DNA of 64,000 nucleotides from Flavobacteriaceae bacterium (GTDB lineage: Bacteria > Bacteroidota > Bacteroidia > Flavobacteriales > Flavobacteriaceae): the NCBI GenBank assembly GCA_016649715.1, contig JAENXC010000013.1, positions 1 to 64,000 on the forward strand. The letters are read 5' to 3'. Positions 1 to 64,000 of this stretch are shown piece after piece. Position 1 is the first letter of the stretch; every line of letters starts with the position of its first letter. The position numbers were made by a program, and so were the translations under genes. The notes under the pieces are model-generated. The model was given only the letters and a program-made list of their open reading frames with translations, was not told where the DNA came from and ran no database searches.

Positions 1-227
1 GTTTCATTTTTTTTTGAACCAGGACTAAAGGGAAACAAGAATCAAGACGGCTTTCAGATATATTCTGGGAATCGTCCTGTTTCCCTTCAATCCTATTTCC
101 TGTTTCATTTTTTTTGAACCAGGACTAAAGGGAAACAAGACTGAATGGAAACAAGACTTAAGACAGTTTTTGTAAATATTTCGGAAATCGTTTTATTTCT
201 TCTTAAACAAGTTTCCTTTTTTATTTT
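1..227. repeat. Direct repeat (~40 bp, ~101 bp period) of GTTTCATTTTTTTTGAACCAGGACTAAAGGGAAACAAGA, with a decayed continuation
   Basis: Positions 1-40 and 102-140 are nearly identical; following segments (gggaatcgtcctgtttccc / ggaaatcgttttatttcttc) are also related. Confidence 0.8.
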
Positions 228-257
228 CCTAATTACCTAATTCCTAATCCCTAATCC

Positions 258-1106
258 CTAATCCCTATCACCTGTATCCCTGCTCTTCCTTCTTTCCTCT
301 CTCTTCTGGTTCCGAACCACAATTTTCGAAATATAAATACTCACTTCATAAAGAATAAGAATCGGGATGGCAACAATAATCTGGCTCACAATATCTGGAG
401 GCGTTATTATCGCCGACAGTATCAAGACTATTATCAGTGCAAATTTTCTGTATTTCCGAAGGATTTCAGGCGTTATCAAGCCAATTTTTGTAAGGATATA
501 CATCAGTATTGGCAGTTCAAAAACAATGCCGCAGGCCAGAACCGAGGTTCTTACCAAGGATATATAGCTTTCCAAATCAAACTGGTTAATAACTTCCTCG
601 CTAACTTGATAATTTCCTAAAAAGTTGATGGATAGGGGAGTTATGAGATAATACCCAAACAGAACCCCTAGAAAGAAGAGCACGGAGGCTATCGCAATAA
701 AACCGCGACTTGACTTGCGTTCTTTTTCTTTTAATCCGGGACTTATGAATTTCCAAAATTCGTAAAGAATATAGGGGAAGGCGACAATAATTCCCGCATA
801 GATTGACGTCCACATATGCGCTGAAAACTGTCCTGCCATTGTTCTACTTTGAATTTTAAAGGGCATTTCCTGAAAACAGAAGGTGTCCATTCCCAGAGAG
901 CGGGAGATTTCGCAAAACATGGTATAGGTAGCGAACCCTGGTTTTGAGGGGCCAAAAATAAGAACATCAAAAATAAACCTCTTAAAAATAAAAGCCAAAG
1001 TTGCGAGAATCACAACGGCAATGGTGGAACGAATAAGGTGCCAGCGCAGTTCTTCCAAATGGTCCAAAAAGGACATTTCTTTTTCGGGGGAAGCTTTTTT
1101 CTTCAT
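258..1106 (-). CDS. tatC: Sec-independent protein translocase TatC
   Basis: MSFLDHLEELRWHLIRS N-terminus and multi-TM TatC pattern. Confidence 0.95.
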   Translation of the reverse strand: MKKKASPEKEMSFLDHLEELRWHLIRSTIAVVILATLAFIFKRFIFDVLIFGPSKPGFATYTMFCEISRSLGMDTFCFQEMPFKIQSRTMAGQFSAHMWTSIYAGIIVAFPYILYEFWKFISPGLKEKERKSSRGFIAIASVLFFLGVLFGYYLITPLSINFLGNYQVSEEVINQFDLESYISLVRTSVLACGIVFELPILMYILTKIGLITPEILRKYRKFALIIVLILSAIITPPDIVSQIIVAIPILILYEVSIYISKIVVRNQKREERRKSRDTGDRD

Positions 1107-2071
1107 TAAATAATGCCTTCTCTGGTAAGGTTATGGATATGCACCACCCCGCAGTATTTCCCTTTGTCCTCCGCAAGGATTTGGGTTATCCCAAATTTGT
1201 CCATCATTTCCATGGCTTCAACGGCCATGGCAGTGTTGGCTATTATTTTTGGGTTGCGGGTCATAATGTCCTTTGCGGTCAATCCTGAAAAATTATCGGT
1301 CCGTGTCAACATACGTCGCAAATCGCCATCGGTAATGATTCCCACAATTTCGTCGTTTTCAACCACGGCTGTTACCCCCAGCATTTTTTCGGAAATTTCA
1401 ACAATCACTTTTTTAACATCGGTATCGGGGCTTACCTGTGGTTTTTCGTTCAGGGAGGTAAGGTTGCTGACGCGCAGATATAATTTCTTCCCCAAGGAAC
1501 CGCCAGGGTGGAACCTTGCGAAATCCTTGCTCGAAAATCCGCGCAAGTCCAAAAGGCACATTGCCAAGGCATCGCCGATAACCAGCTGTGCGGTGGTGCT
1601 GGCGGTGGGTGCAAGATTGTTGGGGCAGGCTTCTTTTTCCACATAGGCATTCAGTACAAAGTCTGCCTGTTGGCCCAAAAAAGAATCACGGTTTCCGGTA
1701 ATAGCTATCAATTTGTTTTCAATAGCTTTTATCAATGACACAAGCACCTTTATTTCGGGGGTGTTTCCGCTTTTTGAAATGCAGATGACCGTGTCGTTTT
1801 CCTGAATGGTCCCCAAATCGCCGTGAATGGCATCGGCAGCGTGCATAAAAATTGCGGGGGTTCCCGTGGAGTTTAAAGTTGCGACAATTTTGGTTGCAAT
1901 ATTGGCACTTTTGCCTATTCCGGTAACGATTACCCTTCCCTTGGAATGATAGATATAATCAACAGCACCGGCAAATTCTCCATCCACTAGATGGGCGAGG
2001 TTTGCAATGGCTTTACTTTCAGTTTCAATGGTGTTTTTCGCTACGGAAATAATTCTATCCTCTTTGTTCAA
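1106..2071 (-). CDS. kdsD: KpsF/GutQ family sugar-phosphate isomerase (arabinose-5-phosphate isomerase), SIS + CBS domains
   Basis: SIS motif GIGKSANIATKIVATLNSTGTPAIFMHAADAIHGDLG, GGSLGKKL, C-terminal CBS pair. Confidence 0.93.
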   Translation of the reverse strand: MNKEDRIISVAKNTIETESKAIANLAHLVDGEFAGAVDYIYHSKGRVIVTGIGKSANIATKIVATLNSTGTPAIFMHAADAIHGDLGTIQENDTVICISKSGNTPEIKVLVSLIKAIENKLIAITGNRDSFLGQQADFVLNAYVEKEACPNNLAPTASTTAQLVIGDALAMCLLDLRGFSSKDFARFHPGGSLGKKLYLRVSNLTSLNEKPQVSPDTDVKKVIVEISEKMLGVTAVVENDEIVGIITDGDLRRMLTRTDNFSGLTAKDIMTRNPKIIANTAMAVEAMEMMDKFGITQILAEDKGKYCGVVHIHNLTREGII

Positions 2072-2233
2072 AATTTTAATGCTTTTGAATGTTTGTAACT
2101 GTTTCAGAAATTAGTATATTTAGAATAGAATTAAAAACAATTCAGAACTCTTAAATATAGAAACGTTTCTTTTAAGATGCAGTCAATGCAATACGGTTGC
2201 AAAATTACAACTGTTAATCAGTAAAACAATGTA

Positions 2234-4468
2234 TTGTTGGCTAAAACTGAATTTTCCTTTAAAAACCCAAGCAACGTGGCAGAGATTGACATATACGCAG
2301 CCCTAAAAAAATATTTTGGATTTACCAGATTTAAGGGCTTGCAAGAGGAAGTTGTAAAAAGTATCCTCAATGGTAAAAATACATTTGTGGTAATGCCCAC
2401 GGGTGGCGGCAAATCACTTTGTTACCAGCTTCCGGCACTTATGCAGGAAGGAACGGCAATAATAGTTTCGCCGCTTATTGCGCTGATGAAAAACCAAGTG
2501 GACGTGCTGCGCGCACTTTCTTCGGAAGAGGGAATTGCCCATGTTTTGAATTCTTCCCTCAACAAAACCGAAGTAAAAAAAGTAAAGGCCGACATAGCCA
2601 GTGGAATCACAAAACTGCTCTACGTGGCGCCCGAATCACTCACCAAAGAAGAATACGTAGCTTTTCTGCAGACACAGAAAATATCGTTTATGGCCATAGA
2701 CGAGGCCCATTGCATCAGCGAATGGGGCCACGATTTTAGGCCTGAATACCGAAATTTGAAAAGCATCATTCAGCGAATAGGGAACAATATCCCTATTATT
2801 GGCCTTACCGCAACCGCAACCCCAAAAGTGCAGGAAGACATTCTGAAAAACCTCAACATGCAGGAAGCCAATACCTTCAAAGCTTCTTTTAACCGTCCAA
2901 ACCTTTATTACGAAATTAGGCCGAAAACGAAAAATGTGGATTCGGATATCATCCGTTTTGTAAAACAGAACGAAGGGAAAAGCGGGATTATCTATTGTTT
3001 AAGCAGAAAAAGAGTAGAGGAAGTTGCGCAGGCCTTGCAGGTAAACGGTATAAAAGCCGTGCCCTATCACGCCGGACTCGATGGAAAAACCCGTGTTAAA
3101 CACCAAGATATGTTTTTGATGGAAGATGTGGACGTGGTGGTGGCAACCATAGCCTTTGGGATGGGGATTGACAAACCCGACGTTCGTTTCGTGATCCATA
3201 ACGACATTCCAAAAAGTATTGAAAGCTACTACCAAGAGACCGGACGCGCCGGAAGGGATGGCGGCGAAGGCCATTGTGTTGCTTTTTACAGTTATAAGGA
3301 CATTGAAAAGCTCGAAAAATTTATGAGCGGCAAGCCCATAGCCGAACAGGAAATTGGCCATGCACTGTTGCAGGAAGTGGTTGCTTTTGCCGAGACCTCC
3401 ATTTCACGAAGAAAATTCATCCTTCATTATTTCGGCGAAGAATTTGACAACGAAACTGGCGATGGTGGTATGATGGACGATAATATGCGCTATCCCAAAA
3501 AGAAACACGAGGCAAAGGACGATGCAAAACTACTTTTGGAAGTGGTTGCCAAAACAAACGAACAATACAGAAGCAAAGAAGTGGTAAATGTGTTGATAGG
3601 AAAGGTAAACGCCCTAATAAAATCGCACAGAACGGATACCCAGGAATATTTTGGCTCTGGCGACAAACACGATGCAGCATATTGGATGGCATTGTTACGC
3701 CAACTTTTGGTTGCGGGATTTTTGAAAAAGGATATTGAAACTTATGGGGTTATTCATTTAAATGATTTGGGAAAGAAGTTTATAAAATCGCCCGCTTCCT
3801 TTATGATGACCGAGGATCATTCCTTTAAAGACGCCAATGACGATGTGATTGTTGCCGCGAACAAAGAAGGCGATGTTGTGGACGAAGTACTCTTTAGACT
3901 TCTAAAGGCAGAACTTAAAAAAGTAGCACACGATTTAGACCTGCCGCCATTCGTGATTTTTCAGGAACCGTCCTTGGAGGATATGGCGCTTAAATATCCC
4001 ATAACAATGGACGAACTTTCCAGCGTTCACGGAGTGGGAGAGGGAAAGGCAAAAAAATACGGGAAATCCTTTTTAAAACTCATTCAAAAATACGTTGAGG
4101 AAAACGATATAATCCGTCCGGAAGATTTCGTTGTAAAATCTACGGGCAGCAACAGTTCCCTTAAATTATACATCATTCAAAACGTGGACCGCAAGCTCGC
4201 TTTGCCAGATATTGCCAACGCCAAAGGCATTGAAATGCGTGAGTTTATAAAGGAAATGGAAGCCATCGTTTACAGCGGCACCAAACTGAATATAGACTAT
4301 TGGGTTGATGAGGTTTTGGACGAAGAACAGCAGGAAGAAATCCACGAATATTTCCTTGAGGCTAAAACTGATAATATTGAAGAGGCTCTTGACGAATTTG
4401 ATGGCGATTACGACGAAGAGGAATTGCGGCTGTACCGCATCAAGTTTATTAGTGAAGTGGGGAATTAG
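2234..4468 (+). CDS. recQ: ATP-dependent DNA helicase RecQ
   Basis: MPTGGGKSLCYQLPAL, DEAHCISEWGHDFRPEY, QETGRAGRDG, RQC/HRDC-like C-terminus. Confidence 0.95.
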   Translation: MLAKTEFSFKNPSNVAEIDIYAALKKYFGFTRFKGLQEEVVKSILNGKNTFVVMPTGGGKSLCYQLPALMQEGTAIIVSPLIALMKNQVDVLRALSSEEGIAHVLNSSLNKTEVKKVKADIASGITKLLYVAPESLTKEEYVAFLQTQKISFMAIDEAHCISEWGHDFRPEYRNLKSIIQRIGNNIPIIGLTATATPKVQEDILKNLNMQEANTFKASFNRPNLYYEIRPKTKNVDSDIIRFVKQNEGKSGIIYCLSRKRVEEVAQALQVNGIKAVPYHAGLDGKTRVKHQDMFLMEDVDVVVATIAFGMGIDKPDVRFVIHNDIPKSIESYYQETGRAGRDGGEGHCVAFYSYKDIEKLEKFMSGKPIAEQEIGHALLQEVVAFAETSISRRKFILHYFGEEFDNETGDGGMMDDNMRYPKKKHEAKDDAKLLLEVVAKTNEQYRSKEVVNVLIGKVNALIKSHRTDTQEYFGSGDKHDAAYWMALLRQLLVAGFLKKDIETYGVIHLNDLGKKFIKSPASFMMTEDHSFKDANDDVIVAANKEGDVVDEVLFRLLKAELKKVAHDLDLPPFVIFQEPSLEDMALKYPITMDELSSVHGVGEGKAKKYGKSFLKLIQKYVEENDIIRPEDFVVKSTGSNSSLKLYIIQNVDRKLALPDIANAKGIEMREFIKEMEAIVYSGTKLNIDYWVDEVLDEEQQEEIHEYFLEAKTDNIEEALDEFDGDYDEEELRLYRIKFISEVGN

Positions 4469-4541
4469 TGGTCTCCACCTACGCTGAAAAAGCTTGTGCC
4501 TCCGCTAAAGCTTCAGCGACACGCGGACGGTGGACAAGAGT

Positions 4542-4611
4542 GGTCAGTACGCAGTGGTCAGTAGTCAGTGGTCAGTACGCAGTGGTCAGTAATCAGTGGT
4601 CAGTAATCAGT
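4542..4611. repeat. Heptad array: ten xxxCAGT units (GGTCAGT/ACGCAGT/AATCAGT)
   Basis: Strict 7-bp phase read directly. Confidence 0.9.
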
Positions 4612-4630
4612 TTAATGAATTTCATGAACT

Positions 4631-4809
4631 TTGAATCTTGAACTTGTCACCCTGAGCGCAGTCGAAGGGTTGAATCTTGAACTTGTCACCCTGAGTAGCC
4701 TGTCCTGAGCGCAGTCGAAGGGCAGTCGAAGGGTTGAATCTTGAACTTGTCACCCTGAGTAGCCTGTCCTGAGCGCAGTCGAAGGGCAGTCGAAGGGCAG
4801 TCGAAGGGT
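4631..4809. repeat. Three tandem copies of TTGAATCTTGAACTTGTCACCCTGAGCGCAGTCGAAGGG with 1, 2 and 3 copies of the terminal CAGTCGAAGGG unit
   Basis: Read directly; an inverted single copy lies at about 24330-24357. Confidence 0.9.
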
Positions 4810-4819
4810 TGAATCGTGA

Positions 4820-5278
4820 TTACAATTCCACCAATACCTCATAAACACCATTTTCTTGGTTTTGCTCATAGGTAGTACCACTTATTTCCAGTTTGTTTAC
4901 CTGCACATAGGAACAACAATTTTCATTTTTTTCTTCTGCGTCGAGGTGTAAGGTGAAAATTTCACGATCGCCTACTTTTAAAAGGTAGTTTGCTATATTG
5001 GTTCCCCAACCAAATGGTCCCAAGCCGATTGTATTTCTATCATTTTCGGAATTAAAGGTGAATTGCACCTTGCTGTAATTATTGTCTATGTCCAAAACCT
5101 CAATATCGGCTTTATCAAAAGTGCCATTGGTAAATAAATTTTCGCCAGTGGTTTTGTCCAAAAGCTCAAAATCCAAACCCAATGGTCCAGAATTGCAAAG
5201 CACATCACATTTATCAACGCTACACGAATTCAAAACAATAGCAACGAAGCACAACAAAATAAAACCTATCTTTTTCAT
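4820..5278 (-). CDS. Small predicted lipoprotein, function unknown
   Basis: MKKIGFILLCFVAIVLNSCS lipobox. Confidence 0.7.
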   Translation of the reverse strand: MKKIGFILLCFVAIVLNSCSVDKCDVLCNSGPLGLDFELLDKTTGENLFTNGTFDKADIEVLDIDNNYSKVQFTFNSENDRNTIGLGPFGWGTNIANYLLKVGDREIFTLHLDAEEKNENCCSYVQVNKLEISGTTYEQNQENGVYEVLVEL

Positions 5279-5288
5279 AAAATACTAA

Positions 5289-5351
5289 ATTACTGATTAC
5301 TGATTACTGTTCACTGCGTACTGGCAACTGCGTACTGAATACTGAACACTA
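5289..5351. repeat. Heptad array of xxxACTG units (reverse complement of the CAGT type)
   Basis: ATTACTG x3, TTCACTG, CGTACTG, GCAACTG, CGTACTG, AATACTG, AACACTA. Confidence 0.85.
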
Positions 5352-6407
5352 ACTCTTCTGTTCCTTGTTGAAATACACCAAATAATAATACATCTGCTTT
5401 TCCTCATCCCACCCTTTTTCAATAAATTTATCCGCACTTTCCGAGTTGATGAAATCCAGTTTTATTTGGATATTGGTATCGAGGTTTATCACGTTTTTTA
5501 TTTTTTTCCGCGCTGCGGTAACGGCTGTGTTGGCGATGGGAAAAGTGGTTAAATCCTCAATGCTGTACTTGGGCGCTTTTTCACTTTTGTAGTGTCGGAA
5601 TTCTGGAAACATATCCGGATTGTCAATGACATCATTCATAAAAGCAGTTTCCTCAAAATTGTCGTTTTTGGCGAAATGGTTCACGGCGCGGTTCATAAAC
5701 ATAACCTCCTGCTTTTTGTCCTCCGCGGGCAAAACCACGTCTTTGGCGAAATCCTGACAGAATTTTAAATACTTTTTTGTGTAGAAATTATCGTCCGCAA
5801 ATGCTTCCACGCCAAGGAAACTTTCCAGCCAATAGCGTGCATCGTATCGATTGCTGTCCACCGAAAGGATTTTATAGCCTTCCTCTTTTTTTGAATTGAA
5901 AATGATGCAGCCTTTGTCCAATTTATTAAGGTTCACGCCGTGTTGCAACATAGCTTCCAGTTGGTTTGCAGCTTCGGAAAACTGAAGAAAATCCTGTTTA
6001 AGTTCACTTTTAAAAATTCCGATGGCGTCCATTTTCACATTGTCAAGTTGCACGTTTTCAAGATAGGCTACATAGACCTCGCCGCTTTTAATATGAGGAT
6101 GCTCGGACTGATTGTAAAGATAGGTCGCCATTTTGCGACTCTCTTCGTGAATGTTTTGCGGATTGTCAAAAATTAGCGACGCACTGTTGAAAAGTTCGTG
6201 AAACTCCAAATCGGCTTCGTGCGAAAAGCGGAAGTAGTTTTCTTCCTTGTCGCGAAACGGTTTCAGAAAAAACTCTTTCAGCAAGGGCGTAATTTCATCG
6301 TCCATTTTATAGGGTTCCGCAGAAAGAAAAATAGCTTCGTTCCTACTTTTGTTACCCACTCGGTGAATGGAAAGGGAGGCGATGTGGGTATTGAAAAGGT
6401 TGATCAT
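5349..6407 (-). CDS. Nucleoid-associated protein (NdpA/YejK 37 kDa family)
   Basis: HPHIKSGEVYVAYLENV and overall organisation typical of PF04245. Confidence 0.8.
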   Translation of the reverse strand: MINLFNTHIASLSIHRVGNKSRNEAIFLSAEPYKMDDEITPLLKEFFLKPFRDKEENYFRFSHEADLEFHELFNSASLIFDNPQNIHEESRKMATYLYNQSEHPHIKSGEVYVAYLENVQLDNVKMDAIGIFKSELKQDFLQFSEAANQLEAMLQHGVNLNKLDKGCIIFNSKKEEGYKILSVDSNRYDARYWLESFLGVEAFADDNFYTKKYLKFCQDFAKDVVLPAEDKKQEVMFMNRAVNHFAKNDNFEETAFMNDVIDNPDMFPEFRHYKSEKAPKYSIEDLTTFPIANTAVTAARKKIKNVINLDTNIQIKLDFINSESADKFIEKGWDEEKQMYYYLVYFNKEQKS

Positions 6408-6413
6408 TTATTT

Positions 6414-6448
6414 TTGTTAATTGTTAATTGTTAATTGTTAATTGTTAA
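6414..6448. repeat. Heptad array (TTGTTAA)5
   Basis: Perfect 7-bp tandem repeat. Confidence 0.95.
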
Positions 6449-6467
6449 GAGTTATGATAAGTATTTT

Positions 6468-6551
6468 ACTACCGACTACCGACTACCGACTACCGAGAAC
6501 CGAGAACCGAGAACCGAGAACCGAGAACCGACTACCGACAACCGACTACCG
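6468..6551. repeat. Heptad array, 12 units ACTACCG/AGAACCG
   Basis: (ACTACCG)4(AGAACCG)5 ACTACCG ACAACCG ACTACCG. Confidence 0.95.
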
Positions 6552-6553
6552 AA

Positions 6554-7066
6554 TCAATTCCAGTTTTCGTCAAAATCGAGGTTGTCGTAATCTTCCGGAT
6601 CTAGGTCGAATTCTTCTTCGAAATCGTCATCTTCGATATCCTCGGCTATAAATTCCTTTTCGGGTGCGTCTTCCGGTATTTCGCCGTGGGCGAACATTAA
6701 ATTTGGATAAATCTGGCCGGTTTCAGCTTCGACAATATCAGCCAGTTCCACCATAAATGTCCACATATTCAGAAAATCGTAAACGTAGAGAAGGCGTGTT
6801 TTTTCTTCGTCAACCACGTCTTCTATATAAGTTTCGCCCATAATGCGTATTCCGTCCGGCTCATCGCTTACGTCAAAAAGGGAAATTTCTTCACCTTCTT
6901 CCCATAAATCGTTGGTTATATAAAAGGAAGCCATTTCCTGCCCATCAAAGCCAAAGGATTGGGTTATAGCGTTGTGAAAATCTTCTAGCGTGCCCGAAGC
7001 TTCTATTTCGATGTCGCGGAAAACGTCTTCGTGGGTGTCGAGGATTATTCTGAAACGGTAAATCAT
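6554..7066 (-). CDS. pRiA4b ORF-3-like (IS1096 passenger TnpR-like) family protein
   Basis: YRFRIILDTHEDVFRDIEI...FGFDGQEMASFYI, acidic C-terminus. Confidence 0.7.
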   Translation of the reverse strand: MIYRFRIILDTHEDVFRDIEIEASGTLEDFHNAITQSFGFDGQEMASFYITNDLWEEGEEISLFDVSDEPDGIRIMGETYIEDVVDEEKTRLLYVYDFLNMWTFMVELADIVEAETGQIYPNLMFAHGEIPEDAPEKEFIAEDIEDDDFEEEFDLDPEDYDNLDFDENWN

Positions 7067-7146
7067 TTATCTAAAAATTTTTGGACTTCAAAGTTATGAA
7101 AAAAGTGTTCAGTATTCAGTGGCAGTTGGCAGTTTTGCTTCGGAAT

Positions 7147-8166
7147 TTATTTTGTAAAACGATGCAGAACAAAAGTCATTGCTGCCAATAGGAAAAATGC
7201 CGTTACTTGGTGCAAAACTCCCAAAACCACGGGAACATGCAGGATAAGCGTGAAAACTCCCAGAGTGAACTGCAACAAAACTAAAATCAATAATACATTT
7301 ATTCCGTTTTTCTGAGGAAGGGTGAGCTGCAATTTTCGGGTTTTGTACCAAATGAAGAAAATCATTGCTACAACTGCATAGGCCATATAGCGGTGCACAA
7401 ACTGTACGCCGCTTTTGCCTTCCACAAAGTTTTTCCAAAGGGGAACTTGTTCTGTGTAAACGGTTTCGTGTATCCATTCGCCCTCGTTCATCAATGGCCA
7501 GTGATTGTGGATCAAGCCCGCATCGAGCCCAGCCACAAAGGCGCCCCAAATAATCTGGATGAGCAGGATTGCCATCCCAACCCTAATAATATTTCGAATG
7601 TGTTTATTGATTTCTTTTTTGATGGGATACCACAGATCCAGCGCCACCCAAAAAGTGTAGGCGAAGGTTATAAAAGCGGTCGTCAAGTGCATTGCAAGCC
7701 GATAATGGCTCACATCCGGCCGATCCACCAAACCGCTTTTCACCATATACCAGCCCAGAAATCCTTGGAATGCCCCAAGGCACATTAAAATTATCGCTTT
7801 TTTTATGGTGGGTTTTGTAAGCTGTTTTTTCAGTAGAAAATAGAAGAAAGGAATGATGAAAACCACACCCAAAAGTCTGCCGAGAAAGCGGTGGAGCCAT
7901 TCCCAGAAATAAATATCCTTAAAATCCTGTAAACTGAAGTGATTGTTCAGTTTTTGGTATTCGGGGAATTGTTTGTAATGGTCAAATTCCGCGATCCACT
8001 GCGCTTCGTTTAAAGGCGGCATTGTGCCCGAGATAAGTTTATAGCTGGAAATTGAAAGCCCAGAATGGGTTAAGCGCGTAATGCCTCCAATTACTACCAT
8101 TACAAAAATCAGGAAACATCCTGCGAGGAGCCAGTAGATTATTTTTTTGTTGTCTTTGTTTGCCAC
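7147..8166 (-). CDS. ctaA: Heme A synthase, COX15/CtaA family (apparent GTG start)
   Basis: GGITRLTHSGLSI, WLHRFLGRLLG, HRYMAY, LHQVTAFFLL. Confidence 0.92.
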   Translation of the reverse strand: MANKDNKKIIYWLLAGCFLIFVMVVIGGITRLTHSGLSISSYKLISGTMPPLNEAQWIAEFDHYKQFPEYQKLNNHFSLQDFKDIYFWEWLHRFLGRLLGVVFIIPFFYFLLKKQLTKPTIKKAIILMCLGAFQGFLGWYMVKSGLVDRPDVSHYRLAMHLTTAFITFAYTFWVALDLWYPIKKEINKHIRNIIRVGMAILLIQIIWGAFVAGLDAGLIHNHWPLMNEGEWIHETVYTEQVPLWKNFVEGKSGVQFVHRYMAYAVVAMIFFIWYKTRKLQLTLPQKNGINVLLILVLLQFTLGVFTLILHVPVVLGVLHQVTAFFLLAAMTFVLHRFTK

Positions 8167-8243
8167 GAATTCACGAATTATTATTTAATTTATTTTGCAC
8201 CCCGATAAATCGCGAGCCTACCTGAATACTACTAACGTCACTT

Positions 8244-8299
8244 CTCTTTATTCTTTTCTCTTTATTCCTTATTCTTTATTCTTTTCTCTGTTTTCTCTT
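8244..8299. repeat. Heptad array CTCTTTA/TTCTTTT/TTCCTTA overlapping the 3' end of the next CDS
   Basis: Eight in-phase 7-bp units; CDS stop at 8269-8271 lies inside. Confidence 0.85.
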
Positions 8300-9744
8300 C
8301 GTCCAGTTTTCCCCCCTTTGGGGGCTAGGGGGACTAACCCTAATTCACTCCCCTTTTTCAACATAAACTCCTTCGCAGCTTCGTATTCATTGGGAATTTC
8401 GCCTTCAAGGATTGCTTCCTTAATGGCGTCTTTGATGATGCCAATTTCGCGCGAAGGTAGTAAGTTGAAGGTCTCCATAATTTCTTCGCCTGTAACGGGC
8501 GGTTGAAAATTACGAACTTGATCGCGTTCTTCCACTTCCACAATTTTATCGCGGACCAACTGAAAATTGGCGTGGTATTTTTTAAACTTTTTTGGGTTCT
8601 TTGTGGTGATATCGGCTTCGCAAAGCGTCATTAAATCTTCCACGTTTTCGCCTGCGTCAAAAATCAGACGGCGTACAGCACTGTCGGTCACATCGCTTGC
8701 CAAAGCAATGGGGCGGGAGCTCATCAAAACCATTTTTTGGACGAACTTCATCTTTTCGTTCAGCGGAAGTTTTAAGCGTTTAAAAAGTTTATAGACCATT
8801 TTCGCACCCACAAATTCGTGGGTGTGAAAGGTCCAGCCCAGTTTTTTATCGAACTTTTTTGTGGGCGCTTTTCCAATGTCATGAAGCAATGCCGCCCAGC
8901 GCAACCAGAGGTCGTCCGTGGTTTTTGAAATATTATCGACCACTTCAAGCGTGTGCCAAAAATTGTCTTTATGGGTTTGGTCTTCTTTTTCGTCTATGCC
9001 CTGCAGTGCTACTAATTCAGGTAAAATAAAAGGTAACAAGCCTGTTTTGTGCAGAAGTGAAAATCCTTTTGATGGGACTTCCGATAACAAAATTTTGTTA
9101 AGCTCGTCCACAACCCGTTCTTTGGAAATGATTTTAATGCGGTGGGCATTTCTTGTAATTGATTCCATGGAATCTTTTTCAATAATGAAATCCAATTGGG
9201 CAGCGAAACGAATGGCGCGAAGCATCCGCAATGGGTCGTCGCTATAGGTAATATCTGGATCGAGTGGGGTGCGGATTATTTTTTTATGAAGGTCTTCAAC
9301 ACCGTTGAACGGATCGAGCAATTCGCCGAAGTTATCATCGCCAAGGCTCAGCGCCAAAGCGTTTATTGTAAAATCCCTTCGGTTTTGGTCGTCTTCCAAA
9401 GTGCCGTTTTCCACTGCGGGATTTCGGCTTTCCTCGGAATAGGATTCCTTTCGGGCGCCCACAAATTCGAGTTCTATTCCCCCGCTTTTAAGCATAGCGG
9501 TGCCGTAGGTTTTGAAGACGGAAACTTTCGGTTTTCCGGGCAAGAGTTTTGAAACTTCTTCGGCCAGATCAATTCCGCTTCCCACGGCAACTATATCAAT
9601 ATCCCTGGCTTCGCCGCGTTTCAAAAGAAAATCGCGCACGTAGCCACCGATTACATAGCTTTCAAGGTTTAAGTTTGAAGCGGCTTTGGAAATGGTCCTA
9701 AAAATTGGGTTTTTTAAAGCGGATATGTAGGATGGGTTTACCAC
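8269..9744 (-). CDS. cca: CCA tRNA nucleotidyltransferase / HD domain protein (apparent GTG start)
   Basis: YVIGGYVRDFLLKRGEARDIDIV, RRDFTINALA, DPLRMLRAIRFAAQL, HD motif LLHDIGKAP. Confidence 0.93.
   Translation of the reverse strand: MVNPSYISALKNPIFRTISKAASNLNLESYVIGGYVRDFLLKRGEARDIDIVAVGSGIDLAEEVSKLLPGKPKVSVFKTYGTAMLKSGGIELEFVGARKESYSEESRNPAVENGTLEDDQNRRDFTINALALSLGDDNFGELLDPFNGVEDLHKKIIRTPLDPDITYSDDPLRMLRAIRFAAQLDFIIEKDSMESITRNAHRIKIISKERVVDELNKILLSEVPSKGFSLLHKTGLLPFILPELVALQGIDEKEDQTHKDNFWHTLEVVDNISKTTDDLWLRWAALLHDIGKAPTKKFDKKLGWTFHTHEFVGAKMVYKLFKRLKLPLNEKMKFVQKMVLMSSRPIALASDVTDSAVRRLIFDAGENVEDLMTLCEADITTKNPKKFKKYHANFQLVRDKIVEVEERDQVRNFQPPVTGEEIMETFNLLPSREIGIIKDAIKEAILEGEIPNEYEAAKEFMLKKGSELGLVPLAPKGGKTGRRENREKNKE
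8311..8335. repeat. C/G-rich palindromic repeat CCCCCCTTTGGGGGCTAGGGGGACT inside the CDS 3' end
   Basis: Similar elements at 29408-29431, 33186-33206 and 19727-19793. Confidence 0.75.
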
Positions 9745-9850
9745 GAATTGTTAATGTTTTTATATGTTTAGGGTGGTGTGATTGACCACGAATGCACGAA
9801 TATTTTTGTTTTTTATGTTCTGTGCGGTATTTTGACCACGAATACACGTA
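9734..9850. repeat. Three tandem ACCACGAAT(R)CACGAAT-type repeats
   Basis: GGTTTACCACGAATTG / ATTGACCACGAATGCACGAAT / TTTGACCACGAATACACGTAT at ~50 bp spacing; inverted copy at 10259-10280. Confidence 0.8.
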
Positions 9851-9855
9851 TCTTT

Positions 9856-10229
9856 TTATAGGACTATTCTTTTGTATTCCAGGCCTTCTCCTTTATAATT
9901 TGCCAAAATGGCTAATTTGTTTTTTGAAACTTTTAGATAATTGATACATTGTCCCAAGTGACTGTAGAAAGGATCTCAACAGTTTTTATTTCCAGTATAA
10001 TTTTATCAAAGACTACAAAATCTGCATAAAATTTGTGTTTAAGTACTATGTCTTTATAACCAACAGAGAATTCTTTTTCTCTTTCAAATGGAATGTTTCT
10101 TTGAGTAAATTCATATTCAAGTGCATCCTTATAAACAATTTCCGAAAGACCATTGCCCAAACAGTTGAACACTTCATAAAGACAACCAACGATCTCATAA
10201 CTCTCCTGTCTATAAATTATATTATCCAT
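9856..10229 (-). pseudogene. GxxExxY family protein (PD-(D/E)XK-like, PF13366), frameshifted near 9960
   Basis: Frame 1 encodes MDNIIYRQESYEIVGCLYEVFNCLGNGLSEIVYKDALEYE...EIKTVEILSTV; a second frame continues HLGQCINYLKVSKNKLAILANYKGEGLEYKRIVL*. Confidence 0.85.
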
Positions 10230-10282
10230 AGTTTAGAAACCAAAAAATAGACATAAACATTCGTGTATTCGTGGTAAACCTT

Positions 10283-10897
10283 TTATTGCCGAATCACCTT
10301 CACAGACCCATCATTCTTCAATTTAATAATCGCCGAGGGTTTTCCCGATTTTTTTTCGTGCTGCAAATTTACAACATAGTCCACGCCCTCCAAAATTAAA
10401 GGGTCTATTTCGGCAAAACTCTGTGGGGTTTTTGCGCCGGAAATATTCGCTGAGGTAGAAACTAAGGGTCTGCGGAATTTCTGTATCAATTTTTTACAAA
10501 ATTCGTCTTTCGTCACACGAATGGCGAGCGAATTGTCTTCAGCAATAAGATTTTCCGCCACCCGTATTGGGTCGTCATAAATAATGGTGGTTGGTTTTTT
10601 GGCGTATTTTAAAATGTCATAAGCCACTTCGGGTATGTTTTCAACATATTCGTTCAACATTCTGAAGTCATTCACGAGGCAGATCAACGATTTTTCATCA
10701 CTTCTTTGTTTCAGCTTAAAAACTTTGTCAACGGCATCGGGGTTGGTGGCATCACAACCTATTCCCCAAACGGTGTCCGTTGGGTAGAGGATGAGGCCGC
10801 CTCTTTTTAGGATGAGCAGGCAGGTTTCAACTTCATTTTTCATGGCGTATTGTTTTTGTTTAATTGCTTGCGAAGTTATTGAATTTGATGTTCGCAA
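10283..10897 (-). CDS. L-threonylcarbamoyladenylate synthase (Sua5/YciO/YrdC)
   Basis: GGLILYPTDTVWGIGCDATN, STSANISG. Confidence 0.93.
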   Translation of the reverse strand: MRTSNSITSQAIKQKQYAMKNEVETCLLILKRGGLILYPTDTVWGIGCDATNPDAVDKVFKLKQRSDEKSLICLVNDFRMLNEYVENIPEVAYDILKYAKKPTTIIYDDPIRVAENLIAEDNSLAIRVTKDEFCKKLIQKFRRPLVSTSANISGAKTPQSFAEIDPLILEGVDYVVNLQHEKKSGKPSAIIKLKNDGSVKVIRQ

Positions 10898-10960
10898 GCG
10901 AATAGGTGTATATTTATTTCAGTAGCTTTGAATCCTCAAACTCTTTGAACAAAGCAAAAT

Positions 10961-11764
10961 TTGAACACGACTACCAATTTGTCGCTCCTCTCAGTCATTG
11001 TGCGAACAATGGGAAGAGATATGGAATTGCTGAAAAAAGCCGTTAACAGTATTTATAAAAGTTCCTATCCCAATATAGAAGTGATTCTTGTTTTTCAGGG
11101 AATTGATAATGCGCTTTTTGGGCGTATGAAAAATGACGTCGGGTCGCTATTTCCCAAAAAGATGATCCATTTTGTTCAGCATAAAACAACGACTGACGAA
11201 CGCTCCAAGAATTTAAACTTGGGTCTTGCCGCGGCAAATGGAGATTTTATTGCGTTTTTGGACGACGATGACTTTGTTGCCCCTGTGCATTACGAAAACT
11301 TAATTGCAGCAATTAGAAAAAATAATTCCTCCATGGCCTTCTGCATCGCAAAAGTTGTGGATGAAAAGGGGAATCCCAAAACAGGTCTTTTTAAAGGAAG
11401 GTTTATAGATAAGTTGTCATTTTATAAGGATAATTTTATTACCATCAACAGTTTTGTGGTTACACGGAAAGCGGTGGAGCGGTTAAATTTGAAATTCGAT
11501 GAGCGGCTTCAGTTGGCGGAAGATTACCTTTTTTTACTTCCACTTTTTATGAATGAAACTGTGAGTTTTGTTCGCGATCGCACTTGTTATTATCGAATTG
11601 TATCAAACGAATCGCAAAGTTTTACAACCTATGAACAGAGTGGGGAGAGAGCGGAACAATACGCGCTTCTCAAAACTTTGAGACGACCTTACAAACCCTC
11701 TCTTTTTCAAAAATTGATTATGCTTGTGAAAAGAAGAATGGGATTGGTTTATAAAGTGGCTTGA
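10961..11764 (+). CDS. Glycosyltransferase family 2
   Basis: LSVIVRTMGRDMELLKKAVNSI, GDFIAFLDDDD. Confidence 0.85.
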   Translation: MNTTTNLSLLSVIVRTMGRDMELLKKAVNSIYKSSYPNIEVILVFQGIDNALFGRMKNDVGSLFPKKMIHFVQHKTTTDERSKNLNLGLAAANGDFIAFLDDDDFVAPVHYENLIAAIRKNNSSMAFCIAKVVDEKGNPKTGLFKGRFIDKLSFYKDNFITINSFVVTRKAVERLNLKFDERLQLAEDYLFLLPLFMNETVSFVRDRTCYYRIVSNESQSFTTYEQSGERAEQYALLKTLRRPYKPSLFQKLIMLVKRRMGLVYKVA

Positions 11765-11791
11765 TCAGTGACTTTCCCGTTAGAAAATCTA

Positions 11792-12745
11792 CTAAACCGG
11801 CGCGTCATTTTTCTCAATCTGCTTCTGCTGATGCCTCATGGAATGGGCCAAACTCTCGCCTCTTAAAAGCAAAAATTTGAAGAGCGGACGGTACTTCGGT
11901 TTGAAAATGGCTTTGAAAAAATAGGTGAGCAATAAATAGTTTTTGATAATCCAAAACTTGGAAAAACCCAGATTTTTTCGCACTACATATAAATACGATA
12001 ACAAGTGTTCCTTCTTCCGTGCAATATTGAAACCGCCGCTTTGCCCTTCCAAATGGATATACTTTAAGTGTGGCAAAAAAACCGTTTTATATCCCAGTTT
12101 TTTCAAACGGTAACAAATATCAAATTCTTCGTAATACAGGAAAATATTGGGGTCGAAGCCACCGCATTCGCGATAGGCATTTGCGTTGAAAAACATAAAA
12201 CTGCCAATTACAAAATCAACCTGTGTTGGTGTTTTTAATTCAGCGTTTATTTTAGGGATTTTTGAATCGGTTTTGTAAAGAAATTTCTTGCCGAACAATT
12301 TATACCGAACCCCTTCAAACGGCCGCTGCGAAATGGTTTTTTCGCCTTCGCCATTAAGTATTTGAACGCCGCAAACGCCCATATCTTTATTGCTTTCCAT
12401 AAACGAAACCATTTCAGAAAAACAATCTTCCACAAAAAGCACATCGCTGTTTATAAAGGCGAAATAACGCCCCGAAGCTTCTTGTGCGCCCAACATATTT
12501 CCGGCGCCAAAACCCAGGTTTATTTGACTTCGGAACACTTTGCAATCTTCTTGGTTTTGAAATGCTTTTTGAAGTGAAACTCCTTCGTGGTTTGCCGAAG
12601 CATTATCCACAATTATATACTCCACGGAAATGTTTGAAGGCGTAAATTTTTTAATGGAAGCTACACAATCCAACGTTAATTGAAAGGTATTGTAATTTAA
12701 AATTATGACCGAAACGAGCGGTTGTATGGAAGTGGTTTTTTCCAA
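11792..12745 (-). CDS. Glycosyltransferase family 2 (rhamnosyltransferase-like)
   Basis: VSVIILNYNTFQLTLDCVASI, EEFDICYRLKKLGYK. Confidence 0.88.
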   Translation of the reverse strand: MEKTTSIQPLVSVIILNYNTFQLTLDCVASIKKFTPSNISVEYIIVDNASANHEGVSLQKAFQNQEDCKVFRSQINLGFGAGNMLGAQEASGRYFAFINSDVLFVEDCFSEMVSFMESNKDMGVCGVQILNGEGEKTISQRPFEGVRYKLFGKKFLYKTDSKIPKINAELKTPTQVDFVIGSFMFFNANAYRECGGFDPNIFLYYEEFDICYRLKKLGYKTVFLPHLKYIHLEGQSGGFNIARKKEHLLSYLYVVRKNLGFSKFWIIKNYLLLTYFFKAIFKPKYRPLFKFLLLRGESLAHSMRHQQKQIEKNDAPV

Positions 12746-12819
12746 AATTTAATCTGTTTGGTTTGCCAAAGGCTTTAAAAATAGGCTATTTTTGTGAATA
12801 AACTAAGCAGTGCAAAGGT

Positions 12820-13689
12820 ATGTCTAAAAAAATTCACGTTGGCTTTTTGCTTTCCTATGATTACGAAAACCTCAAAAAAGCCATTCCGCCGGTTTATGAT
12901 GATGCCGATGCTATTTTTATAGCTGAAGACAGGGAATACAGAACTTGGTCTGGCGAAAAATTTGAGGTTTCCCCTTTGTTTTACGAATGGTTGAAAGAAT
13001 TCGACACCGAGAAAAAAATCCAGATTTACAAAGACGATTTTTACCTTCCCGAACTTTCAGCAATAGAAAACGACACGCGTGAACGGACGCTTCTTTCAGA
13101 AAAAATGGGTGTCGGCAATTGGTTGGTACAAGTGGATGCCGATGAATATTTTATCGATTTTAAAGGTTTTGTAAAAACCCTTCGGAAGTACGATAGTTTT
13201 TTAAAAAATCCAGAGAAAACGCCTGTGCAGATTGCGGGGTTTCTTATAAATATGTACAAATACACCGATGATGGTTTGCTGTATGTGGACAACCCCACGA
13301 AGGTTTTATTGGCTACCAATTACCCAAAATACACCTTTGCGCGCCAAAATAGGAAACGCATTATTTATACCGACAACCTTTTGATGCACGAATGTATCTC
13401 CCGCAGTGAAAAGGATTTGATGACCAAACTCACAAATTGGGGCCATTCCAAGGATTTTGATATTGAAAAATACGTTGAAAAATGGCGTTCGGTGAATAAA
13501 GATAATTACAAGGAAATGCAGGATTTTTTCTACCTGCAGCCCGAAGGTTGGAAAACTTTGGATTATATCGGTTCAAAAGATATGGATGAAATAAAGAAGC
13601 AATTGAACGCCAAACCCGAATTGCATCCTACAGCGTTTTTTCTTTTTAAAAAGAATATTGGGCAGTATTTTAAACACCTATTCAAATGA
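12820..13689 (+). CDS. Glycosyltransferase-like protein
   Basis: MGVGNWLVQVDADEYF motif; location within glycosyltransferase cluster. Confidence 0.6.
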   Translation: MSKKIHVGFLLSYDYENLKKAIPPVYDDADAIFIAEDREYRTWSGEKFEVSPLFYEWLKEFDTEKKIQIYKDDFYLPELSAIENDTRERTLLSEKMGVGNWLVQVDADEYFIDFKGFVKTLRKYDSFLKNPEKTPVQIAGFLINMYKYTDDGLLYVDNPTKVLLATNYPKYTFARQNRKRIIYTDNLLMHECISRSEKDLMTKLTNWGHSKDFDIEKYVEKWRSVNKDNYKEMQDFFYLQPEGWKTLDYIGSKDMDEIKKQLNAKPELHPTAFFLFKKNIGQYFKHLFK

Positions 13690-14531
13690 AGACTTCCCTA
13701 TTAATTTCAACATACAATTGGCCTGAAGCATTGGAATTGGTGCTTTTGAGCGCCGACAGCCAAACCGAACAACCGGACGAAATTTTAATTGCAGACGATG
13801 GTTCTTCGGAGGAGACAAAACGTTTAATTGAAGATTTTCAAAGGAAATTGAAGGTGCCAATCCATCACTTTTGGCACGAGGACAAAGGTTTCCGAAAAGC
13901 GATTATTTTAAACAAAGCCATTGCCGCCGCAAAGGGTGAATACATTATTCAAGTGGATGGCGATTGCATTATGCACAAGGATTTTGTGAGGGACCACAAA
14001 GCTTTAGCACAGCCCAATGTGTATCTCTTTGGAAGCCGTGTGAACATTCAAGAGGAATTTCTTCCGAAGTTATTCGCTTCGCAAAAGATAAAATTCAATT
14101 TTTTTGACGAAGGCATAAAAAAACGCACCCGGAACCTGCGCTTTCCGGTATTGAGCAATCTTTATAAAACCACCGATGCGGTTTCAGAGAAAATGCGCGG
14201 TTGCAATGTTTCCTTTTGGAGAAAAGATGTGATTGCAGTAAATGGTTACAACGAGGAATTTGAAGGCTGGGGCCGCGAAGATTCCGAGTTGATTATTCGG
14301 ATGATGCACAACGGCGTTTTGGGCAGAAGGCTTCGGTATCGCGGGATTGTGTATCACATTTGGCACAAAGTGAAAGACCAAAGCAGGTTTGAAATCAATG
14401 ACACTTTGCAGGAAAAAGCACTTGCCGAAGGCAGTAAATGGTGTGAAAAGGGGATTGATAAATATTTGTATAAAATATATCTTTTGTCAGGTCGAGCGCA
14501 GGCGAGACCTAAATTTATTATTAAAAATTGA
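13686..14531 (+). CDS. Glycosyltransferase family 2 with galactosyltransferase C-terminal domain
   Basis: TSLLISTYNWPEALELVL, IIQVDGDCIMHKDFV, GWGREDSELIIRM; overlaps previous gene by 4 bp. Confidence 0.88.
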   Translation: MKTSLLISTYNWPEALELVLLSADSQTEQPDEILIADDGSSEETKRLIEDFQRKLKVPIHHFWHEDKGFRKAIILNKAIAAAKGEYIIQVDGDCIMHKDFVRDHKALAQPNVYLFGSRVNIQEEFLPKLFASQKIKFNFFDEGIKKRTRNLRFPVLSNLYKTTDAVSEKMRGCNVSFWRKDVIAVNGYNEEFEGWGREDSELIIRMMHNGVLGRRLRYRGIVYHIWHKVKDQSRFEINDTLQEKALAEGSKWCEKGIDKYLYKIYLLSGRAQARPKFIIKN

Positions 14532-14577
14532 TTGTTCCCAACTGCGATTAAACGGAGAGGGTCAAATCGTCAGTTCG

Positions 14578-15339
14578 CTAATCAATCTTCCTATATAATA
14601 ACCAAAGATTTACATACCTTTTAAAAACTGAAAAGGCGCTCACATAGGCCAAAATGAAACCTTCCTTGCCGTCCAAAATTCCCAGTCTGAAAATAAATTG
14701 GTTGCAAAATCGATAAAATGGACGAAATAGAAAATGATAATAGTTGGGCCTCTTTCCTTTTTTATAGAGCATTTCCGCTTGCAAAGCGCTATATCGGTGC
14801 GCCTTAGCTGTATAGTCGTCAAAAGATTTGTAGGTATAGTGCGGCAGGGTGTTTTTTAAATTTTCGCTTTTACCACCAACTTCCAAGGTTTCGTGGACCA
14901 AATTTGCGTTGTATTGGCAATGGTTTTTATTGAAAAACCGCACGATGTAATCATTCTGTAAACCACTGTATTTTATGCGTTTTCCCATAAAATAGAAATC
15001 GCGTTTCACTAAATAGGCAATGGCTTTTGGATTTTTAGCTTTTTCAATTATCTCGTTTGCCAGTGATGGGGTTATCTCTTCATCCAAATCAAAAAAAGTG
15101 ACCCAATCGTTTTTTGCTTTCGAAAGGGCGAAGTTTTTTTGAGCTGAAAAATCATCAAACTTGCGTTGGTAAACTGTAACTTTTTCGTGCTTTGAAGCCA
15201 AAGCCACCGTTTCATCGCTGCTAAAAGAATCTACAATCACAATTTCATCTGCAAACCAAAGGCTTTTTAGGTACCCTTCGATATTGTGCGCCTCGTTGAG
15301 TGTGATGGCAATAGCAGTAATTTTCACAGGGTTTTCCAA
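14578..15339 (-). CDS. Glycosyltransferase family 2 (KdtX/WaaE-like)
   Basis: ITAIAITLNEAHNIEGYLKSL, DEIVIVDSFSSDET, FFDLDEEI. Confidence 0.88.
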   Translation of the reverse strand: MENPVKITAIAITLNEAHNIEGYLKSLWFADEIVIVDSFSSDETVALASKHEKVTVYQRKFDDFSAQKNFALSKAKNDWVTFFDLDEEITPSLANEIIEKAKNPKAIAYLVKRDFYFMGKRIKYSGLQNDYIVRFFNKNHCQYNANLVHETLEVGGKSENLKNTLPHYTYKSFDDYTAKAHRYSALQAEMLYKKGKRPNYYHFLFRPFYRFCNQFIFRLGILDGKEGFILAYVSAFSVFKRYVNLWLLYRKID

Positions 15340-15341
15340 AA

Positions 15342-16103
15342 ATGGGTTGTAGTTTGTGTAAAAGTAATAATTTTACAAGTATAAACATGAAATCTGTTAT
15401 GGCGAAGCTCCCAATTTTAATGTACCATCATATTACTGTTGAAGAGGGAAAGGGTTTGACCATTTCCGTTGAAAAACTTGAAAAGCAATTAAAACATTTG
15501 GCTGAAAATGGTTACAAAACATTTCACCTAAAAGAATTACTGCGAATTAAGGATTTGCCAAAAGGCAAAAATATAGTTATCACGTTTGACGACGGCTACG
15601 TAAGCCAGATGGAACTCGCCCTTCCCTTGTTAAAAAAATACAAGTTGAAAGCCACTTTTTTTGTGCCTTTGGATTTTCTTGGAAAGACAGATAGCTGGAA
15701 TACTTCTTCCTTGGCAATAATGACTACTAAACAATTGAAATCCCTCGACCCTAAAATCGTGGAACTCGGTTTTCACTCCTTTTACCATAAAAAATATACC
15801 GAACTTTCCAATGCAGAAATAGAGGCCGATACTCGCCGTTGCTTGGAATTCGTTTCGGAAAATAATTTGAACTTTTCTCCCGTTTTGGCCTATCCGTACG
15901 GTAAATTTCCAAAAGAAAAAAAGTACAACGAAATTTTTAAAAAGATTCTTTCAGATAATGGAATACAATGCGGCTTGCGAATAGGCAACCGAATAAACAA
16001 TTTCCCTTTTAAAAGGCTTTATGAAATTGAACGAATTGATGTAAAAGGAGAGTTTTCATTATTGAAATTTCGGCAGAAAATTAGGTTTGGGAAGTGGTTT
16101 TGA
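15342..16103 (+). CDS. Polysaccharide deacetylase (NodB) family; start may be a downstream ATG at 15387 or 15399
   Basis: ITFDDGYVSQMELALPLLKKYKLKATFFV, FHSFYHKKY, LAYPYGKF. Confidence 0.88.
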   Translation: MGCSLCKSNNFTSINMKSVMAKLPILMYHHITVEEGKGLTISVEKLEKQLKHLAENGYKTFHLKELLRIKDLPKGKNIVITFDDGYVSQMELALPLLKKYKLKATFFVPLDFLGKTDSWNTSSLAIMTTKQLKSLDPKIVELGFHSFYHKKYTELSNAEIEADTRRCLEFVSENNLNFSPVLAYPYGKFPKEKKYNEIFKKILSDNGIQCGLRIGNRINNFPFKRLYEIERIDVKGEFSLLKFRQKIRFGKWF

Positions 16104-16187
16104 GGTTTAAGGTTTAAAGTTCAAAGCGAAAAGAAATTAGCGAAAAGCTAAAAGTTTAATTTTCCATCAACTATCAACTATCAACCA
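16104..16187. repeat. Degenerate heptad array, 12 in-phase units (GGTTTAA, AGCGAAA, AGCTAAA, TCAACTA...)
   Basis: Units fall in one 7-bp register across the whole spacer. Confidence 0.7.
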
Positions 16188-16925
16188 TTATCGCATTCCT
16201 TTCTGCAAAAGCATCAGTTTCACATATCTTGAAAATACTCCATATGCATTTATTACGGATATGGTAAGCCCTGGAACACCATCTTTGTAGCTTCCACGGA
16301 TAATATATGATTTTATAAAGCGGAATGTGGGTTTTATTAAAAGATGGCCCCACGTAACCTTTTTTCCTTTTGCAAAAAGTTGTTCCGCTTGAAACCACGC
16401 GTACGACTCTTTTTTTGATATGTAATTTTGCAGCCCTTTATAGGTGTAATGCTCCACCATTGACTTCAACTTGCCAATAGAGCCTTTGCAGTTCAATTTT
16501 TCGTGAACAAGCCCTGTAAAATGAGCCCCATCGCGTATTACCAATCTTAAAACATCATCGCTATGATGGTATAGAAACCGATCCATAAAGTAATGTGGGA
16601 AATTCAGTTTGTAGCCACCGTGTTTTGGGTTTTCAAGAGTTTTAAGGATTTCAGTTTTCAGCTTTTGTGGAATGCGTTCATCGGCATCCAAAAAAAGAAC
16701 CCAATCTCCCGAGGCTTCTTTTAAGGCAAAATTTTTCTGGTTGGAAAAATTATCGAAGGTTCGTTGAAGGAATTTTGTAGCGTATTTTTTGACAATCTCG
16801 GGGGTTTTGTCGGTGCTGAAGGAATCCACAACAATGATCTCATCAGCGAAAGAAACACTTTTAAGGGCTTCTTCTACGAAAGCTTCTTCATTGAAGGTGG
16901 GGATTATTACCGAAAGTTTTACCAT
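16188..16925 (-). CDS. Glycosyltransferase family 2 (KdtX/WaaE-like)
   Basis: LSVIIPTFNEEAFVEEALKSV, FLDADERIP. Confidence 0.88.
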   Translation of the reverse strand: MVKLSVIIPTFNEEAFVEEALKSVSFADEIIVVDSFSTDKTPEIVKKYATKFLQRTFDNFSNQKNFALKEASGDWVLFLDADERIPQKLKTEILKTLENPKHGGYKLNFPHYFMDRFLYHHSDDVLRLVIRDGAHFTGLVHEKLNCKGSIGKLKSMVEHYTYKGLQNYISKKESYAWFQAEQLFAKGKKVTWGHLLIKPTFRFIKSYIIRGSYKDGVPGLTISVINAYGVFSRYVKLMLLQKGMR

Positions 16926-16973
16926 TTTCGCAAAATTAGCAAATAAGATTATCTTTGCACAAATTATATTTTC

Positions 16974-18614
16974 ATGAACATGCCAGCTATTTCAGTAATA
17001 ATAAGTACTTACAATTCGGAAGAATGGTTACGAAAAGTACTGGAGGGCTACATGTATCAAGATTACAAGAACTACGAGGTAATTGTTGCTGATGATGGTT
17101 CAAAAACCGAAACACGGGAACTTATAGAGTCTTTTCAGAATAAATATCCAGTCCCACTTAGGCATATTTGGCATGAAGATAAGGGATATAGGCGCCAGCG
17201 TATTTTGAATGAAGCTATTCTTAAAGCGAATTTTGAATATATTTTATTTACTGATGGGGACTGCATACCGAGAAAAGATTTCGTTTCGGTACATGCAAAG
17301 TTTGCTGAAAAGGGATACTTTCTTTCTGGGGGCTATTGCAAGTTACCCATGAAAACTAGTGAGGCCATTTCGCAAGAAGATATTGAAACAGAAAATTGTT
17401 TTAATGTGAAATGGTTGAAACAGCACGATAGACTGAAAGGAACACAAAGCTTGAAATTAAACTCAGGCCCAACAGTTGCAACCATTTTGGATTTGATAAC
17501 TCCTACCAATGCTAGTTTCAATAATTGCAACTCTTCAGCTTTTAAAGAAGATCTTTTAGCAATAAACGGATACGATGAGCGAATGCAATACGGAGGTCCC
17601 GACAGAGAGCTTGGCGAAAGACTTGAAAATTACGGATTAAAATCAAAACAGATTCGGCACAAGGCTATTTGCCTTCACTTGGACCATGCCAGGGGATATA
17701 AAACCAAAGAATCTTTGGAACGCAATCTTGCTATTCGCAAGGATACAAAAAAGAGCGAGCGCTATTGGACTGAGCATGGGATTAAAAAAACACCGTCTAT
17801 TTCTGTAATTGTAAGTACATATAATCAACCTGAATGGCTTAAAAAGGCTTTGTGGGGTTTTGAAAATCAGACCCAGAAAGATTTTGAAATCGTCATTGCT
17901 GATGATGGTTCTACTCCCGACACTTTGGAAATGATAGAAACCTTTAAAAAGACATCTCCTCTGGAAATATCACACGTTTGGCAGGAGGACAAAGGATTTA
18001 GAAAGACTATGATATTGAACAAAGCTATTCAAGCTTCCAAAGGGGAATATATTATTTTCACTGATGGAGATTGTATTCCAAAGTATGATTTTGTTGAAAC
18101 CCATAAAAAGAACCGAAAACCAAATTGTTTTCTTTCAGCGGGCTATTTGAAGCTTCCAATGGAGCTTTCAAAAGAAATTTTAAAAGAAGATATAGTTTCC
18201 CGTAAATGCTTTGATCCAAAATGGCTTATGCAACAAGGCCTAAAAAGAAGTTTCAAAATAAACAAGCTAACCTCTAGTGAGGTAAAAGAAAAATTTCTGA
18301 ATGCAATAACTCCTACAAGCCCAACATGGGATGGGAACAACGTTTCTGGTTGGCGCAAAGATATTCTTTCGGTAAATGGTTTCGACGAACGAATGCAATA
18401 TGGTGGAGAGGATCGCGAACTTGGCGAGCGCCTAATGAACAAAGGCATAAAACCTTTGCAGATACGCTATAGTACGGTAACCATACATTTGGATCATCCG
18501 CGTGGGTATGTAACTGACGATATGATTGTAAAAAACAAGGCAATTAGAAAGCAGACCAAGAAGAATAAAAGCGTTTGGACCGAATACGGCATTGAAAAAA
18601 AAGAAGCTCAATAA
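16974..18614 (+). CDS. Tandem two-domain GT2 glycosyltransferase (internal duplication)
   Basis: Two modules: PAISVIISTYNSEEWLRKVL...DGDCIP...MQYGGPDRELGERL and PSISVIVSTYNQPEWLKKAL...DGDCIP...MQYGGEDRELGERL. Confidence 0.9.
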   Translation: MNMPAISVIISTYNSEEWLRKVLEGYMYQDYKNYEVIVADDGSKTETRELIESFQNKYPVPLRHIWHEDKGYRRQRILNEAILKANFEYILFTDGDCIPRKDFVSVHAKFAEKGYFLSGGYCKLPMKTSEAISQEDIETENCFNVKWLKQHDRLKGTQSLKLNSGPTVATILDLITPTNASFNNCNSSAFKEDLLAINGYDERMQYGGPDRELGERLENYGLKSKQIRHKAICLHLDHARGYKTKESLERNLAIRKDTKKSERYWTEHGIKKTPSISVIVSTYNQPEWLKKALWGFENQTQKDFEIVIADDGSTPDTLEMIETFKKTSPLEISHVWQEDKGFRKTMILNKAIQASKGEYIIFTDGDCIPKYDFVETHKKNRKPNCFLSAGYLKLPMELSKEILKEDIVSRKCFDPKWLMQQGLKRSFKINKLTSSEVKEKFLNAITPTSPTWDGNNVSGWRKDILSVNGFDERMQYGGEDRELGERLMNKGIKPLQIRYSTVTIHLDHPRGYVTDDMIVKNKAIRKQTKKNKSVWTEYGIEKKEAQ

Positions 18615-18628
18615 TTATCCAAAAAACT

Positions 18629-18655
18629 TAAGGCGCTATTTTATAGCGTTTTTTA
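18629..18655. terminator. Hairpin (CGCTA-TTTTA-TAGCG-TTTTTT) shared by convergent genes
   Basis: Stem plus T tract; also encodes the C-terminus of the opposite gene. Confidence 0.6.
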
Positions 18656-19709
18656 AATGATGCGCTAAGAAAGGTTTCAGCTTTTTGAAAATTAACGCAG
18701 GAGTTAGCTCGTTATACATTACAGAAGGGTTTTCCTCTATTTTTTTTCGCTCTTCGCGTGTAAACGCTGTGTATAAATTAGGTTTTTCTTCCAAAAGATG
18801 AATGGATTCGTGCTGGATATGATCTTCAAAACTGCTCCAATCTTCTTTTTCAATATAAGGGGAATATACCGTAAAAGTAGGTTTGTGTAATGCTTTGGCA
18901 ATGTGTACGCTTCCACCTTCATTAGCGATTAGCATATCACACTTGTTCATCAATTTTATAAAACCTCGGATGGAATCTTCATAAATATCCAAATCTATTT
19001 GCGCTTTGTTTTTGCATAACCCATAAATTTTTAAAGCTTCCTCTTTTTGGTTTGGTGCATAATTGAAAAGTATTTTTGCTTTGTAATTTTCGGCGATATA
19101 ATCTATCATTTCTGCAACGTATGGGTACGGCATCGATTTTTGTGGCGTGCTGCCCAATACTCCCAACATAATTACGGGAAGGTTTTCGTTATTGGGAAAC
19201 TGATATTTTTTTTCTTCATCGGTTAAATAAATCAATGGCTCATATGCAGGGCTGGGAATTGGAAAAACCGAATGCACTAGATTCAATCTATTTTCAATAG
19301 CTTTGCCGCAGAACATAGTGTGGCGCGGAATGTAATTGATAGGATGCGAATAAAAAGGTAGACGTAATTTCTTTTTAATTCTTTTAAAACCGATACGATA
19401 TTCGGCCCCAGAAAGCAAACAGATCATTCTACTTTGAAACTTAGAATACGGATCAAAAATGATATCGTATTTTTCCTTTTTTATTTTTGAAATGGTCTGA
19501 AATAGTTTCGTAAGTTTCTTTAGTTCCTTTTCCTTTACAGAAATAACGCGATCTATAAACGGATTGTTTTCCAAAACACCTGCGGTATACTCATATACAA
19601 AATAGGTTACTTCACTTTCGGGAAAAACCTTCTTTATATTATTGGCAATAACGGAGCTGATGAGCACGTCGCCAATTCTTTTGTTCTGTATTACGAGTAT
19701 TTTCTTCAT
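18636..19709 (-). CDS. Glycosyltransferase family 9 (heptosyltransferase)
   Basis: ILVIQNKRIGDVLISSVIANNIKKVFPESEVTYFV, ANEGGSVHIAKALHKPT. Confidence 0.9.
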   Translation of the reverse strand: MKKILVIQNKRIGDVLISSVIANNIKKVFPESEVTYFVYEYTAGVLENNPFIDRVISVKEKELKKLTKLFQTISKIKKEKYDIIFDPYSKFQSRMICLLSGAEYRIGFKRIKKKLRLPFYSHPINYIPRHTMFCGKAIENRLNLVHSVFPIPSPAYEPLIYLTDEEKKYQFPNNENLPVIMLGVLGSTPQKSMPYPYVAEMIDYIAENYKAKILFNYAPNQKEEALKIYGLCKNKAQIDLDIYEDSIRGFIKLMNKCDMLIANEGGSVHIAKALHKPTFTVYSPYIEKEDWSSFEDHIQHESIHLLEEKPNLYTAFTREERKKIEENPSVMYNELTPALIFKKLKPFLAHHLKNAIK

Positions 19710-19726
19710 AAAGATTACCTTCGCGG

Positions 19727-19793
19727 ACCCCTGCCCCTAAAGGGGAAAATTGTTGTTATCTTTAAAATTCCTCCCTTTAGGGTTGGGGCAAGG
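19727..19793. repeat. Two inverted C/G-rich repeats between GT9 and kinase genes
   Basis: acccctgcccctaaaggggaaaa ... ttcctccctttagggttggggcaagg. Confidence 0.7.
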
Positions 19794-19799
19794 ATTTTA

Positions 19800-20594
19800 A
19801 TGAATTACCTTCGCAAAATACCTTTTTTGAATCTATCTTTTTTAAAAATGCGCGAAAATTTTGTTATTCACCCAAACTATTCCCATTTGGCTGCAAAGCT
19901 AAAGGATGTGCTAAACAATTTTTCAATAAAAGGGGAATACGTAACCAAGGGGGAGCGCAATGTTATAAAAATGGTGCAACTGAAGGGCACTTCTTTAAAT
20001 ATTAAGAAGTTTAAAACGCCGAATGCTTTTCAATCCTCGGTTTATCAGCACATTCGGAAGAGCAAGGCAAAACGCTCTTTTGAATACGCTTCAAAATTGA
20101 TTGAATTGGGGATTAACACTCCTTTTCCCGTGGGGTATTTGGAAGTGTTTTCAGGAGGGTTGAAGGAGAGTTTCTTCATAAGTGAGCACATTAACTACGA
20201 TTTCGATTTCCGTGAATTGATACACAATCCGGAATTTAAAAAAAGGAACGAGATTTTAAGACAATTTACCCAATTTACTTTTAAACTTCACGAAAACGGT
20301 GTAAATTTTTTGGACCATTCTCCAGGAAACACCTTGATAATTGAAAGTGATAAAAACAAGTTTGATTTCTATTTAATCGATTTAAACCGGATGCGTTTTG
20401 AACCTATGGATTTTAACGCACGGATGCACAATTTTAGAAGACTTTGGCTTTCTAAAACGATGATGAAGGTAATGGCGGAGGAATATGCCGAGCTTTACAA
20501 CAAGCCCGTGGACGGCACGTATGCGCTGATGTTGCACCACAGTAGGGTTTTTCAGAAGAAGATTAACAGTAAGAAGTTGCGGAAGCGGAAGTAA
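19800..20594 (+). CDS. Lipopolysaccharide kinase, WaaP/InaA (Kdo/heptose kinase-like)
   Basis: KLHENGVNFLDHSPGNTLII catalytic loop, FYLIDLNRMRF. Confidence 0.82.
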   Translation: MNYLRKIPFLNLSFLKMRENFVIHPNYSHLAAKLKDVLNNFSIKGEYVTKGERNVIKMVQLKGTSLNIKKFKTPNAFQSSVYQHIRKSKAKRSFEYASKLIELGINTPFPVGYLEVFSGGLKESFFISEHINYDFDFRELIHNPEFKKRNEILRQFTQFTFKLHENGVNFLDHSPGNTLIIESDKNKFDFYLIDLNRMRFEPMDFNARMHNFRRLWLSKTMMKVMAEEYAELYNKPVDGTYALMLHHSRVFQKKINSKKLRKRK

Positions 20595-20632
20595 CTTGCC
20601 TATGAGCAACGTATAGTGCGTTTTTTCTTCGA

Positions 20633-20932
20633 TTATAGGAATGTCAACCCTATCTTTCTATTCAATCCTTGCTCAAAAATTCGTATCAAGGTAGAAAGTT
20701 GAATATTTCCTTTTCCGTTTTCTAGTTTTGATATGTAGCTTTTTTTTGTTCCAGCTTTGTCCGCAAGTTGTTCCTGTGTAAGATTTGCATCTTTTCTGGC
20801 AGCTTTAAGCATTTCACTCACGATAAACATTTGAGCACCTTCTTCGTATTTATTTCGGCTTTCCGCCCCGATTTTTCCGTGTTCTAACTCAATTAGCTCG
20901 TCAAAATTCTTTATTTCTTTATAATCTTTCAT
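20633..20932 (-). CDS. HigA-like XRE-family antitoxin
   Basis: LTQEQLADKAGTKKSYISKLENGKGNIQLSTLIRI. Confidence 0.88.
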   Translation of the reverse strand: MKDYKEIKNFDELIELEHGKIGAESRNKYEEGAQMFIVSEMLKAARKDANLTQEQLADKAGTKKSYISKLENGKGNIQLSTLIRIFEQGLNRKIGLTFL

Positions 20933-21273
20933 AATCTTTGCTTTTTGTTTTCAAAATAGTCTTTCATCAATTGTTCTGCTTTACCGATTTCATTTTGCGG
21001 TGTCTTTTGGGTCTTTTTTTGAAAACCGTTAAAAAGCACTACAAGTTTTCCTTCATCGAAACAGCAGAAAATCCGAAATATATTTGATTGGTATTCAACT
21101 CGGATTTCATAAAGTCCGCTCGTTCCTGTTAAATGTTTTAAAAACTTTTCGGGAACTCGGTCAACTTGTTTAATCAATTCGAAAACGTATTGAATTTTAC
21201 CTTTTACTTCTTGAGTTTGTATTTGATAAAATTCAATAAAATGGTTTTCGTGAAAGATTATTTTTCTAACCAT
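20929..21273 (-). CDS. HigB/RelE-like toxin (phage-derived Gp49-like)
   Basis: RVPEKFLKHLTGTSGLYEIRVEYQSNIFRIFCCFDEGKLVVLFNGFQKKTQKTP; 4-bp overlap with antitoxin. Confidence 0.88.
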   Translation of the reverse strand: MVRKIIFHENHFIEFYQIQTQEVKGKIQYVFELIKQVDRVPEKFLKHLTGTSGLYEIRVEYQSNIFRIFCCFDEGKLVVLFNGFQKKTQKTPQNEIGKAEQLMKDYFENKKQRL

Positions 21274-21281
21274 TTCGCAAA

Positions 21282-21299
21282 GTTATCTTAAAAGATAAC
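21282..21299. promoter_or_regulatory. Candidate HigBA operator palindrome GTTATCTT-AA-AAGATAAC
   Basis: 8+8 bp perfect inverted repeat 9 bp upstream of the toxin start. Confidence 0.65.
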
Positions 21300-21360
21300 A
21301 ATTGCCAAGTTTTTATTTGTTTTTATCATAATAATAATTTTTGTCTTTTTAGAATCAAAC

Positions 21361-21444
21361 ACAATTTTAGAAGACTTTGGCTTTCAAAAACGATGATGAA
21401 GGTAATAGAAGATTAACAGTAAGAAGTTGTGGAGGCGGAGGTAG
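21361..21444 (+). pseudogene. Partial, internally deleted copy of the 3' end of the 19800..20594 kinase gene
   Basis: 21361-21406 matches 20428-20473 and 21407-21444 matches 20557-20594 (about 5 mismatches in 84 bp). Confidence 0.85.
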
Positions 21445-21500
21445 TTGACAGTATTCTGTGGCAGACGGCAGACGTTAATTTTCAATTTTCAATTCACAAT
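21445..21500. repeat. Degenerate heptad array (TTGACAG...CGGCAGA CGTTAAT TTTCAAT TTTCAAT TCACAAT)
   Basis: Units in one 7-bp register. Confidence 0.65.
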
Positions 21501-21506
21501 TAACCT

Positions 21507-22322
21507 TTAAACCGCCACCCCATACTCCCTTAACGCATCATTCAAAGAAGTTTTTAAATTTGTACTTTCCTTCCGCACCCCAATAATCAAAGCACACGGC
21601 ACTTGATATTCTCCTGCGGGAAATTTTTTGGTGTAACTTCCGGGTATTACCACCGAGCGTTCAGGCACAGAACCTTTAGTTTCTACTGGGGTTTCTCCAG
21701 TAACGTCTATAATTTTTGTGGAAGCGGTAAGCACCACATTGGCGCCCAAAACGGCTTCTTTACCAATGCGAACACCTTCCACCACAATACAGCGCGAACC
21801 TATAAAAGCACCATCTTCAACAATAACTGGGGCAGCTTGCAACGGTTCCAACACGCCGCCAATGCCTACGCCACCGCTAAGGTGTACGTTTTTGCCAATC
21901 TGTGCGCAACTGCCCACTGTGGCCCAAGTGTCCACCATGGTGCCTTCGTCCACATAAGCTCCAATATTTACATAGCTGGGCATTAGGATTACGCCTCTTG
22001 CAATATAGGCTCCGTGCCTTGCAACAGCGTGTGGAACCACGCGGATGCCTTTGGCCTCGTAACCTGTTTTTAAAGGTATTTTATCGTGATATTCAAAAAT
22101 GCCGACTTCAATTGTCTTCATTTTTTGGATGGGAAAGTAGAGCACGATTGCTTTTTTAACCCATTCGTTAACTTGCCAGCCAGTAGCGGTTGGTTCTGCA
22201 CAGCGCAATTTGCCTTCGTCACAAAGGTTGACCACTTCGCGGATGGCGACGATGGTTTCGGTTTCGGTGAGCAGGGAACGATCTTCCCAGGCATTTTCTA
22301 TGGTTTGTTGAAGTTCGGTCAT
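21507..22322 (-). CDS. dapD: 2,3,4,5-tetrahydropyridine-2,6-dicarboxylate N-succinyltransferase
   Basis: VVPHAVARHGAYIARGVILMPSYVNIGAYVDEGTMVDTWATVGSCAQIGKNVHLSGG. Confidence 0.96.
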   Translation of the reverse strand: MTELQQTIENAWEDRSLLTETETIVAIREVVNLCDEGKLRCAEPTATGWQVNEWVKKAIVLYFPIQKMKTIEVGIFEYHDKIPLKTGYEAKGIRVVPHAVARHGAYIARGVILMPSYVNIGAYVDEGTMVDTWATVGSCAQIGKNVHLSGGVGIGGVLEPLQAAPVIVEDGAFIGSRCIVVEGVRIGKEAVLGANVVLTASTKIIDVTGETPVETKGSVPERSVVIPGSYTKKFPAGEYQVPCALIIGVRKESTNLKTSLNDALREYGVAV

Positions 22323-22323
22323 C

Positions 22324-22386
22324 GGTTATCTGTTATCAGTTATCAGTTGTCGGTTATCAGTTGTCGGTTATCAGTTGTCGGTTGGG
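22324..22386. repeat. Heptad array GGTTATC/AGTTGTC (9 units)
   Basis: Strict 7-bp period. Confidence 0.92.
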
Positions 22387-22515
22387 TTTTTGTATTTGGC
22401 ATCCGTCACCTAACATCCAACTCCCAGCATCTTTTCCACAAATATAGCTTTCATATTTCAAAATTGCAGTTGATAATAGTATAGTAATTCACAAACCCTT
22501 ATTTTTGCAACCGTT

Positions 22516-22926
22516 ATGGGACGAATTTTAGCTTTGGATTACGGCAGCAAACGCACGGGCATCGCCATTACGGACGAGCTACAGCTCATTGCTTCTGGCT
22601 TGACAACGGTTGCTACTTCTGAATTGATGGATTTTTTAAAGAAATATATTGCTTCGGAAAAAGTGGAATTGGTTTTGGTGGGCGAACCAAAGCAAAAAGA
22701 TGGAACCCATTCCAACATTGAAGAAGAAATCCAGAAATTTTTAAAGAAATTTTCCGAAGTTTTTCCCGACTTGGAAGTGAAGCGAGTTGACGAGCGTTAT
22801 ACCAGTAAGATGGCTTTCCAAACCATGATTGACAGCGGTTTGAAAAAGAAGCAACGACAGAATAAGGCTTTGGTTGATGAGATTAGTGCGACGATTATTC
22901 TTCAACAGTTTCTTTATAATAAATAA
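22516..22926 (+). CDS. ruvX: Holliday junction resolvase-like RuvX (YqgF)
   Basis: ILALDYGSKRTGIAITDE, VDERYTSKMA. Confidence 0.94.
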   Translation: MGRILALDYGSKRTGIAITDELQLIASGLTTVATSELMDFLKKYIASEKVELVLVGEPKQKDGTHSNIEEEIQKFLKKFSEVFPDLEVKRVDERYTSKMAFQTMIDSGLKKKQRQNKALVDEISATIILQQFLYNK

Positions 22927-22932
22927 CGTGAA

Positions 22933-22960
22933 GAACAAAGAACAAAGAACAAAGAATAAA
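22933..22960. repeat. Heptad array GAACAAA x3 + GAATAAA
   Basis: Read directly. Confidence 0.85.
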
Positions 22961-23045
22961 GGAGTATGCAGTGGCAGTTTTCAGTAACAAGTGCTTCAAT
23001 AAAAAATTGCAATAGCAAATAAAGAATAACAATAGAAAATAAAAA

Positions 23046-23636
23046 ATGATTTTTCCAATAGTAGCCTACGGCGACCCTGTTTTAAGAAGGAAAACCGAAG
23101 AAATAACCAAAGCATATCCAAAGTTGGATGAACTGCTGATAAATATGTTTGAGACCATGTACGAAGCCCGCGGTATTGGTTTGGCTGCGCCGCAAGTTGG
23201 CGCGCCCGTCCGTCTTTTTATAGTGGATGCTACCCCTTTTGAGGATGATGAGGATCTTACTGAAGAAGAGCGAAAATTTGTCTCAACTTTTAAAAGAGTT
23301 TTTATCAATGCGCGAATTCTTGACGAATCTGGTGATGAGTGGGCATTTAACGAAGGTTGCTTGAGCATTCCAGACGTACGCGAGGATGTTTTTCGCCAAC
23401 CGGATATTGTGATAGAATACCAGGACGAAAATTTCAAAAAACACAAAGAAACATTCAGTGGAATGGTGGCCCGCATTATTCAGCATGAGTATGACCACAT
23501 TGAAGGCATACTCTTTACTGACAGGCTTTCGCCCTTGAAAAAACGATTGATCAAAAGCAAATTGGCCAATATATCCAAGGGAAACGTAAGTGTGGATTAC
23601 CGGATGAAATTCCCAAATGCTAAAAAGAAACGTTAA
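23046..23636 (+). CDS. def: Peptide deformylase
   Basis: GIGLAAPQVG, EGCLSIPD, QHEYDHIEGILF. Confidence 0.96.
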   Translation: MIFPIVAYGDPVLRRKTEEITKAYPKLDELLINMFETMYEARGIGLAAPQVGAPVRLFIVDATPFEDDEDLTEEERKFVSTFKRVFINARILDESGDEWAFNEGCLSIPDVREDVFRQPDIVIEYQDENFKKHKETFSGMVARIIQHEYDHIEGILFTDRLSPLKKRLIKSKLANISKGNVSVDYRMKFPNAKKKR

Positions 23637-23701
23637 CACACTTGTTTATATAAACCAAACCAAGGATATTTGTATCCGTTAAAACATTTTAAAAGTAATT
23701 T

Positions 23702-24247
23702 ATGAGCTTAGAAAAAGTGCTTTCCATTGCCGGCAAACCCGGACTCTACAAACTGAAAACCCAGACACGTGCAGGATTTCTTGCGGAATCACTTCTGGAC
23801 GGAAAAACCATAAACGTAAGCGGCCGCCACAACGTGAGCCTGCTTTCTGAAATTGCAGTTTATACCTTGACGGAAGAAGTTCCGCTGCGCGAAGTATTAA
23901 AGAAAATTTCTGAAAAAGAGGGCGGAAAGGAAGCTATAAGCCATAAAGCTTCCAAAGAGGAACTTGAAGAATATTTCTTCGGCATAATGCCAGATTATGA
24001 TGAAGACCGCGTCTATGCAAGCGATATTAAGAAAATAGTGCATTGGTACAATATGCTCATTAAAAACGGAATTACTGATTTTTCTGAAGCCAAAGAGGAA
24101 AACTCCGAAGAGGAAAAAGAAGTTATAAGCGCGAAGCCCAAAAAAGTTGCTTCTTCAAAAGCTGCGGCACCTAAGAGTGCTTCCCCAAAAGCATCTTCAA
24201 CCAAAAAAGGCGGGGCTACAAAAAATGCCGCTTCACGCAAAACCTAA
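23702..24247 (+). CDS. DUF5606-type protein with Lys/Ala/Ser-rich tail
   Basis: MSLEKVLSIAGKPGLYKLKTQTRAGFLAESL typical of Bacteroidota DUF5606. Confidence 0.75.
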   Translation: MSLEKVLSIAGKPGLYKLKTQTRAGFLAESLLDGKTINVSGRHNVSLLSEIAVYTLTEEVPLREVLKKISEKEGGKEAISHKASKEELEEYFFGIMPDYDEDRVYASDIKKIVHWYNMLIKNGITDFSEAKEENSEEEKEVISAKPKKVASSKAAAPKSASPKASSTKKGGATKNAASRKT

Positions 24248-24271
24248 TTATAAATTTCGTTTGAATAATAT

Positions 24272-24308
24272 AAATCCCGAAGGCTTCAAAACTTGCGGGA
24301 TTTTTTTG
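24272..24308. terminator. Rho-independent terminator-like hairpin
   Basis: AATCCCGAAG...CTTGCGGGATTTTTTT. Confidence 0.75.
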
Positions 24309-24353
24309 TTACTTCCAGCTTAAATTTAACCCTTCGACTGCGCTCAGGGTGAC

Positions 24354-24402
24354 AAGTTAAAAATTTAAAACCTGAAACCTGAAACCTGAAACAAGAAACA
24401 AT
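24354..24402. repeat. Heptad array AAACCTG x3, AAACAAG, AAACAAT running into the mazG start
   Basis: Strict 7-bp period up to the ATG. Confidence 0.85.
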
Positions 24403-25177
24403 GAAAAATTCCCGAAAAGACCAACTAAAAGCTTTTGACAGATTGTTGACCATTATGGACGAACTGCGCGAACAGTGCCCATGGGACAAAAAGCAGACGA
24501 TGGAAACCCTGCGCCATTTAACCATCGAGGAAACATACGAATTGGGTGATGCCATTTTGGACAATGATTTAAACGAAGTGAAAAAAGAATTGGGAGATGT
24601 GTTGCTCCACATTGTTTTTTATGCAAAGATTGGCAGCGAAACCAACGATTTTGACATAGCCGATGTGTGCAACGAAATTTGTGAAAAACTCATTTCGCGC
24701 CATCCACATATTTATGGCGATGTGAAAGTGGCGGACGAAGAAGAAGTAAAACGCAATTGGGAAAATTTAAAGTTGAAGGAAGGAAAAAAAAGCGTTTTGG
24801 AAGGCGTTCCAATATCGTTGCCAGCATTGGTAAAAGCGAGTAGAATTCAGGATAAAGTTGCTGGGGTAGGCTTTGATTGGGAAGAACCACAACAGATTTT
24901 TGAAAAATTGCAGGAAGAACTGGGCGAACTGCAACACGAAATAAATGAAGACAACCAAGAAAAAATAGAAGCCGAATTTGGCGATGTTCTTTTTTCGATG
25001 ATAAACTACGCGAGATTCCTAAAAGTAAATCCCGAAAACGCGCTGGAACGCACCAATAAAAAATTCATAAAACGCTTTCAGTATTTGGAAGGCAAAGCCA
25101 AAGAAATAAACAAATCTTTAAAAGATATGACCTTGGCGGAAATGGATGTTTTTTGGAACGAAGCTAAAAGTCAGTAG
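24401..25177 (+). CDS. mazG: Nucleoside triphosphate pyrophosphohydrolase MazG
   Basis: LREQCPWDKKQTMETLRHLTIEETYELGDAI, KKELGDVLLHIVFYAKIG. Confidence 0.95.
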   Translation: MKNSRKDQLKAFDRLLTIMDELREQCPWDKKQTMETLRHLTIEETYELGDAILDNDLNEVKKELGDVLLHIVFYAKIGSETNDFDIADVCNEICEKLISRHPHIYGDVKVADEEEVKRNWENLKLKEGKKSVLEGVPISLPALVKASRIQDKVAGVGFDWEEPQQIFEKLQEELGELQHEINEDNQEKIEAEFGDVLFSMINYARFLKVNPENALERTNKKFIKRFQYLEGKAKEINKSLKDMTLAEMDVFWNEAKSQ

Positions 25178-25204
25178 GCAGTGTTCAGTAGCAGTTGGCA
25201 GTTC
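25170..25204. repeat. Heptad array GTCAGTA GGCAGTG TTCAGTA GCAGTTG GCAGTTC overlapping the mazG stop
   Basis: Read directly. Confidence 0.75.
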
Positions 25205-25234
25205 AAAAATCTACAATTGTCAATCAAAAATCCC

Positions 25235-27496
25235 TTAATCTTCCCGAACTTCCTTTATTTTCGAAAGCTTTGCTTTCCAAACTTCAAGCTGTTCTTTGTG
25301 GCGTTCAATATTTTTGTGAACTTCCTTCACCATCGGGTTATCGTCTGGAACGTGTCGAAAAAAGCCGAGATTGTTTTCCAACTGTCTTATTTCATCACGA
25401 GTTTCATCAATTTTTTTAGAAATAAAGAAATGCTCGTTTTGCAGTTTACGATCGTCTTCACGGTTTACGAGCGTGTTCAGTTTATTGTCAAACTTGATGA
25501 GCTCAGTTTCTTTTTTGCCCAAATCGAGTTTTGAGAAAATACCGTCCAAGGTTTTGTTGAATTTCTGTTCTATGTTGCGCTTGTTATAGGGTACACGGCC
25601 AATTTCCTTCCAAGCGGTGATGTGTTCTTTTATAGATTTCACATCTGCTTTGTGGTCGCCGCTCAATTCAAAAGCAGCAAGTTTATCAAGCATTGCTTGT
25701 TTTGCCTCAAATTGGACTATTTCTTCTTTGTCGGCTTCATTTTTCTGGGCGTGTAGTCTGTCAAAGTAATGATTACAAGCTTTTTTGAACTGTTTCCAAA
25801 TTTTATCGCTATCCCTTCGTGGCACGTGGCCAATGTTTTTCCAATCGTTTTGCACTTTTTTCATCAAAGCAGTTGTCGCGTCAAAATCGTCGCTGTCTTT
25901 GCTTTCTTCGGCAATTTTTATAAGTTCGCGTTTTTGCTCCAGATTGGTGTATTGTTCTTTTTTCTGATTTTTATAATAGCTGTTTTTTTGGTGGTTGAAG
26001 TCGCCCGTGACATCTTTAAAGGCCTTCCAAATTTCTTTGTTGTTGGCTCTTGGAACACGCCCAGTATTGAAAAAAGCCTCTCGAAGCTCTTGCACTTTTT
26101 TGATTGCGTTCTGCCAGCCTTGGTGGCTTGGTTTGGCTTCTTCGATGGTCTTTTTTATTTCTTCTACCAATTGTTTTTTCTTTTCATAATTGGCTTCAAA
26201 GTCCTTTTCCATCTCGGCCACTTGTCCTTGACGTTTGTCGTGGATCACTTTTGTCGCTTCACTGAATTTGTCCCAAATTTCATCGCGATATTCCTGGGCA
26301 ACAGGCCCGATGTCTTCTTTCCACATTTTGTGGAGCATCTGCAGTTCGCGGAAAGCTTTGTTGATGTCCGCTTCCTGCCCAAGTTCCTCGGCGCGGGTAA
26401 TCATTTTTAGTTTGGCGTCCAGATTGTGCTTGAAATCCAGATCGCGGAACTCACGGTTTAAATGAAGGAAATCATAAAAATTCTCAACGTGGTGGTGATA
26501 GGTATTCCAAACGGTGTTGTATTTATCGCGCGGAATCGCCCCGGCCACGTGCCATTTTTCCTGAATATCCTTAAAATGCTTGTAGGTAGTATTGATATTT
26601 TCTTCGGCACTCAAAAGTCCCTTTAGCTCTTCAATCAATTCCCAACGCTTGTCCAGATTGGCTTGTAAGTCTTTTTTAAGATTTTTATAGTGACTGTTTC
26701 GTTTCTCTTTATAATCAAAATACAGCGAGTTGAAATCTTTTTTTAGTGGTGTAGTGTAGTGAAAGTCAATGATATTTCCGCCCTCGGCAAGAAATTCCTC
26801 TTTTTTCTGCTCCAGTTCTTCGTTGAAAAGGCTATTGAATTCCGAACGGATTTCCTCTATATCGTGCTTTAAATCCTGTATTTTTTTACTTTTCAGAAGT
26901 TTTTCAAGCTCTGCAACCAATTCCTTTTTGGAAAGCGTGCTATAATCTTTTTGTGCCTTCTCCTCATTGTCTTCTTCTTCCTCTTCATCTTCGGAAGATG
27001 CTACTTCTTCCTCGTCTTCACCCTCCGTAGCTTCAGCGGAGGATGGGTCTACTTCTTCATCTTCCGAAGCTTCTGCGGAAGTAGAGGCTTTAACTTCAGT
27101 GATTTCAGTCTTTTCTTCGGAATTGTTTACAGCCGATTCTTTCTCTTCATCCTCCGAAGCTTTAGCGAAGGATGGATCTGCAACCGATTCCTTTTCCACT
27201 ATCATTGCTTCTTCCAAAACGTTTTCTTCTTCATCTTCCGAAGCTTTAACGTAGGATGGATCTTCAACCTTTTCAGAATCTGAATTTTCTTCTAAATTTT
27301 CTTCCGAAGTTGTTTCCTCTTTGGAAATCATTTCTTGTTCAGTTTCATCCCGGGAACTTTCGGATACAGTTTCAGATTCAGATTCAGTTTCGTTTTCGAT
27401 TTCAGTTTCAACAGTAGTATCTTCCACTGTTTCGGTGGTTGGAATTTCTTTTTCGTTATCTTCCTGAGACAATTTTTCGTCAGACATTTGTTTCAA
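25235..27496 (-). CDS. DUF349 repeat protein with long acidic, repeat-bearing N-terminus
   Basis: Repeated W-K-xIG-xVPR blocks (ENINTTYKHFKDIQEKWHVAGAIPRDKYN...); acidic E/D/S-rich N-terminus with DPSFAKASEDEE repeats. Confidence 0.85.
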   Translation of the reverse strand: MKQMSDEKLSQEDNEKEIPTTETVEDTTVETEIENETESESETVSESSRDETEQEMISKEETTSEENLEENSDSEKVEDPSYVKASEDEEENVLEEAMIVEKESVADPSFAKASEDEEKESAVNNSEEKTEITEVKASTSAEASEDEEVDPSSAEATEGEDEEEVASSEDEEEEEDNEEKAQKDYSTLSKKELVAELEKLLKSKKIQDLKHDIEEIRSEFNSLFNEELEQKKEEFLAEGGNIIDFHYTTPLKKDFNSLYFDYKEKRNSHYKNLKKDLQANLDKRWELIEELKGLLSAEENINTTYKHFKDIQEKWHVAGAIPRDKYNTVWNTYHHHVENFYDFLHLNREFRDLDFKHNLDAKLKMITRAEELGQEADINKAFRELQMLHKMWKEDIGPVAQEYRDEIWDKFSEATKVIHDKRQGQVAEMEKDFEANYEKKKQLVEEIKKTIEEAKPSHQGWQNAIKKVQELREAFFNTGRVPRANNKEIWKAFKDVTGDFNHQKNSYYKNQKKEQYTNLEQKRELIKIAEESKDSDDFDATTALMKKVQNDWKNIGHVPRRDSDKIWKQFKKACNHYFDRLHAQKNEADKEEIVQFEAKQAMLDKLAAFELSGDHKADVKSIKEHITAWKEIGRVPYNKRNIEQKFNKTLDGIFSKLDLGKKETELIKFDNKLNTLVNREDDRKLQNEHFFISKKIDETRDEIRQLENNLGFFRHVPDDNPMVKEVHKNIERHKEQLEVWKAKLSKIKEVRED
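27016..27270. repeat. Four in-frame copies of an AAGCTT-core palindromic repeat within the DUF349 ORF
   Basis: TCTTCAYCCTCCGAAGCTTTAGCGAAGGATGGATCT-like copies near 27016, 27055, 27141 and 27228. Confidence 0.85.
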
Positions 27497-27588
27497 TGTT
27501 AAGGTTCGTATTCTTGGAGGGTCAATATACTAACAACTGTGCAACTGGCAAAGCACACAGCGTTTTTTTGAAGGTTTTTGTGTAAATT

Positions 27589-28341
27589 TTATGAATTCCA
27601 GATTTCCCAAGCTTTTTCGGCCTGTAATTCCAACATTCTCAATCCGTTGCTGGTTTTCGCGCCCTGTAGTTTTCCGCGTTTTAGAAATTCAGATTCGGCG
27701 GGATTGTAAATTAAATCGAAGAGCAAGTGTTTTTCTGTTAGAAATTGATAGGGAATTGGCGGGCAATCGGCTATATTCGGGAAGGTGCCCACTGGGGTAC
27801 AGTTTACTATCAAGAGGTGATTTTCAATAACTGATTTAGTTAGAGATGAATAATTCAACCTATTTGGACTTTCAGTTCTGCTGACGAATTTGAATTTGAA
27901 ATCTAATTTTTCAAGTGCGTAAGCCACAGCTTTTGAAGCTCCTCCCGTACCTAAAATGAGAGCAGTTTTCTGTTGAAGTGGCAAAAGAGTTTCGAGCGAT
28001 TTTTGAAAACCGAAATGGTCGGTATTGTAACCCTTCAGTTGTTTGTTTTCCGCCGAATTAGCGGACAGGTCAGAAATTTTTATAGTGTTTACGGCACCTA
28101 TCTTTTTTGCTTCATCATCCGTGGAATCCAAAAAATGAATCACTTCTTCTTTATAGGGAATGGTTACGTTAAGCCCTTTTAAATTAGGTGTTTCTGAAAT
28201 TAGCTTCGGAAGAAGATCAATAGTTGGAATATCAAAATTTTGATAAGAATGGGGTAGATTTTTTTTTTCAAATTTTTCAGAAAAGAAGGTTTTTGAAAAA
28301 GAATAGCCGATGTTTTTTCCTATCAATCCAAATTTAGACAT
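27589..28341 (-). CDS. aroE: Shikimate dehydrogenase
   Basis: LKGLNVTIPYKEEVI, IGAVNTI, GTGGASKAVAYAL. Confidence 0.95.
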   Translation of the reverse strand: MSKFGLIGKNIGYSFSKTFFSEKFEKKNLPHSYQNFDIPTIDLLPKLISETPNLKGLNVTIPYKEEVIHFLDSTDDEAKKIGAVNTIKISDLSANSAENKQLKGYNTDHFGFQKSLETLLPLQQKTALILGTGGASKAVAYALEKLDFKFKFVSRTESPNRLNYSSLTKSVIENHLLIVNCTPVGTFPNIADCPPIPYQFLTEKHLLFDLIYNPAESEFLKRGKLQGAKTSNGLRMLELQAEKAWEIWNS

Positions 28342-29356
28342 GCTGTTTCTTTTTGTGGTTATCGTACCAATCTAGGCTGAGCACAATCAGCGCGCCTAAA
28401 ATAATAAAGACAATTGCCATTACGGTTTGTGTGTCAAATGCTGAAGGAAAATACCGATTGTACCCAGAAATTATTTCTCTTCCGTTTGTATCAAAACGTA
28501 TTTCGCCAACTGCGTCCAGGATGTATGTTTTTTCTTTCCACGGCCAAACCACGCCCAGCGAACCAGCTATAAAACCAATGATAACGGCATAAGTGGCTTT
28601 TTTGAAACGTTTCAACACATACGCCAAAAGATGCGAAAATGAAACAAGCCCAACCAACGAGCCCAGTGAAAAAACGGTCAAAACCTTTAAAAGCTCAATG
28701 CGTTCCGGGTTAAAAACCCAACTGAAATCAAATTGAATAATATTGGCAAACGTATCAAAAAGTGCGTTGACGGAATCCACCAATAGCAAAACATAATTTC
28801 CGAAAAGTATCAATATAAATGATCCCGAAAAACCAGGCAGTGTCATTCCCGAAACGCTAATAATTCCACAGAAAAAGACAAAAAAGAGGTTGCTGTTTTC
28901 CTTTGCGGGTTCCAAGAAACTGATGGCCAAACCCGCGATAACTCCACAGAGAAGGTAGGCTGCGTATTTGCGATTCCAGTCGCCAAAATCCTTCGCGATA
29001 AAATATATGGAGCCGATTATCATCCCGAAAAATGCACTCCAAACGTAGAGTTCAAAATGAAAAATCAAATAATCCAAAAGTTTGGAAATGCTGAAATAAC
29101 TGATTACCATTCCCAAAATAAGCATGCTCAAGAACTGCCCGTTAATATATCTGTAAAAACTTTTGAAACGCCCGTCAATAAATAATTTGAAAGCTTTTTT
29201 GTTTACTTTTTGAAGTGAATAAATAAATTCCTCATAAAAACCTGCAACGAAGGCCACGACACCGCCTGAAACGCCGGGCACTTTATTGGCCGCGCCCATC
29301 CCCAGCCCTTTTAGGACCAGCCAGGTTTTATCGGAAAAGGAGCGGTTTTCGTACAT
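28334..29356 (-). CDS. DUF368 domain membrane protein
   Basis: GLGMGAANKVPGVSGGVVAFVAGFYEEFI, LPGFSGSFILILFGNY. Confidence 0.88.
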   Translation of the reverse strand: MYENRSFSDKTWLVLKGLGMGAANKVPGVSGGVVAFVAGFYEEFIYSLQKVNKKAFKLFIDGRFKSFYRYINGQFLSMLILGMVISYFSISKLLDYLIFHFELYVWSAFFGMIIGSIYFIAKDFGDWNRKYAAYLLCGVIAGLAISFLEPAKENSNLFFVFFCGIISVSGMTLPGFSGSFILILFGNYVLLLVDSVNALFDTFANIIQFDFSWVFNPERIELLKVLTVFSLGSLVGLVSFSHLLAYVLKRFKKATYAVIIGFIAGSLGVVWPWKEKTYILDAVGEIRFDTNGREIISGYNRYFPSAFDTQTVMAIVFIILGALIVLSLDWYDNHKKKQHV

Positions 29357-29360
29357 TATT

Positions 29361-29395
29361 AATTCAAAATTTAAGATTCAAAATTCGAGATTTTA
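29361..29395. repeat. Heptad array AATTCAA AATTTAA GATTCAA AATTCGA GATTTTA
   Basis: 7-bp register. Confidence 0.7.
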
Positions 29396-29413
29396 GGAGG
29401 ACTCGGTTCCCTT

Positions 29414-30391
29414 TTAGGGGGTTTGGGGGACTTTTTTCACTGCAATTCTTTCTAAAAGAAAAATCGTTAAAAAGCCAATAACTGCAAAAACCACGGCGTA
29501 TAAAATTTGTGGGTCTCCATCATAATTTTGAGGGAGAATACTTCTTTCAATGAAAGGAATTTTTTCTCCAGTGTGGTTCATTCTGTATTGCAGCACTTCT
29601 TTCCACGGCCATATTTTGTTGAGGGCGCCAATCATAAAACCGGTAAGCACGGCAAGAATTAGGTTTTTGTGATGTTTGAACATCCAGTTCAAAACCCGTG
29701 AAAACATTTTCAACCCCAAAATGGCACCAACTCCGAATATTAAAAGTTTACCAAATGCATTTAAAAAAAGTGTGCCGTTTAAAGTTGAAATTCCTTCCCC
29801 CAACTGAGTTACAAAACCGATAACAGTAGTGTAAGCTCCCAAAAGCAAGAGTATGAACGCGCCCGAAATGCCGGGAAGTATCATTGCTATAATCGCTACA
29901 AAACCGGCAAGGAAAAGAAACCAAGTGCTTTCCGGCGAACCTATGGGGTCCGCAATGGTTATTAAATAGGAGAGGATGGAAGCCACAATTAGCGCTACAA
30001 TTATGGACAATCTCCAATGGGAAATTTGCTGGCCCACGAAAACAATGCTCGCAATGACCAGGCCGAAGAAAAACGACCAAACCATAATTGGGTAAACTTC
30101 CAGAAGCCAAGTAATCAATTTTGCGAAAGAAAGGATACTGATGAAAATACCGGCGAAAAGCGCCAATAAAAAAGAGAGATTATAATGTTTCCAAGCCATC
30201 AAAAAACCTTCCTTTTTCCAGATTTTGAAAAAGCCGAGATCAATGTTGTGGATTGTTTCTATCAATTCCTCATAGATGCCCGAAATGAAGGCGATCGTTC
30301 CGCCAGAAACGCCGGGAACTACATCGGCAGCGCCCATCGCAAGGCCTTTTGCGGTTATCAATAAATACTGAAGTAAATTTCTTTGAGGCAT
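29414..30391 (-). CDS. DUF368 domain membrane protein (tandem paralog)
   Basis: GLAMGAADVVPGVSGGTIAFISGIYEELI, LPGISGAFILLLLGAY. Confidence 0.9.
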   Translation of the reverse strand: MPQRNLLQYLLITAKGLAMGAADVVPGVSGGTIAFISGIYEELIETIHNIDLGFFKIWKKEGFLMAWKHYNLSFLLALFAGIFISILSFAKLITWLLEVYPIMVWSFFFGLVIASIVFVGQQISHWRLSIIVALIVASILSYLITIADPIGSPESTWFLFLAGFVAIIAMILPGISGAFILLLLGAYTTVIGFVTQLGEGISTLNGTLFLNAFGKLLIFGVGAILGLKMFSRVLNWMFKHHKNLILAVLTGFMIGALNKIWPWKEVLQYRMNHTGEKIPFIERSILPQNYDGDPQILYAVVFAVIGFLTIFLLERIAVKKVPQTP

Positions 30392-30426
30392 AGGATTAAT
30401 TTGCTAAAACCCCAAAAATACACAAA

Positions 30427-31833
30427 TTAAAGCGAAGGATTTTTGTGTTGTTTGATTATTTCCCGCACCGTTTTCATCTGATAAACCTGAGGAAACAACT
30501 CTTCAATTATCATCAAAAATTCAGGCTCCGATTTTAAAGCATTTTTTAAATGAAAGGCACCTTTGTCATTTTCGTTCAAGTTGTAATAAAGCCCCGAAAG
30601 ACGGTATTCTATTTCGGCGTTTTCGGGATAAAATTCCAAAGCTTGGTTGAAGTTGTTTATGGCAGCTTCATATTCGCCGAGATTGTTGAGGATATCGCCG
30701 CGGGTTAACCAGGATTCCAGTTCGTAATTGCCCAGTTCCAACGCTTTTCGGTAACCTACTTCGGCTTCCTCAAAAAGGTTCAAACGGTTGTTGATTTTGG
30801 CGTAACGTTTCCAGTAAAGCACATTTTCTGCATCAATATTGATAGCTTTTTCTATGTAGTAAAGTGCTTTTTGGAATTGCTTGCTTTTAAAGTAGAAATC
30901 CGTAATCGCAATCCAGCCTTTGTCCAGCAGGGAATCTTCCTCCACGCATTTTGTGAAGAATTGAATTGCCATTTCGGTATTGCCGATCTTTTCGTAACAT
31001 TTTCCTATTCGCAATAATGCGTAGGATGTTGGGTCGTCCAGACCAAGAGTGATTGAGTAGCTTTCTATGGCTTCTTCATATCGCTTCAGTTTCTCCAAAA
31101 CCCTTCCTTTTTCTAAATAGGCCCCGATAAAACTGTCGTCACTTATAATAGCGAAATCAAAAGCGGCAAGTGCTTTTTTGTAATCTTTAAGTTCGTAATA
31201 TTGCTTACCAACTTGGTGCCAAGCCACTTCACAATACGGATTTTTGTTGAGAAAATCGTTCAGATAATCTATTGCGGCTTCATATTCGTCAAGATATTCA
31301 AAGCAATAAATAATGTTGTAAAGTGCCGAATAATCTTCTTCATCTTCTTCCAAACACTTCATAAAATAATACTTGGCGTGTTCGTAGTCTTCCATAAAAA
31401 GATATTCCATTCCAAGTAATGACAACACGTCAGCTTCGTCATCGGTTATTTCAAGAGCCTGCTCCAAAAGTAGGATTGCCTCTTTGTGTTTATCGCGACG
31501 CGAAAAGATATTTGCTTTTTGAATATAAATTTCCTCGTTGCTCTGTTCCAATTGGTACAGCTCGTCCAAAAGTTCATCGGCGATGTCCAGTTGGTTTTCA
31601 AAAATGTACATTTCTATTTGGAAAAGCTTCAGGTTTGTAGATGAAGGATGTTGCTCCAACCCTAGTTTGGTAGCTTTCTTGGCAAGTGCAATCTTTCCGT
31701 TTTCAAGGTAATGATGCACTATCTCCTCAAATTCCTCTGAGTCGAAAAAGAGAACGCTGTTGGTTTTCAACATCGATTCAAATCTTTCCAGCGAGAAGTT
31801 GTTATCCTCGTTTGAACTTAATTGCATACGCAC
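30427..31833 (-). CDS. TPR repeat protein
   Basis: Multiple TPR units, e.g. YKKALAAFDFAIISDDSFIGAYLEKGRVLEKLKRYEEAIESY. Confidence 0.9.
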   Translation of the reverse strand: MRMQLSSNEDNNFSLERFESMLKTNSVLFFDSEEFEEIVHHYLENGKIALAKKATKLGLEQHPSSTNLKLFQIEMYIFENQLDIADELLDELYQLEQSNEEIYIQKANIFSRRDKHKEAILLLEQALEITDDEADVLSLLGMEYLFMEDYEHAKYYFMKCLEEDEEDYSALYNIIYCFEYLDEYEAAIDYLNDFLNKNPYCEVAWHQVGKQYYELKDYKKALAAFDFAIISDDSFIGAYLEKGRVLEKLKRYEEAIESYSITLGLDDPTSYALLRIGKCYEKIGNTEMAIQFFTKCVEEDSLLDKGWIAITDFYFKSKQFQKALYYIEKAINIDAENVLYWKRYAKINNRLNLFEEAEVGYRKALELGNYELESWLTRGDILNNLGEYEAAINNFNQALEFYPENAEIEYRLSGLYYNLNENDKGAFHLKNALKSEPEFLMIIEELFPQVYQMKTVREIIKQHKNPSL

Positions 31834-31967
31834 GGTTTAACGGTTTCTTCTATTTTAAAGATACTAATGTAAAAATGAGTTCAATTGTTATGCCGTCTTT
31901 ATTGTTAACGGACTTATCAACATAAAGGTAGAATGTAATTTCCTATTATTAAAGGGTTTGCAACGAA

Positions 31968-33152
31968 TTAATTGCTTTTGAAACCATTTAACACGTTTTG
32001 CAACGTTTTGCAACCTTTTGCAATTTCGTCATTGCTGATTGTGAGCGGTGGCGTAATGCGGATGGCGCGACCTTCAAAAAGCAGCCAAAAAAGTATCAAT
32101 CCGCGGTCTTTACAGGCTAAAATTACTTCGGAAGCAATCTCTGGAGTTTCCATGATCGCTGCAAGCATCAAGCCTCTTCCGCGAACTTCCTTAATCATTG
32201 GGTGTTTCAGGAGTTTTCTGAAAAGTATTTCCTTTTGAAGTGTTTGCGCTATAATGTCAGTCTCCGTCAATTCCTGAAGCGTTGCCAAAGCGGCAGCCGC
32301 AATCACTGGATTTCCACCGAAAGTAGTGATATGACCTAGTTTTGGGTTGTCCTGAAGCAATGCCATAACTTCGTGAGAAGCAGTGAAGGCACCTATTGGC
32401 AGACCGCCACCCATTCCTTTTCCCATAACCAAAATATCTGGCACTATCCCGAAATGTTCAAAAGCGAAGAGTTTTCCAGTTCGTCCAAAGCCAGGTTGTA
32501 TTTCGTCCAAAATCAACAGCGTTCCCGTTTCATCACAACGTTGGCGCACCATTTTTAAATAATCATTTTCCGGTTGAATAAAACCGGCGCCGCCCTGAAT
32601 GGTCTCCAAAATAATTGCGGCGGTTTCCGAAGTTATATTTTGAAGGTCTTCTTCATTATTGAAATTTAAAGGGAAACAATCCGGAATCAAAGGTTTGAAG
32701 GCGTTTTTTCTTTCTTCGTAACCCATTACGCTCATAGAACCCATAGTGTTTCCATGGTAGGCGTTGTTTGCGTAGAGAATTCTACTTCTGCCAGTTGCGC
32801 GGCGAGCCAATTTCAATGCGCCTTCAACGGCTTCCGTACCGCTGTTTACCAAATAGGTTGTGTTTAAATTTTTCGGAAGATTTTCTGCAAGCAATTTTGC
32901 AAGTTCCACGGCTGGTTCTTGAATATATTCGCCATAAACCATGACGTGCAGATACTTTTCCGCCTGATTTTTTATGGCTGAAACCACGCGCGGATGGCAA
33001 TGCCCAAGGATACAGGCCGAAACGCCCGCCACAAAATCAAGATGTTTTTTTCCCGAGGAATCGTAAATATAACTTCCGCTGGCGTGTGAAATTTCCAACG
33101 CCAAAGGGTGAGGGGTTGTTTGTGCTTGATATTTGTAGAAATCGTTTTTCAT
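31968..33152 (-). CDS. Class III (acetylornithine/succinylornithine-type) PLP aminotransferase
   Basis: NSGTEAVEGALKLARRATGR, LDEIQPGFGRTGKLFAFEHFGIVPDILVMGKGMGGGLPIGA. Confidence 0.9.
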   Translation of the reverse strand: MKNDFYKYQAQTTPHPLALEISHASGSYIYDSSGKKHLDFVAGVSACILGHCHPRVVSAIKNQAEKYLHVMVYGEYIQEPAVELAKLLAENLPKNLNTTYLVNSGTEAVEGALKLARRATGRSRILYANNAYHGNTMGSMSVMGYEERKNAFKPLIPDCFPLNFNNEEDLQNITSETAAIILETIQGGAGFIQPENDYLKMVRQRCDETGTLLILDEIQPGFGRTGKLFAFEHFGIVPDILVMGKGMGGGLPIGAFTASHEVMALLQDNPKLGHITTFGGNPVIAAAALATLQELTETDIIAQTLQKEILFRKLLKHPMIKEVRGRGLMLAAIMETPEIASEVILACKDRGLILFWLLFEGRAIRITPPLTISNDEIAKGCKTLQNVLNGFKSN

Positions 33153-33182
33153 TTTTTTTCACGCCAAGTTTAAGCGTATGAG

Positions 33183-34940
33183 TTAGCCCCCTTCGGGGGT
33201 TGGGAGATTTTTTTCAGTTTCCGGTTTTGGATCATCGGGTCTATTTTGCAAATCTTTCGGACTCAATTTGGATTCTTTGGGAAGTTGAATTTTGTCTTCG
33301 GAAACATCCTCAAAAAACTGGCCTTCGTCCTTCGGCAAAGGAATTCCCGTTATTTTGGGCAGCACGGGCGCGGGTTTTCCTTTGAATAAATCTTCCACCG
33401 AATACAACCGTTCTTCTCCGCGCCATTGAAAACCGGGCAACAGCCGTGCGTTTTCGGGCAGCATCGAAGGCGGATACACTTTCCCATCGGCTTTTTTTAT
33501 AAAACGGATTCCTGTAATTTTTTGCTCTTCCAAATACATTTGAATGGAACTGGAAACGGTATTATTGATGCCTACCAATTCGCCATTATCATTGCGGGAA
33601 TAATAGATTACTTGGGTGTTTTTATTAATATTCACAGTGTCCAATTCGTTATTGGTAAAAAGCCCGATGAGCCTTTCGCCCTTCACTTGGTTGAAACCCA
33701 AACTGTCCTTTTGCACCAAAAAAGCATTGTTAAATACCTTTAAAGTATCGAGTTTGTCTGTAATTGTATCTGAAAGAATATGAATGGTATCACCAATCAT
33801 TTGGTTTTCGCCGCTCCATAAAACAGGGTTTCGCAGCAATTTTGTGATGCCTCTTTTTTGATTCACATATATTGAGTCGCATTTTCCGCTTGTAGGTTCA
33901 TCGCCAGCTTTTCCGGGTTTAAAAAGTCTTGCACGGTAAAATCCTTTCACGATACGGTTTTCGGGCTTTCCCGTTACTTGCAGTGTATCGGCGTGAACGT
34001 AAATGGAATCGCCATCGCGAACGGTAATAGCGACGGCCCGTTTCGTGATAAAAACAGAATCCTTTGCGCGGAAAACTTCTGCATAATGCCCGCGGATCAC
34101 ACTTTTATTGATGGTGTCCAAAACGCGAATATTGTTCGTGGCGGAAGCAAAACTCTTGTTTCGGTCAAAATAAATACTGTCGCCGTAGAGGGTTCGGTTT
34201 TCGTAATCTACTTTTGAATTTTTTACGAAATAACCCGTATCGCCGCGCGTATCGTAATAACCGCGTTCGCAGTAAACGGTGCTCGTTTCGCTTACAATGG
34301 TTGAAGGCCCATAAAGGTAAGCCGCTCCAGTTTCCGAATAAAAATCGAGTTGGCTGCTGTTTACGGTATATTTTGGATTGACAATTTTTACGTTTTGAAG
34401 AAACTGATATTTTTTGCTTTCGGCGAAATATCTGCCCGAACGGCTGGTCAACACACTGGCTGTGTCCCGAACAGTTCCGCCCGTTCTGTAATAGGCTTGC
34501 TGTTTTATTCTGTCAAAGTAAAGCGTGTCGGTTTGGAGGGTGGTTTTTGGTTCGGTCAAAACTACGTTGCCGCTGGCGAATGCAAACTGTGTATTGCCAT
34601 TGTATTCAGCGTATTTGCTGTTCATGGAAATGGTGTCGCCCTGTGAAATCCGAACATCGCCGTACGCTTTTACAAAATTGTCCTTTAAATAAACAAAGGC
34701 TTGGTCGCACCACATTTCCACGCCTTCGTGCACGATGTAAACCTGTCCGGTTTCGTCTTTGGTGTAGATGGCTGCATCGGGAAATTCAGGGCGCAATTCC
34801 AGATAGCCAGATTGGATATCAACCTTTTGCTTTTCCTGTGCGGAAAGATTTATTCCGAAGAAAAACAGCGAAATAACAAATATGAATTGTGATATTTTCA
34901 AAAAAGAATTATTTGTTATTAGGAACGAAAATATCACCAA
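33183..34940 (-). CDS. OstA-like (LptA-related) protein
   Basis: AYGDVRISQGDTISMNSKYAEYNGNTQFAFASGNVVLTEPKTTLQTDTLYFD. Confidence 0.8.
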   Translation of the reverse strand: MVIFSFLITNNSFLKISQFIFVISLFFFGINLSAQEKQKVDIQSGYLELRPEFPDAAIYTKDETGQVYIVHEGVEMWCDQAFVYLKDNFVKAYGDVRISQGDTISMNSKYAEYNGNTQFAFASGNVVLTEPKTTLQTDTLYFDRIKQQAYYRTGGTVRDTASVLTSRSGRYFAESKKYQFLQNVKIVNPKYTVNSSQLDFYSETGAAYLYGPSTIVSETSTVYCERGYYDTRGDTGYFVKNSKVDYENRTLYGDSIYFDRNKSFASATNNIRVLDTINKSVIRGHYAEVFRAKDSVFITKRAVAITVRDGDSIYVHADTLQVTGKPENRIVKGFYRARLFKPGKAGDEPTSGKCDSIYVNQKRGITKLLRNPVLWSGENQMIGDTIHILSDTITDKLDTLKVFNNAFLVQKDSLGFNQVKGERLIGLFTNNELDTVNINKNTQVIYYSRNDNGELVGINNTVSSSIQMYLEEQKITGIRFIKKADGKVYPPSMLPENARLLPGFQWRGEERLYSVEDLFKGKPAPVLPKITGIPLPKDEGQFFEDVSEDKIQLPKESKLSPKDLQNRPDDPKPETEKNLPTPEGG

Positions 34941-34948
34941 AAAATTGA

Positions 34949-36220
34949 TTACCGATGAATCGTCTGTTTTCTGTCCGGTCCTACAGAAACAATTTTGATA
35001 GGCACTTCCAGCTCCTTTTCAAGGAAATTGATATAATCATTCAAGGTTTGTGGCAACTGTGAAGCCTCGCTCATTTTGGTCAAATCTGCTTTCCAGCCTT
35101 TCATTTCCGTGAAGATTGGCGTTACGTTTTCGGCTTCAATATTATAGGGAAAATGGTGAATAGTTTTGCCCTTGTAATTATATGCTGTACAGACTTTTAG
35201 GGTTTCGAAACCGCTCAAAACATCGGCTTTCATCATTATAAGTTGGGTAACCCCGTTCACTTGAACGGCGTAACGCAAAGCAACCAAATCCAGCCAACCG
35301 CAACGTCTTGGGCGACCTGTTACGGCTCCAAATTCGTTTCCTATTTTCGCCATTTTTTCTCCCACTTCGTCAAAAAGTTCGGTAGGGAAGGGGCCACTGC
35401 CCACTCGGGTTGTGTAGGCTTTGAAAATTCCAAAGACATCTTTCACCTTGTTGGGCGGAACGCCTAAACCTGTGCAAGCTCCCGCTGCTGTTGTGTTTGA
35501 GGAAGTTACGAAAGGATAGGTCCCAAAATCAATATCGAGCAGAGAACCTTGTGCGCCTTCGGCCAAAATGGTTTTTCCGTCTTTTTGGGCTTGGTGCAAA
35601 TACTCTTCGCTATCAATAAAAGTTAGGGTTTTCAAAGTTTCAACGGCGGCAAAAAATTCAGCTTCAAGATCGGCCAAATCATATTGAACGTCAACATTGT
35701 AAAAATCAATCAACGCCTCGTGCTTGTCGGCCAAGGCGCGGTATTTTTCCTGCCAATTTTCCATCTCCAAATCGCCGATACGGATTCCGTTCCTTCCGGT
35801 TTTGTCCATATAGGTTGGACCAATTCCTTTTAAGGTGGAACCAATTTTTGCTTTTCCCTTGGAAGCTTCCGAAGCTGCATCAAGCAAACGGTGTGTTGGC
35901 AAAATGACGTGTGCTTTTCTGGAAACTATTAAATTTTTCTTGAAATCAATATTGTATTTGTCAAGGGCTTCCAATTCTTTTACGAAAACCACAGGGTCTA
36001 TAACCACGCCGTTTCCGATGACATTCACGGAATTTTTGTGGAAAATCCCAGACGGAATGGTGCGCAAAACGTGTTTTATTCCGTCAAATTCCAGGGTGTG
36101 ACCAGCATTTGGCCCGCCCTGAAAACGCGCGATTATATCGTAGTTTTTTGTGAGGACATCGACAATTTTTCCTTTGCCTTCATCGCCCCATTGCAATCCA
36201 AGTAGTAAGTCTACTGCCAT
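34949..36220 (-). CDS. purA: Adenylosuccinate synthase
   Basis: DLLLGLQWGDEGKGKIVDVLT, GGPNAGHT, TSSNTTAAGACTGLGVPP. Confidence 0.97.
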   Translation of the reverse strand: MAVDLLLGLQWGDEGKGKIVDVLTKNYDIIARFQGGPNAGHTLEFDGIKHVLRTIPSGIFHKNSVNVIGNGVVIDPVVFVKELEALDKYNIDFKKNLIVSRKAHVILPTHRLLDAASEASKGKAKIGSTLKGIGPTYMDKTGRNGIRIGDLEMENWQEKYRALADKHEALIDFYNVDVQYDLADLEAEFFAAVETLKTLTFIDSEEYLHQAQKDGKTILAEGAQGSLLDIDFGTYPFVTSSNTTAAGACTGLGVPPNKVKDVFGIFKAYTTRVGSGPFPTELFDEVGEKMAKIGNEFGAVTGRPRRCGWLDLVALRYAVQVNGVTQLIMMKADVLSGFETLKVCTAYNYKGKTIHHFPYNIEAENVTPIFTEMKGWKADLTKMSEASQLPQTLNDYINFLEKELEVPIKIVSVGPDRKQTIHR

Positions 36221-36223
36221 AAT

Positions 36224-36724
36224 TTATTTGGAATTGTTCCCGTCATCGGTCGTGGCGGGAGTTTTTTTATTTCCGTAGAAATAAAGTGAATGATTGGTTA
36301 TTTCAATATCAAAAACTTCTTCAATTGTTTTTTTGATGGCGTGTATTCGCGGGTCGCAAAACTCAATTACTTCACCGTCTGAAAGGATAACGTGGTCGTG
36401 GTTGCGGTCAAAATAAGACTTTTCGTAATGTGCCTGGTTTTGCCCAAATTGGTGTTTGCGCACCAAGCCACATTCCAAAAGCAATTCAATGGTATTATAA
36501 AGCGTAGCGCGGCTTACGCGATAGTTTTTGTTCTTCATATTTATATACAACGATTCAATGTCAAAATGATCGTCATGGTCATAAATTTCTTGAAGAATAG
36601 CAAATCGCTCCGGCGTTTTGCGGTGTTCTTTTTCCTCAAGAAAACCGGTAAAAACGTTCTTTACAATTGCTTGGTTGGTAATATCTGTTTTTGAACTCAT
36701 AACTAAGGTTGCAAAGTTACTCAA
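36224..36724 (-). CDS. Fur-family transcriptional regulator
   Basis: [49 protein letters not shown]. Confidence 0.88.
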
Positions 36725-36727
36725 ATT

Positions 36728-38968
36728 TTACACTCTAGTAACTTTATCAATTCCGTTTATTTTTTTGATGTTTTCCACCAAATTGTTTAGGATGGTTTTG
36801 TTTTTAACGACGACAATAATTTTTCCAGTAAAAACCCCGTCGTTACTGTCAAAGTGTACACTCTTCATATCAATGTGAAGGTTGTTGGAAATCACTTTTG
36901 TCACCTCGTTTACCAAACCGATGGTATCTATTCCGCTTATGGTTAAATCTGCCTTAAACTCGCGCTGGGTGGAGTCTATCCACTTTGCGGGCAAAATGCG
37001 GTAGCTGTAATTGCTTTGCAGTTGCAGTGCGTTGGGACAGTTGGTTTTATGGACTTTAATGCCTTCGGTCACGGTTACAAAACCGAAAACATTATCGCCG
37101 GGAATAGGGTTGCAACAGTTTGCAATTTTATAATCCAGTTTGTCTTCATTCTTTCCGAAAACGAGTTGGTCGAACTTTTCGGTTATTTCTTCTTTGTGAA
37201 CATCTTCAGGCTTGTCCGGTTTACGGATTCTGTTTTTGAAGAAGCTGATAAAGGCGTTGCTGCGCGAAGAAGCAAAATCCTTCAATTTTGGGTTGTCAAT
37301 AATGCCCGCACCCACTCGATAGTAAAGGTCGAGACTGGTTTTTACTTTAAAGAAAACAACCAATTGGTTGAGCATGCTCTCGTCCAAGTTCAATTTTAAA
37401 GACTTTAATTTGCGGCCCAAGATTACTTTTCCTTCCTCGGCAAGTTGTTTCTTTTCGTCTTTTAGGGAAGATTTAATTTTGGAACGGGCGCGGCCCGTTG
37501 TTGCGTAATTAAGCCAGTTGGCAGTAGGTTTGGCATTTTCTGAAGTAATTATTTCCACTTGGTCGCCACTTTTAAGTTCGTGACTTAATGGAACTAACTT
37601 GCCGTTCACTTTTGTGCCGCGGGTGTGCATCCCTATTTCGGTGTGGATGTGGAATGCGAAGTCTAAAGCTGTTGCGCCTTTGGGGAGCGAATACAGATCG
37701 CCTTTTGGTGTAAAGACGAAAATTTCTTTTGCGTACAGGTTCAGTTTGAATTCCTCCACAAAATCCACCGCGCTTATTTCTGAATTTTCCAGGGTGTCCT
37801 GTAGTTTGTTCAGCCAATTTTCCAATCCACCGTCGTCTTTTTCCTTGTTTTTGTATTTGTAATGGGCGGCGAAACCTTTTTCGGCAATCTCGTTCATCCG
37901 TTCGCTGCGTATCTGTACTTCCACCCATCGGCCTTTGGGGCCCATCACGGTGATGTGCAGGGCTTCATATCCTGTTGATTTTGGGGAAGAAATCCAGTCG
38001 CGCAAGCGTATTGGGTTTGGACGAAAATGGTCGGTAACGATAGAATATATTTTCCAAGCGAAGAATTTTTCGTTTTCGGGGGTGCTTTTATAAATAATAC
38101 GAACGGCAAATTTGTCATAAACCTCATCGAAGCTCACGTTTTGCGCCAGCATTTTTCTTCGGATGGAAAAGATGGATTTTGGACGACCTTTTATTTCGTA
38201 TTGCAATTCTTCGGCATCCAAGGAATCTTTTATCACTTTTGTAAAAGCGTCTATATAGGCGTCCTGCTCTTCTTTGCTTTCCTTTATTCGCCCTAAAATA
38301 TCTGCATAAATTTCAGGCTCGGTGAATTTTAAACCTAAATCCTCCAATTCCGATTTTATGTTGTAAAGCCCAATACGGTGGGCGAGGGGCGCATAAATGT
38401 AGAGTGTTTCCGAAGCTATTTTCTGCTGTTTGTCCGGCGGCATGCTGTCCATTGTTTGCATGTTGTGCAGCCTGTCCGCAATTTTTATGATGATTACGCG
38501 AATATCTTCATTAAGCGTAAGCAACATTTTCCGGAAGTTTTCCGCTTGCATGGAAACATCTTCAGACATGGAGATGTGGGCAATCTTTGTAAGTCCGTCC
38601 ACAATGCGCGCCACGGCGGTGCCGAACAGGCGCTCAATATCTTCCAAAGAATAGGTTGTGTCTTCAACCACATCGTGCAAAAGTGCGGCGGCAATGGAAG
38701 TGGCGTCCAAACCAATCTCTGAGGCAACAATTTTTGCAACGGCTATTGGGTGAAAAATATAGGCCTCGCCACTTTTGCGGCGTTGCTCTTTGTGGGCATC
38801 CACGGCAAGGTCGAACGCGCTGCGAATCAGTTTTTTATCTTCCTTGGTAAGGGTTCTGTAACTGATTTTGAGCAACTGTTTGTACAGCTTTGCGAGCTCT
38901 TTTCTCTCCTCTTCTATGGCGGCTTCTGTCATAAACCTAAAAGTACAGATAAGTAATTTAATTGGCAA
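36728..38968 (-). CDS. RelA/SpoT family (p)ppGpp synthetase/hydrolase
   Basis: HD domain LLHDVVEDT, SPKSTGYEALHITVMGPKGRWVEVQIRSERM, TGS and ACT domains. Confidence 0.95.
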   Translation of the reverse strand: MPIKLLICTFRFMTEAAIEEERKELAKLYKQLLKISYRTLTKEDKKLIRSAFDLAVDAHKEQRRKSGEAYIFHPIAVAKIVASEIGLDATSIAAALLHDVVEDTTYSLEDIERLFGTAVARIVDGLTKIAHISMSEDVSMQAENFRKMLLTLNEDIRVIIIKIADRLHNMQTMDSMPPDKQQKIASETLYIYAPLAHRIGLYNIKSELEDLGLKFTEPEIYADILGRIKESKEEQDAYIDAFTKVIKDSLDAEELQYEIKGRPKSIFSIRRKMLAQNVSFDEVYDKFAVRIIYKSTPENEKFFAWKIYSIVTDHFRPNPIRLRDWISSPKSTGYEALHITVMGPKGRWVEVQIRSERMNEIAEKGFAAHYKYKNKEKDDGGLENWLNKLQDTLENSEISAVDFVEEFKLNLYAKEIFVFTPKGDLYSLPKGATALDFAFHIHTEIGMHTRGTKVNGKLVPLSHELKSGDQVEIITSENAKPTANWLNYATTGRARSKIKSSLKDEKKQLAEEGKVILGRKLKSLKLNLDESMLNQLVVFFKVKTSLDLYYRVGAGIIDNPKLKDFASSRSNAFISFFKNRIRKPDKPEDVHKEEITEKFDQLVFGKNEDKLDYKIANCCNPIPGDNVFGFVTVTEGIKVHKTNCPNALQLQSNYSYRILPAKWIDSTQREFKADLTISGIDTIGLVNEVTKVISNNLHIDMKSVHFDSNDGVFTGKIIVVVKNKTILNNLVENIKKINGIDKVTRV

Positions 38969-39106
38969 GAAAAAAACCCTTCCTTCGCTTTGCTGAAAAA
39001 CGCAAAGCTTCGGAGGGCGAAGGTGGGGCAGATGTTATGCGGCTTAAGACAAAATTTAAAACGAAAGCGAAGCATGCGGCTAGCTTAAATTAAGGTAGCG
39101 TGTTTT

Positions 39107-39463
39107 TTAGCTTAGCTCTTCGTTGTCAAAAGTATTCTGTTTCGCTAAAAGTTTATTCGAAACTTTATAGGTCGCGGAATACGAAAGTCCAGGTTGACGG
39201 GATTTAAACGTCAAAAATGCTTTTTTGTACCATTTTGAGTCAGTAGCTTTCTTTTTAAAATCTTCATGTGCGGCAACTTCGGAGACTTTACCATTTAGCC
39301 ATGACGCAACACTATAAACCCCAATTCCGAAATGTTCAACTCGTTGAAGAAGGATTTCGAAATCTGATTCAGAAAAATATTGAACAGTCTCTTTATCGGA
39401 TCCATCATTCAAGTTTTTCAAATCAGTAAATATATTTTTTTCTAAAAATTCAGTTTGTTCCAT
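39107..39463 (-). CDS. Hypothetical protein
   Basis: Intact 118-aa ORF in intergenic space. Confidence 0.6.
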   Translation of the reverse strand: MEQTEFLEKNIFTDLKNLNDGSDKETVQYFSESDFEILLQRVEHFGIGVYSVASWLNGKVSEVAAHEDFKKKATDSKWYKKAFLTFKSRQPGLSYSATYKVSNKLLAKQNTFDNEELS

Positions 39464-39496
39464 ATTATGTATAAGATTAATTACGATGAATGCATT

Positions 39497-39967
39497 TTAG
39501 ATTTTGTTGTTATGCGTTTTTAAATTTCGTATCCCTTCATATACCACTACGCTAACAGCATTGGCTAAGTTTAAACTTCGGATATGAGGACTGTAAATAG
39601 GTATAGTATATACTGAATCAGCATTTTCTGTCACTATATTTTTAGGCAAACCAACAGATTCTTTCCCAAAAACCAGAAACATCTCGTCTTTGTAGTCAAT
39701 GGCGCAGTAATCTTGGGTTCCATGACTTGAGAAGTACACAAAATTTCCTCCCTTATTTTTTGCGTAAAAGTCATCAATGCTTTCATAAATGAAGAGGGAA
39801 ATATGCTGCCAGTAATCCAAGCCAGCTCTTTTTAATCGGGTATCATTTATTTCGAATCCAAAGGGTTTTACCAAGTGTAGTTTTGACCCAGACGCTAAGC
39901 TTAGTCGACCAATATTTCCTGTATTCATAGGTATTTCTGGCTCAATTAAAACGATATTAAATCCCAT
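39497..39967 (-). CDS. trmL: tRNA (cytidine(34)-2'-O)-methyltransferase (SPOUT)
   Basis: FNIVLIEPEIPMNTGNIGRLSLA, FGKESVGLP, IRSLNLANAVSVVVYE. Confidence 0.93.
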   Translation of the reverse strand: MGFNIVLIEPEIPMNTGNIGRLSLASGSKLHLVKPFGFEINDTRLKRAGLDYWQHISLFIYESIDDFYAKNKGGNFVYFSSHGTQDYCAIDYKDEMFLVFGKESVGLPKNIVTENADSVYTIPIYSPHIRSLNLANAVSVVVYEGIRNLKTHNNKI

Positions 39968-40005
39968 TGTTTACAGTTGATTCTTTGCAAAGTTCTTGTA
40001 TATGG

Positions 40006-40150
40006 GCTGTGGCGTGTCTCGGCACGAACCTCTCCAAACCTACCTGCCGGCAGGTAGGCAAAAACTGGCTTTGGAAAATCCGTCTACGAAAGTCGAAGCT
40101 TTAGCGTAGGTTTTAGGATTTTCCAAGTGAGGACAGACCAAGCCATAGCT
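40006..40150. repeat. Nested inverted-repeat region: outer arms GCTGTGGC/GCCATAGC, inner arms TTGGAAAATCC/GGATTTTCCAA, plus a 20-bp palindrome
   Basis: 40006-40013/40143-40150; 40071-40081/40116-40126; CCTACCTGCCGGCAGGTAGG at 40039-40058. Confidence 0.8.
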
Positions 40151-40189
40151 TATTCACGGTGTTGCCAGTAGTACTTTTTCCTCTCGATA

Positions 40190-40492
40190 TTAAACGTCAA
40201 GCGAAAATTTTAAACTTCCGCCCAATCCTTCTCGGATTATTCTCATCAAGGTCGAAAGTCGAATATCACTTGCATTATTTTCAATTCTCGAAATATAGTT
40301 TTTCGTAGTTCCAACTTTTTCGGCAAGCTGTTCCTGTGTCAGATGCTGTTTTTTTCTTGCCTCTTGAATTAGAACTCCAATCTTAAATGTTTCGAATTCT
40401 TCTTGGAATTTCTCACGTGATTCAGTTCCGATTTTTCCGTACTGCTCGTCCAAATGGTCGTCAAACGATGTAATTCTCTTATCTGTTTTCAT
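40190..40492 (-). CDS. HigA-like XRE-family antitoxin
   Basis: LTQEQLAEKVGTTKNYISRIENNASDIRLSTLMRIIREGL; paralog of 20633..20932. Confidence 0.88.
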   Translation of the reverse strand: MKTDKRITSFDDHLDEQYGKIGTESREKFQEEFETFKIGVLIQEARKKQHLTQEQLAEKVGTTKNYISRIENNASDIRLSTLMRIIREGLGGSLKFSLDV

Positions 40493-40828
40493 AATATTCT
40501 TTTTTTAGTCGTTCCGCTTTTTTAATTTCATTTTTGGGCGTTTTCTGGGTTTTCTTTTGAAATCCGCTCAAGAGAATAATTAAATTTCCTTCTTCGAAAA
40601 AGCAGAGAATCCGAAATATTCCATTTCCAGCAGAAATCCGCACTTCCCAAAGTCCGTCAGTATTCGTAAGATGTTTTAGAAATTTTTCTGGAACAATCCG
40701 AGTGTTTCTCAATACCAAAAGTGTCCAATCTATTTTCTTACGAACAGCGAGCGACTGTTTGGAATAAAATTCTTTAAAGTGGTTTTCAATCCTATTTCTC
40801 TTTTGAATTCGCTCAATTTGTTGTGGTT
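40479..40828 (-). pseudogene. HigB/RelE-like toxin, no in-frame canonical start codon (inframe from ~40828; Met-initiated ORF begins only at 40718)
   Basis: Upstream in-frame QQIERIQKRNRIENHFKEFYSKQSLAVRKKIDWTLLVLRNTRIVPEKFLKHL aligns to paralog MVRKIIFHENHFIEFY...; no ATG/GTG/TTG in frame before the stop. Confidence 0.6.
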
Positions 40829-40922
40829 AAATTTTCTCCAAAGTTACCTAAAAGGGCAACATTTTCCTAATTTAATTTTAGAATTTTTGTCGAGCGGACG
40901 GATTTTCTGTATTACTGGCAAC

Positions 40923-40956
40923 ATGCGGATAAATGCAATATTGCATTTATCCGCAT
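40923..40956. repeat. Perfect 34-bp palindrome ATGCGGATAAATGCAAT|ATTGCATTTATCCGCAT
   Basis: Arms are exact reverse complements with no spacer. Confidence 0.95.
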
Positions 40957-40989
40957 TATATTGTTTACTTCAAAATTACAATATTTCCA

Positions 40990-41095
40990 TCACTTTCGCA
41001 CCACCGCCCTCAGCGTCTCCACCTTAGCATTCAACAATTTGTTTTCCTCCTCCAGCGCAGAAAGACGCTCCCGCAGGAACAGGGTAGGTGGGGTG
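40990..41095 (-). pseudogene. C-terminal coiled-coil remnant (…LFLRERLSALEEENKLLNAKVETLRAVVRK*)
   Basis: Heptad-rich open frame ending in a stop; resembles C-termini of tail-fibre/S74-chaperone-type cell-surface proteins. Confidence 0.5.
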
Positions 41096-41229
41096 TGGGA
41101 GGTAAAGTATAGCGGCAGCTAGGCGGCGAAGTCTATAAAAAAGCTGTGGTTTAAGATATTGCAGAGATCCCAGAAGATTTTCTCTTTTTTCAGGAGAATT
41201 TAAAATTTATGAAACGTTTACTTAGGTTC

Positions 41230-41901
41230 TTAAAAGCCCACAAGGAAACGCTGCTTAAAACTGCTGCTTTCACCTTGAAAGACTGCTAAATAGAATCCAT
41301 TCTCTAAAAAACTTACATCTATTGCGCTATTTTCACTGCTCAGGGAAGTGCTGTAAACCCTTTTCCCCAAAACATCAAAAACCGTCATTTCTATAGGTTC
41401 AGCAAGTGGCGTGTTTAGGCGAATGTTCAGTATTCCGTAGGAAGGGTTTGGGTATAGTATCGCTTTTTGGGTTGTGTAATCCGTGATTCCTATCATTGCG
41501 CCACCCACCCAGACAGTCTCGGTATAGTCCGATTCCACGCCCCCTGGATTGTAAACAGCGGTTACGTGGGCATAAAATCCCTCTCCATTTCCATATAATA
41601 AAAAATCTACACCTCCGCAATTGCTTATTATTCCATAAATACTATCAATATTATAAATAGAATTTTCGCCACTAATAAATATATAAAAGTCATTTTCTCT
41701 ATAAATATTAAATCCAATAATTTCGTCGTGAGGTTGTTCAGGCTCACCCCATTCAAGAATAAAGAAATTGTTGGGAAAGTCATACCATTGCTCCCACGTA
41801 AGGTTTAAAACTGGGTTAATTTGTCCGAATGACTGAAAAGTGAAAAGAAGAAAAAGACCGATGGTAAGTGTAATTGTTTTCATAAGTTGCCATTTTTGCA
41901 T
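41230..41901 (-). CDS. T9SS type A sorting domain-containing protein
   Basis: Signal peptide; C-terminal YPNPSYGILNIRLNTPLAEPIEMTVFDVLGKRVY...GFYLAVFQG. Confidence 0.85.
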   Translation of the reverse strand: MQKWQLMKTITLTIGLFLLFTFQSFGQINPVLNLTWEQWYDFPNNFFILEWGEPEQPHDEIIGFNIYRENDFYIFISGENSIYNIDSIYGIISNCGGVDFLLYGNGEGFYAHVTAVYNPGGVESDYTETVWVGGAMIGITDYTTQKAILYPNPSYGILNIRLNTPLAEPIEMTVFDVLGKRVYSTSLSSENSAIDVSFLENGFYLAVFQGESSSFKQRFLVGF

Positions 41902-41997
41902 TTCACCTTCTATATTGAAATGCTATTCAAGATAGAATAAAGATATATATATCCGAGAAAATAGGCAAATAAAATCCTTTTGATACGTAGCTTAACT

Positions 41998-43161
41998 TCA
42001 TTCCAAAACAATCCTTCTGACAGCCAGAACTTCCCCGTTTTTAAAAACAGCAGCATAAACGCCACTTCCCAAAAACCCTAAATCCAAAGTAGTGTTTTCA
42101 GTATTCAAAGAAGTGCTGTAAACCCTTTTTCCCAAAACATCAAAAACCGTCATTGCTAAAGGTTCAGAAAGTGGCGTGTTTAGGCGAATGTTCAGTATTC
42201 CGTGGGAAGGGTTTGGGTAAAGAACCAAGTTTGCATCAAAATTGTTTTCTGAAACGCCCAAGGGTTCGCGCGCCACGGCAAAATGCAATGCCGCGCCCAA
42301 AGCGCCTTTTGAAACTTCAAAAACGTAATCGGGGTCCATGTTTTCAATAATGTCATTGGGGCCGTGCGGGTAGGGCGACTCGTTGGCTTCATAAAGACCC
42401 GTAATCACTTCGCCATTGTTTTCAAACGGCATATAGTCTGAAGCATAGGCATAGGAAATCTCCGTTTGAAGGTTGGAATACAGCCCGAAACAGTTCGCCA
42501 TTTCCTGCGTAGCCTGTGCAGACGCCGCGTTGTTTGAGCTTGGCGAAGACTCGTCGCGCTCGCAAACAATGGTGTTGTTGTTCATACTGGCAACGCCGCC
42601 CACTTCGTCTATGTTCAGGACCAATTTAATGTCCAAATTTTCAGGAATTACGGTGTGGTTCACGTAATACTCGCTGCCCACCAAACCTTCTTCCTCGCCG
42701 CTAAAGTGGATAAACTTGATGGAATAATCAGTATCTACGTCTTTTAGCAACCTTGCCAGTTCCAGTATTAGCACGGTTCCGCTGCCGTTATCGTTGGCAC
42801 CGGGGCCGTTTAAGGTGTCGTAATGGCCATCAATTATCAGAAAAGTATTTGGATAAACGCTCCCCGTTTTGGTGATGATGATATTGGAGGTTGTTTGCCC
42901 ATAAACGTTAAATGGCTGTGTTTCAATAGTGGTGTAGCCCAAAGCTTGGTAGCGCGCAATGATCCAGTTTTTTGCGGCTTCAATTTCGCTGCTTCCGGGC
43001 TCTTTTACGCCGAAAGCTACCAAAGTAGTGAGGTCGTTTAAAATGTTTGTTGAAGAAGTGTTTTCAACAATTCCGTTGTAATAGGGGTTGAAAACCTGTG
43101 CGTTAGCGCTGAAAATTGTAAAAAGGCAAAGTAAAATTGTAAACTGGGGAAATGATTTCAT
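41998..43161 (-). CDS. M28 family metallopeptidase with T9SS sorting domain
   Basis: IDGHYDTLNGPGANDNGSGTVLILELARLL, HFSGEEEGLVGSEYYV; C-terminal YPNPSHGILNIRLNTPL. Confidence 0.92.
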   Translation of the reverse strand: MKSFPQFTILLCLFTIFSANAQVFNPYYNGIVENTSSTNILNDLTTLVAFGVKEPGSSEIEAAKNWIIARYQALGYTTIETQPFNVYGQTTSNIIITKTGSVYPNTFLIIDGHYDTLNGPGANDNGSGTVLILELARLLKDVDTDYSIKFIHFSGEEEGLVGSEYYVNHTVIPENLDIKLVLNIDEVGGVASMNNNTIVCERDESSPSSNNAASAQATQEMANCFGLYSNLQTEISYAYASDYMPFENNGEVITGLYEANESPYPHGPNDIIENMDPDYVFEVSKGALGAALHFAVAREPLGVSENNFDANLVLYPNPSHGILNIRLNTPLSEPLAMTVFDVLGKRVYSTSLNTENTTLDLGFLGSGVYAAVFKNGEVLAVRRIVLE

Positions 43162-43218
43162 TTGGGGAATTATTTTTTTTTGTGAAAGTATTGTTTTTGA
43201 GCGAGACTCATAACATTA

Positions 43219-43647
43219 TTAAATTCCTTGTTCTGAAATGCTTTTTAGGTATTCATCGGCATTCATCACTGGAAGAAGAGATTCTTTAAAATCTTTTGCA
43301 TTTCGAGAGATTATTATGCCGCAATTTGAATCCAAAGCACTGAAATATTGCAGGGAATCCTCAAAATCCTTAAAGGAAGAATTGAGACCTTTTTCTAAAA
43401 TTTGTTCGTCCAGCTTACAGATTTCACATATTATTTTAAATTTTCGAAGTTTCTCGAGCACAATTTTTGGGTGTTCAGCTCTTGAGAGCAAATAGCTTAC
43501 CGTTGCAAACGATAAAGGCGAAACAACCAGCACAACCAATTCTTTATCGGCCAAGGTGACCAGTTTTGCAATCGGTTCGTAAAAGGGCTTTCTTTCCCCG
43601 AGCAAATCAAGCATAACATTAGTGTCCAGAAATAATCTTTTTTTCAT
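43219..43647 (-). CDS. PIN domain toxin (VapC-like)
   Basis: RLFLDTNVMLDLLGERKPF, FEDSLQYFSALDSNCGIIISRNAKDFK. Confidence 0.85.
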   Translation of the reverse strand: MKKRLFLDTNVMLDLLGERKPFYEPIAKLVTLADKELVVLVVSPLSFATVSYLLSRAEHPKIVLEKLRKFKIICEICKLDEQILEKGLNSSFKDFEDSLQYFSALDSNCGIIISRNAKDFKESLLPVMNADEYLKSISEQGI

Positions 43648-43892
43648 TTGTATTTTTTCATTAAATACTCACCATATTCCTTTTTATAGTCCAAATCAGA
43701 TGGGATTTTGACCCCCGTAGCTAGGCTTTTCACAAAAGGAGAGATTTCAAATTCATCGGTTTTCTTTTCGGAAGTGAGACTTTGAAGGTAAGTTTCTACA
43801 ACTTTAGACAGACTTATTTTTTTTTCTGAAGCATATTCTTTAGCCCTTTCAATTATCTTTTTATTCAACTTTAAGGTCAATTTGGTTTCCAT
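43644..43892 (-). CDS. DUF6364-type antitoxin (start re-assigned to METKLTLKLNKK)
   Basis: METKLTLKLNKKIIERAKEYASEKKISLSKVVETYL; 4-bp overlap with the PIN gene. Confidence 0.8.
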   Translation of the reverse strand: METKLTLKLNKKIIERAKEYASEKKISLSKVVETYLQSLTSEKKTDEFEISPFVKSLATGVKIPSDLDYKKEYGEYLMKKYK

Positions 43893-43960
43893 AACGAGAA
43901 GTTTATACGTACAAAAATAAGTAATTTGAACGTACAGTCCAATTTCTTTAGAATTTATTT

Positions 43961-46078
43961 CTAAGAAATATAATTCCAAATATTTCGATACTTCACAAGC
44001 TGTGCATAGGTATTCTTGATAGGCATATTTTCTTCGGAAGCAAGGTTGGGGTCTGCCTTAAGGGTTTGCATGGCATAGCTACGGGCTATTTTTAATATTT
44101 CAGAATCTTTTACAATATCTGCAATGCGAAGGTTTAGCACGCCGCTTTGCTGGGTGCCCATCATATCGCCGGGACCGCGGAGTTTTAGGTCAACTTCGGC
44201 AATTTCAAAGCCGTCGCTAGTGCGAACCATCGTTTGTAAGCGGGTTTTGGCGTCTGCGGAAAGTTTGTAGCTGGTCATTAATATACAATAACTCTGTTCC
44301 GCTCCACGCCCCACACGACCGCGCAATTGGTGCAACTGCGAAAGTCCGAAGCGCTCAGCACTTTCAATAACCATTACACTTGCGTTGGGAACATCCACGC
44401 CCACTTCAATAACCGTGGTGGCGACCATAATTTGCGTTTCGCCTTTTATAAAACGGTTCATTTCATATTCCTTATCGGCAGGTTTCATCTGTCCGTGTAC
44501 GATGGAAACTTGATAATTTGGTCCCGAACCGTCGGGAGGAAATTCGCGCACAATACTTTCATATCCGTCCATCAAATCCTTGTAATCCATGGTCTCACTT
44601 TCCTGTATTAAAGGGTACACAATATACACCTGCCTGCCCTTCGAAATTTCGTCTTTCAGAAAGTGAAAAACCTTCAGTCTATTTGCGTCAAAACGGTGCA
44701 CGGTTTTGATGTCTTTTCTGCCCGGCGGAAGCTCGTCAATTACGCTAATATCCAGGTCGCCATAAACGCTCATGGCGAGGGTGCGGGGGATGGGGGTGGC
44801 GGTCATCACGAGCACGTGCGGAGGGTAGTCATTTTTGTGCCAAAGCTTGCTGCGTTGTTCCACCCCAAAACGGTGTTGCTCATCCACAATGGCGAGGCCT
44901 AAATTTTTGAATTTTACCTTTTCTTCAAGCAGCGCATGGGTGCCAATCAAGATGTCCAATTCGCCATTTTCGAGTTTTTCGTGGATTTCCCGTCTCTTTG
45001 AAGTTTTGGTTGAACCTGTGAGTAATTCTATACTGGTGTTCAGCTTTTTACACATTTCAATCAATCCGTTATAGTGTTGGACTGACAAAATTTCAGTTGG
45101 CGCCATTAAACAGGCTTGAAAACCGTTGTCAAGTGCTATTAACATTGCCATTAACGCTACTATGGTCTTTCCGGAACCTACATCGCCCTGTAGGAGTCGG
45201 TTCATCTGTGCGTTGCTTCCCAAATCATTGCGGATTTCTTTGATTACCCGCTTCTGTGCCTCGGTCAATTCAAAGGGTAAATGTTCCGCAAAAAAGGTGT
45301 TGAAATTGTGCCCGATTTTATCAAAAGTATAACCCTTTATTTTCGATTTATGGATGAGGTTTTTTCGGATTAATTGCAGTTGGATGTAGAACAATTCCTC
45401 AAACTTTAATCGGTATTCTGCACGTGCCAAATGCGCCTGACTTTTTGGAAAATGTATGTTGAAAAGCGCTTCCTTTTTTGAGGCTAATTTGAGCTGTTCC
45501 AAAAGCGGTTTTGAGAGGGTCTCGGCGAAGGCATTTTTGCTCTCCAAAAACAGCTGTTGCATCAGCCCATTTATCACTCGATTTGTGATGCCGCTATTCC
45601 CCAATTTTTCGGTGGAAGGATAGACGGGTTGCATGGCAGATCGGATACTTTTTTCGTGCGCATCCAGCAATTCCATTTCGGGGTGTGGCATGGAAAAACT
45701 GTTGTTGAAATAATTCGTTTTTCCAAAGATTACATAGGGCTCGTTCAACTTCAAATTTTCCCGAATCCATTTTATCCCTCGAAACCAAACAAGTTCCATG
45801 CTGCCAGTTTCGTCCATAAAAGTAGCGACCAGACGTTTTCCGTGTTTTTGATCCACAGTTTTTATGTGGGTAATCTTTCCTATAATTTGAACTTCGGCGT
45901 TTGTTTGTTGTAACTGAGCAATTTTGTAATACTGTGTTCGGTCCAAATACCGATTCGGAAAAAGATTCAACAAATCCTGAAAAGTGTGAATGCCGAGCTC
46001 CTTTTTAAGCAAATCCGCCCGATTTGGGCCGACGCCTTTTAGGTAATCTATTGGAGTTTGCATGAAATTGGCATTCAT
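43961..46078 (-). CDS. recG: ATP-dependent DNA helicase RecG
   Basis: LLQGDVGSGKTIVALMAM, DEQHRFGVEQR, MTATPIPRTLAMSVYGDLDISVIDELPPGR. Confidence 0.96.
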   Translation of the reverse strand: MNANFMQTPIDYLKGVGPNRADLLKKELGIHTFQDLLNLFPNRYLDRTQYYKIAQLQQTNAEVQIIGKITHIKTVDQKHGKRLVATFMDETGSMELVWFRGIKWIRENLKLNEPYVIFGKTNYFNNSFSMPHPEMELLDAHEKSIRSAMQPVYPSTEKLGNSGITNRVINGLMQQLFLESKNAFAETLSKPLLEQLKLASKKEALFNIHFPKSQAHLARAEYRLKFEELFYIQLQLIRKNLIHKSKIKGYTFDKIGHNFNTFFAEHLPFELTEAQKRVIKEIRNDLGSNAQMNRLLQGDVGSGKTIVALMAMLIALDNGFQACLMAPTEILSVQHYNGLIEMCKKLNTSIELLTGSTKTSKRREIHEKLENGELDILIGTHALLEEKVKFKNLGLAIVDEQHRFGVEQRSKLWHKNDYPPHVLVMTATPIPRTLAMSVYGDLDISVIDELPPGRKDIKTVHRFDANRLKVFHFLKDEISKGRQVYIVYPLIQESETMDYKDLMDGYESIVREFPPDGSGPNYQVSIVHGQMKPADKEYEMNRFIKGETQIMVATTVIEVGVDVPNASVMVIESAERFGLSQLHQLRGRVGRGAEQSYCILMTSYKLSADAKTRLQTMVRTSDGFEIAEVDLKLRGPGDMMGTQQSGVLNLRIADIVKDSEILKIARSYAMQTLKADPNLASEENMPIKNTYAQLVKYRNIWNYIS

Positions 46079-46189
46079 ATAAATAGCTTCTCAATTTTTG
46101 GGGGAAATCGTATAAAATTATTTCTTCAGAAAATTAAAATGATATATTTGTTAAAATTATACTATTTGCTAATTTAATCATTCCTTCCC

Positions 46190-47767
46190 ATGAAAAAAAT
46201 CTACCTTTTATTTGCCTTTGCATTATTGTTACAAGCTTCGGTTTTTGCTGAAAACCTTACGGTACCTGAATTAACTACACGTTTAACCGAGGCTTATCCC
46301 ATTGAAATGCCCGTGTTAAAACCCTATCCTCTTTATATGAATGCCTCGGTTGAAGCACCCGATAGTATTTCGGAAGTTACCATCACTATTGATGGCACGG
46401 ACTATCCCACCGTGACGGAAACAGGATTTTATTATTATTTATGGACGCCTGCCAATTACGGAAACCACGAAATAATAATGACCGCAAAAACAACTAATGG
46501 CGATGAAACTTCCCTCACCCGAAACATTGTGGTGACCAATACGGCTACTTCACAAGTGGTGAGAAGCTTGGAGGATGTTGTCATTGAATTTAATGGCGTA
46601 AACAGCCGTTGGTATTACGGCACTTATACTTTTCCGCAGTTTGTGGGTGTGTATAACGATATAGATGCTTTTTTGGAGGTGGAATGTCCCAATATTCCTG
46701 GTGGCTGTGATGATTGGGACCGTTGGGCCTTTATTGATGTGAAAGCCCCGGACGGCAATTGGATTCAGTTAATTAGATATATTACCCCTTATGGGGTGGG
46801 ATGTAATCACGAGCTTGACGTAACAGATTATATGTCCTTGCTGCAGGGCGAAGTGGAAATCAGGGTTTTTATTGACACTTGGGGCACAGGCGGCTGGCAA
46901 CTTACATTGGATACCAATTATACAGCCGGCGCACCGCAATATGCATATAGCAACGTGGTTGAGGTCTGGGACGGAGAGTATCCTTTTGGCGATATGGCCA
47001 ATTTACAGCCAGTTGAAACTTTCAACGTAGAAATCCCGCAGGGCGTGGAAGCCTCGCACTTGCGTGTTTCCAATACGGGCCACGGTTGGGGAAGCAATAA
47101 CTCAGGCAACGCGGCTGAATTTTTTAATGCAACTCATTATCTTGACATTAACGGGACCGAAACATTTACCCAACATCTGTGGAACCAATGCAACCCAAAC
47201 CCCGACGGTTGCACTGGCCAACAAGGAACATGGCAATATCCTAGGGCGGGCTGGTGCCCAGGTGCTATTTCGCCACCAAATATTTATGATTTAACGCCTT
47301 ATGCGGGAACCACATTTGACCTGGATTACCGTTTTCACCCGAGTTACAGAGATTTTTGCCACCCAAACAATCCAAACTGTGTTTCTGGACAAACCTGCCC
47401 AGATTGCAATGATGGCTACAACCCTGTTTATTATGTAGATACTCATATTATCAACCAAAGCAATAATCCGTTGGTGTATGGCAATATTTTGGGAACCAAC
47501 GCCATAGATAACACCCAAGTGTATGATATTACGATATATCCAAATCCTTCCAAAGGGGTTTTTCAGATAAAAACACAATATCCGGATGCTATCTCCCGAT
47601 TGACTATCAACACGGTGGAAGGAAAATCGGTAAAGGCTTATTATTTTAAATCTTCTGCCGAATTGAACAATTATTCGTTTGATGTTTCCAACCTTTCAAA
47701 AGGTGTTTATTTCATCAACCTTGAAAATTCGTACGGAACGGGTGTGAAAAGAATTATTTTAGAGTAG
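46190..47767 (+). CDS. PNGase F-like secreted peptide-N-glycosidase with T9SS sorting domain
   Basis: CDDWDRWAFIDVKAPDG, HGWGSNNSGNAAEFFNATHYLDINGTETFTQHLWNQCNPNPDGCTGQQGTWQYPRAGWCPG, C-terminal IYPNPSKGVFQI. Confidence 0.82.
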   Translation: MKKIYLLFAFALLLQASVFAENLTVPELTTRLTEAYPIEMPVLKPYPLYMNASVEAPDSISEVTITIDGTDYPTVTETGFYYYLWTPANYGNHEIIMTAKTTNGDETSLTRNIVVTNTATSQVVRSLEDVVIEFNGVNSRWYYGTYTFPQFVGVYNDIDAFLEVECPNIPGGCDDWDRWAFIDVKAPDGNWIQLIRYITPYGVGCNHELDVTDYMSLLQGEVEIRVFIDTWGTGGWQLTLDTNYTAGAPQYAYSNVVEVWDGEYPFGDMANLQPVETFNVEIPQGVEASHLRVSNTGHGWGSNNSGNAAEFFNATHYLDINGTETFTQHLWNQCNPNPDGCTGQQGTWQYPRAGWCPGAISPPNIYDLTPYAGTTFDLDYRFHPSYRDFCHPNNPNCVSGQTCPDCNDGYNPVYYVDTHIINQSNNPLVYGNILGTNAIDNTQVYDITIYPNPSKGVFQIKTQYPDAISRLTINTVEGKSVKAYYFKSSAELNNYSFDVSNLSKGVYFINLENSYGTGVKRIILE

Positions 47768-47790
47768 GAATTTTTACTACATACATTTTA

Positions 47791-47827
47791 AAAAGGTTAT
47801 TTTTGAATATCAAGAATAACCTTTTTT
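47791..47827. terminator. Rho-independent terminator-like hairpin
   Basis: AAAGGTTATT tttgaatatcaag AATAACCTTTTTTT. Confidence 0.75.
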
Positions 47828-47828
47828 T

Positions 47829-49940
47829 ATGCTTCGTTTTTTAACATCCATAAAGAACTTCGAACTGCGAAACCTTTCGTTGTTGCTTTTTGGCGTGCTG
47901 TTTTTAGGATTTGGTTTTGTTGGAAAACTCTTTGCGCAACAAACGGATGTTGTGGATTTTTTAAAAGCAGAAGTAACGGTAACGCCTATTTCCGCCGAAA
48001 AGAAAATTAAAGGGATCGTGAAATATACTTTTAAAATTCTTCAAAAAACCGATTCTGTTTTTTTGGATGCGAAAAATATGAAAGTGGTGAATTTTGCGCT
48101 GGAAGGAGTTGTAGTGAAGGCAGAAGCAGACAAAATTTGGTTGTTGGATAATTTTGAAGAGGGCAGAACTTACACTGCTTTTTTTACTTACGAAGCGGTG
48201 CCACAACAAACCCTTTATTTCCCCGGAAACGAAATTTGGACACAGGGACAGGGAAAATACACGTCGCATTGGTTGCCGAGCATTGATGATATAAACGATA
48301 AAATAGAGTTCGATTTAACGGTAGCTTCTTCCGAAGCTGAAAATGTGATTGCAAATGGAAAACTCTTGAAGACGGAAGAAAGGAATGGCCAAAAATACTG
48401 GCATTTTGATATGAAAGAACCCATGTCCAGCTATTTAGTGGCTTTCGCCATCGGTAATTTTGATAAAAAAGATCTGGTTTCAAATTCAGGAATTCCACTT
48501 GCATTGTTTTATAAGCCAAAAGATACCCTAAAAGTAGAGCCAACCTACCGTTACAGCAAACGGATTTTTGACTTTTTGGAAACTGAAATCAGCGTGCCTT
48601 ATCCGTGGCAGAATTACAAACAAGTTCCCGTTCGCGATTTTCTGTATGCCGGAATGGAAAACACAACCGCCACCTTTTTTTCGGAAGCGTTTATGGTGGA
48701 TTCCACAGGGTTTAACGACAGAAACTACGTGAACGTTAACGCCCACGAACTGGCCCATCAGTGGTTTGGAGATATGGTTACCGAAAAAGCTAGCGAGGAC
48801 CATTGGCTGCAGGAAGGTTTTGCCACTTATTACGCATTACTCGCTGAAAAGGAAATTTTTGGCGATGATTATTATTACTGGCAACTCTATCAAAATGCGG
48901 AACAATTAAAGGCAGCGAGCGACGAGGGAAAGGGCGAATCGCTTTTAAACCCAAAAGCGAGCTCACTTACGTTTTATCAAAAAGGAGCATGGGCACTTCA
49001 TATTTTACGGGAACGAATTGGAGATGAAGCATTCAAAACCGCAATAAAGAATTATTTGGAAAAATATAAATTTAAAAATGTTTCTACGGAAGATTTTTTG
49101 AAGGAAGTGAAAGCAGTTTCAGAAGTGGATATTTCAGAATTTGAAAAAAATTGGTTGCAACAGAGCGCTTTTCAAAGTGAAGAAGCATACCAATCATTGC
49201 TGAAATCTTCGTTTATAATAAAATATTTTGAAGTTTCCGCGCTTCGAGCGGTTCCATTTTTGGATAAAAAGCTTCAGTTAAAAACAGCACTCACGTTTCC
49301 GAACGATTTTATTGGGCAGGAAGCCATTTACCAGTTAGTTGAAGAGCCTATTTCAGAAACACTTCCACTTTACAAAACTGCTTTTGAAAGCAACAACCTG
49401 TACGTCAGGCAAGCAGTGGCACTCTCGCTACAAACCATTCCGAAGGAACTTCAAACGGAATATGAGAGTTTGTTAAATGACGAATCTTATGTAACCATCG
49501 AATCTGCATTGTATCAAACATGGACACAATTTCCCGAGAAAAGGGTGGAATATCTCAATAAAACAAAAGGCATTGAAGGTTTTCAGAATAAAAACATCAG
49601 ACAGTTGTGGTTGGCTTTGGCAATTATAACAGAGGGTTATGAAAATTCCGAAAAGGAGAATTATTTGAACGAACTGAAAAATTACACTTCCCCGGACTAC
49701 AGTTTTGAAATCCGCGAAAAAGCATTTGAATATGTAAACCAACTTCAACTGTGGGATTTGGAAACGCTGAAAAATCTTGTAGAAGCTTGCGTTCACCCCA
49801 CATGGCGTTTTGCGAAATCTTCAAAAGAGCTTTTAAATTCTGTAATTCAGGATAAAAAACAGTACGAACAAGTGAAGGTTTTGGGCAGGCAGGTTTCGGA
49901 AAAAACGGCGAATTATTTAAATTCAATTATAAAGGAATGA
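47829..49940 (+). CDS. M1 family aminopeptidase
   Basis: GMENTTATFFSEAF, NAHELAHQWFGDMVTEKASEDHWLQEGFATYYALL. Confidence 0.93.
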   Translation: MLRFLTSIKNFELRNLSLLLFGVLFLGFGFVGKLFAQQTDVVDFLKAEVTVTPISAEKKIKGIVKYTFKILQKTDSVFLDAKNMKVVNFALEGVVVKAEADKIWLLDNFEEGRTYTAFFTYEAVPQQTLYFPGNEIWTQGQGKYTSHWLPSIDDINDKIEFDLTVASSEAENVIANGKLLKTEERNGQKYWHFDMKEPMSSYLVAFAIGNFDKKDLVSNSGIPLALFYKPKDTLKVEPTYRYSKRIFDFLETEISVPYPWQNYKQVPVRDFLYAGMENTTATFFSEAFMVDSTGFNDRNYVNVNAHELAHQWFGDMVTEKASEDHWLQEGFATYYALLAEKEIFGDDYYYWQLYQNAEQLKAASDEGKGESLLNPKASSLTFYQKGAWALHILRERIGDEAFKTAIKNYLEKYKFKNVSTEDFLKEVKAVSEVDISEFEKNWLQQSAFQSEEAYQSLLKSSFIIKYFEVSALRAVPFLDKKLQLKTALTFPNDFIGQEAIYQLVEEPISETLPLYKTAFESNNLYVRQAVALSLQTIPKELQTEYESLLNDESYVTIESALYQTWTQFPEKRVEYLNKTKGIEGFQNKNIRQLWLALAIITEGYENSEKENYLNELKNYTSPDYSFEIREKAFEYVNQLQLWDLETLKNLVEACVHPTWRFAKSSKELLNSVIQDKKQYEQVKVLGRQVSEKTANYLNSIIKE

Positions 49941-50045
49941 AACATCCACGATTATATTTAAACACACGGCAAAATGACTAATTGGATGTCCCACTTGCCT
50001 GTTGACAGGCAGATTTGATCTTTAAAAAACAAATATTATAAATAG

Positions 50046-50960
50046 ATGAAAGCATTGGTAATATCTGGCGGTGGGAGCAAAGGCGCGTTTGCGGGCGGCG
50101 TGGCACAGTATTTAATTGAGGAGATGCACCATAATTATGATCTTTTCGTAGGTACCTCCACGGGTAGTTTGCTCATTTCGCATTTGGCGCTGGACGAGGT
50201 TGAAAAAATCAAGGAAATCTATACTTCTGTCAATCAAAAAAGCATTTTCAGCAGTTGCCCGTTTGTTATTAAGGAGGATAAATTTGGCGGAAAACAGATT
50301 GCCATTGACCATTTTACAGTGCTAAAGAATTTTTTGAAAGGAAAGAAAACCTTCGGCGAAAGCTTGAGTTTGCGAAAACTCATCGAAAATACCTTGACCG
50401 AAAAGGAATTTGATATTTTAAAAGCTTCGAAAAAGGAAGTGGTGGTAACGGTTTCCAATCTTTCACTGAACCAAGTGGAATACAAATCTGTCAATGATTT
50501 TGAATACCAAGACTTCTTAGATTGGATTTGGATTTCTTCAAATTACACCCCTTTTATGAGTCTTGTGAAGAAGGACGGCTGTGAATATGCCGATGGTGGA
50601 TTTGGGAGCATGGTTCCCATTGAAGAGGCCATAAACCGTGGCGCAACAACGGTAGATGTGGTTATTCTTGAAACTGAAGTTACGTATTACAACAGGCTTC
50701 CTTCAAAAAACGTGTTTTCCCTACTTACCAATATGCACAGCTATATGGCAGACCGTATTGAAAAACAGAACATTCGCATCGGGAAATTTGTGGCAACCAA
50801 CAAAGATGTGATTATCAATCTTTACTATACGCCAACAGTTTTGACCACCAATTCGTTGATATTTGACAAAGAAATGATGAGCAAATGGTGGGTGCGGGGC
50901 TATGAATACGCACACCAAAAAAATGAAGAATTGAACGAGATACGGGTCAAGGACGACTAA
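50046..50960 (+). CDS. Patatin-like phospholipase
   Basis: ALVISGGGSKGAFAGGVAQYL, GTSTGSLL, DGGFGSMVP. Confidence 0.93.
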   Translation: MKALVISGGGSKGAFAGGVAQYLIEEMHHNYDLFVGTSTGSLLISHLALDEVEKIKEIYTSVNQKSIFSSCPFVIKEDKFGGKQIAIDHFTVLKNFLKGKKTFGESLSLRKLIENTLTEKEFDILKASKKEVVVTVSNLSLNQVEYKSVNDFEYQDFLDWIWISSNYTPFMSLVKKDGCEYADGGFGSMVPIEEAINRGATTVDVVILETEVTYYNRLPSKNVFSLLTNMHSYMADRIEKQNIRIGKFVATNKDVIINLYYTPTVLTTNSLIFDKEMMSKWWVRGYEYAHQKNEELNEIRVKDD

Positions 50961-50993
50961 TTTTTTTTATTGCTGAAGAAGTAATTAAAAACT

Positions 50994-51113
50994 GACATAG
51001 GACAATAAGACATAGGACGTAAGACAAAAAAAATCCGTCTCTATAAACACTCGGATAAATATTTAAAAAGGAATGAAAAGAGTCCTATGTCTTACGTCTT
51101 TTAGTCTTATGTC
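50994..51113. repeat. Inverted pair of heptad-like arrays (GACATAG/GACGTAA ... GTCCTAT/GTCTTAC)
   Basis: 50994-51025 and 51082-51113 are in opposite orientation. Confidence 0.75.
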
Positions 51114-51140
51114 TTTTTCCCTCAACTTTTAAGTCTTCCG

Positions 51141-51167
51141 AAAAAAGGGGGAAATCCCCCTTTTTTT
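51141..51167. terminator. Bidirectional terminator-like hairpin AAAAAAGGGGG-AAAT-CCCCCTTTTTTT
   Basis: Near-perfect inverted repeat with T tract. Confidence 0.8.
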
Positions 51168-51318
51168 AAGTGTTTTCCCTGTATTTTTATATGAAGAATT
51201 TTATAAGTTATTAATTATCAGGCAATATGACGTATATTCACGATTAGTTTTTAAGAGCACATTTTTATATATGTGTTTTTTAATTATATTTATACTACAA
51301 CTATAAAAATATTCTATT

Positions 51319-51990
51319 ATGACTTCAAAGATGACCAACCGATTCTTGTTATTGCTTTTTGCCAATTCGTTATTTTTTGGTTGTCAAGAGCCAACTACAA
51401 ACGGAGAGCCACCCTATGAGGGACCACCGAAGGAAAACATTATTTCAGTGGAACGCGCCCAGGAAATGTATGATTCCTATTCGCAAAGACGCGTTTCCAT
51501 TATCCAAAAATATGAGGACAGCATTGTTCAGGATTCTTCAAAATTTACGCCCACTCGCTACGCCGAGTATGATTTAAACACCATAAAACAATACATAGCC
51601 TACATAGAGCACGAAGCCAAAGCAGCCAATGTGGAAATCAAAACCTTGCGTTTTTATCTTTCCAATTATCCGAACAGCAGTACTTTCCCAAATGGCGATG
51701 CCGTTAAATATCCAAGAAGGAACAGTTTTTTCGTGTTGCCAACAATGGCTTATGAAGGGAATAACGTAGGGTTTTCAGTGGAGGAGATCGATGGTAAATA
51801 CACCGCAGTACCAATTAACAAGCGTCCCGCAGCACAGGAAGGCAACCAAGATAACGGCCAAATGAATGAGGCTGGGTTTTTTGTTTCAAGCAATGCAACG
51901 GTGCAAGGAGGTGGAACTAACAGTTTGATTATGAATGACTCTCAATTAAGTCCTCCGCCTCCCGTTAATGATTTCGGAAACAATAATTAG
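51319..51990 (+). CDS. Hypothetical lipoprotein
   Basis: LLFANSLFFGCQEPTTN lipobox. Confidence 0.7.
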   Translation: MTSKMTNRFLLLLFANSLFFGCQEPTTNGEPPYEGPPKENIISVERAQEMYDSYSQRRVSIIQKYEDSIVQDSSKFTPTRYAEYDLNTIKQYIAYIEHEAKAANVEIKTLRFYLSNYPNSSTFPNGDAVKYPRRNSFFVLPTMAYEGNNVGFSVEEIDGKYTAVPINKRPAAQEGNQDNGQMNEAGFFVSSNATVQGGGTNSLIMNDSQLSPPPPVNDFGNNN

Positions 51991-52004
51991 AGAATATTTA
52001 ATTA

Positions 52005-52655
52005 TTGGGACCAGTTTTAGAGATACTTCAAAATACACATATGGCATTGTATGCCATCGTATTTGTCATATCATTAATTAAATTTCCACTCTATAAAAAC
52101 ACTTATTTAAAGTTTTTGCCACTAATATTGTTGTTAACCTTGGTGACAGAATCTTTGGGGATGTACATTAACAAAGTTTATGGACCTCCGAATATTGTTA
52201 TTTTTAATATATATTATTTCTTTTATTTTTCTTTGTTCTTTTATCTTTTTATGAAGATTATTGAAGAAGTAAAATTTAAAAATTATATTAAAATTGGCCT
52301 CGGGATTTTTTGGTTGTTTTATTTGAATGATTTAATATTTACTGATATTTTTACTGAATCTTTCACAACATCCTACATTGCAGGTGCAGGAATACTAATT
52401 TTCAGTATTACCCTATACTATATAAGCATATTGCAATCCTCCTTGGTCCTGGTGATAAAAAACGACTTATTGTTTTGGGTGAGCGTTGGCTTATTTTTGT
52501 TTTATATTGGGTATCTTCCCATAAAGATTATTAGAAGTTGGTTTTTAAAACTGAACGATTTTTTTAATATTTTGTTGATAATCCAGTTTTCGCTCATTAT
52601 TGTTATGTATTTGTGCTTTTTGATAGGGTTTTTATGGATGAAAAAGAAGTCATAA
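52005..52655 (+). CDS. Multi-spanning membrane protein, candidate sensor module (TTG start; ATG alternative at 52041)
   Basis: Six or more hydrophobic segments; overlaps downstream kinase gene. Confidence 0.7.
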   Translation: MGPVLEILQNTHMALYAIVFVISLIKFPLYKNTYLKFLPLILLLTLVTESLGMYINKVYGPPNIVIFNIYYFFYFSLFFYLFMKIIEEVKFKNYIKIGLGIFWLFYLNDLIFTDIFTESFTTSYIAGAGILIFSITLYYISILQSSLVLVIKNDLLFWVSVGLFLFYIGYLPIKIIRSWFLKLNDFFNILLIIQFSLIIVMYLCFLIGFLWMKKKS

Positions 52656-53389
52656 TAATAACGGCAATAGCTATTCCATTATCATTGGTTATTATTGTTA
52701 TCGTGCTGTTCAGTGTTTTTGCCAGAAGAAAAAACAGATTGCTTCAGGAACAGAAAGATACGAAAGAAGCATATGAACGTGAACTTGCAGAATCACAAAT
52801 AGAGATACGGGAAGAAACCCTGCGCAACATCAGTTGGGAGCTGCACGACAACATTGGCCAATTGATGACCCTTGCAAAAATACAGGCCCAAATGGCGTTG
52901 GAAAAACCTGAAATGATTGTTGAGGTTTCACAAACCATTGGCACGGGCATTGACGAACTTCGCGCACTCTCCAAATTGATAAACCCCGAAGCCCTTAAAA
53001 GCTTAAGTTTGAAGGAAGCAATAACTTTGGAAATAGAACGTTTCAATAGGTTGAAATTTATAAAAGCACAATTAACTATAAATGGAAACGTACTGCCCAT
53101 TGAAACAAACACCCAAATTATCCTCTTTAGGATATTGCAGGAATTTTTTTCAAACACCATAAAACATTCCAAAGCATCTTCGCTAAATGTGGTTCTTAAT
53201 TATTCCGAAAATGAATTGGAGATTGCAGCAGAAGACGACGGTGTGGGGTTTGATAAAAACGATAATTTTATGGGCATTGGGCTTAAAAACATGACAACAC
53301 GGGCCAAGCTTATCCATTCAATCTTGAAAATAGACTCTGTTAAAAATGAAGGCACGGCACTTCATTTGAAATATAAATTTCCGCAGTAA
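52613..53389 (+). CDS. HisKA_3-type sensor histidine kinase (short TM segment, start possibly 52634)
   Basis: ISWELHDNIGQLMTLAKIQAQMAL, EDDGVGFDKNDNFMGIGLKNMTTRAKLI. Confidence 0.9.
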   Translation: MLFDRVFMDEKEVIIITAIAIPLSLVIIVIVLFSVFARRKNRLLQEQKDTKEAYERELAESQIEIREETLRNISWELHDNIGQLMTLAKIQAQMALEKPEMIVEVSQTIGTGIDELRALSKLINPEALKSLSLKEAITLEIERFNRLKFIKAQLTINGNVLPIETNTQIILFRILQEFFSNTIKHSKASSLNVVLNYSENELEIAAEDDGVGFDKNDNFMGIGLKNMTTRAKLIHSILKIDSVKNEGTALHLKYKFPQ

Positions 53390-53426
53390 ATTTTGGGAAA
53401 TAAATAATTTTTAAAAGAATTACACA

Positions 53427-54059
53427 ATGAATTATTCGGTAGTAGTTGTTGACGATCATTTTTTGCTTTCTCAGGCAATCGGTGGGTTGGTCCAGGAATT
53501 CAAAAACTTTGAAGTGCTCTATCTGTGCAAAAATGGCCGAGAGCTATTGGATAAATTTAAAGACCCCAAAAATATTCCAGATTTGGTATTGATGGATATA
53601 AAAATGCCCATTCTTAACGGAATAGAAACCACCGAGCTTCTAAAACAGAATTATCCAAAAGTAAAAGTGCTAGCCCTTTCCATAGAAGAAGACGAATACA
53701 CTATTCTGAAAATGCTCCGCGCGGGGGCCAAGGGCTATTTGATGAAAGACACAAAAAAAGATATACTGGAAGAAGCGTTACTGCAAGTAATGGAAAAAGG
53801 TCAGTACTATACAAACACGGTATCACAAATACTGATGGAGTCTTTGGAAAAGGACATTGTAACCGAAATAAAAGACAAGGAGCTGGATTTTATCAAATTG
53901 GCCTGTACAGATATGAGCTATAAAGAAATTTCAGACGTAATGTTCTGCAGTTATAAAACCGTGGAAGGTTATAGGGATTCCTTGTATAAAAAATTAAAAA
54001 TAAAAAACAGGATAGGGCTTGTGCTTTTTGCCATTCACCACAATTTGTTTACACCTTAA
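53427..54059 (+). CDS. Response regulator, REC + LuxR-type HTH
   Basis: VVVDDHFLLSQAI, DLVLMDIKMPILNGIE, MSYKEISDVMFCSYKTVEGYRDSLYKKLKIKNRIGLVLFA. Confidence 0.92.
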   Translation: MNYSVVVVDDHFLLSQAIGGLVQEFKNFEVLYLCKNGRELLDKFKDPKNIPDLVLMDIKMPILNGIETTELLKQNYPKVKVLALSIEEDEYTILKMLRAGAKGYLMKDTKKDILEEALLQVMEKGQYYTNTVSQILMESLEKDIVTEIKDKELDFIKLACTDMSYKEISDVMFCSYKTVEGYRDSLYKKLKIKNRIGLVLFAIHHNLFTP

Positions 54060-54079
54060 AAAGCGATATTCAAATTAAC

Positions 54080-54604
54080 TTAGAAAAGTTCGCTCACTTC
54101 TTTTTTCACATAAGTCATTGCTTTTTGCGAAGGCGAAACTTCTTCCATAAAATGCTGTAACAGCCATTCCCGCATCTTGTCAACATTTCCGTCTTTTTTG
54201 TGCATTGCTCCTTGACGGATAACGTGGATCGTGGCATTCTTTGCGGCATTTACAAGATTCCAACATTCCGGAGAGACATAAATCTGTTGTGTGAGATTGT
54301 GTTCGTATTCCTGTTCAATGTTTTTAACCAGCAAATTTTCATAATCCTCTTTTGAATCTGAAAAAGGTTTTACACGGACTAGCAATTTGTTTGGGTCTAT
54401 GCGCTCCAAGAACAGCGAGATGCGTTCATAAGCCTGCAACCGTAGCGGCAAAACATGTTTCTGCGCCTCCTTCTGCACTAAATACCTTCTGCGGCCTTCT
54501 TCGTTGGTGGTATGGCCTTTAAAGAAAAAATAGGCGACAATACCCACAACAATGGCGGGCAAAAGATAGGCTACATAACTGATAACTTGAGAAACTTCAT
54601 CCAT
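54080..54604 (-). CDS. Conserved hypothetical membrane-anchored protein (DUF7935-like)
   Basis: One N-terminal TM segment; QKHVLPLRLQAYERISLFLERIDP. Confidence 0.65.
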   Translation of the reverse strand: MDEVSQVISYVAYLLPAIVVGIVAYFFFKGHTTNEEGRRRYLVQKEAQKHVLPLRLQAYERISLFLERIDPNKLLVRVKPFSDSKEDYENLLVKNIEQEYEHNLTQQIYVSPECWNLVNAAKNATIHVIRQGAMHKKDGNVDKMREWLLQHFMEEVSPSQKAMTYVKKEVSELF

Positions 54605-54788
54605 AGGATTTTTCGAAATTTTAATTGAATCCCAAAATTAGCTTGTTTTTAGCAGTTCCACAAATAAACAACAATCAACCAAATGAGTATTTCCTCGAAT
54701 GAACCCCACAATTCCGAAAATGGACAATAGTAGGTTTAATATTGAGAGGTACATTTAAGGGATAATCTTCATTTTAAATCTTTAAATT

Positions 54789-56549
54789 ATGAAAACAAAA
54801 TTACAAATGCTCATGTTCTTTAGTTTAATAACTATAAGCGCATTCTCACAGTTTCAATATAGCACTTCTGTGGCAAATGAACACTTTCACGACCTTAATA
54901 TCACACCACTTACGCAATCCACGGATTATATTGTATCTGGGAACTTTTTTGATGTAACCATGCAGACTGAGGAACCTTTCCTAAAAAGGGTGGACCAAAA
55001 CGGAACCGTTATTTGGATACGGAAATACAACAATCCGTCCTTTGCCCATGCCCGTGCGTTTGATATTATAGCTTTTGGAGATTTTATTGTAATGACCGGA
55101 TCCATTGATGTTGCCGGAACCAAACGGGTTTTTATTGCCAAGTTTTTGGCAGCGAATGGAGCTTTTTTCGGGGCTGAATTCTACAGTATTGTTTCCCCCA
55201 ACTTTAACTCGCGCGGGTTAAAAATAAAATTTACCGAAAGTGATGCCAATGGTGATGGAATTCCAGACTCGGGTTTTGTGGTTGCCGGATTTTTCAGCGA
55301 TTGTTACAACGTAAACATCAATTGTCCTAATAATAATATTGGATTCGTATTACGGACCGATTTCAATCTGACAATGATGTGGAACACTGAAATTGACACC
55401 AATAATATATTCAATACTTTGGAAGTTGATTTTGCGAATGATGTTACCGAGACCAATGATGGTTTTTTCATCACTGGTAGTGTTACCGGCAATATACCGG
55501 GAACATCAATCCCACAGCAGGGAACACTTGCCCATAAATTGGATTTTATGGGAAATTTGGTGTGGGACAATAGCTATATTTTCAGCAATACTTCGGAGGT
55601 GAGTGTTGATGCCTATTTTGACCAGTCCACTAATGAAATTTTTATGCTGGCTAATTATTCAAACGTGCATTACTTCGGGGTTACTGTATTGGATAATACC
55701 ACTGGAACGATAAACCTCGCAAAATCTTGGTATGCCTCTGATGCTAGTCCTGCAGGAAGCTTGGATAAGTATGGTTTTAGGATTATGGAGTCCTTTGGAA
55801 ACCCCGCCAACTTGATCATTACGGGCTATGATAGGGATGAAAATTATGTGGCCGCAGACGGTAGTTCACAGTTCGGGCAGTCCAATGTTTTTGTTTACGA
55901 ATTTTTAAAGGCCACTGGGTCTCAAGTGGGGATAAGCTATCAATATTTAACCCCCCATGTGGAACCTACAACTGACGAATTCAACTTTTGGAACACCCAA
56001 ATGCCGTTGGTTTATTATCCTGACATTAGTTTTGACTATCCGAATCCGGCTGGAAGTTCCTATTACTATCACGTAGGGTATCGCACCGCGCTGTCTGCTA
56101 CCTATACAGAGGCAGAACTCTATAAAACCACTACCGTTAACTTGCGGAACCAATGCGAAAACCTAATTCTTCAATTGATGCCAAATCCATTGACAGTTAC
56201 GCCTATCCCAGTCTTTTCCGGACCCACACCTACAATCCAAAACTCCTTTCCTTTGAATCAGATAAATGTTCCTTTTACCATAACTTCTTGTGACCCCTCA
56301 CTGTCCACCGACGAGGAAATAGAAGGCAAAATGGGGATGTATCCGAATCCCGCAGACGATATTGTTTATTTTACGGCCACGAACCTAAAAAATTACACAG
56401 TAACTGATGCGTTGGGCAGAACCATTTCGCAAGGAGTATTTACAAATGAGGCCTCTATAAATGTTAATAGTTTGAATCAAGGTGTCTATTTGGTAAATGT
56501 GATTGATGGTTCAGGGAAAATGCAAACTTTTAAACTATTGAAAAAGTAA
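54789..56549 (+). CDS. T9SS type A sorting domain-containing secreted protein
   Basis: Signal peptide; C-terminal MYPNPADDIVYFTATNLKNYTVTDALGRTISQG...GVYLVNVIDGSGKMQTFKLLKK. Confidence 0.85.
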   Translation: MKTKLQMLMFFSLITISAFSQFQYSTSVANEHFHDLNITPLTQSTDYIVSGNFFDVTMQTEEPFLKRVDQNGTVIWIRKYNNPSFAHARAFDIIAFGDFIVMTGSIDVAGTKRVFIAKFLAANGAFFGAEFYSIVSPNFNSRGLKIKFTESDANGDGIPDSGFVVAGFFSDCYNVNINCPNNNIGFVLRTDFNLTMMWNTEIDTNNIFNTLEVDFANDVTETNDGFFITGSVTGNIPGTSIPQQGTLAHKLDFMGNLVWDNSYIFSNTSEVSVDAYFDQSTNEIFMLANYSNVHYFGVTVLDNTTGTINLAKSWYASDASPAGSLDKYGFRIMESFGNPANLIITGYDRDENYVAADGSSQFGQSNVFVYEFLKATGSQVGISYQYLTPHVEPTTDEFNFWNTQMPLVYYPDISFDYPNPAGSSYYYHVGYRTALSATYTEAELYKTTTVNLRNQCENLILQLMPNPLTVTPIPVFSGPTPTIQNSFPLNQINVPFTITSCDPSLSTDEEIEGKMGMYPNPADDIVYFTATNLKNYTVTDALGRTISQGVFTNEASINVNSLNQGVYLVNVIDGSGKMQTFKLLKK

Positions 56550-56568
56550 AGTTAGGTCTAACTGTTTT

Positions 56569-59424
56569 TTGATTAAATTTAAAGTCAGTCAGTTAGCTTT
56601 AATTATGAAGTTAAAAAAATTCCATATCACTACATTTATTATTTTGATATGGAATTTTTCATTTTCTCAACAATTTATAAACTATACCAGTAATGATGGC
56701 CTGCCAAGCAATCATGTATATAGGATTACTCAAGATCATAAAGGCTTTATTTGGGTGATAACCGATACGGGAATTGCAAAATTTGATGGGACAAAGTTCA
56801 AAACTTTTACAACCCGTGATGGAATGCCCACCAATGATATATGGGACATTGCCATAACACCAGACGATAGGGTTTGGTTTTTTTCTAAATCTCCAATGCT
56901 GGGTTATATTGAGAATGACAAGGTTTATGCTTTTCCAACAGAGAATGACAATGATATTTTATACCCAACGTCCATTTCTCAATATGGCAATTCTGTTGTT
57001 TTTGGGTACAATGAAAACTGGTATTATTTAGAAGATTCGTGTTGGCAACTTTTTAAGGAAACCGCGGGATCTTCCACCAAATTAGAACCGGTAGGGAAAC
57101 AAATGACTCGACTGACATCCAACCAATTAAAAAATGTTTTTCACAAAAATAAAGAGACGATGGCTTTATATTCGGGTAGAAATGAAGAAATTCTAATCAT
57201 CAGAAATCTGGACAGTCTAAGCTTTTGGCTTTATAAAGGAGGCTATGGAATCCTGAATTTGAACACTAAAAATATGTTTCGTAGTGAATTTCATAAAAAA
57301 TATGGGCTTGAATTTAGCGGCATTGAACGGTTCCATTTCGTAAACAATCAAATTCAAATTACGGGCAATAATTATGTGGCAAGGCTTGGAAAAGATTTTC
57401 AAATAGAATCTCCCGTCCTGTTTCCAAAGGAATTACAGTCTCATTTCTCGATGATTGATAAATCTGGAAATATTTGGTTGGCTACCTTCAATAATGGAAT
57501 ATATATGCTCCCGCAAGTTAGAAGAACCATTGCCTACAGTTTGCCAAACGAAAAGGTAACCGACTTGGTTCAGATTGATGATAAATTAATGGTCAGTGTT
57601 TTTGATAAAGGGTTTTATCAATTCGACAAAAATAGCACTGCCTTTATGCCCGTTATGGAACAAAAAGGATATGCGAATAGAGCTGTGAAAATAGATTCTT
57701 TGCATAAAAGCTATTTTATTTCTGAATCCAGAATTGTTCAGTTCCAGAAAAATTCAACTCCCATTACCCTTGTCAATAGCAAAGAAAATAGAAACGATGT
57801 GGCTCGCGATTTAGTTTATTATAAAGGGTATTTATACGGCAATGTAGCCACCGTACTTAATAAGTTGCACCCAGAAACCTTACGAATAATAAACCAGTAC
57901 CATTTGGTAGGGATTACCAAAATAATCTCTTTTAATGATTGTATTATTATTGCAACCACTCGAGGACTAAAGATGTTTAAAAACGACAGCATTCAACCCA
58001 TACCGTCGCTGGATCTAAGATTGCAAAAACCCGTTTCCAACCTTAAAAAAGTCAATGATTCCACTCTTTTGGTAATGACCAATGGATATGGCACTTTTAT
58101 TACAAATCTGAAGGAAAGCAGCTTGTTACCTGGATCAGAATATTCCAGCGCACAAGATGCCTATATAGAAAATGATACCATTTGGATAGCCTCCGAAAAT
58201 GGGGTGATGCGTTACCAGAAAAATGGCAATAACTATTTAATAATGAAAAGGTATGGCCCAAGTGATGGCTTACCATCAAAAATGAGCAATACTGTGGCTA
58301 TTTTTAATAATCAAATTATTGTGGGAACAGATAATGGCATTGCGGTTTTTTCAAAAACCCTTCAAAAAAAACCTCAACTTTTGGATATTTTTATTGAGAA
58401 GGCGAATTACAACCATCAACCTATGACAGCGAATACCAATTCGTTTGAATATACAGCCGAAAACAATATTAATTTTGAAGTTTTCAGCCTTGATTTTTCG
58501 GTAGGGAGTACCGAGTTTACGTATGATTATAAACTAACTCCCTTACAACACGATTGGAATAGCACAAGTTCGGCCAGCCTGAATTTTACCAATCTGTCTC
58601 CCGACGATTATACATTATTTGTGAAAACTGGGAAATTTCAAAAGGAAATTGCGTTTTCCATCATGCCTTTATGGTGGCAAAGAACTTGGACTCAGTTGGT
58701 TTTCGTGGCAGGTGGCCTCATTATGTTATGGCTAGTTTTGTTTCAATTTAAAAAAAAGGAATTGACTCGGAAAACCGCCAAACTCTCAGCCCAAAAAAAG
58801 CTAGCAGAATATGAGCTATATGCCCTTCGGTCGCAAATGAACCCACATTTTGTTTTTAATTCCTTGGCCGCTATCCAATTTTATATCAACGAAAACGATT
58901 TTGAAACTTCGGAAAAATATCTCATTAAATTCTCGAAGTTGATCCGACAATTTTTTGAACTTTCGAAGCAAGAGGAAATTACTGTGAATGATGAAATTGC
59001 TTTGTTGAAAAACTATTTGGATATTGAAAAATTACGGTTTAAAGAAAAATTGACCTATTCGATACTTTTGGATAATCAAATAAATGCCGAAACCACCACC
59101 ATTCCATGTATGCTGTTGCAACCCATTGTGGAAAATGCAGTGAATCACGGTATTTTCAACAAAAAAACCGATGGGAAAATAGCGATAGATTTTAAAATTA
59201 TGGATGAGGGGATTATTATAGAAATCACGGATGATGGAGTGGGTTTTGCGAATTCAAAAAAGAATAGCACGAGGGCCATTAATTCCTCGAATGTGTTAGC
59301 AGAACGGATAAAAATCATCAATGAATCTGACCGATGGAATATTATTTACACCACCGCCGAGGCATTTCCAAAAAGAGCCAATAAAGGAAATATTTCAAAA
59401 TTTATTATAAAGAGAAAAAAATGA
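56569..59424 (+). CDS. Two-component-regulator-propeller / Y_Y_Y / LytS-type histidine kinase (start possibly 56605)
   Basis: YTSNDGLPSNHVYRITQDHKGFIWVITDTGIAKFDG; LYALRSQMNPHFVFNSLAAIQFYI; LLQPIVENAVNHGI. Confidence 0.93.
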   Translation: MIKFKVSQLALIMKLKKFHITTFIILIWNFSFSQQFINYTSNDGLPSNHVYRITQDHKGFIWVITDTGIAKFDGTKFKTFTTRDGMPTNDIWDIAITPDDRVWFFSKSPMLGYIENDKVYAFPTENDNDILYPTSISQYGNSVVFGYNENWYYLEDSCWQLFKETAGSSTKLEPVGKQMTRLTSNQLKNVFHKNKETMALYSGRNEEILIIRNLDSLSFWLYKGGYGILNLNTKNMFRSEFHKKYGLEFSGIERFHFVNNQIQITGNNYVARLGKDFQIESPVLFPKELQSHFSMIDKSGNIWLATFNNGIYMLPQVRRTIAYSLPNEKVTDLVQIDDKLMVSVFDKGFYQFDKNSTAFMPVMEQKGYANRAVKIDSLHKSYFISESRIVQFQKNSTPITLVNSKENRNDVARDLVYYKGYLYGNVATVLNKLHPETLRIINQYHLVGITKIISFNDCIIIATTRGLKMFKNDSIQPIPSLDLRLQKPVSNLKKVNDSTLLVMTNGYGTFITNLKESSLLPGSEYSSAQDAYIENDTIWIASENGVMRYQKNGNNYLIMKRYGPSDGLPSKMSNTVAIFNNQIIVGTDNGIAVFSKTLQKKPQLLDIFIEKANYNHQPMTANTNSFEYTAENNINFEVFSLDFSVGSTEFTYDYKLTPLQHDWNSTSSASLNFTNLSPDDYTLFVKTGKFQKEIAFSIMPLWWQRTWTQLVFVAGGLIMLWLVLFQFKKKELTRKTAKLSAQKKLAEYELYALRSQMNPHFVFNSLAAIQFYINENDFETSEKYLIKFSKLIRQFFELSKQEEITVNDEIALLKNYLDIEKLRFKEKLTYSILLDNQINAETTTIPCMLLQPIVENAVNHGIFNKKTDGKIAIDFKIMDEGIIIEITDDGVGFANSKKNSTRAINSSNVLAERIKIINESDRWNIIYTTAEAFPKRANKGNISKFIIKRKK

Positions 59425-60161
59425 AAAAAATAACGGCTTTATTAGTGGATGATGAAATTTCTTCCCTTAAACTTCTTCAACAGAAGGTAAGGAAATTATT
59501 CCCAGAGCTTGATATTTTGGGAATCTTTCAAATTCCTGAAGACGCAATAAAATTTATAAAAAAAACTCCACCCGATATTTTGTTTTTGGATGTTCAAATG
59601 CCTCGGATGAACGGATTCGAATTGCTTTCCAGCTTAAAAGTAATTGAATTTCAGGTAATTTTTGTTACTGCTTATAGTGAATATGCCTTAAAAGCTTTTA
59701 AACAATCTGCTGTGGATTACATCCTAAAACCCATTGAGGATCGTGAGTTGCAAATTGCCATAAACAAGGCATTCAAAATTATTGAACTAAAAGAACAGCA
59801 TGAAAATCATTCCAAACTTATTGATATTCTAACGGATACCATAACAGGGAATAATAAACTTATCATCCCAACCGTCAAAGGCCTTTCCTTTATTTCGCAA
59901 GATGAGGTAATACATCTTGAAGGTTATGATGGATACACTAAAATCCATTTGGTGTTAGGGGTTGAGATTGTGAGTTCCTATAATTTGGGAAAATTTGAGA
60001 AAACACTTAAAAAGGTATTTTTCAAATGCCACAAATCGCACATCGTTAACCTCGAAAAAGTGCGCAGTTTTGAAAACGAAGGCTATCTGGTTTTGGAAAA
60101 CGGCAACCGCGTCCCTATTTCAAAGGCAAACAAAAATGCCTTTTTGCAAATGTTCCGCTGA
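59421..60161 (+). CDS. LytTR-family response regulator
   Basis: ALLVDDEISSLKLL, FLDVQMPRMNGFELL, C-terminal LytTR with FFKCHKSHIVNLEKVRSF; 4-bp overlap with kinase. Confidence 0.94.
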   Translation: MKKITALLVDDEISSLKLLQQKVRKLFPELDILGIFQIPEDAIKFIKKTPPDILFLDVQMPRMNGFELLSSLKVIEFQVIFVTAYSEYALKAFKQSAVDYILKPIEDRELQIAINKAFKIIELKEQHENHSKLIDILTDTITGNNKLIIPTVKGLSFISQDEVIHLEGYDGYTKIHLVLGVEIVSSYNLGKFEKTLKKVFFKCHKSHIVNLEKVRSFENEGYLVLENGNRVPISKANKNAFLQMFR

Positions 60162-60163
60162 GG

Positions 60164-60205
60164 TTCAGTGGTCAGTATTCAGTTGCTTGCATCAGTATTC
60201 AGTAA
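60164..60205. repeat. Heptad-like array TTCAGTG GTCAGTA TTCAGTT GCTTGCA TCAGTAT TCAGTAA
   Basis: 7-bp register. Confidence 0.7.
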
Positions 60206-60287
60206 ATGCACTATTCAGCACATCATCCGGTGCCCAACACCTGTCTCCCAGCACCCGTCAACAGGTTACCTCTTTGGAGTAAGGGGA

Positions 60288-61904
60288 CTAATACCGCACT
60301 TTATTTTCCTTTCTCATCGCTTTCACTTCTTTCTTAGCCTCTTTTTCGTGGTAGTTTCCTCCGAGATATTCACAGTTCGATAAAGCTTTCATACTTTCGA
60401 AAGGTACTTCACATTTGTGGTACATAAAAGATTGTGCCAAGGTTTTGATGAGGTTTTTGTCACCAACGGTAAGATCTACATCATCCATCGTAAATTGGCA
60501 CGGGTGCTCGTAACCACAGGCGTGCGTCATTTCAAGCAGTTCCTTCCGAAAGTTTTTAAAGTAGAAATGCGCCCGTACGGATTTGTCTTCAATATTTATT
60601 CCGCGCTGAAGCCATTTGTTTTGCGTTGTTACCCCAGTGGGGCATTTGTTGGTATGGCAAAGCTGCGCTTGAATACAGCCGATGCTCATCATGGCCTCAC
60701 GGGCCACGTTGATAAGATCGGCGCCCATGGAAAATGCCATGGCCGCAGGTGCAGGGAATCCTAATTTTCCACTACCTATAAAAACAATCCGATCGCAGAG
60801 ATCGTATTTTTTAAAAATTTTATAAACTTCCGCAAACCCGAAAAGCCACGGCAGCGAAACGTGGTCCGCAAAACTTGGGGGCGCGGCACCGGTGCCGCCT
60901 TCGCCGCCGTCAATGGTTATAAAATCTGGACCTTTGCCTGTTTCCTTCATGATTTTGGCCAGTTCTTCCCATCCATTTAAACGGCCCACGGCAGATTTAA
61001 TTCCAACGGGAAGACCTGTTGCTTCGGCGATCTTTTCCACAAATTCAATCAAACCTCTAATGCCGTTAAAAGCAGTATGGTTTGGGGGAGAAAGCACATC
61101 TTTTCCAAGTGGTACGTGGCGTATTGCAGCAATTTCAGGAGTTATTTTGGCCCCCGGCAGCACACCGCCCTTTCCAGGTTTGGCACCTTGGGAAAGTTTG
61201 ACTTCAATGGCCCGTACTTGTGGGTTATCGTTTACCAGTTTTACAATTTTTTCCATGGAGAAATTACCATCTTCATCACGGACCCCAAAATATCCTGTTC
61301 CGAAGTGAAAAATAACATCTGCACCAGTTTTATGATAAGGGGAAAGCCCACCTTCACCAGTATTGTGGTAACAATAGGCAAGGGTGCAGCCTTTGTTCAA
61401 AGATTCCACAGCCCTTGCGGAAAGCGACCCAAAACTCATTGCCGACACGTTGATTACCGAAGTGGGGCGATAGAGCCTTCTTCGCTTATTGTAACTGCCC
61501 ATAACCTTTGCACAAGGCACAAAATATGGATTTTTGTAGTTCGGGTTATCTTTTTCAACCTTGTATGGCAGCAGTGAATTGTTTATAAAAATGTAATTTG
61601 GTTTATAGATATCGCGGTCGGTTCCGAAACCTTCGTAATTGTTTTCGTTCTTTGCCGAAGCATAGATCCAACTACGCTCTATGCGATTAAAAGGAAGCTC
61701 TTCACGGTTGTTGGCCACAATATATTGCCGAAGCTCCGGCCCAATACTTTCCAACATATACCGAATATGGCCCAAGATGGGGAAGTTGTGGCTTACGGCA
61801 TGGCGCTTGTTGAAAAAGATGTCGCGTATGGCAACAATAAAAAGGAATATCAATATCCAGGCCCACCAAGGCATTGCAGCAATAAAGTTTAAAATTTCAT
61901 CCAT
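60288..61904 (-). CDS. FMN-binding glutamate synthase family protein (GltB-like)
   Basis: INVSAMSFGSLSARAVESLNKG, EVKLSQGAKPGKGGVLPGAKITPEIA, TIDGGEGGTGAAPPSFADH. Confidence 0.94.
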   Translation of the reverse strand: MDEILNFIAAMPWWAWILIFLFIVAIRDIFFNKRHAVSHNFPILGHIRYMLESIGPELRQYIVANNREELPFNRIERSWIYASAKNENNYEGFGTDRDIYKPNYIFINNSLLPYKVEKDNPNYKNPYFVPCAKVMGSYNKRRRLYRPTSVINVSAMSFGSLSARAVESLNKGCTLAYCYHNTGEGGLSPYHKTGADVIFHFGTGYFGVRDEDGNFSMEKIVKLVNDNPQVRAIEVKLSQGAKPGKGGVLPGAKITPEIAAIRHVPLGKDVLSPPNHTAFNGIRGLIEFVEKIAEATGLPVGIKSAVGRLNGWEELAKIMKETGKGPDFITIDGGEGGTGAAPPSFADHVSLPWLFGFAEVYKIFKKYDLCDRIVFIGSGKLGFPAPAAMAFSMGADLINVAREAMMSIGCIQAQLCHTNKCPTGVTTQNKWLQRGINIEDKSVRAHFYFKNFRKELLEMTHACGYEHPCQFTMDDVDLTVGDKNLIKTLAQSFMYHKCEVPFESMKALSNCEYLGGNYHEKEAKKEVKAMRKENKVRY

Positions 61905-61987
61905 AATTTAATTTTCAGTAGAGGCGCGATTTGTTGCACGCAAAATATTTGATGTTCAATAATAGGCATTTAGGTTCAGTGTAACGA

Positions 61988-62041
61988 CATCGGTCATCGG
62001 TCATCCGTCATCCGTCATCCGTCATCCGTCATCCGTCAACC
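61988..62041. repeat. Heptad array CATCGGT x2 + CATCCGT x5
   Basis: Strict 7-bp tandem repeat. Confidence 0.93.
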
Positions 62042-62169
62042 AAAAATCGCCTTTAAAGATATTTATTTTCAACCGATCAAAAATAAAAAAGATGTTTATA
62101 ATTTCACACAGATCTATTTACTTATTCCTTTCATAATGGCTATTTTCACAACTTGAAGAAAATGAAGTT

Positions 62170-64000
62170 TTGGAAGCGTATTTAGAACAACTCAACGATG
62201 CCCAGCGTGCGCCGGTGCTGCAAAAAGACGGTGCTATGATTGTGATTGCGGGCGCGGGCTCGGGGAAAACCCGCGTGCTCACATTTCGCATTGCGTATTT
62301 AATGTCGCAGGGTGTGGACCCGTTCAATATTTTGGCGCTGACCTTTACCAACAAGGCCGCACGCGAGATGAAAAACCGTATTTCAAAGATTGTGGGCGCA
62401 AGTGAAGGGAAAAATCTTTGGATGGGAACCTTCCACAGTATTTTCGCAAAAATCCTTCGGTTTGAGGCCGATAGATTGGGCTACCCTTCAAACTTTACCA
62501 TTTATGACACGCAGGACTCGCAAAGCGTAATTCGCGCCGTTATCAAGGAAATGCACCTCGATAAAGACATTTATAAATACAAGCAGGTTTATTCACGGAT
62601 TTCTTCCTATAAAAACAGCTTGATTACAGTAAAGGCATATTTCAACAATCCAGAATTGATGGAAGCAGATGCAATGGCGAAAATGCCGCGTTTGGGCGAT
62701 ATTTATAAAGCATATGTTGATAAATGTTTCAAAGCGGGTGCCATGGATTTTGACGATTTATTGTTGAAAACGAATGAACTTTTAACCCGTTTTCCGGATG
62801 TTTTGGCAAAATACCAAAATCGCTTCCGCTACATTTTGGTGGACGAGTACCAAGATACCAACCACAGTCAGTATTTGATAGTCCGTGCGCTTTCCGATAG
62901 ATTTCAAAATATATGCGTAGTGGGCGATGATGCGCAGAGTATTTACGCTTTCCGAGGAGCTAACATCAATAACATTTTGAATTTTCAGAAGGATTATGAT
63001 GAAGTGAAAGTGTTTCGTTTGGAACAGAATTACCGTTCCACCAAAAACATTGTGAATGCCGCGAACAATATTATTGAAAAGAATAAGACTAGACTTGAAA
63101 AAGTGGTTTGGACAGCAAACGATGAAGGCACCAAAATTCTCGTAAACCGGACAATGACTGATGGTGACGAAGGTCGTTTTGTGGCAAGTTCTATTTTTGA
63201 AAACAAAATGAACCATCAGTTGAAAGATGGCGATTTTGCAATTTTATATCGAACAAATGCCCAAAGCCGCGCAATGGAAGATGCCCTTCGGAAGAAGGAC
63301 ATTCCGTACCGAATTTACGGCGGATTAAGTTTTTATCAACGAAAGGAAATAAAAGATGTATTGTCCTATTTGCGATTGGTTTTAAACCCAAAAGACGAGG
63401 AAGCGCTAAAACGCGTAATCAATTATCCCGCTCGGGGAATTGGGGAAACAACTATTGAAAGGTTGATTGTTGCTGCAAACCATTACGGACGCTCAATTTT
63501 TGAGGTGATGAAAAACATCGAAAAAATTGATTTGAAGATAAATTCCGGCACTAAAAATAAGTTACAGGATTTTGTAACGATGATTGAAAGTTTTCAGGTT
63601 TTGAATCAAAATTATGATGCTTTTACCATTACCGAACACGTTTCGAAAAAGACAGGTTTGCTTCAAGAATTAAAGAAAGACGGCACGCCTGAAGGAATTG
63701 CCCGTATTGAAAATATTGAGGAATTGCTGAACGGGATGCGCGATTTTGTGGAAGAGCAAAAGGAAATTGCCGATGCCACAGGTTCGCTTTCAGAATTTAT
63801 GGAAGATGTGGCCCTCGCCACAGATTTGGACAACGACAAAGGCGATAGTGACCGCGTGGCTTTAATGACCGTCCATTTGGCAAAAGGTCTGGAATTTCCT
63901 TATGTTTATATCGTTGGGATGGAAGAAGACCTCTTTCCCAGCGGGATGAGTATGAACACTCGCAGTGAACTAGAGGAGGAGCGAAGACTTTTCTACGTTG
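62170..64000 (+). CDS. UvrD/PcrA-type DNA helicase, 3' end beyond the window, apparent TTG start
   Basis: EAYLEQLNDAQRAPVLQKDGAMIVIAGAGSGKTRVLTFRIAYLMSQGVDPFNILALTFTNKAAREMKNRI; DEYQDTNHSQY; absent from the supplied ORF list. Confidence 0.93.
   Translation, partial: MEAYLEQLNDAQRAPVLQKDGAMIVIAGAGSGKTRVLTFRIAYLMSQGVDPFNILALTFTNKAAREMKNRISKIVGASEGKNLWMGTFHSIFAKILRFEADRLGYPSNFTIYDTQDSQSVIRAVIKEMHLDKDIYKYKQVYSRISSYKNSLITVKAYFNNPELMEADAMAKMPRLGDIYKAYVDKCFKAGAMDFDDLLLKTNELLTRFPDVLAKYQNRFRYILVDEYQDTNHSQYLIVRALSDRFQNICVVGDDAQSIYAFRGANINNILNFQKDYDEVKVFRLEQNYRSTKNIVNAANNIIEKNKTRLEKVVWTANDEGTKILVNRTMTDGDEGRFVASSIFENKMNHQLKDGDFAILYRTNAQSRAMEDALRKKDIPYRIYGGLSFYQRKEIKDVLSYLRLVLNPKDEEALKRVINYPARGIGETTIERLIVAANHYGRSIFEVMKNIEKIDLKINSGTKNKLQDFVTMIESFQVLNQNYDAFTITEHVSKKTGLLQELKKDGTPEGIARIENIEELLNGMRDFVEEQKEIADATGSLSEFMEDVALATDLDNDKGDSDRVALMTVHLAKGLEFPYVYIVGMEEDLFPSGMSMNTRSELEEERRLFYV

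Follow-up and report, generated by a model that had tools for sequence, protein, structure and literature searches.

A predicted HigBA-type toxin-antitoxin (TA) operon in this Flavobacteriaceae genome lies between an intact lipopolysaccharide kinase gene and a shortened second copy of the 3' end of that same gene. We consider it probable that the bare operon inserted behind the kinase stop codon and that about 167 bp of the gene end were duplicated in the process, as a long target duplication. A sequence-only reading of this DNA had proposed a search of other genomes for such modules next to duplicated gene ends, and related TA modules adjoining duplicated ends of other genes were indeed found. 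Positions given below are those of the window, the whole stretch of 64,000 nucleotides that was analyzed, unless another locus is named (Table 1).

Table 1. Features of the window locus and gene-end duplications at other HigBA loci. For the latter, the duplicated gene is named, and the length and identity of the repeat are given under support.
Locus	Feature	Position	Strand	Support
Window	Intact Kdo/WaaP-family lipopolysaccharide kinase gene	19800..20594	+	ORF; PF06293, E = 3.4e-10
Window	Upstream, retained copy of the kinase 3' end (duplicated target), about 167 bp	20428..20594	+	
Window	Insert: bare higBA operon between the two kinase-end copies, 765 bp	20595..21359	-	
Window	higA-type antitoxin gene (HTH_3), 99 aa	20633..20932	-	PF01381, E = 4.4e-15
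Window	higB-type toxin gene (Gp49/DUF891), 114 aa, 4-bp overlap with higA	20929..21273	-	PF05973, E = 3.8e-21
Window	Palindrome GTTATCTT-AA-AAGATAAC upstream of higB, probable operator	21282..21299	.	
Window	Remnant: downstream copy of the kinase 3' end, 83 bp deleted at 21406/21407	21360..21444	+	
Window	dapD, conserved neighbor marking the far side of the site	21507..22322	-	NF008808, above cut-off
L066	COX1 (coxA)			113 bp, 84%
L080 (genome G225)	HemN-type radical SAM gene (hemW-like)			39 bp, 92%
L102	HATPase_c_4 gene			112 bp, 94%
L147	Glycosyltransferase			65 bp, 92%
L151	646-aa ORF without Pfam match			46 bp, 89%
L152	M19 dipeptidase			82 bp, 91%
L154	Gene with T9SS tail			63 bp, 98%
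L155	Seryl-tRNA synthetase (serS); near the gene end, not at it			140 bp, 97%
L158	ABC transporter			376 bp, 94%

Two copies of the kinase 3' end bracket the TA genes

The kinase-end repeat consists of two blocks, both of which were recovered when the 64-kb window was compared with itself. The first pairs 20427-20473 with 21360-21406 (47 bp, 46/47 identical, 98%; E = 2e-15), and the second pairs 20557-20593 with 21407-21443 (37 bp, 34/37 identical, 92%; E = 3e-7). Because the blocks are collinear and contiguous in the downstream copy, the 83 bp that separate them in the kinase gene (20474-20556) are absent there. Once the blocks are joined, 5 mismatches in 85 positions separate the copies, the stop codon included (TAA in one copy and TAG in the other). 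A whole-genome search found the 167-bp kinase end in two places only, both of them at this locus. The bracketing of a TA module by gene-end duplications is thus real, as the sequence-only reading had it, with both blocks lying no more than 1 bp from where that reading placed them; the gene identities that it assigned (Kdo/WaaP kinase, HTH_3 antitoxin, and Gp49/HigB-type toxin) also hold. The heptad array that it placed immediately downstream, at 21445, does not: Tandem Repeats Finder calls none at this position, which shows the GGCAGAC unit just twice, along with an AT-rich run, and the nearest real heptad array called by the program is at 22321-22383.

When the five differences between the copies were polarized against other species of the genus, two were assigned as derived changes to the kinase and the other three to the remnant. 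The duplicate is therefore sequence of the genome's own lineage. In another reading the upstream copy is the newcomer, namely, that a donor kinase end with the TA genes behind it recombined within the kinase and was joined illegitimately downstream, leaving the remnant as the native end. Homology-facilitated illegitimate recombination of this kind is known in bacteria (PMC3240628), and it predicts the same layout. However, no foreign stretch is evident in the intact kinase end, which is 85% identical to that of the nearest congener while the remaining kinase gene is 82 to 88% identical, and by these values the kinase end bears no sign of import. Such recombination also presupposes a donor in which a TA module already stood behind the kinase, and so only moves the insertion one step back. 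We regard this explanation as unlikely.

The insert is confined to the higBA operon

Apart from a spurious ORF overlapping the kinase end, higA and higB are the sole ORFs of at least 50 aa in the insert, and no integrase, transposase, or insertion sequence (IS) was found among the ORFs of this size in the 765 bp. The toxin gene, of the RelE/Gp49 type, precedes the HTH antitoxin gene and shares an operon with it, the arrangement of a type II HigBA system, and the toxin-gene product matches the HigB toxin of PDB 6af3 (E = 5.8e-5). The pair is accordingly predicted, from family and gene order, to be a HigBA-type module encoding a toxin and its antitoxin. The arms of the palindrome upstream of higB were found again upstream of higB in other genera, and the palindrome would be the operator. 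The module thus resembles known HigBA-type (Gp49/HTH) modules, including that of PDB 6af3, in its toxin and antitoxin families, its toxin-first order, and its upstream palindrome. It differs in what is described: the known modules by their function, this one by its insertion scar.

Alignment with relatives from other genera delimited the unit. Homology begins about 30 to 50 nt upstream of higB and ends at the higA stop codon or at most about 20 nt past it, and in these alignments the homologous unit includes neither a terminal repeat nor an integrase or gene end. The homologous modules stop near the higA stop codon, and a replacement gene end carried on the element was not found.

Elsewhere in the window, at 40190-40790, a divergent second HigBA-like pair (toxin identity, 54%) lies behind a tRNA-methyltransferase-like gene; its flanks bear a motif in inverted orientation (GTGTTGCCAGTAGTAC, 40159-40174; TATTACTGGCAACA, 40910-40923). 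A 128-bp direct repeat (41330-41457 and 42095-42222, 91% identity) was considered as a second case of the scar and rejected; it spans the C-terminal tail regions of two secreted-protein genes that lie side by side and probably represents a sorting tail for type IX secretion. A 64-bp unit is repeated 2.2 times with 100% identity at 4658-4797.

The kinase-dapD site lacks module and duplicate in other species

The kinase was found in 27 other species of the genus (65 to 89% amino acid identity). A TA module of the window type was present at none of these 27 loci, and a comparison of each kinase end with the DNA downstream of it revealed no duplicate in any of the 27, leaving the window genome alone in having one. 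TA-free relatives already containing the duplicate, which the sequence-only reading had named as the sign that the duplicate predates the insertion, are thus absent among the congeners, in a comparison that is between species only.

In many congeners, dapD adjoins the kinase, and where both genes were found they either overlap by a few bases or are separated by a gap of up to 1.4 kb. One species (G001) has an AbiH-family gene in this gap (locus L031, 3241-4497; PF14253, E = 6e-28) with no duplicate of the kinase end, and short unassigned ORFs lie in the gap in further congeners. Since the gap holds other cargo in some species, the site evidently accepts inserts. At L034, a short ORF in the gap resembles the start of a HigA/VapI-type antitoxin (MEKLANVHPGEIL...); it has no Pfam match and is possibly a different, decayed TA module.

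Flanking repeats and gene-end duplications recur at HigBA loci

We surveyed 104 usable HigBA loci, mostly from Bacteroidota, which were collected by family search and genome scan and sampled by similarity to the HigB of the window. Direct repeats were sought within 700 bp on both sides of each locus, and shifted windows at the same loci served as controls; the flanks were cut to 700 bp since a looser, 1,500-bp test gave 30 positives in 268 controls. Direct repeats surrounded 37 of the 104 HigBA loci versus 10 of 276 shifted windows (Fisher P = 4e-15), and inverted repeats in the same test surrounded 2 of 104. Chance placement of dispersed repeats would show no such strong orientation preference. 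At 10 of the 104 loci, the repeat was the 3' part of an intact neighboring gene, versus 1 of 276 shifted controls (P = 1.4e-5). Against windows anchored at gene ends, the excess was weaker (3/114, from two loci, versus 10/104; P = 0.04). ParE-type TA loci had flanking repeats in 4 of 27 cases and gene-end duplications in 0 of 27, and neither DinB-family genes nor the kinases of congeners had flanking repeats (gene-end duplications, 0/29 in each set).

The layout is the same in all ten cases, with the TA module between an intact gene and a short remnant (Table 1; target genes were named by Pfam). The repeat at L154 could reflect paralogous T9SS tails rather than a duplication. The right copy lies less than 30 nt from the higA stop codon in 5 of the 9 cases in which that codon was located: it starts at the stop codon itself at L147, L151, and L158 and follows it by 12 nt at L152 and by 27 nt at L154. 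At the window locus the distance is 38 to 39 nt, and at L066, L080, and L155 it is 190 to 340 nt. For the hemW-like target, an empty site is available. In the closest sister species (94% amino acid identity), the next gene begins about 19 bp after hemW, with neither a TA module nor a remnant, and other close relatives of the G225 locus likewise lack both; in G225, the sequence past the remnant is also rearranged. A single target copy with no insert is therefore seen both in the 27 kinase congeners and in the hemW sister species, in each case between species.

These comparisons weigh on the order of events. It could be argued that the kinase end was partially duplicated first and that the TA module entered between the copies later, and from one genome alone the order of two events is not readable. 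Yet the duplicate occurs without a TA module in none of the 27 congeners, nor in the closest hemW relatives, and to account for ten loci that pair a TA module with a gene-end duplicate, two independent events would have to be assumed for each. We judge this order of events to be quite improbable.

Another candidate is a phage, integrative and conjugative element (ICE), or satellite whose attachment site was the kinase 3' end; it would have supplied a replacement end and since lost everything except the TA genes. Such elements typically integrate at the 3' ends of genes and leave an intact copy to one side, and the window locus resembles their products in its target and in its outcome of one intact end and one remnant. 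It differs in showing no recombinase, fixed target gene, fixed repeat length, or element-borne gene end: the insert has no integrase, ten different target genes are duplicated over lengths of 39 to 376 bp, and no gene end is part of the homologous modules. An element with a replacement end is unlikely, given that the duplicated gene is the local one at each locus, and we hold this origin to be very unlikely overall. The sequence-only reading had the module inserting at the gene end and regenerating it. The first part fits the evidence, in that a duplication accompanies the insertion (TA-free congeners lack the duplicate, and the scar recurs); regeneration by a gene end borne on the element does not, since the unit ends near the higA stop codon. 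Target duplication is preferred because the unit carries no gene end, each locus duplicates its own gene, and the duplicate here is of the genome's own lineage.

Two loci fall outside the set of ten. At L098, a match among the controls and itself an insertion, the 3' end of glmS is duplicated (795-864 and 2256-2324; 70 bp, 90% identity) around two small orphan membrane-protein-like ORFs that are not TA genes, so the scar is not restricted to TA cargo. At L090, the HigBA module lies between the copies of a duplicated gene 5' end (photolyase-like; 3513-3686 and 4822-4999); this is the sole 5' case and was counted apart.

About two-thirds of the flanking repeats are something other than gene ends; of these, the two that were checked genome-wide, those of L067 and L070, are dispersed repeats. 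Flanking repeats of this sort at other HigBA loci may have another origin. The repeats of L085 to L091, L099, L105, L125, and L141 were set aside as not being gene ends, and L123 and L113 were removed for their short matches and doubtful reading frames. At L067, the flanking pair (914-995 and 1905-1986) shares 82 bp, of which most other genomic copies have only the last 59 bp; the pair could be a target duplication of a locus containing a dispersed repeat. In four Cyclobacteriaceae loci (L086, L087, L088, and L091), HigBA is flanked by a common hairpin-like repeat (TAACATCACCTTGG ... CCCGTTA) in direct orientation.

The hairpin-like, partly dispersed direct repeats around L086 to L091, L105, L125, and L141 are what might be expected if the modules were cassettes of an integron-like array that recombine at the repeats on either side. 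In the window, however, the repeat is coding sequence that is unique in the genome, and no significant attC-type fold was found at the module edge (20595-20660; z = -0.84). We give almost no weight to such an origin for the window locus.

Discussion

Insertion with target duplication could have proceeded as follows. The higBA operon would enter directly after the kinase stop codon, with duplication of the kinase 3' end; the upstream copy would stay the working gene end, and the downstream copy, being redundant, would decay, here by the 83-bp deletion and about three substitutions. The joining step may have been a repair-associated illegitimate join, for example, one in which replication or repair, having switched onto the TA DNA, returns to the original template at a point about 100 bp upstream. 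A template switch with such a step back is favored because the repeats vary in length from locus to locus and no sequence is common to the targets. Insertions that keep the upstream gene whole would survive selection, and because a gene-end duplication leaves both gene and promoter whole, selection may explain part of the 3' bias. The toxin, in turn, would disfavor loss of the module through recombination between the flanking repeats.

Insertion with a long and variable target duplication, on the order of 100 bp, is described for restriction-modification (R-M) genes, first in Helicobacter pylori (Nobusato 2000) and later by Furuta et al. (2010), both as related in PMC3874152, PMC3031569, and PMC1643837. 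The window locus shares several properties with those cases: long and variable direct repeats of the target flank an insert without a mobile element of its own, relatives have a single copy of the target, and the cargo is of the addiction type. The HigBA cases differ in that the cargo is a Gp49/HTH type II TA operon and not R-M genes, the hosts are mostly Bacteroidota, the identified coding targets are almost always the 3' parts of genes, and the homologous unit extends little beyond the operon. Since the cargo is TA and not R-M, we place the locus as a variant of this type of insertion and not as a member of the R-M set. The pattern known from R-M genes would thereby extend to another addiction-type cargo, a bare TA operon inserted at the 3' ends of genes. 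No description of a gene-end scar for TA operons was found in the literature searched, most subscription papers being outside its reach.

The scar addresses the question of how chromosomal TA operons spread when no mobile element is visible. It recurs with a measurable excess over controls, and the bracketed sites, insert-free relatives, and unit boundaries make both the joining step and retention by the toxin testable. As a tentative generalization, bare type II TA operons in Bacteroidota might be minimal mobile units that spread by an integrase-free process with target duplication. The 3' ends of genes would be the main places where this is tolerated, and the toxin would then protect the repeats from collapse. 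The recurrence of the scar around related units suggests how TA units may move without a visible transposon.
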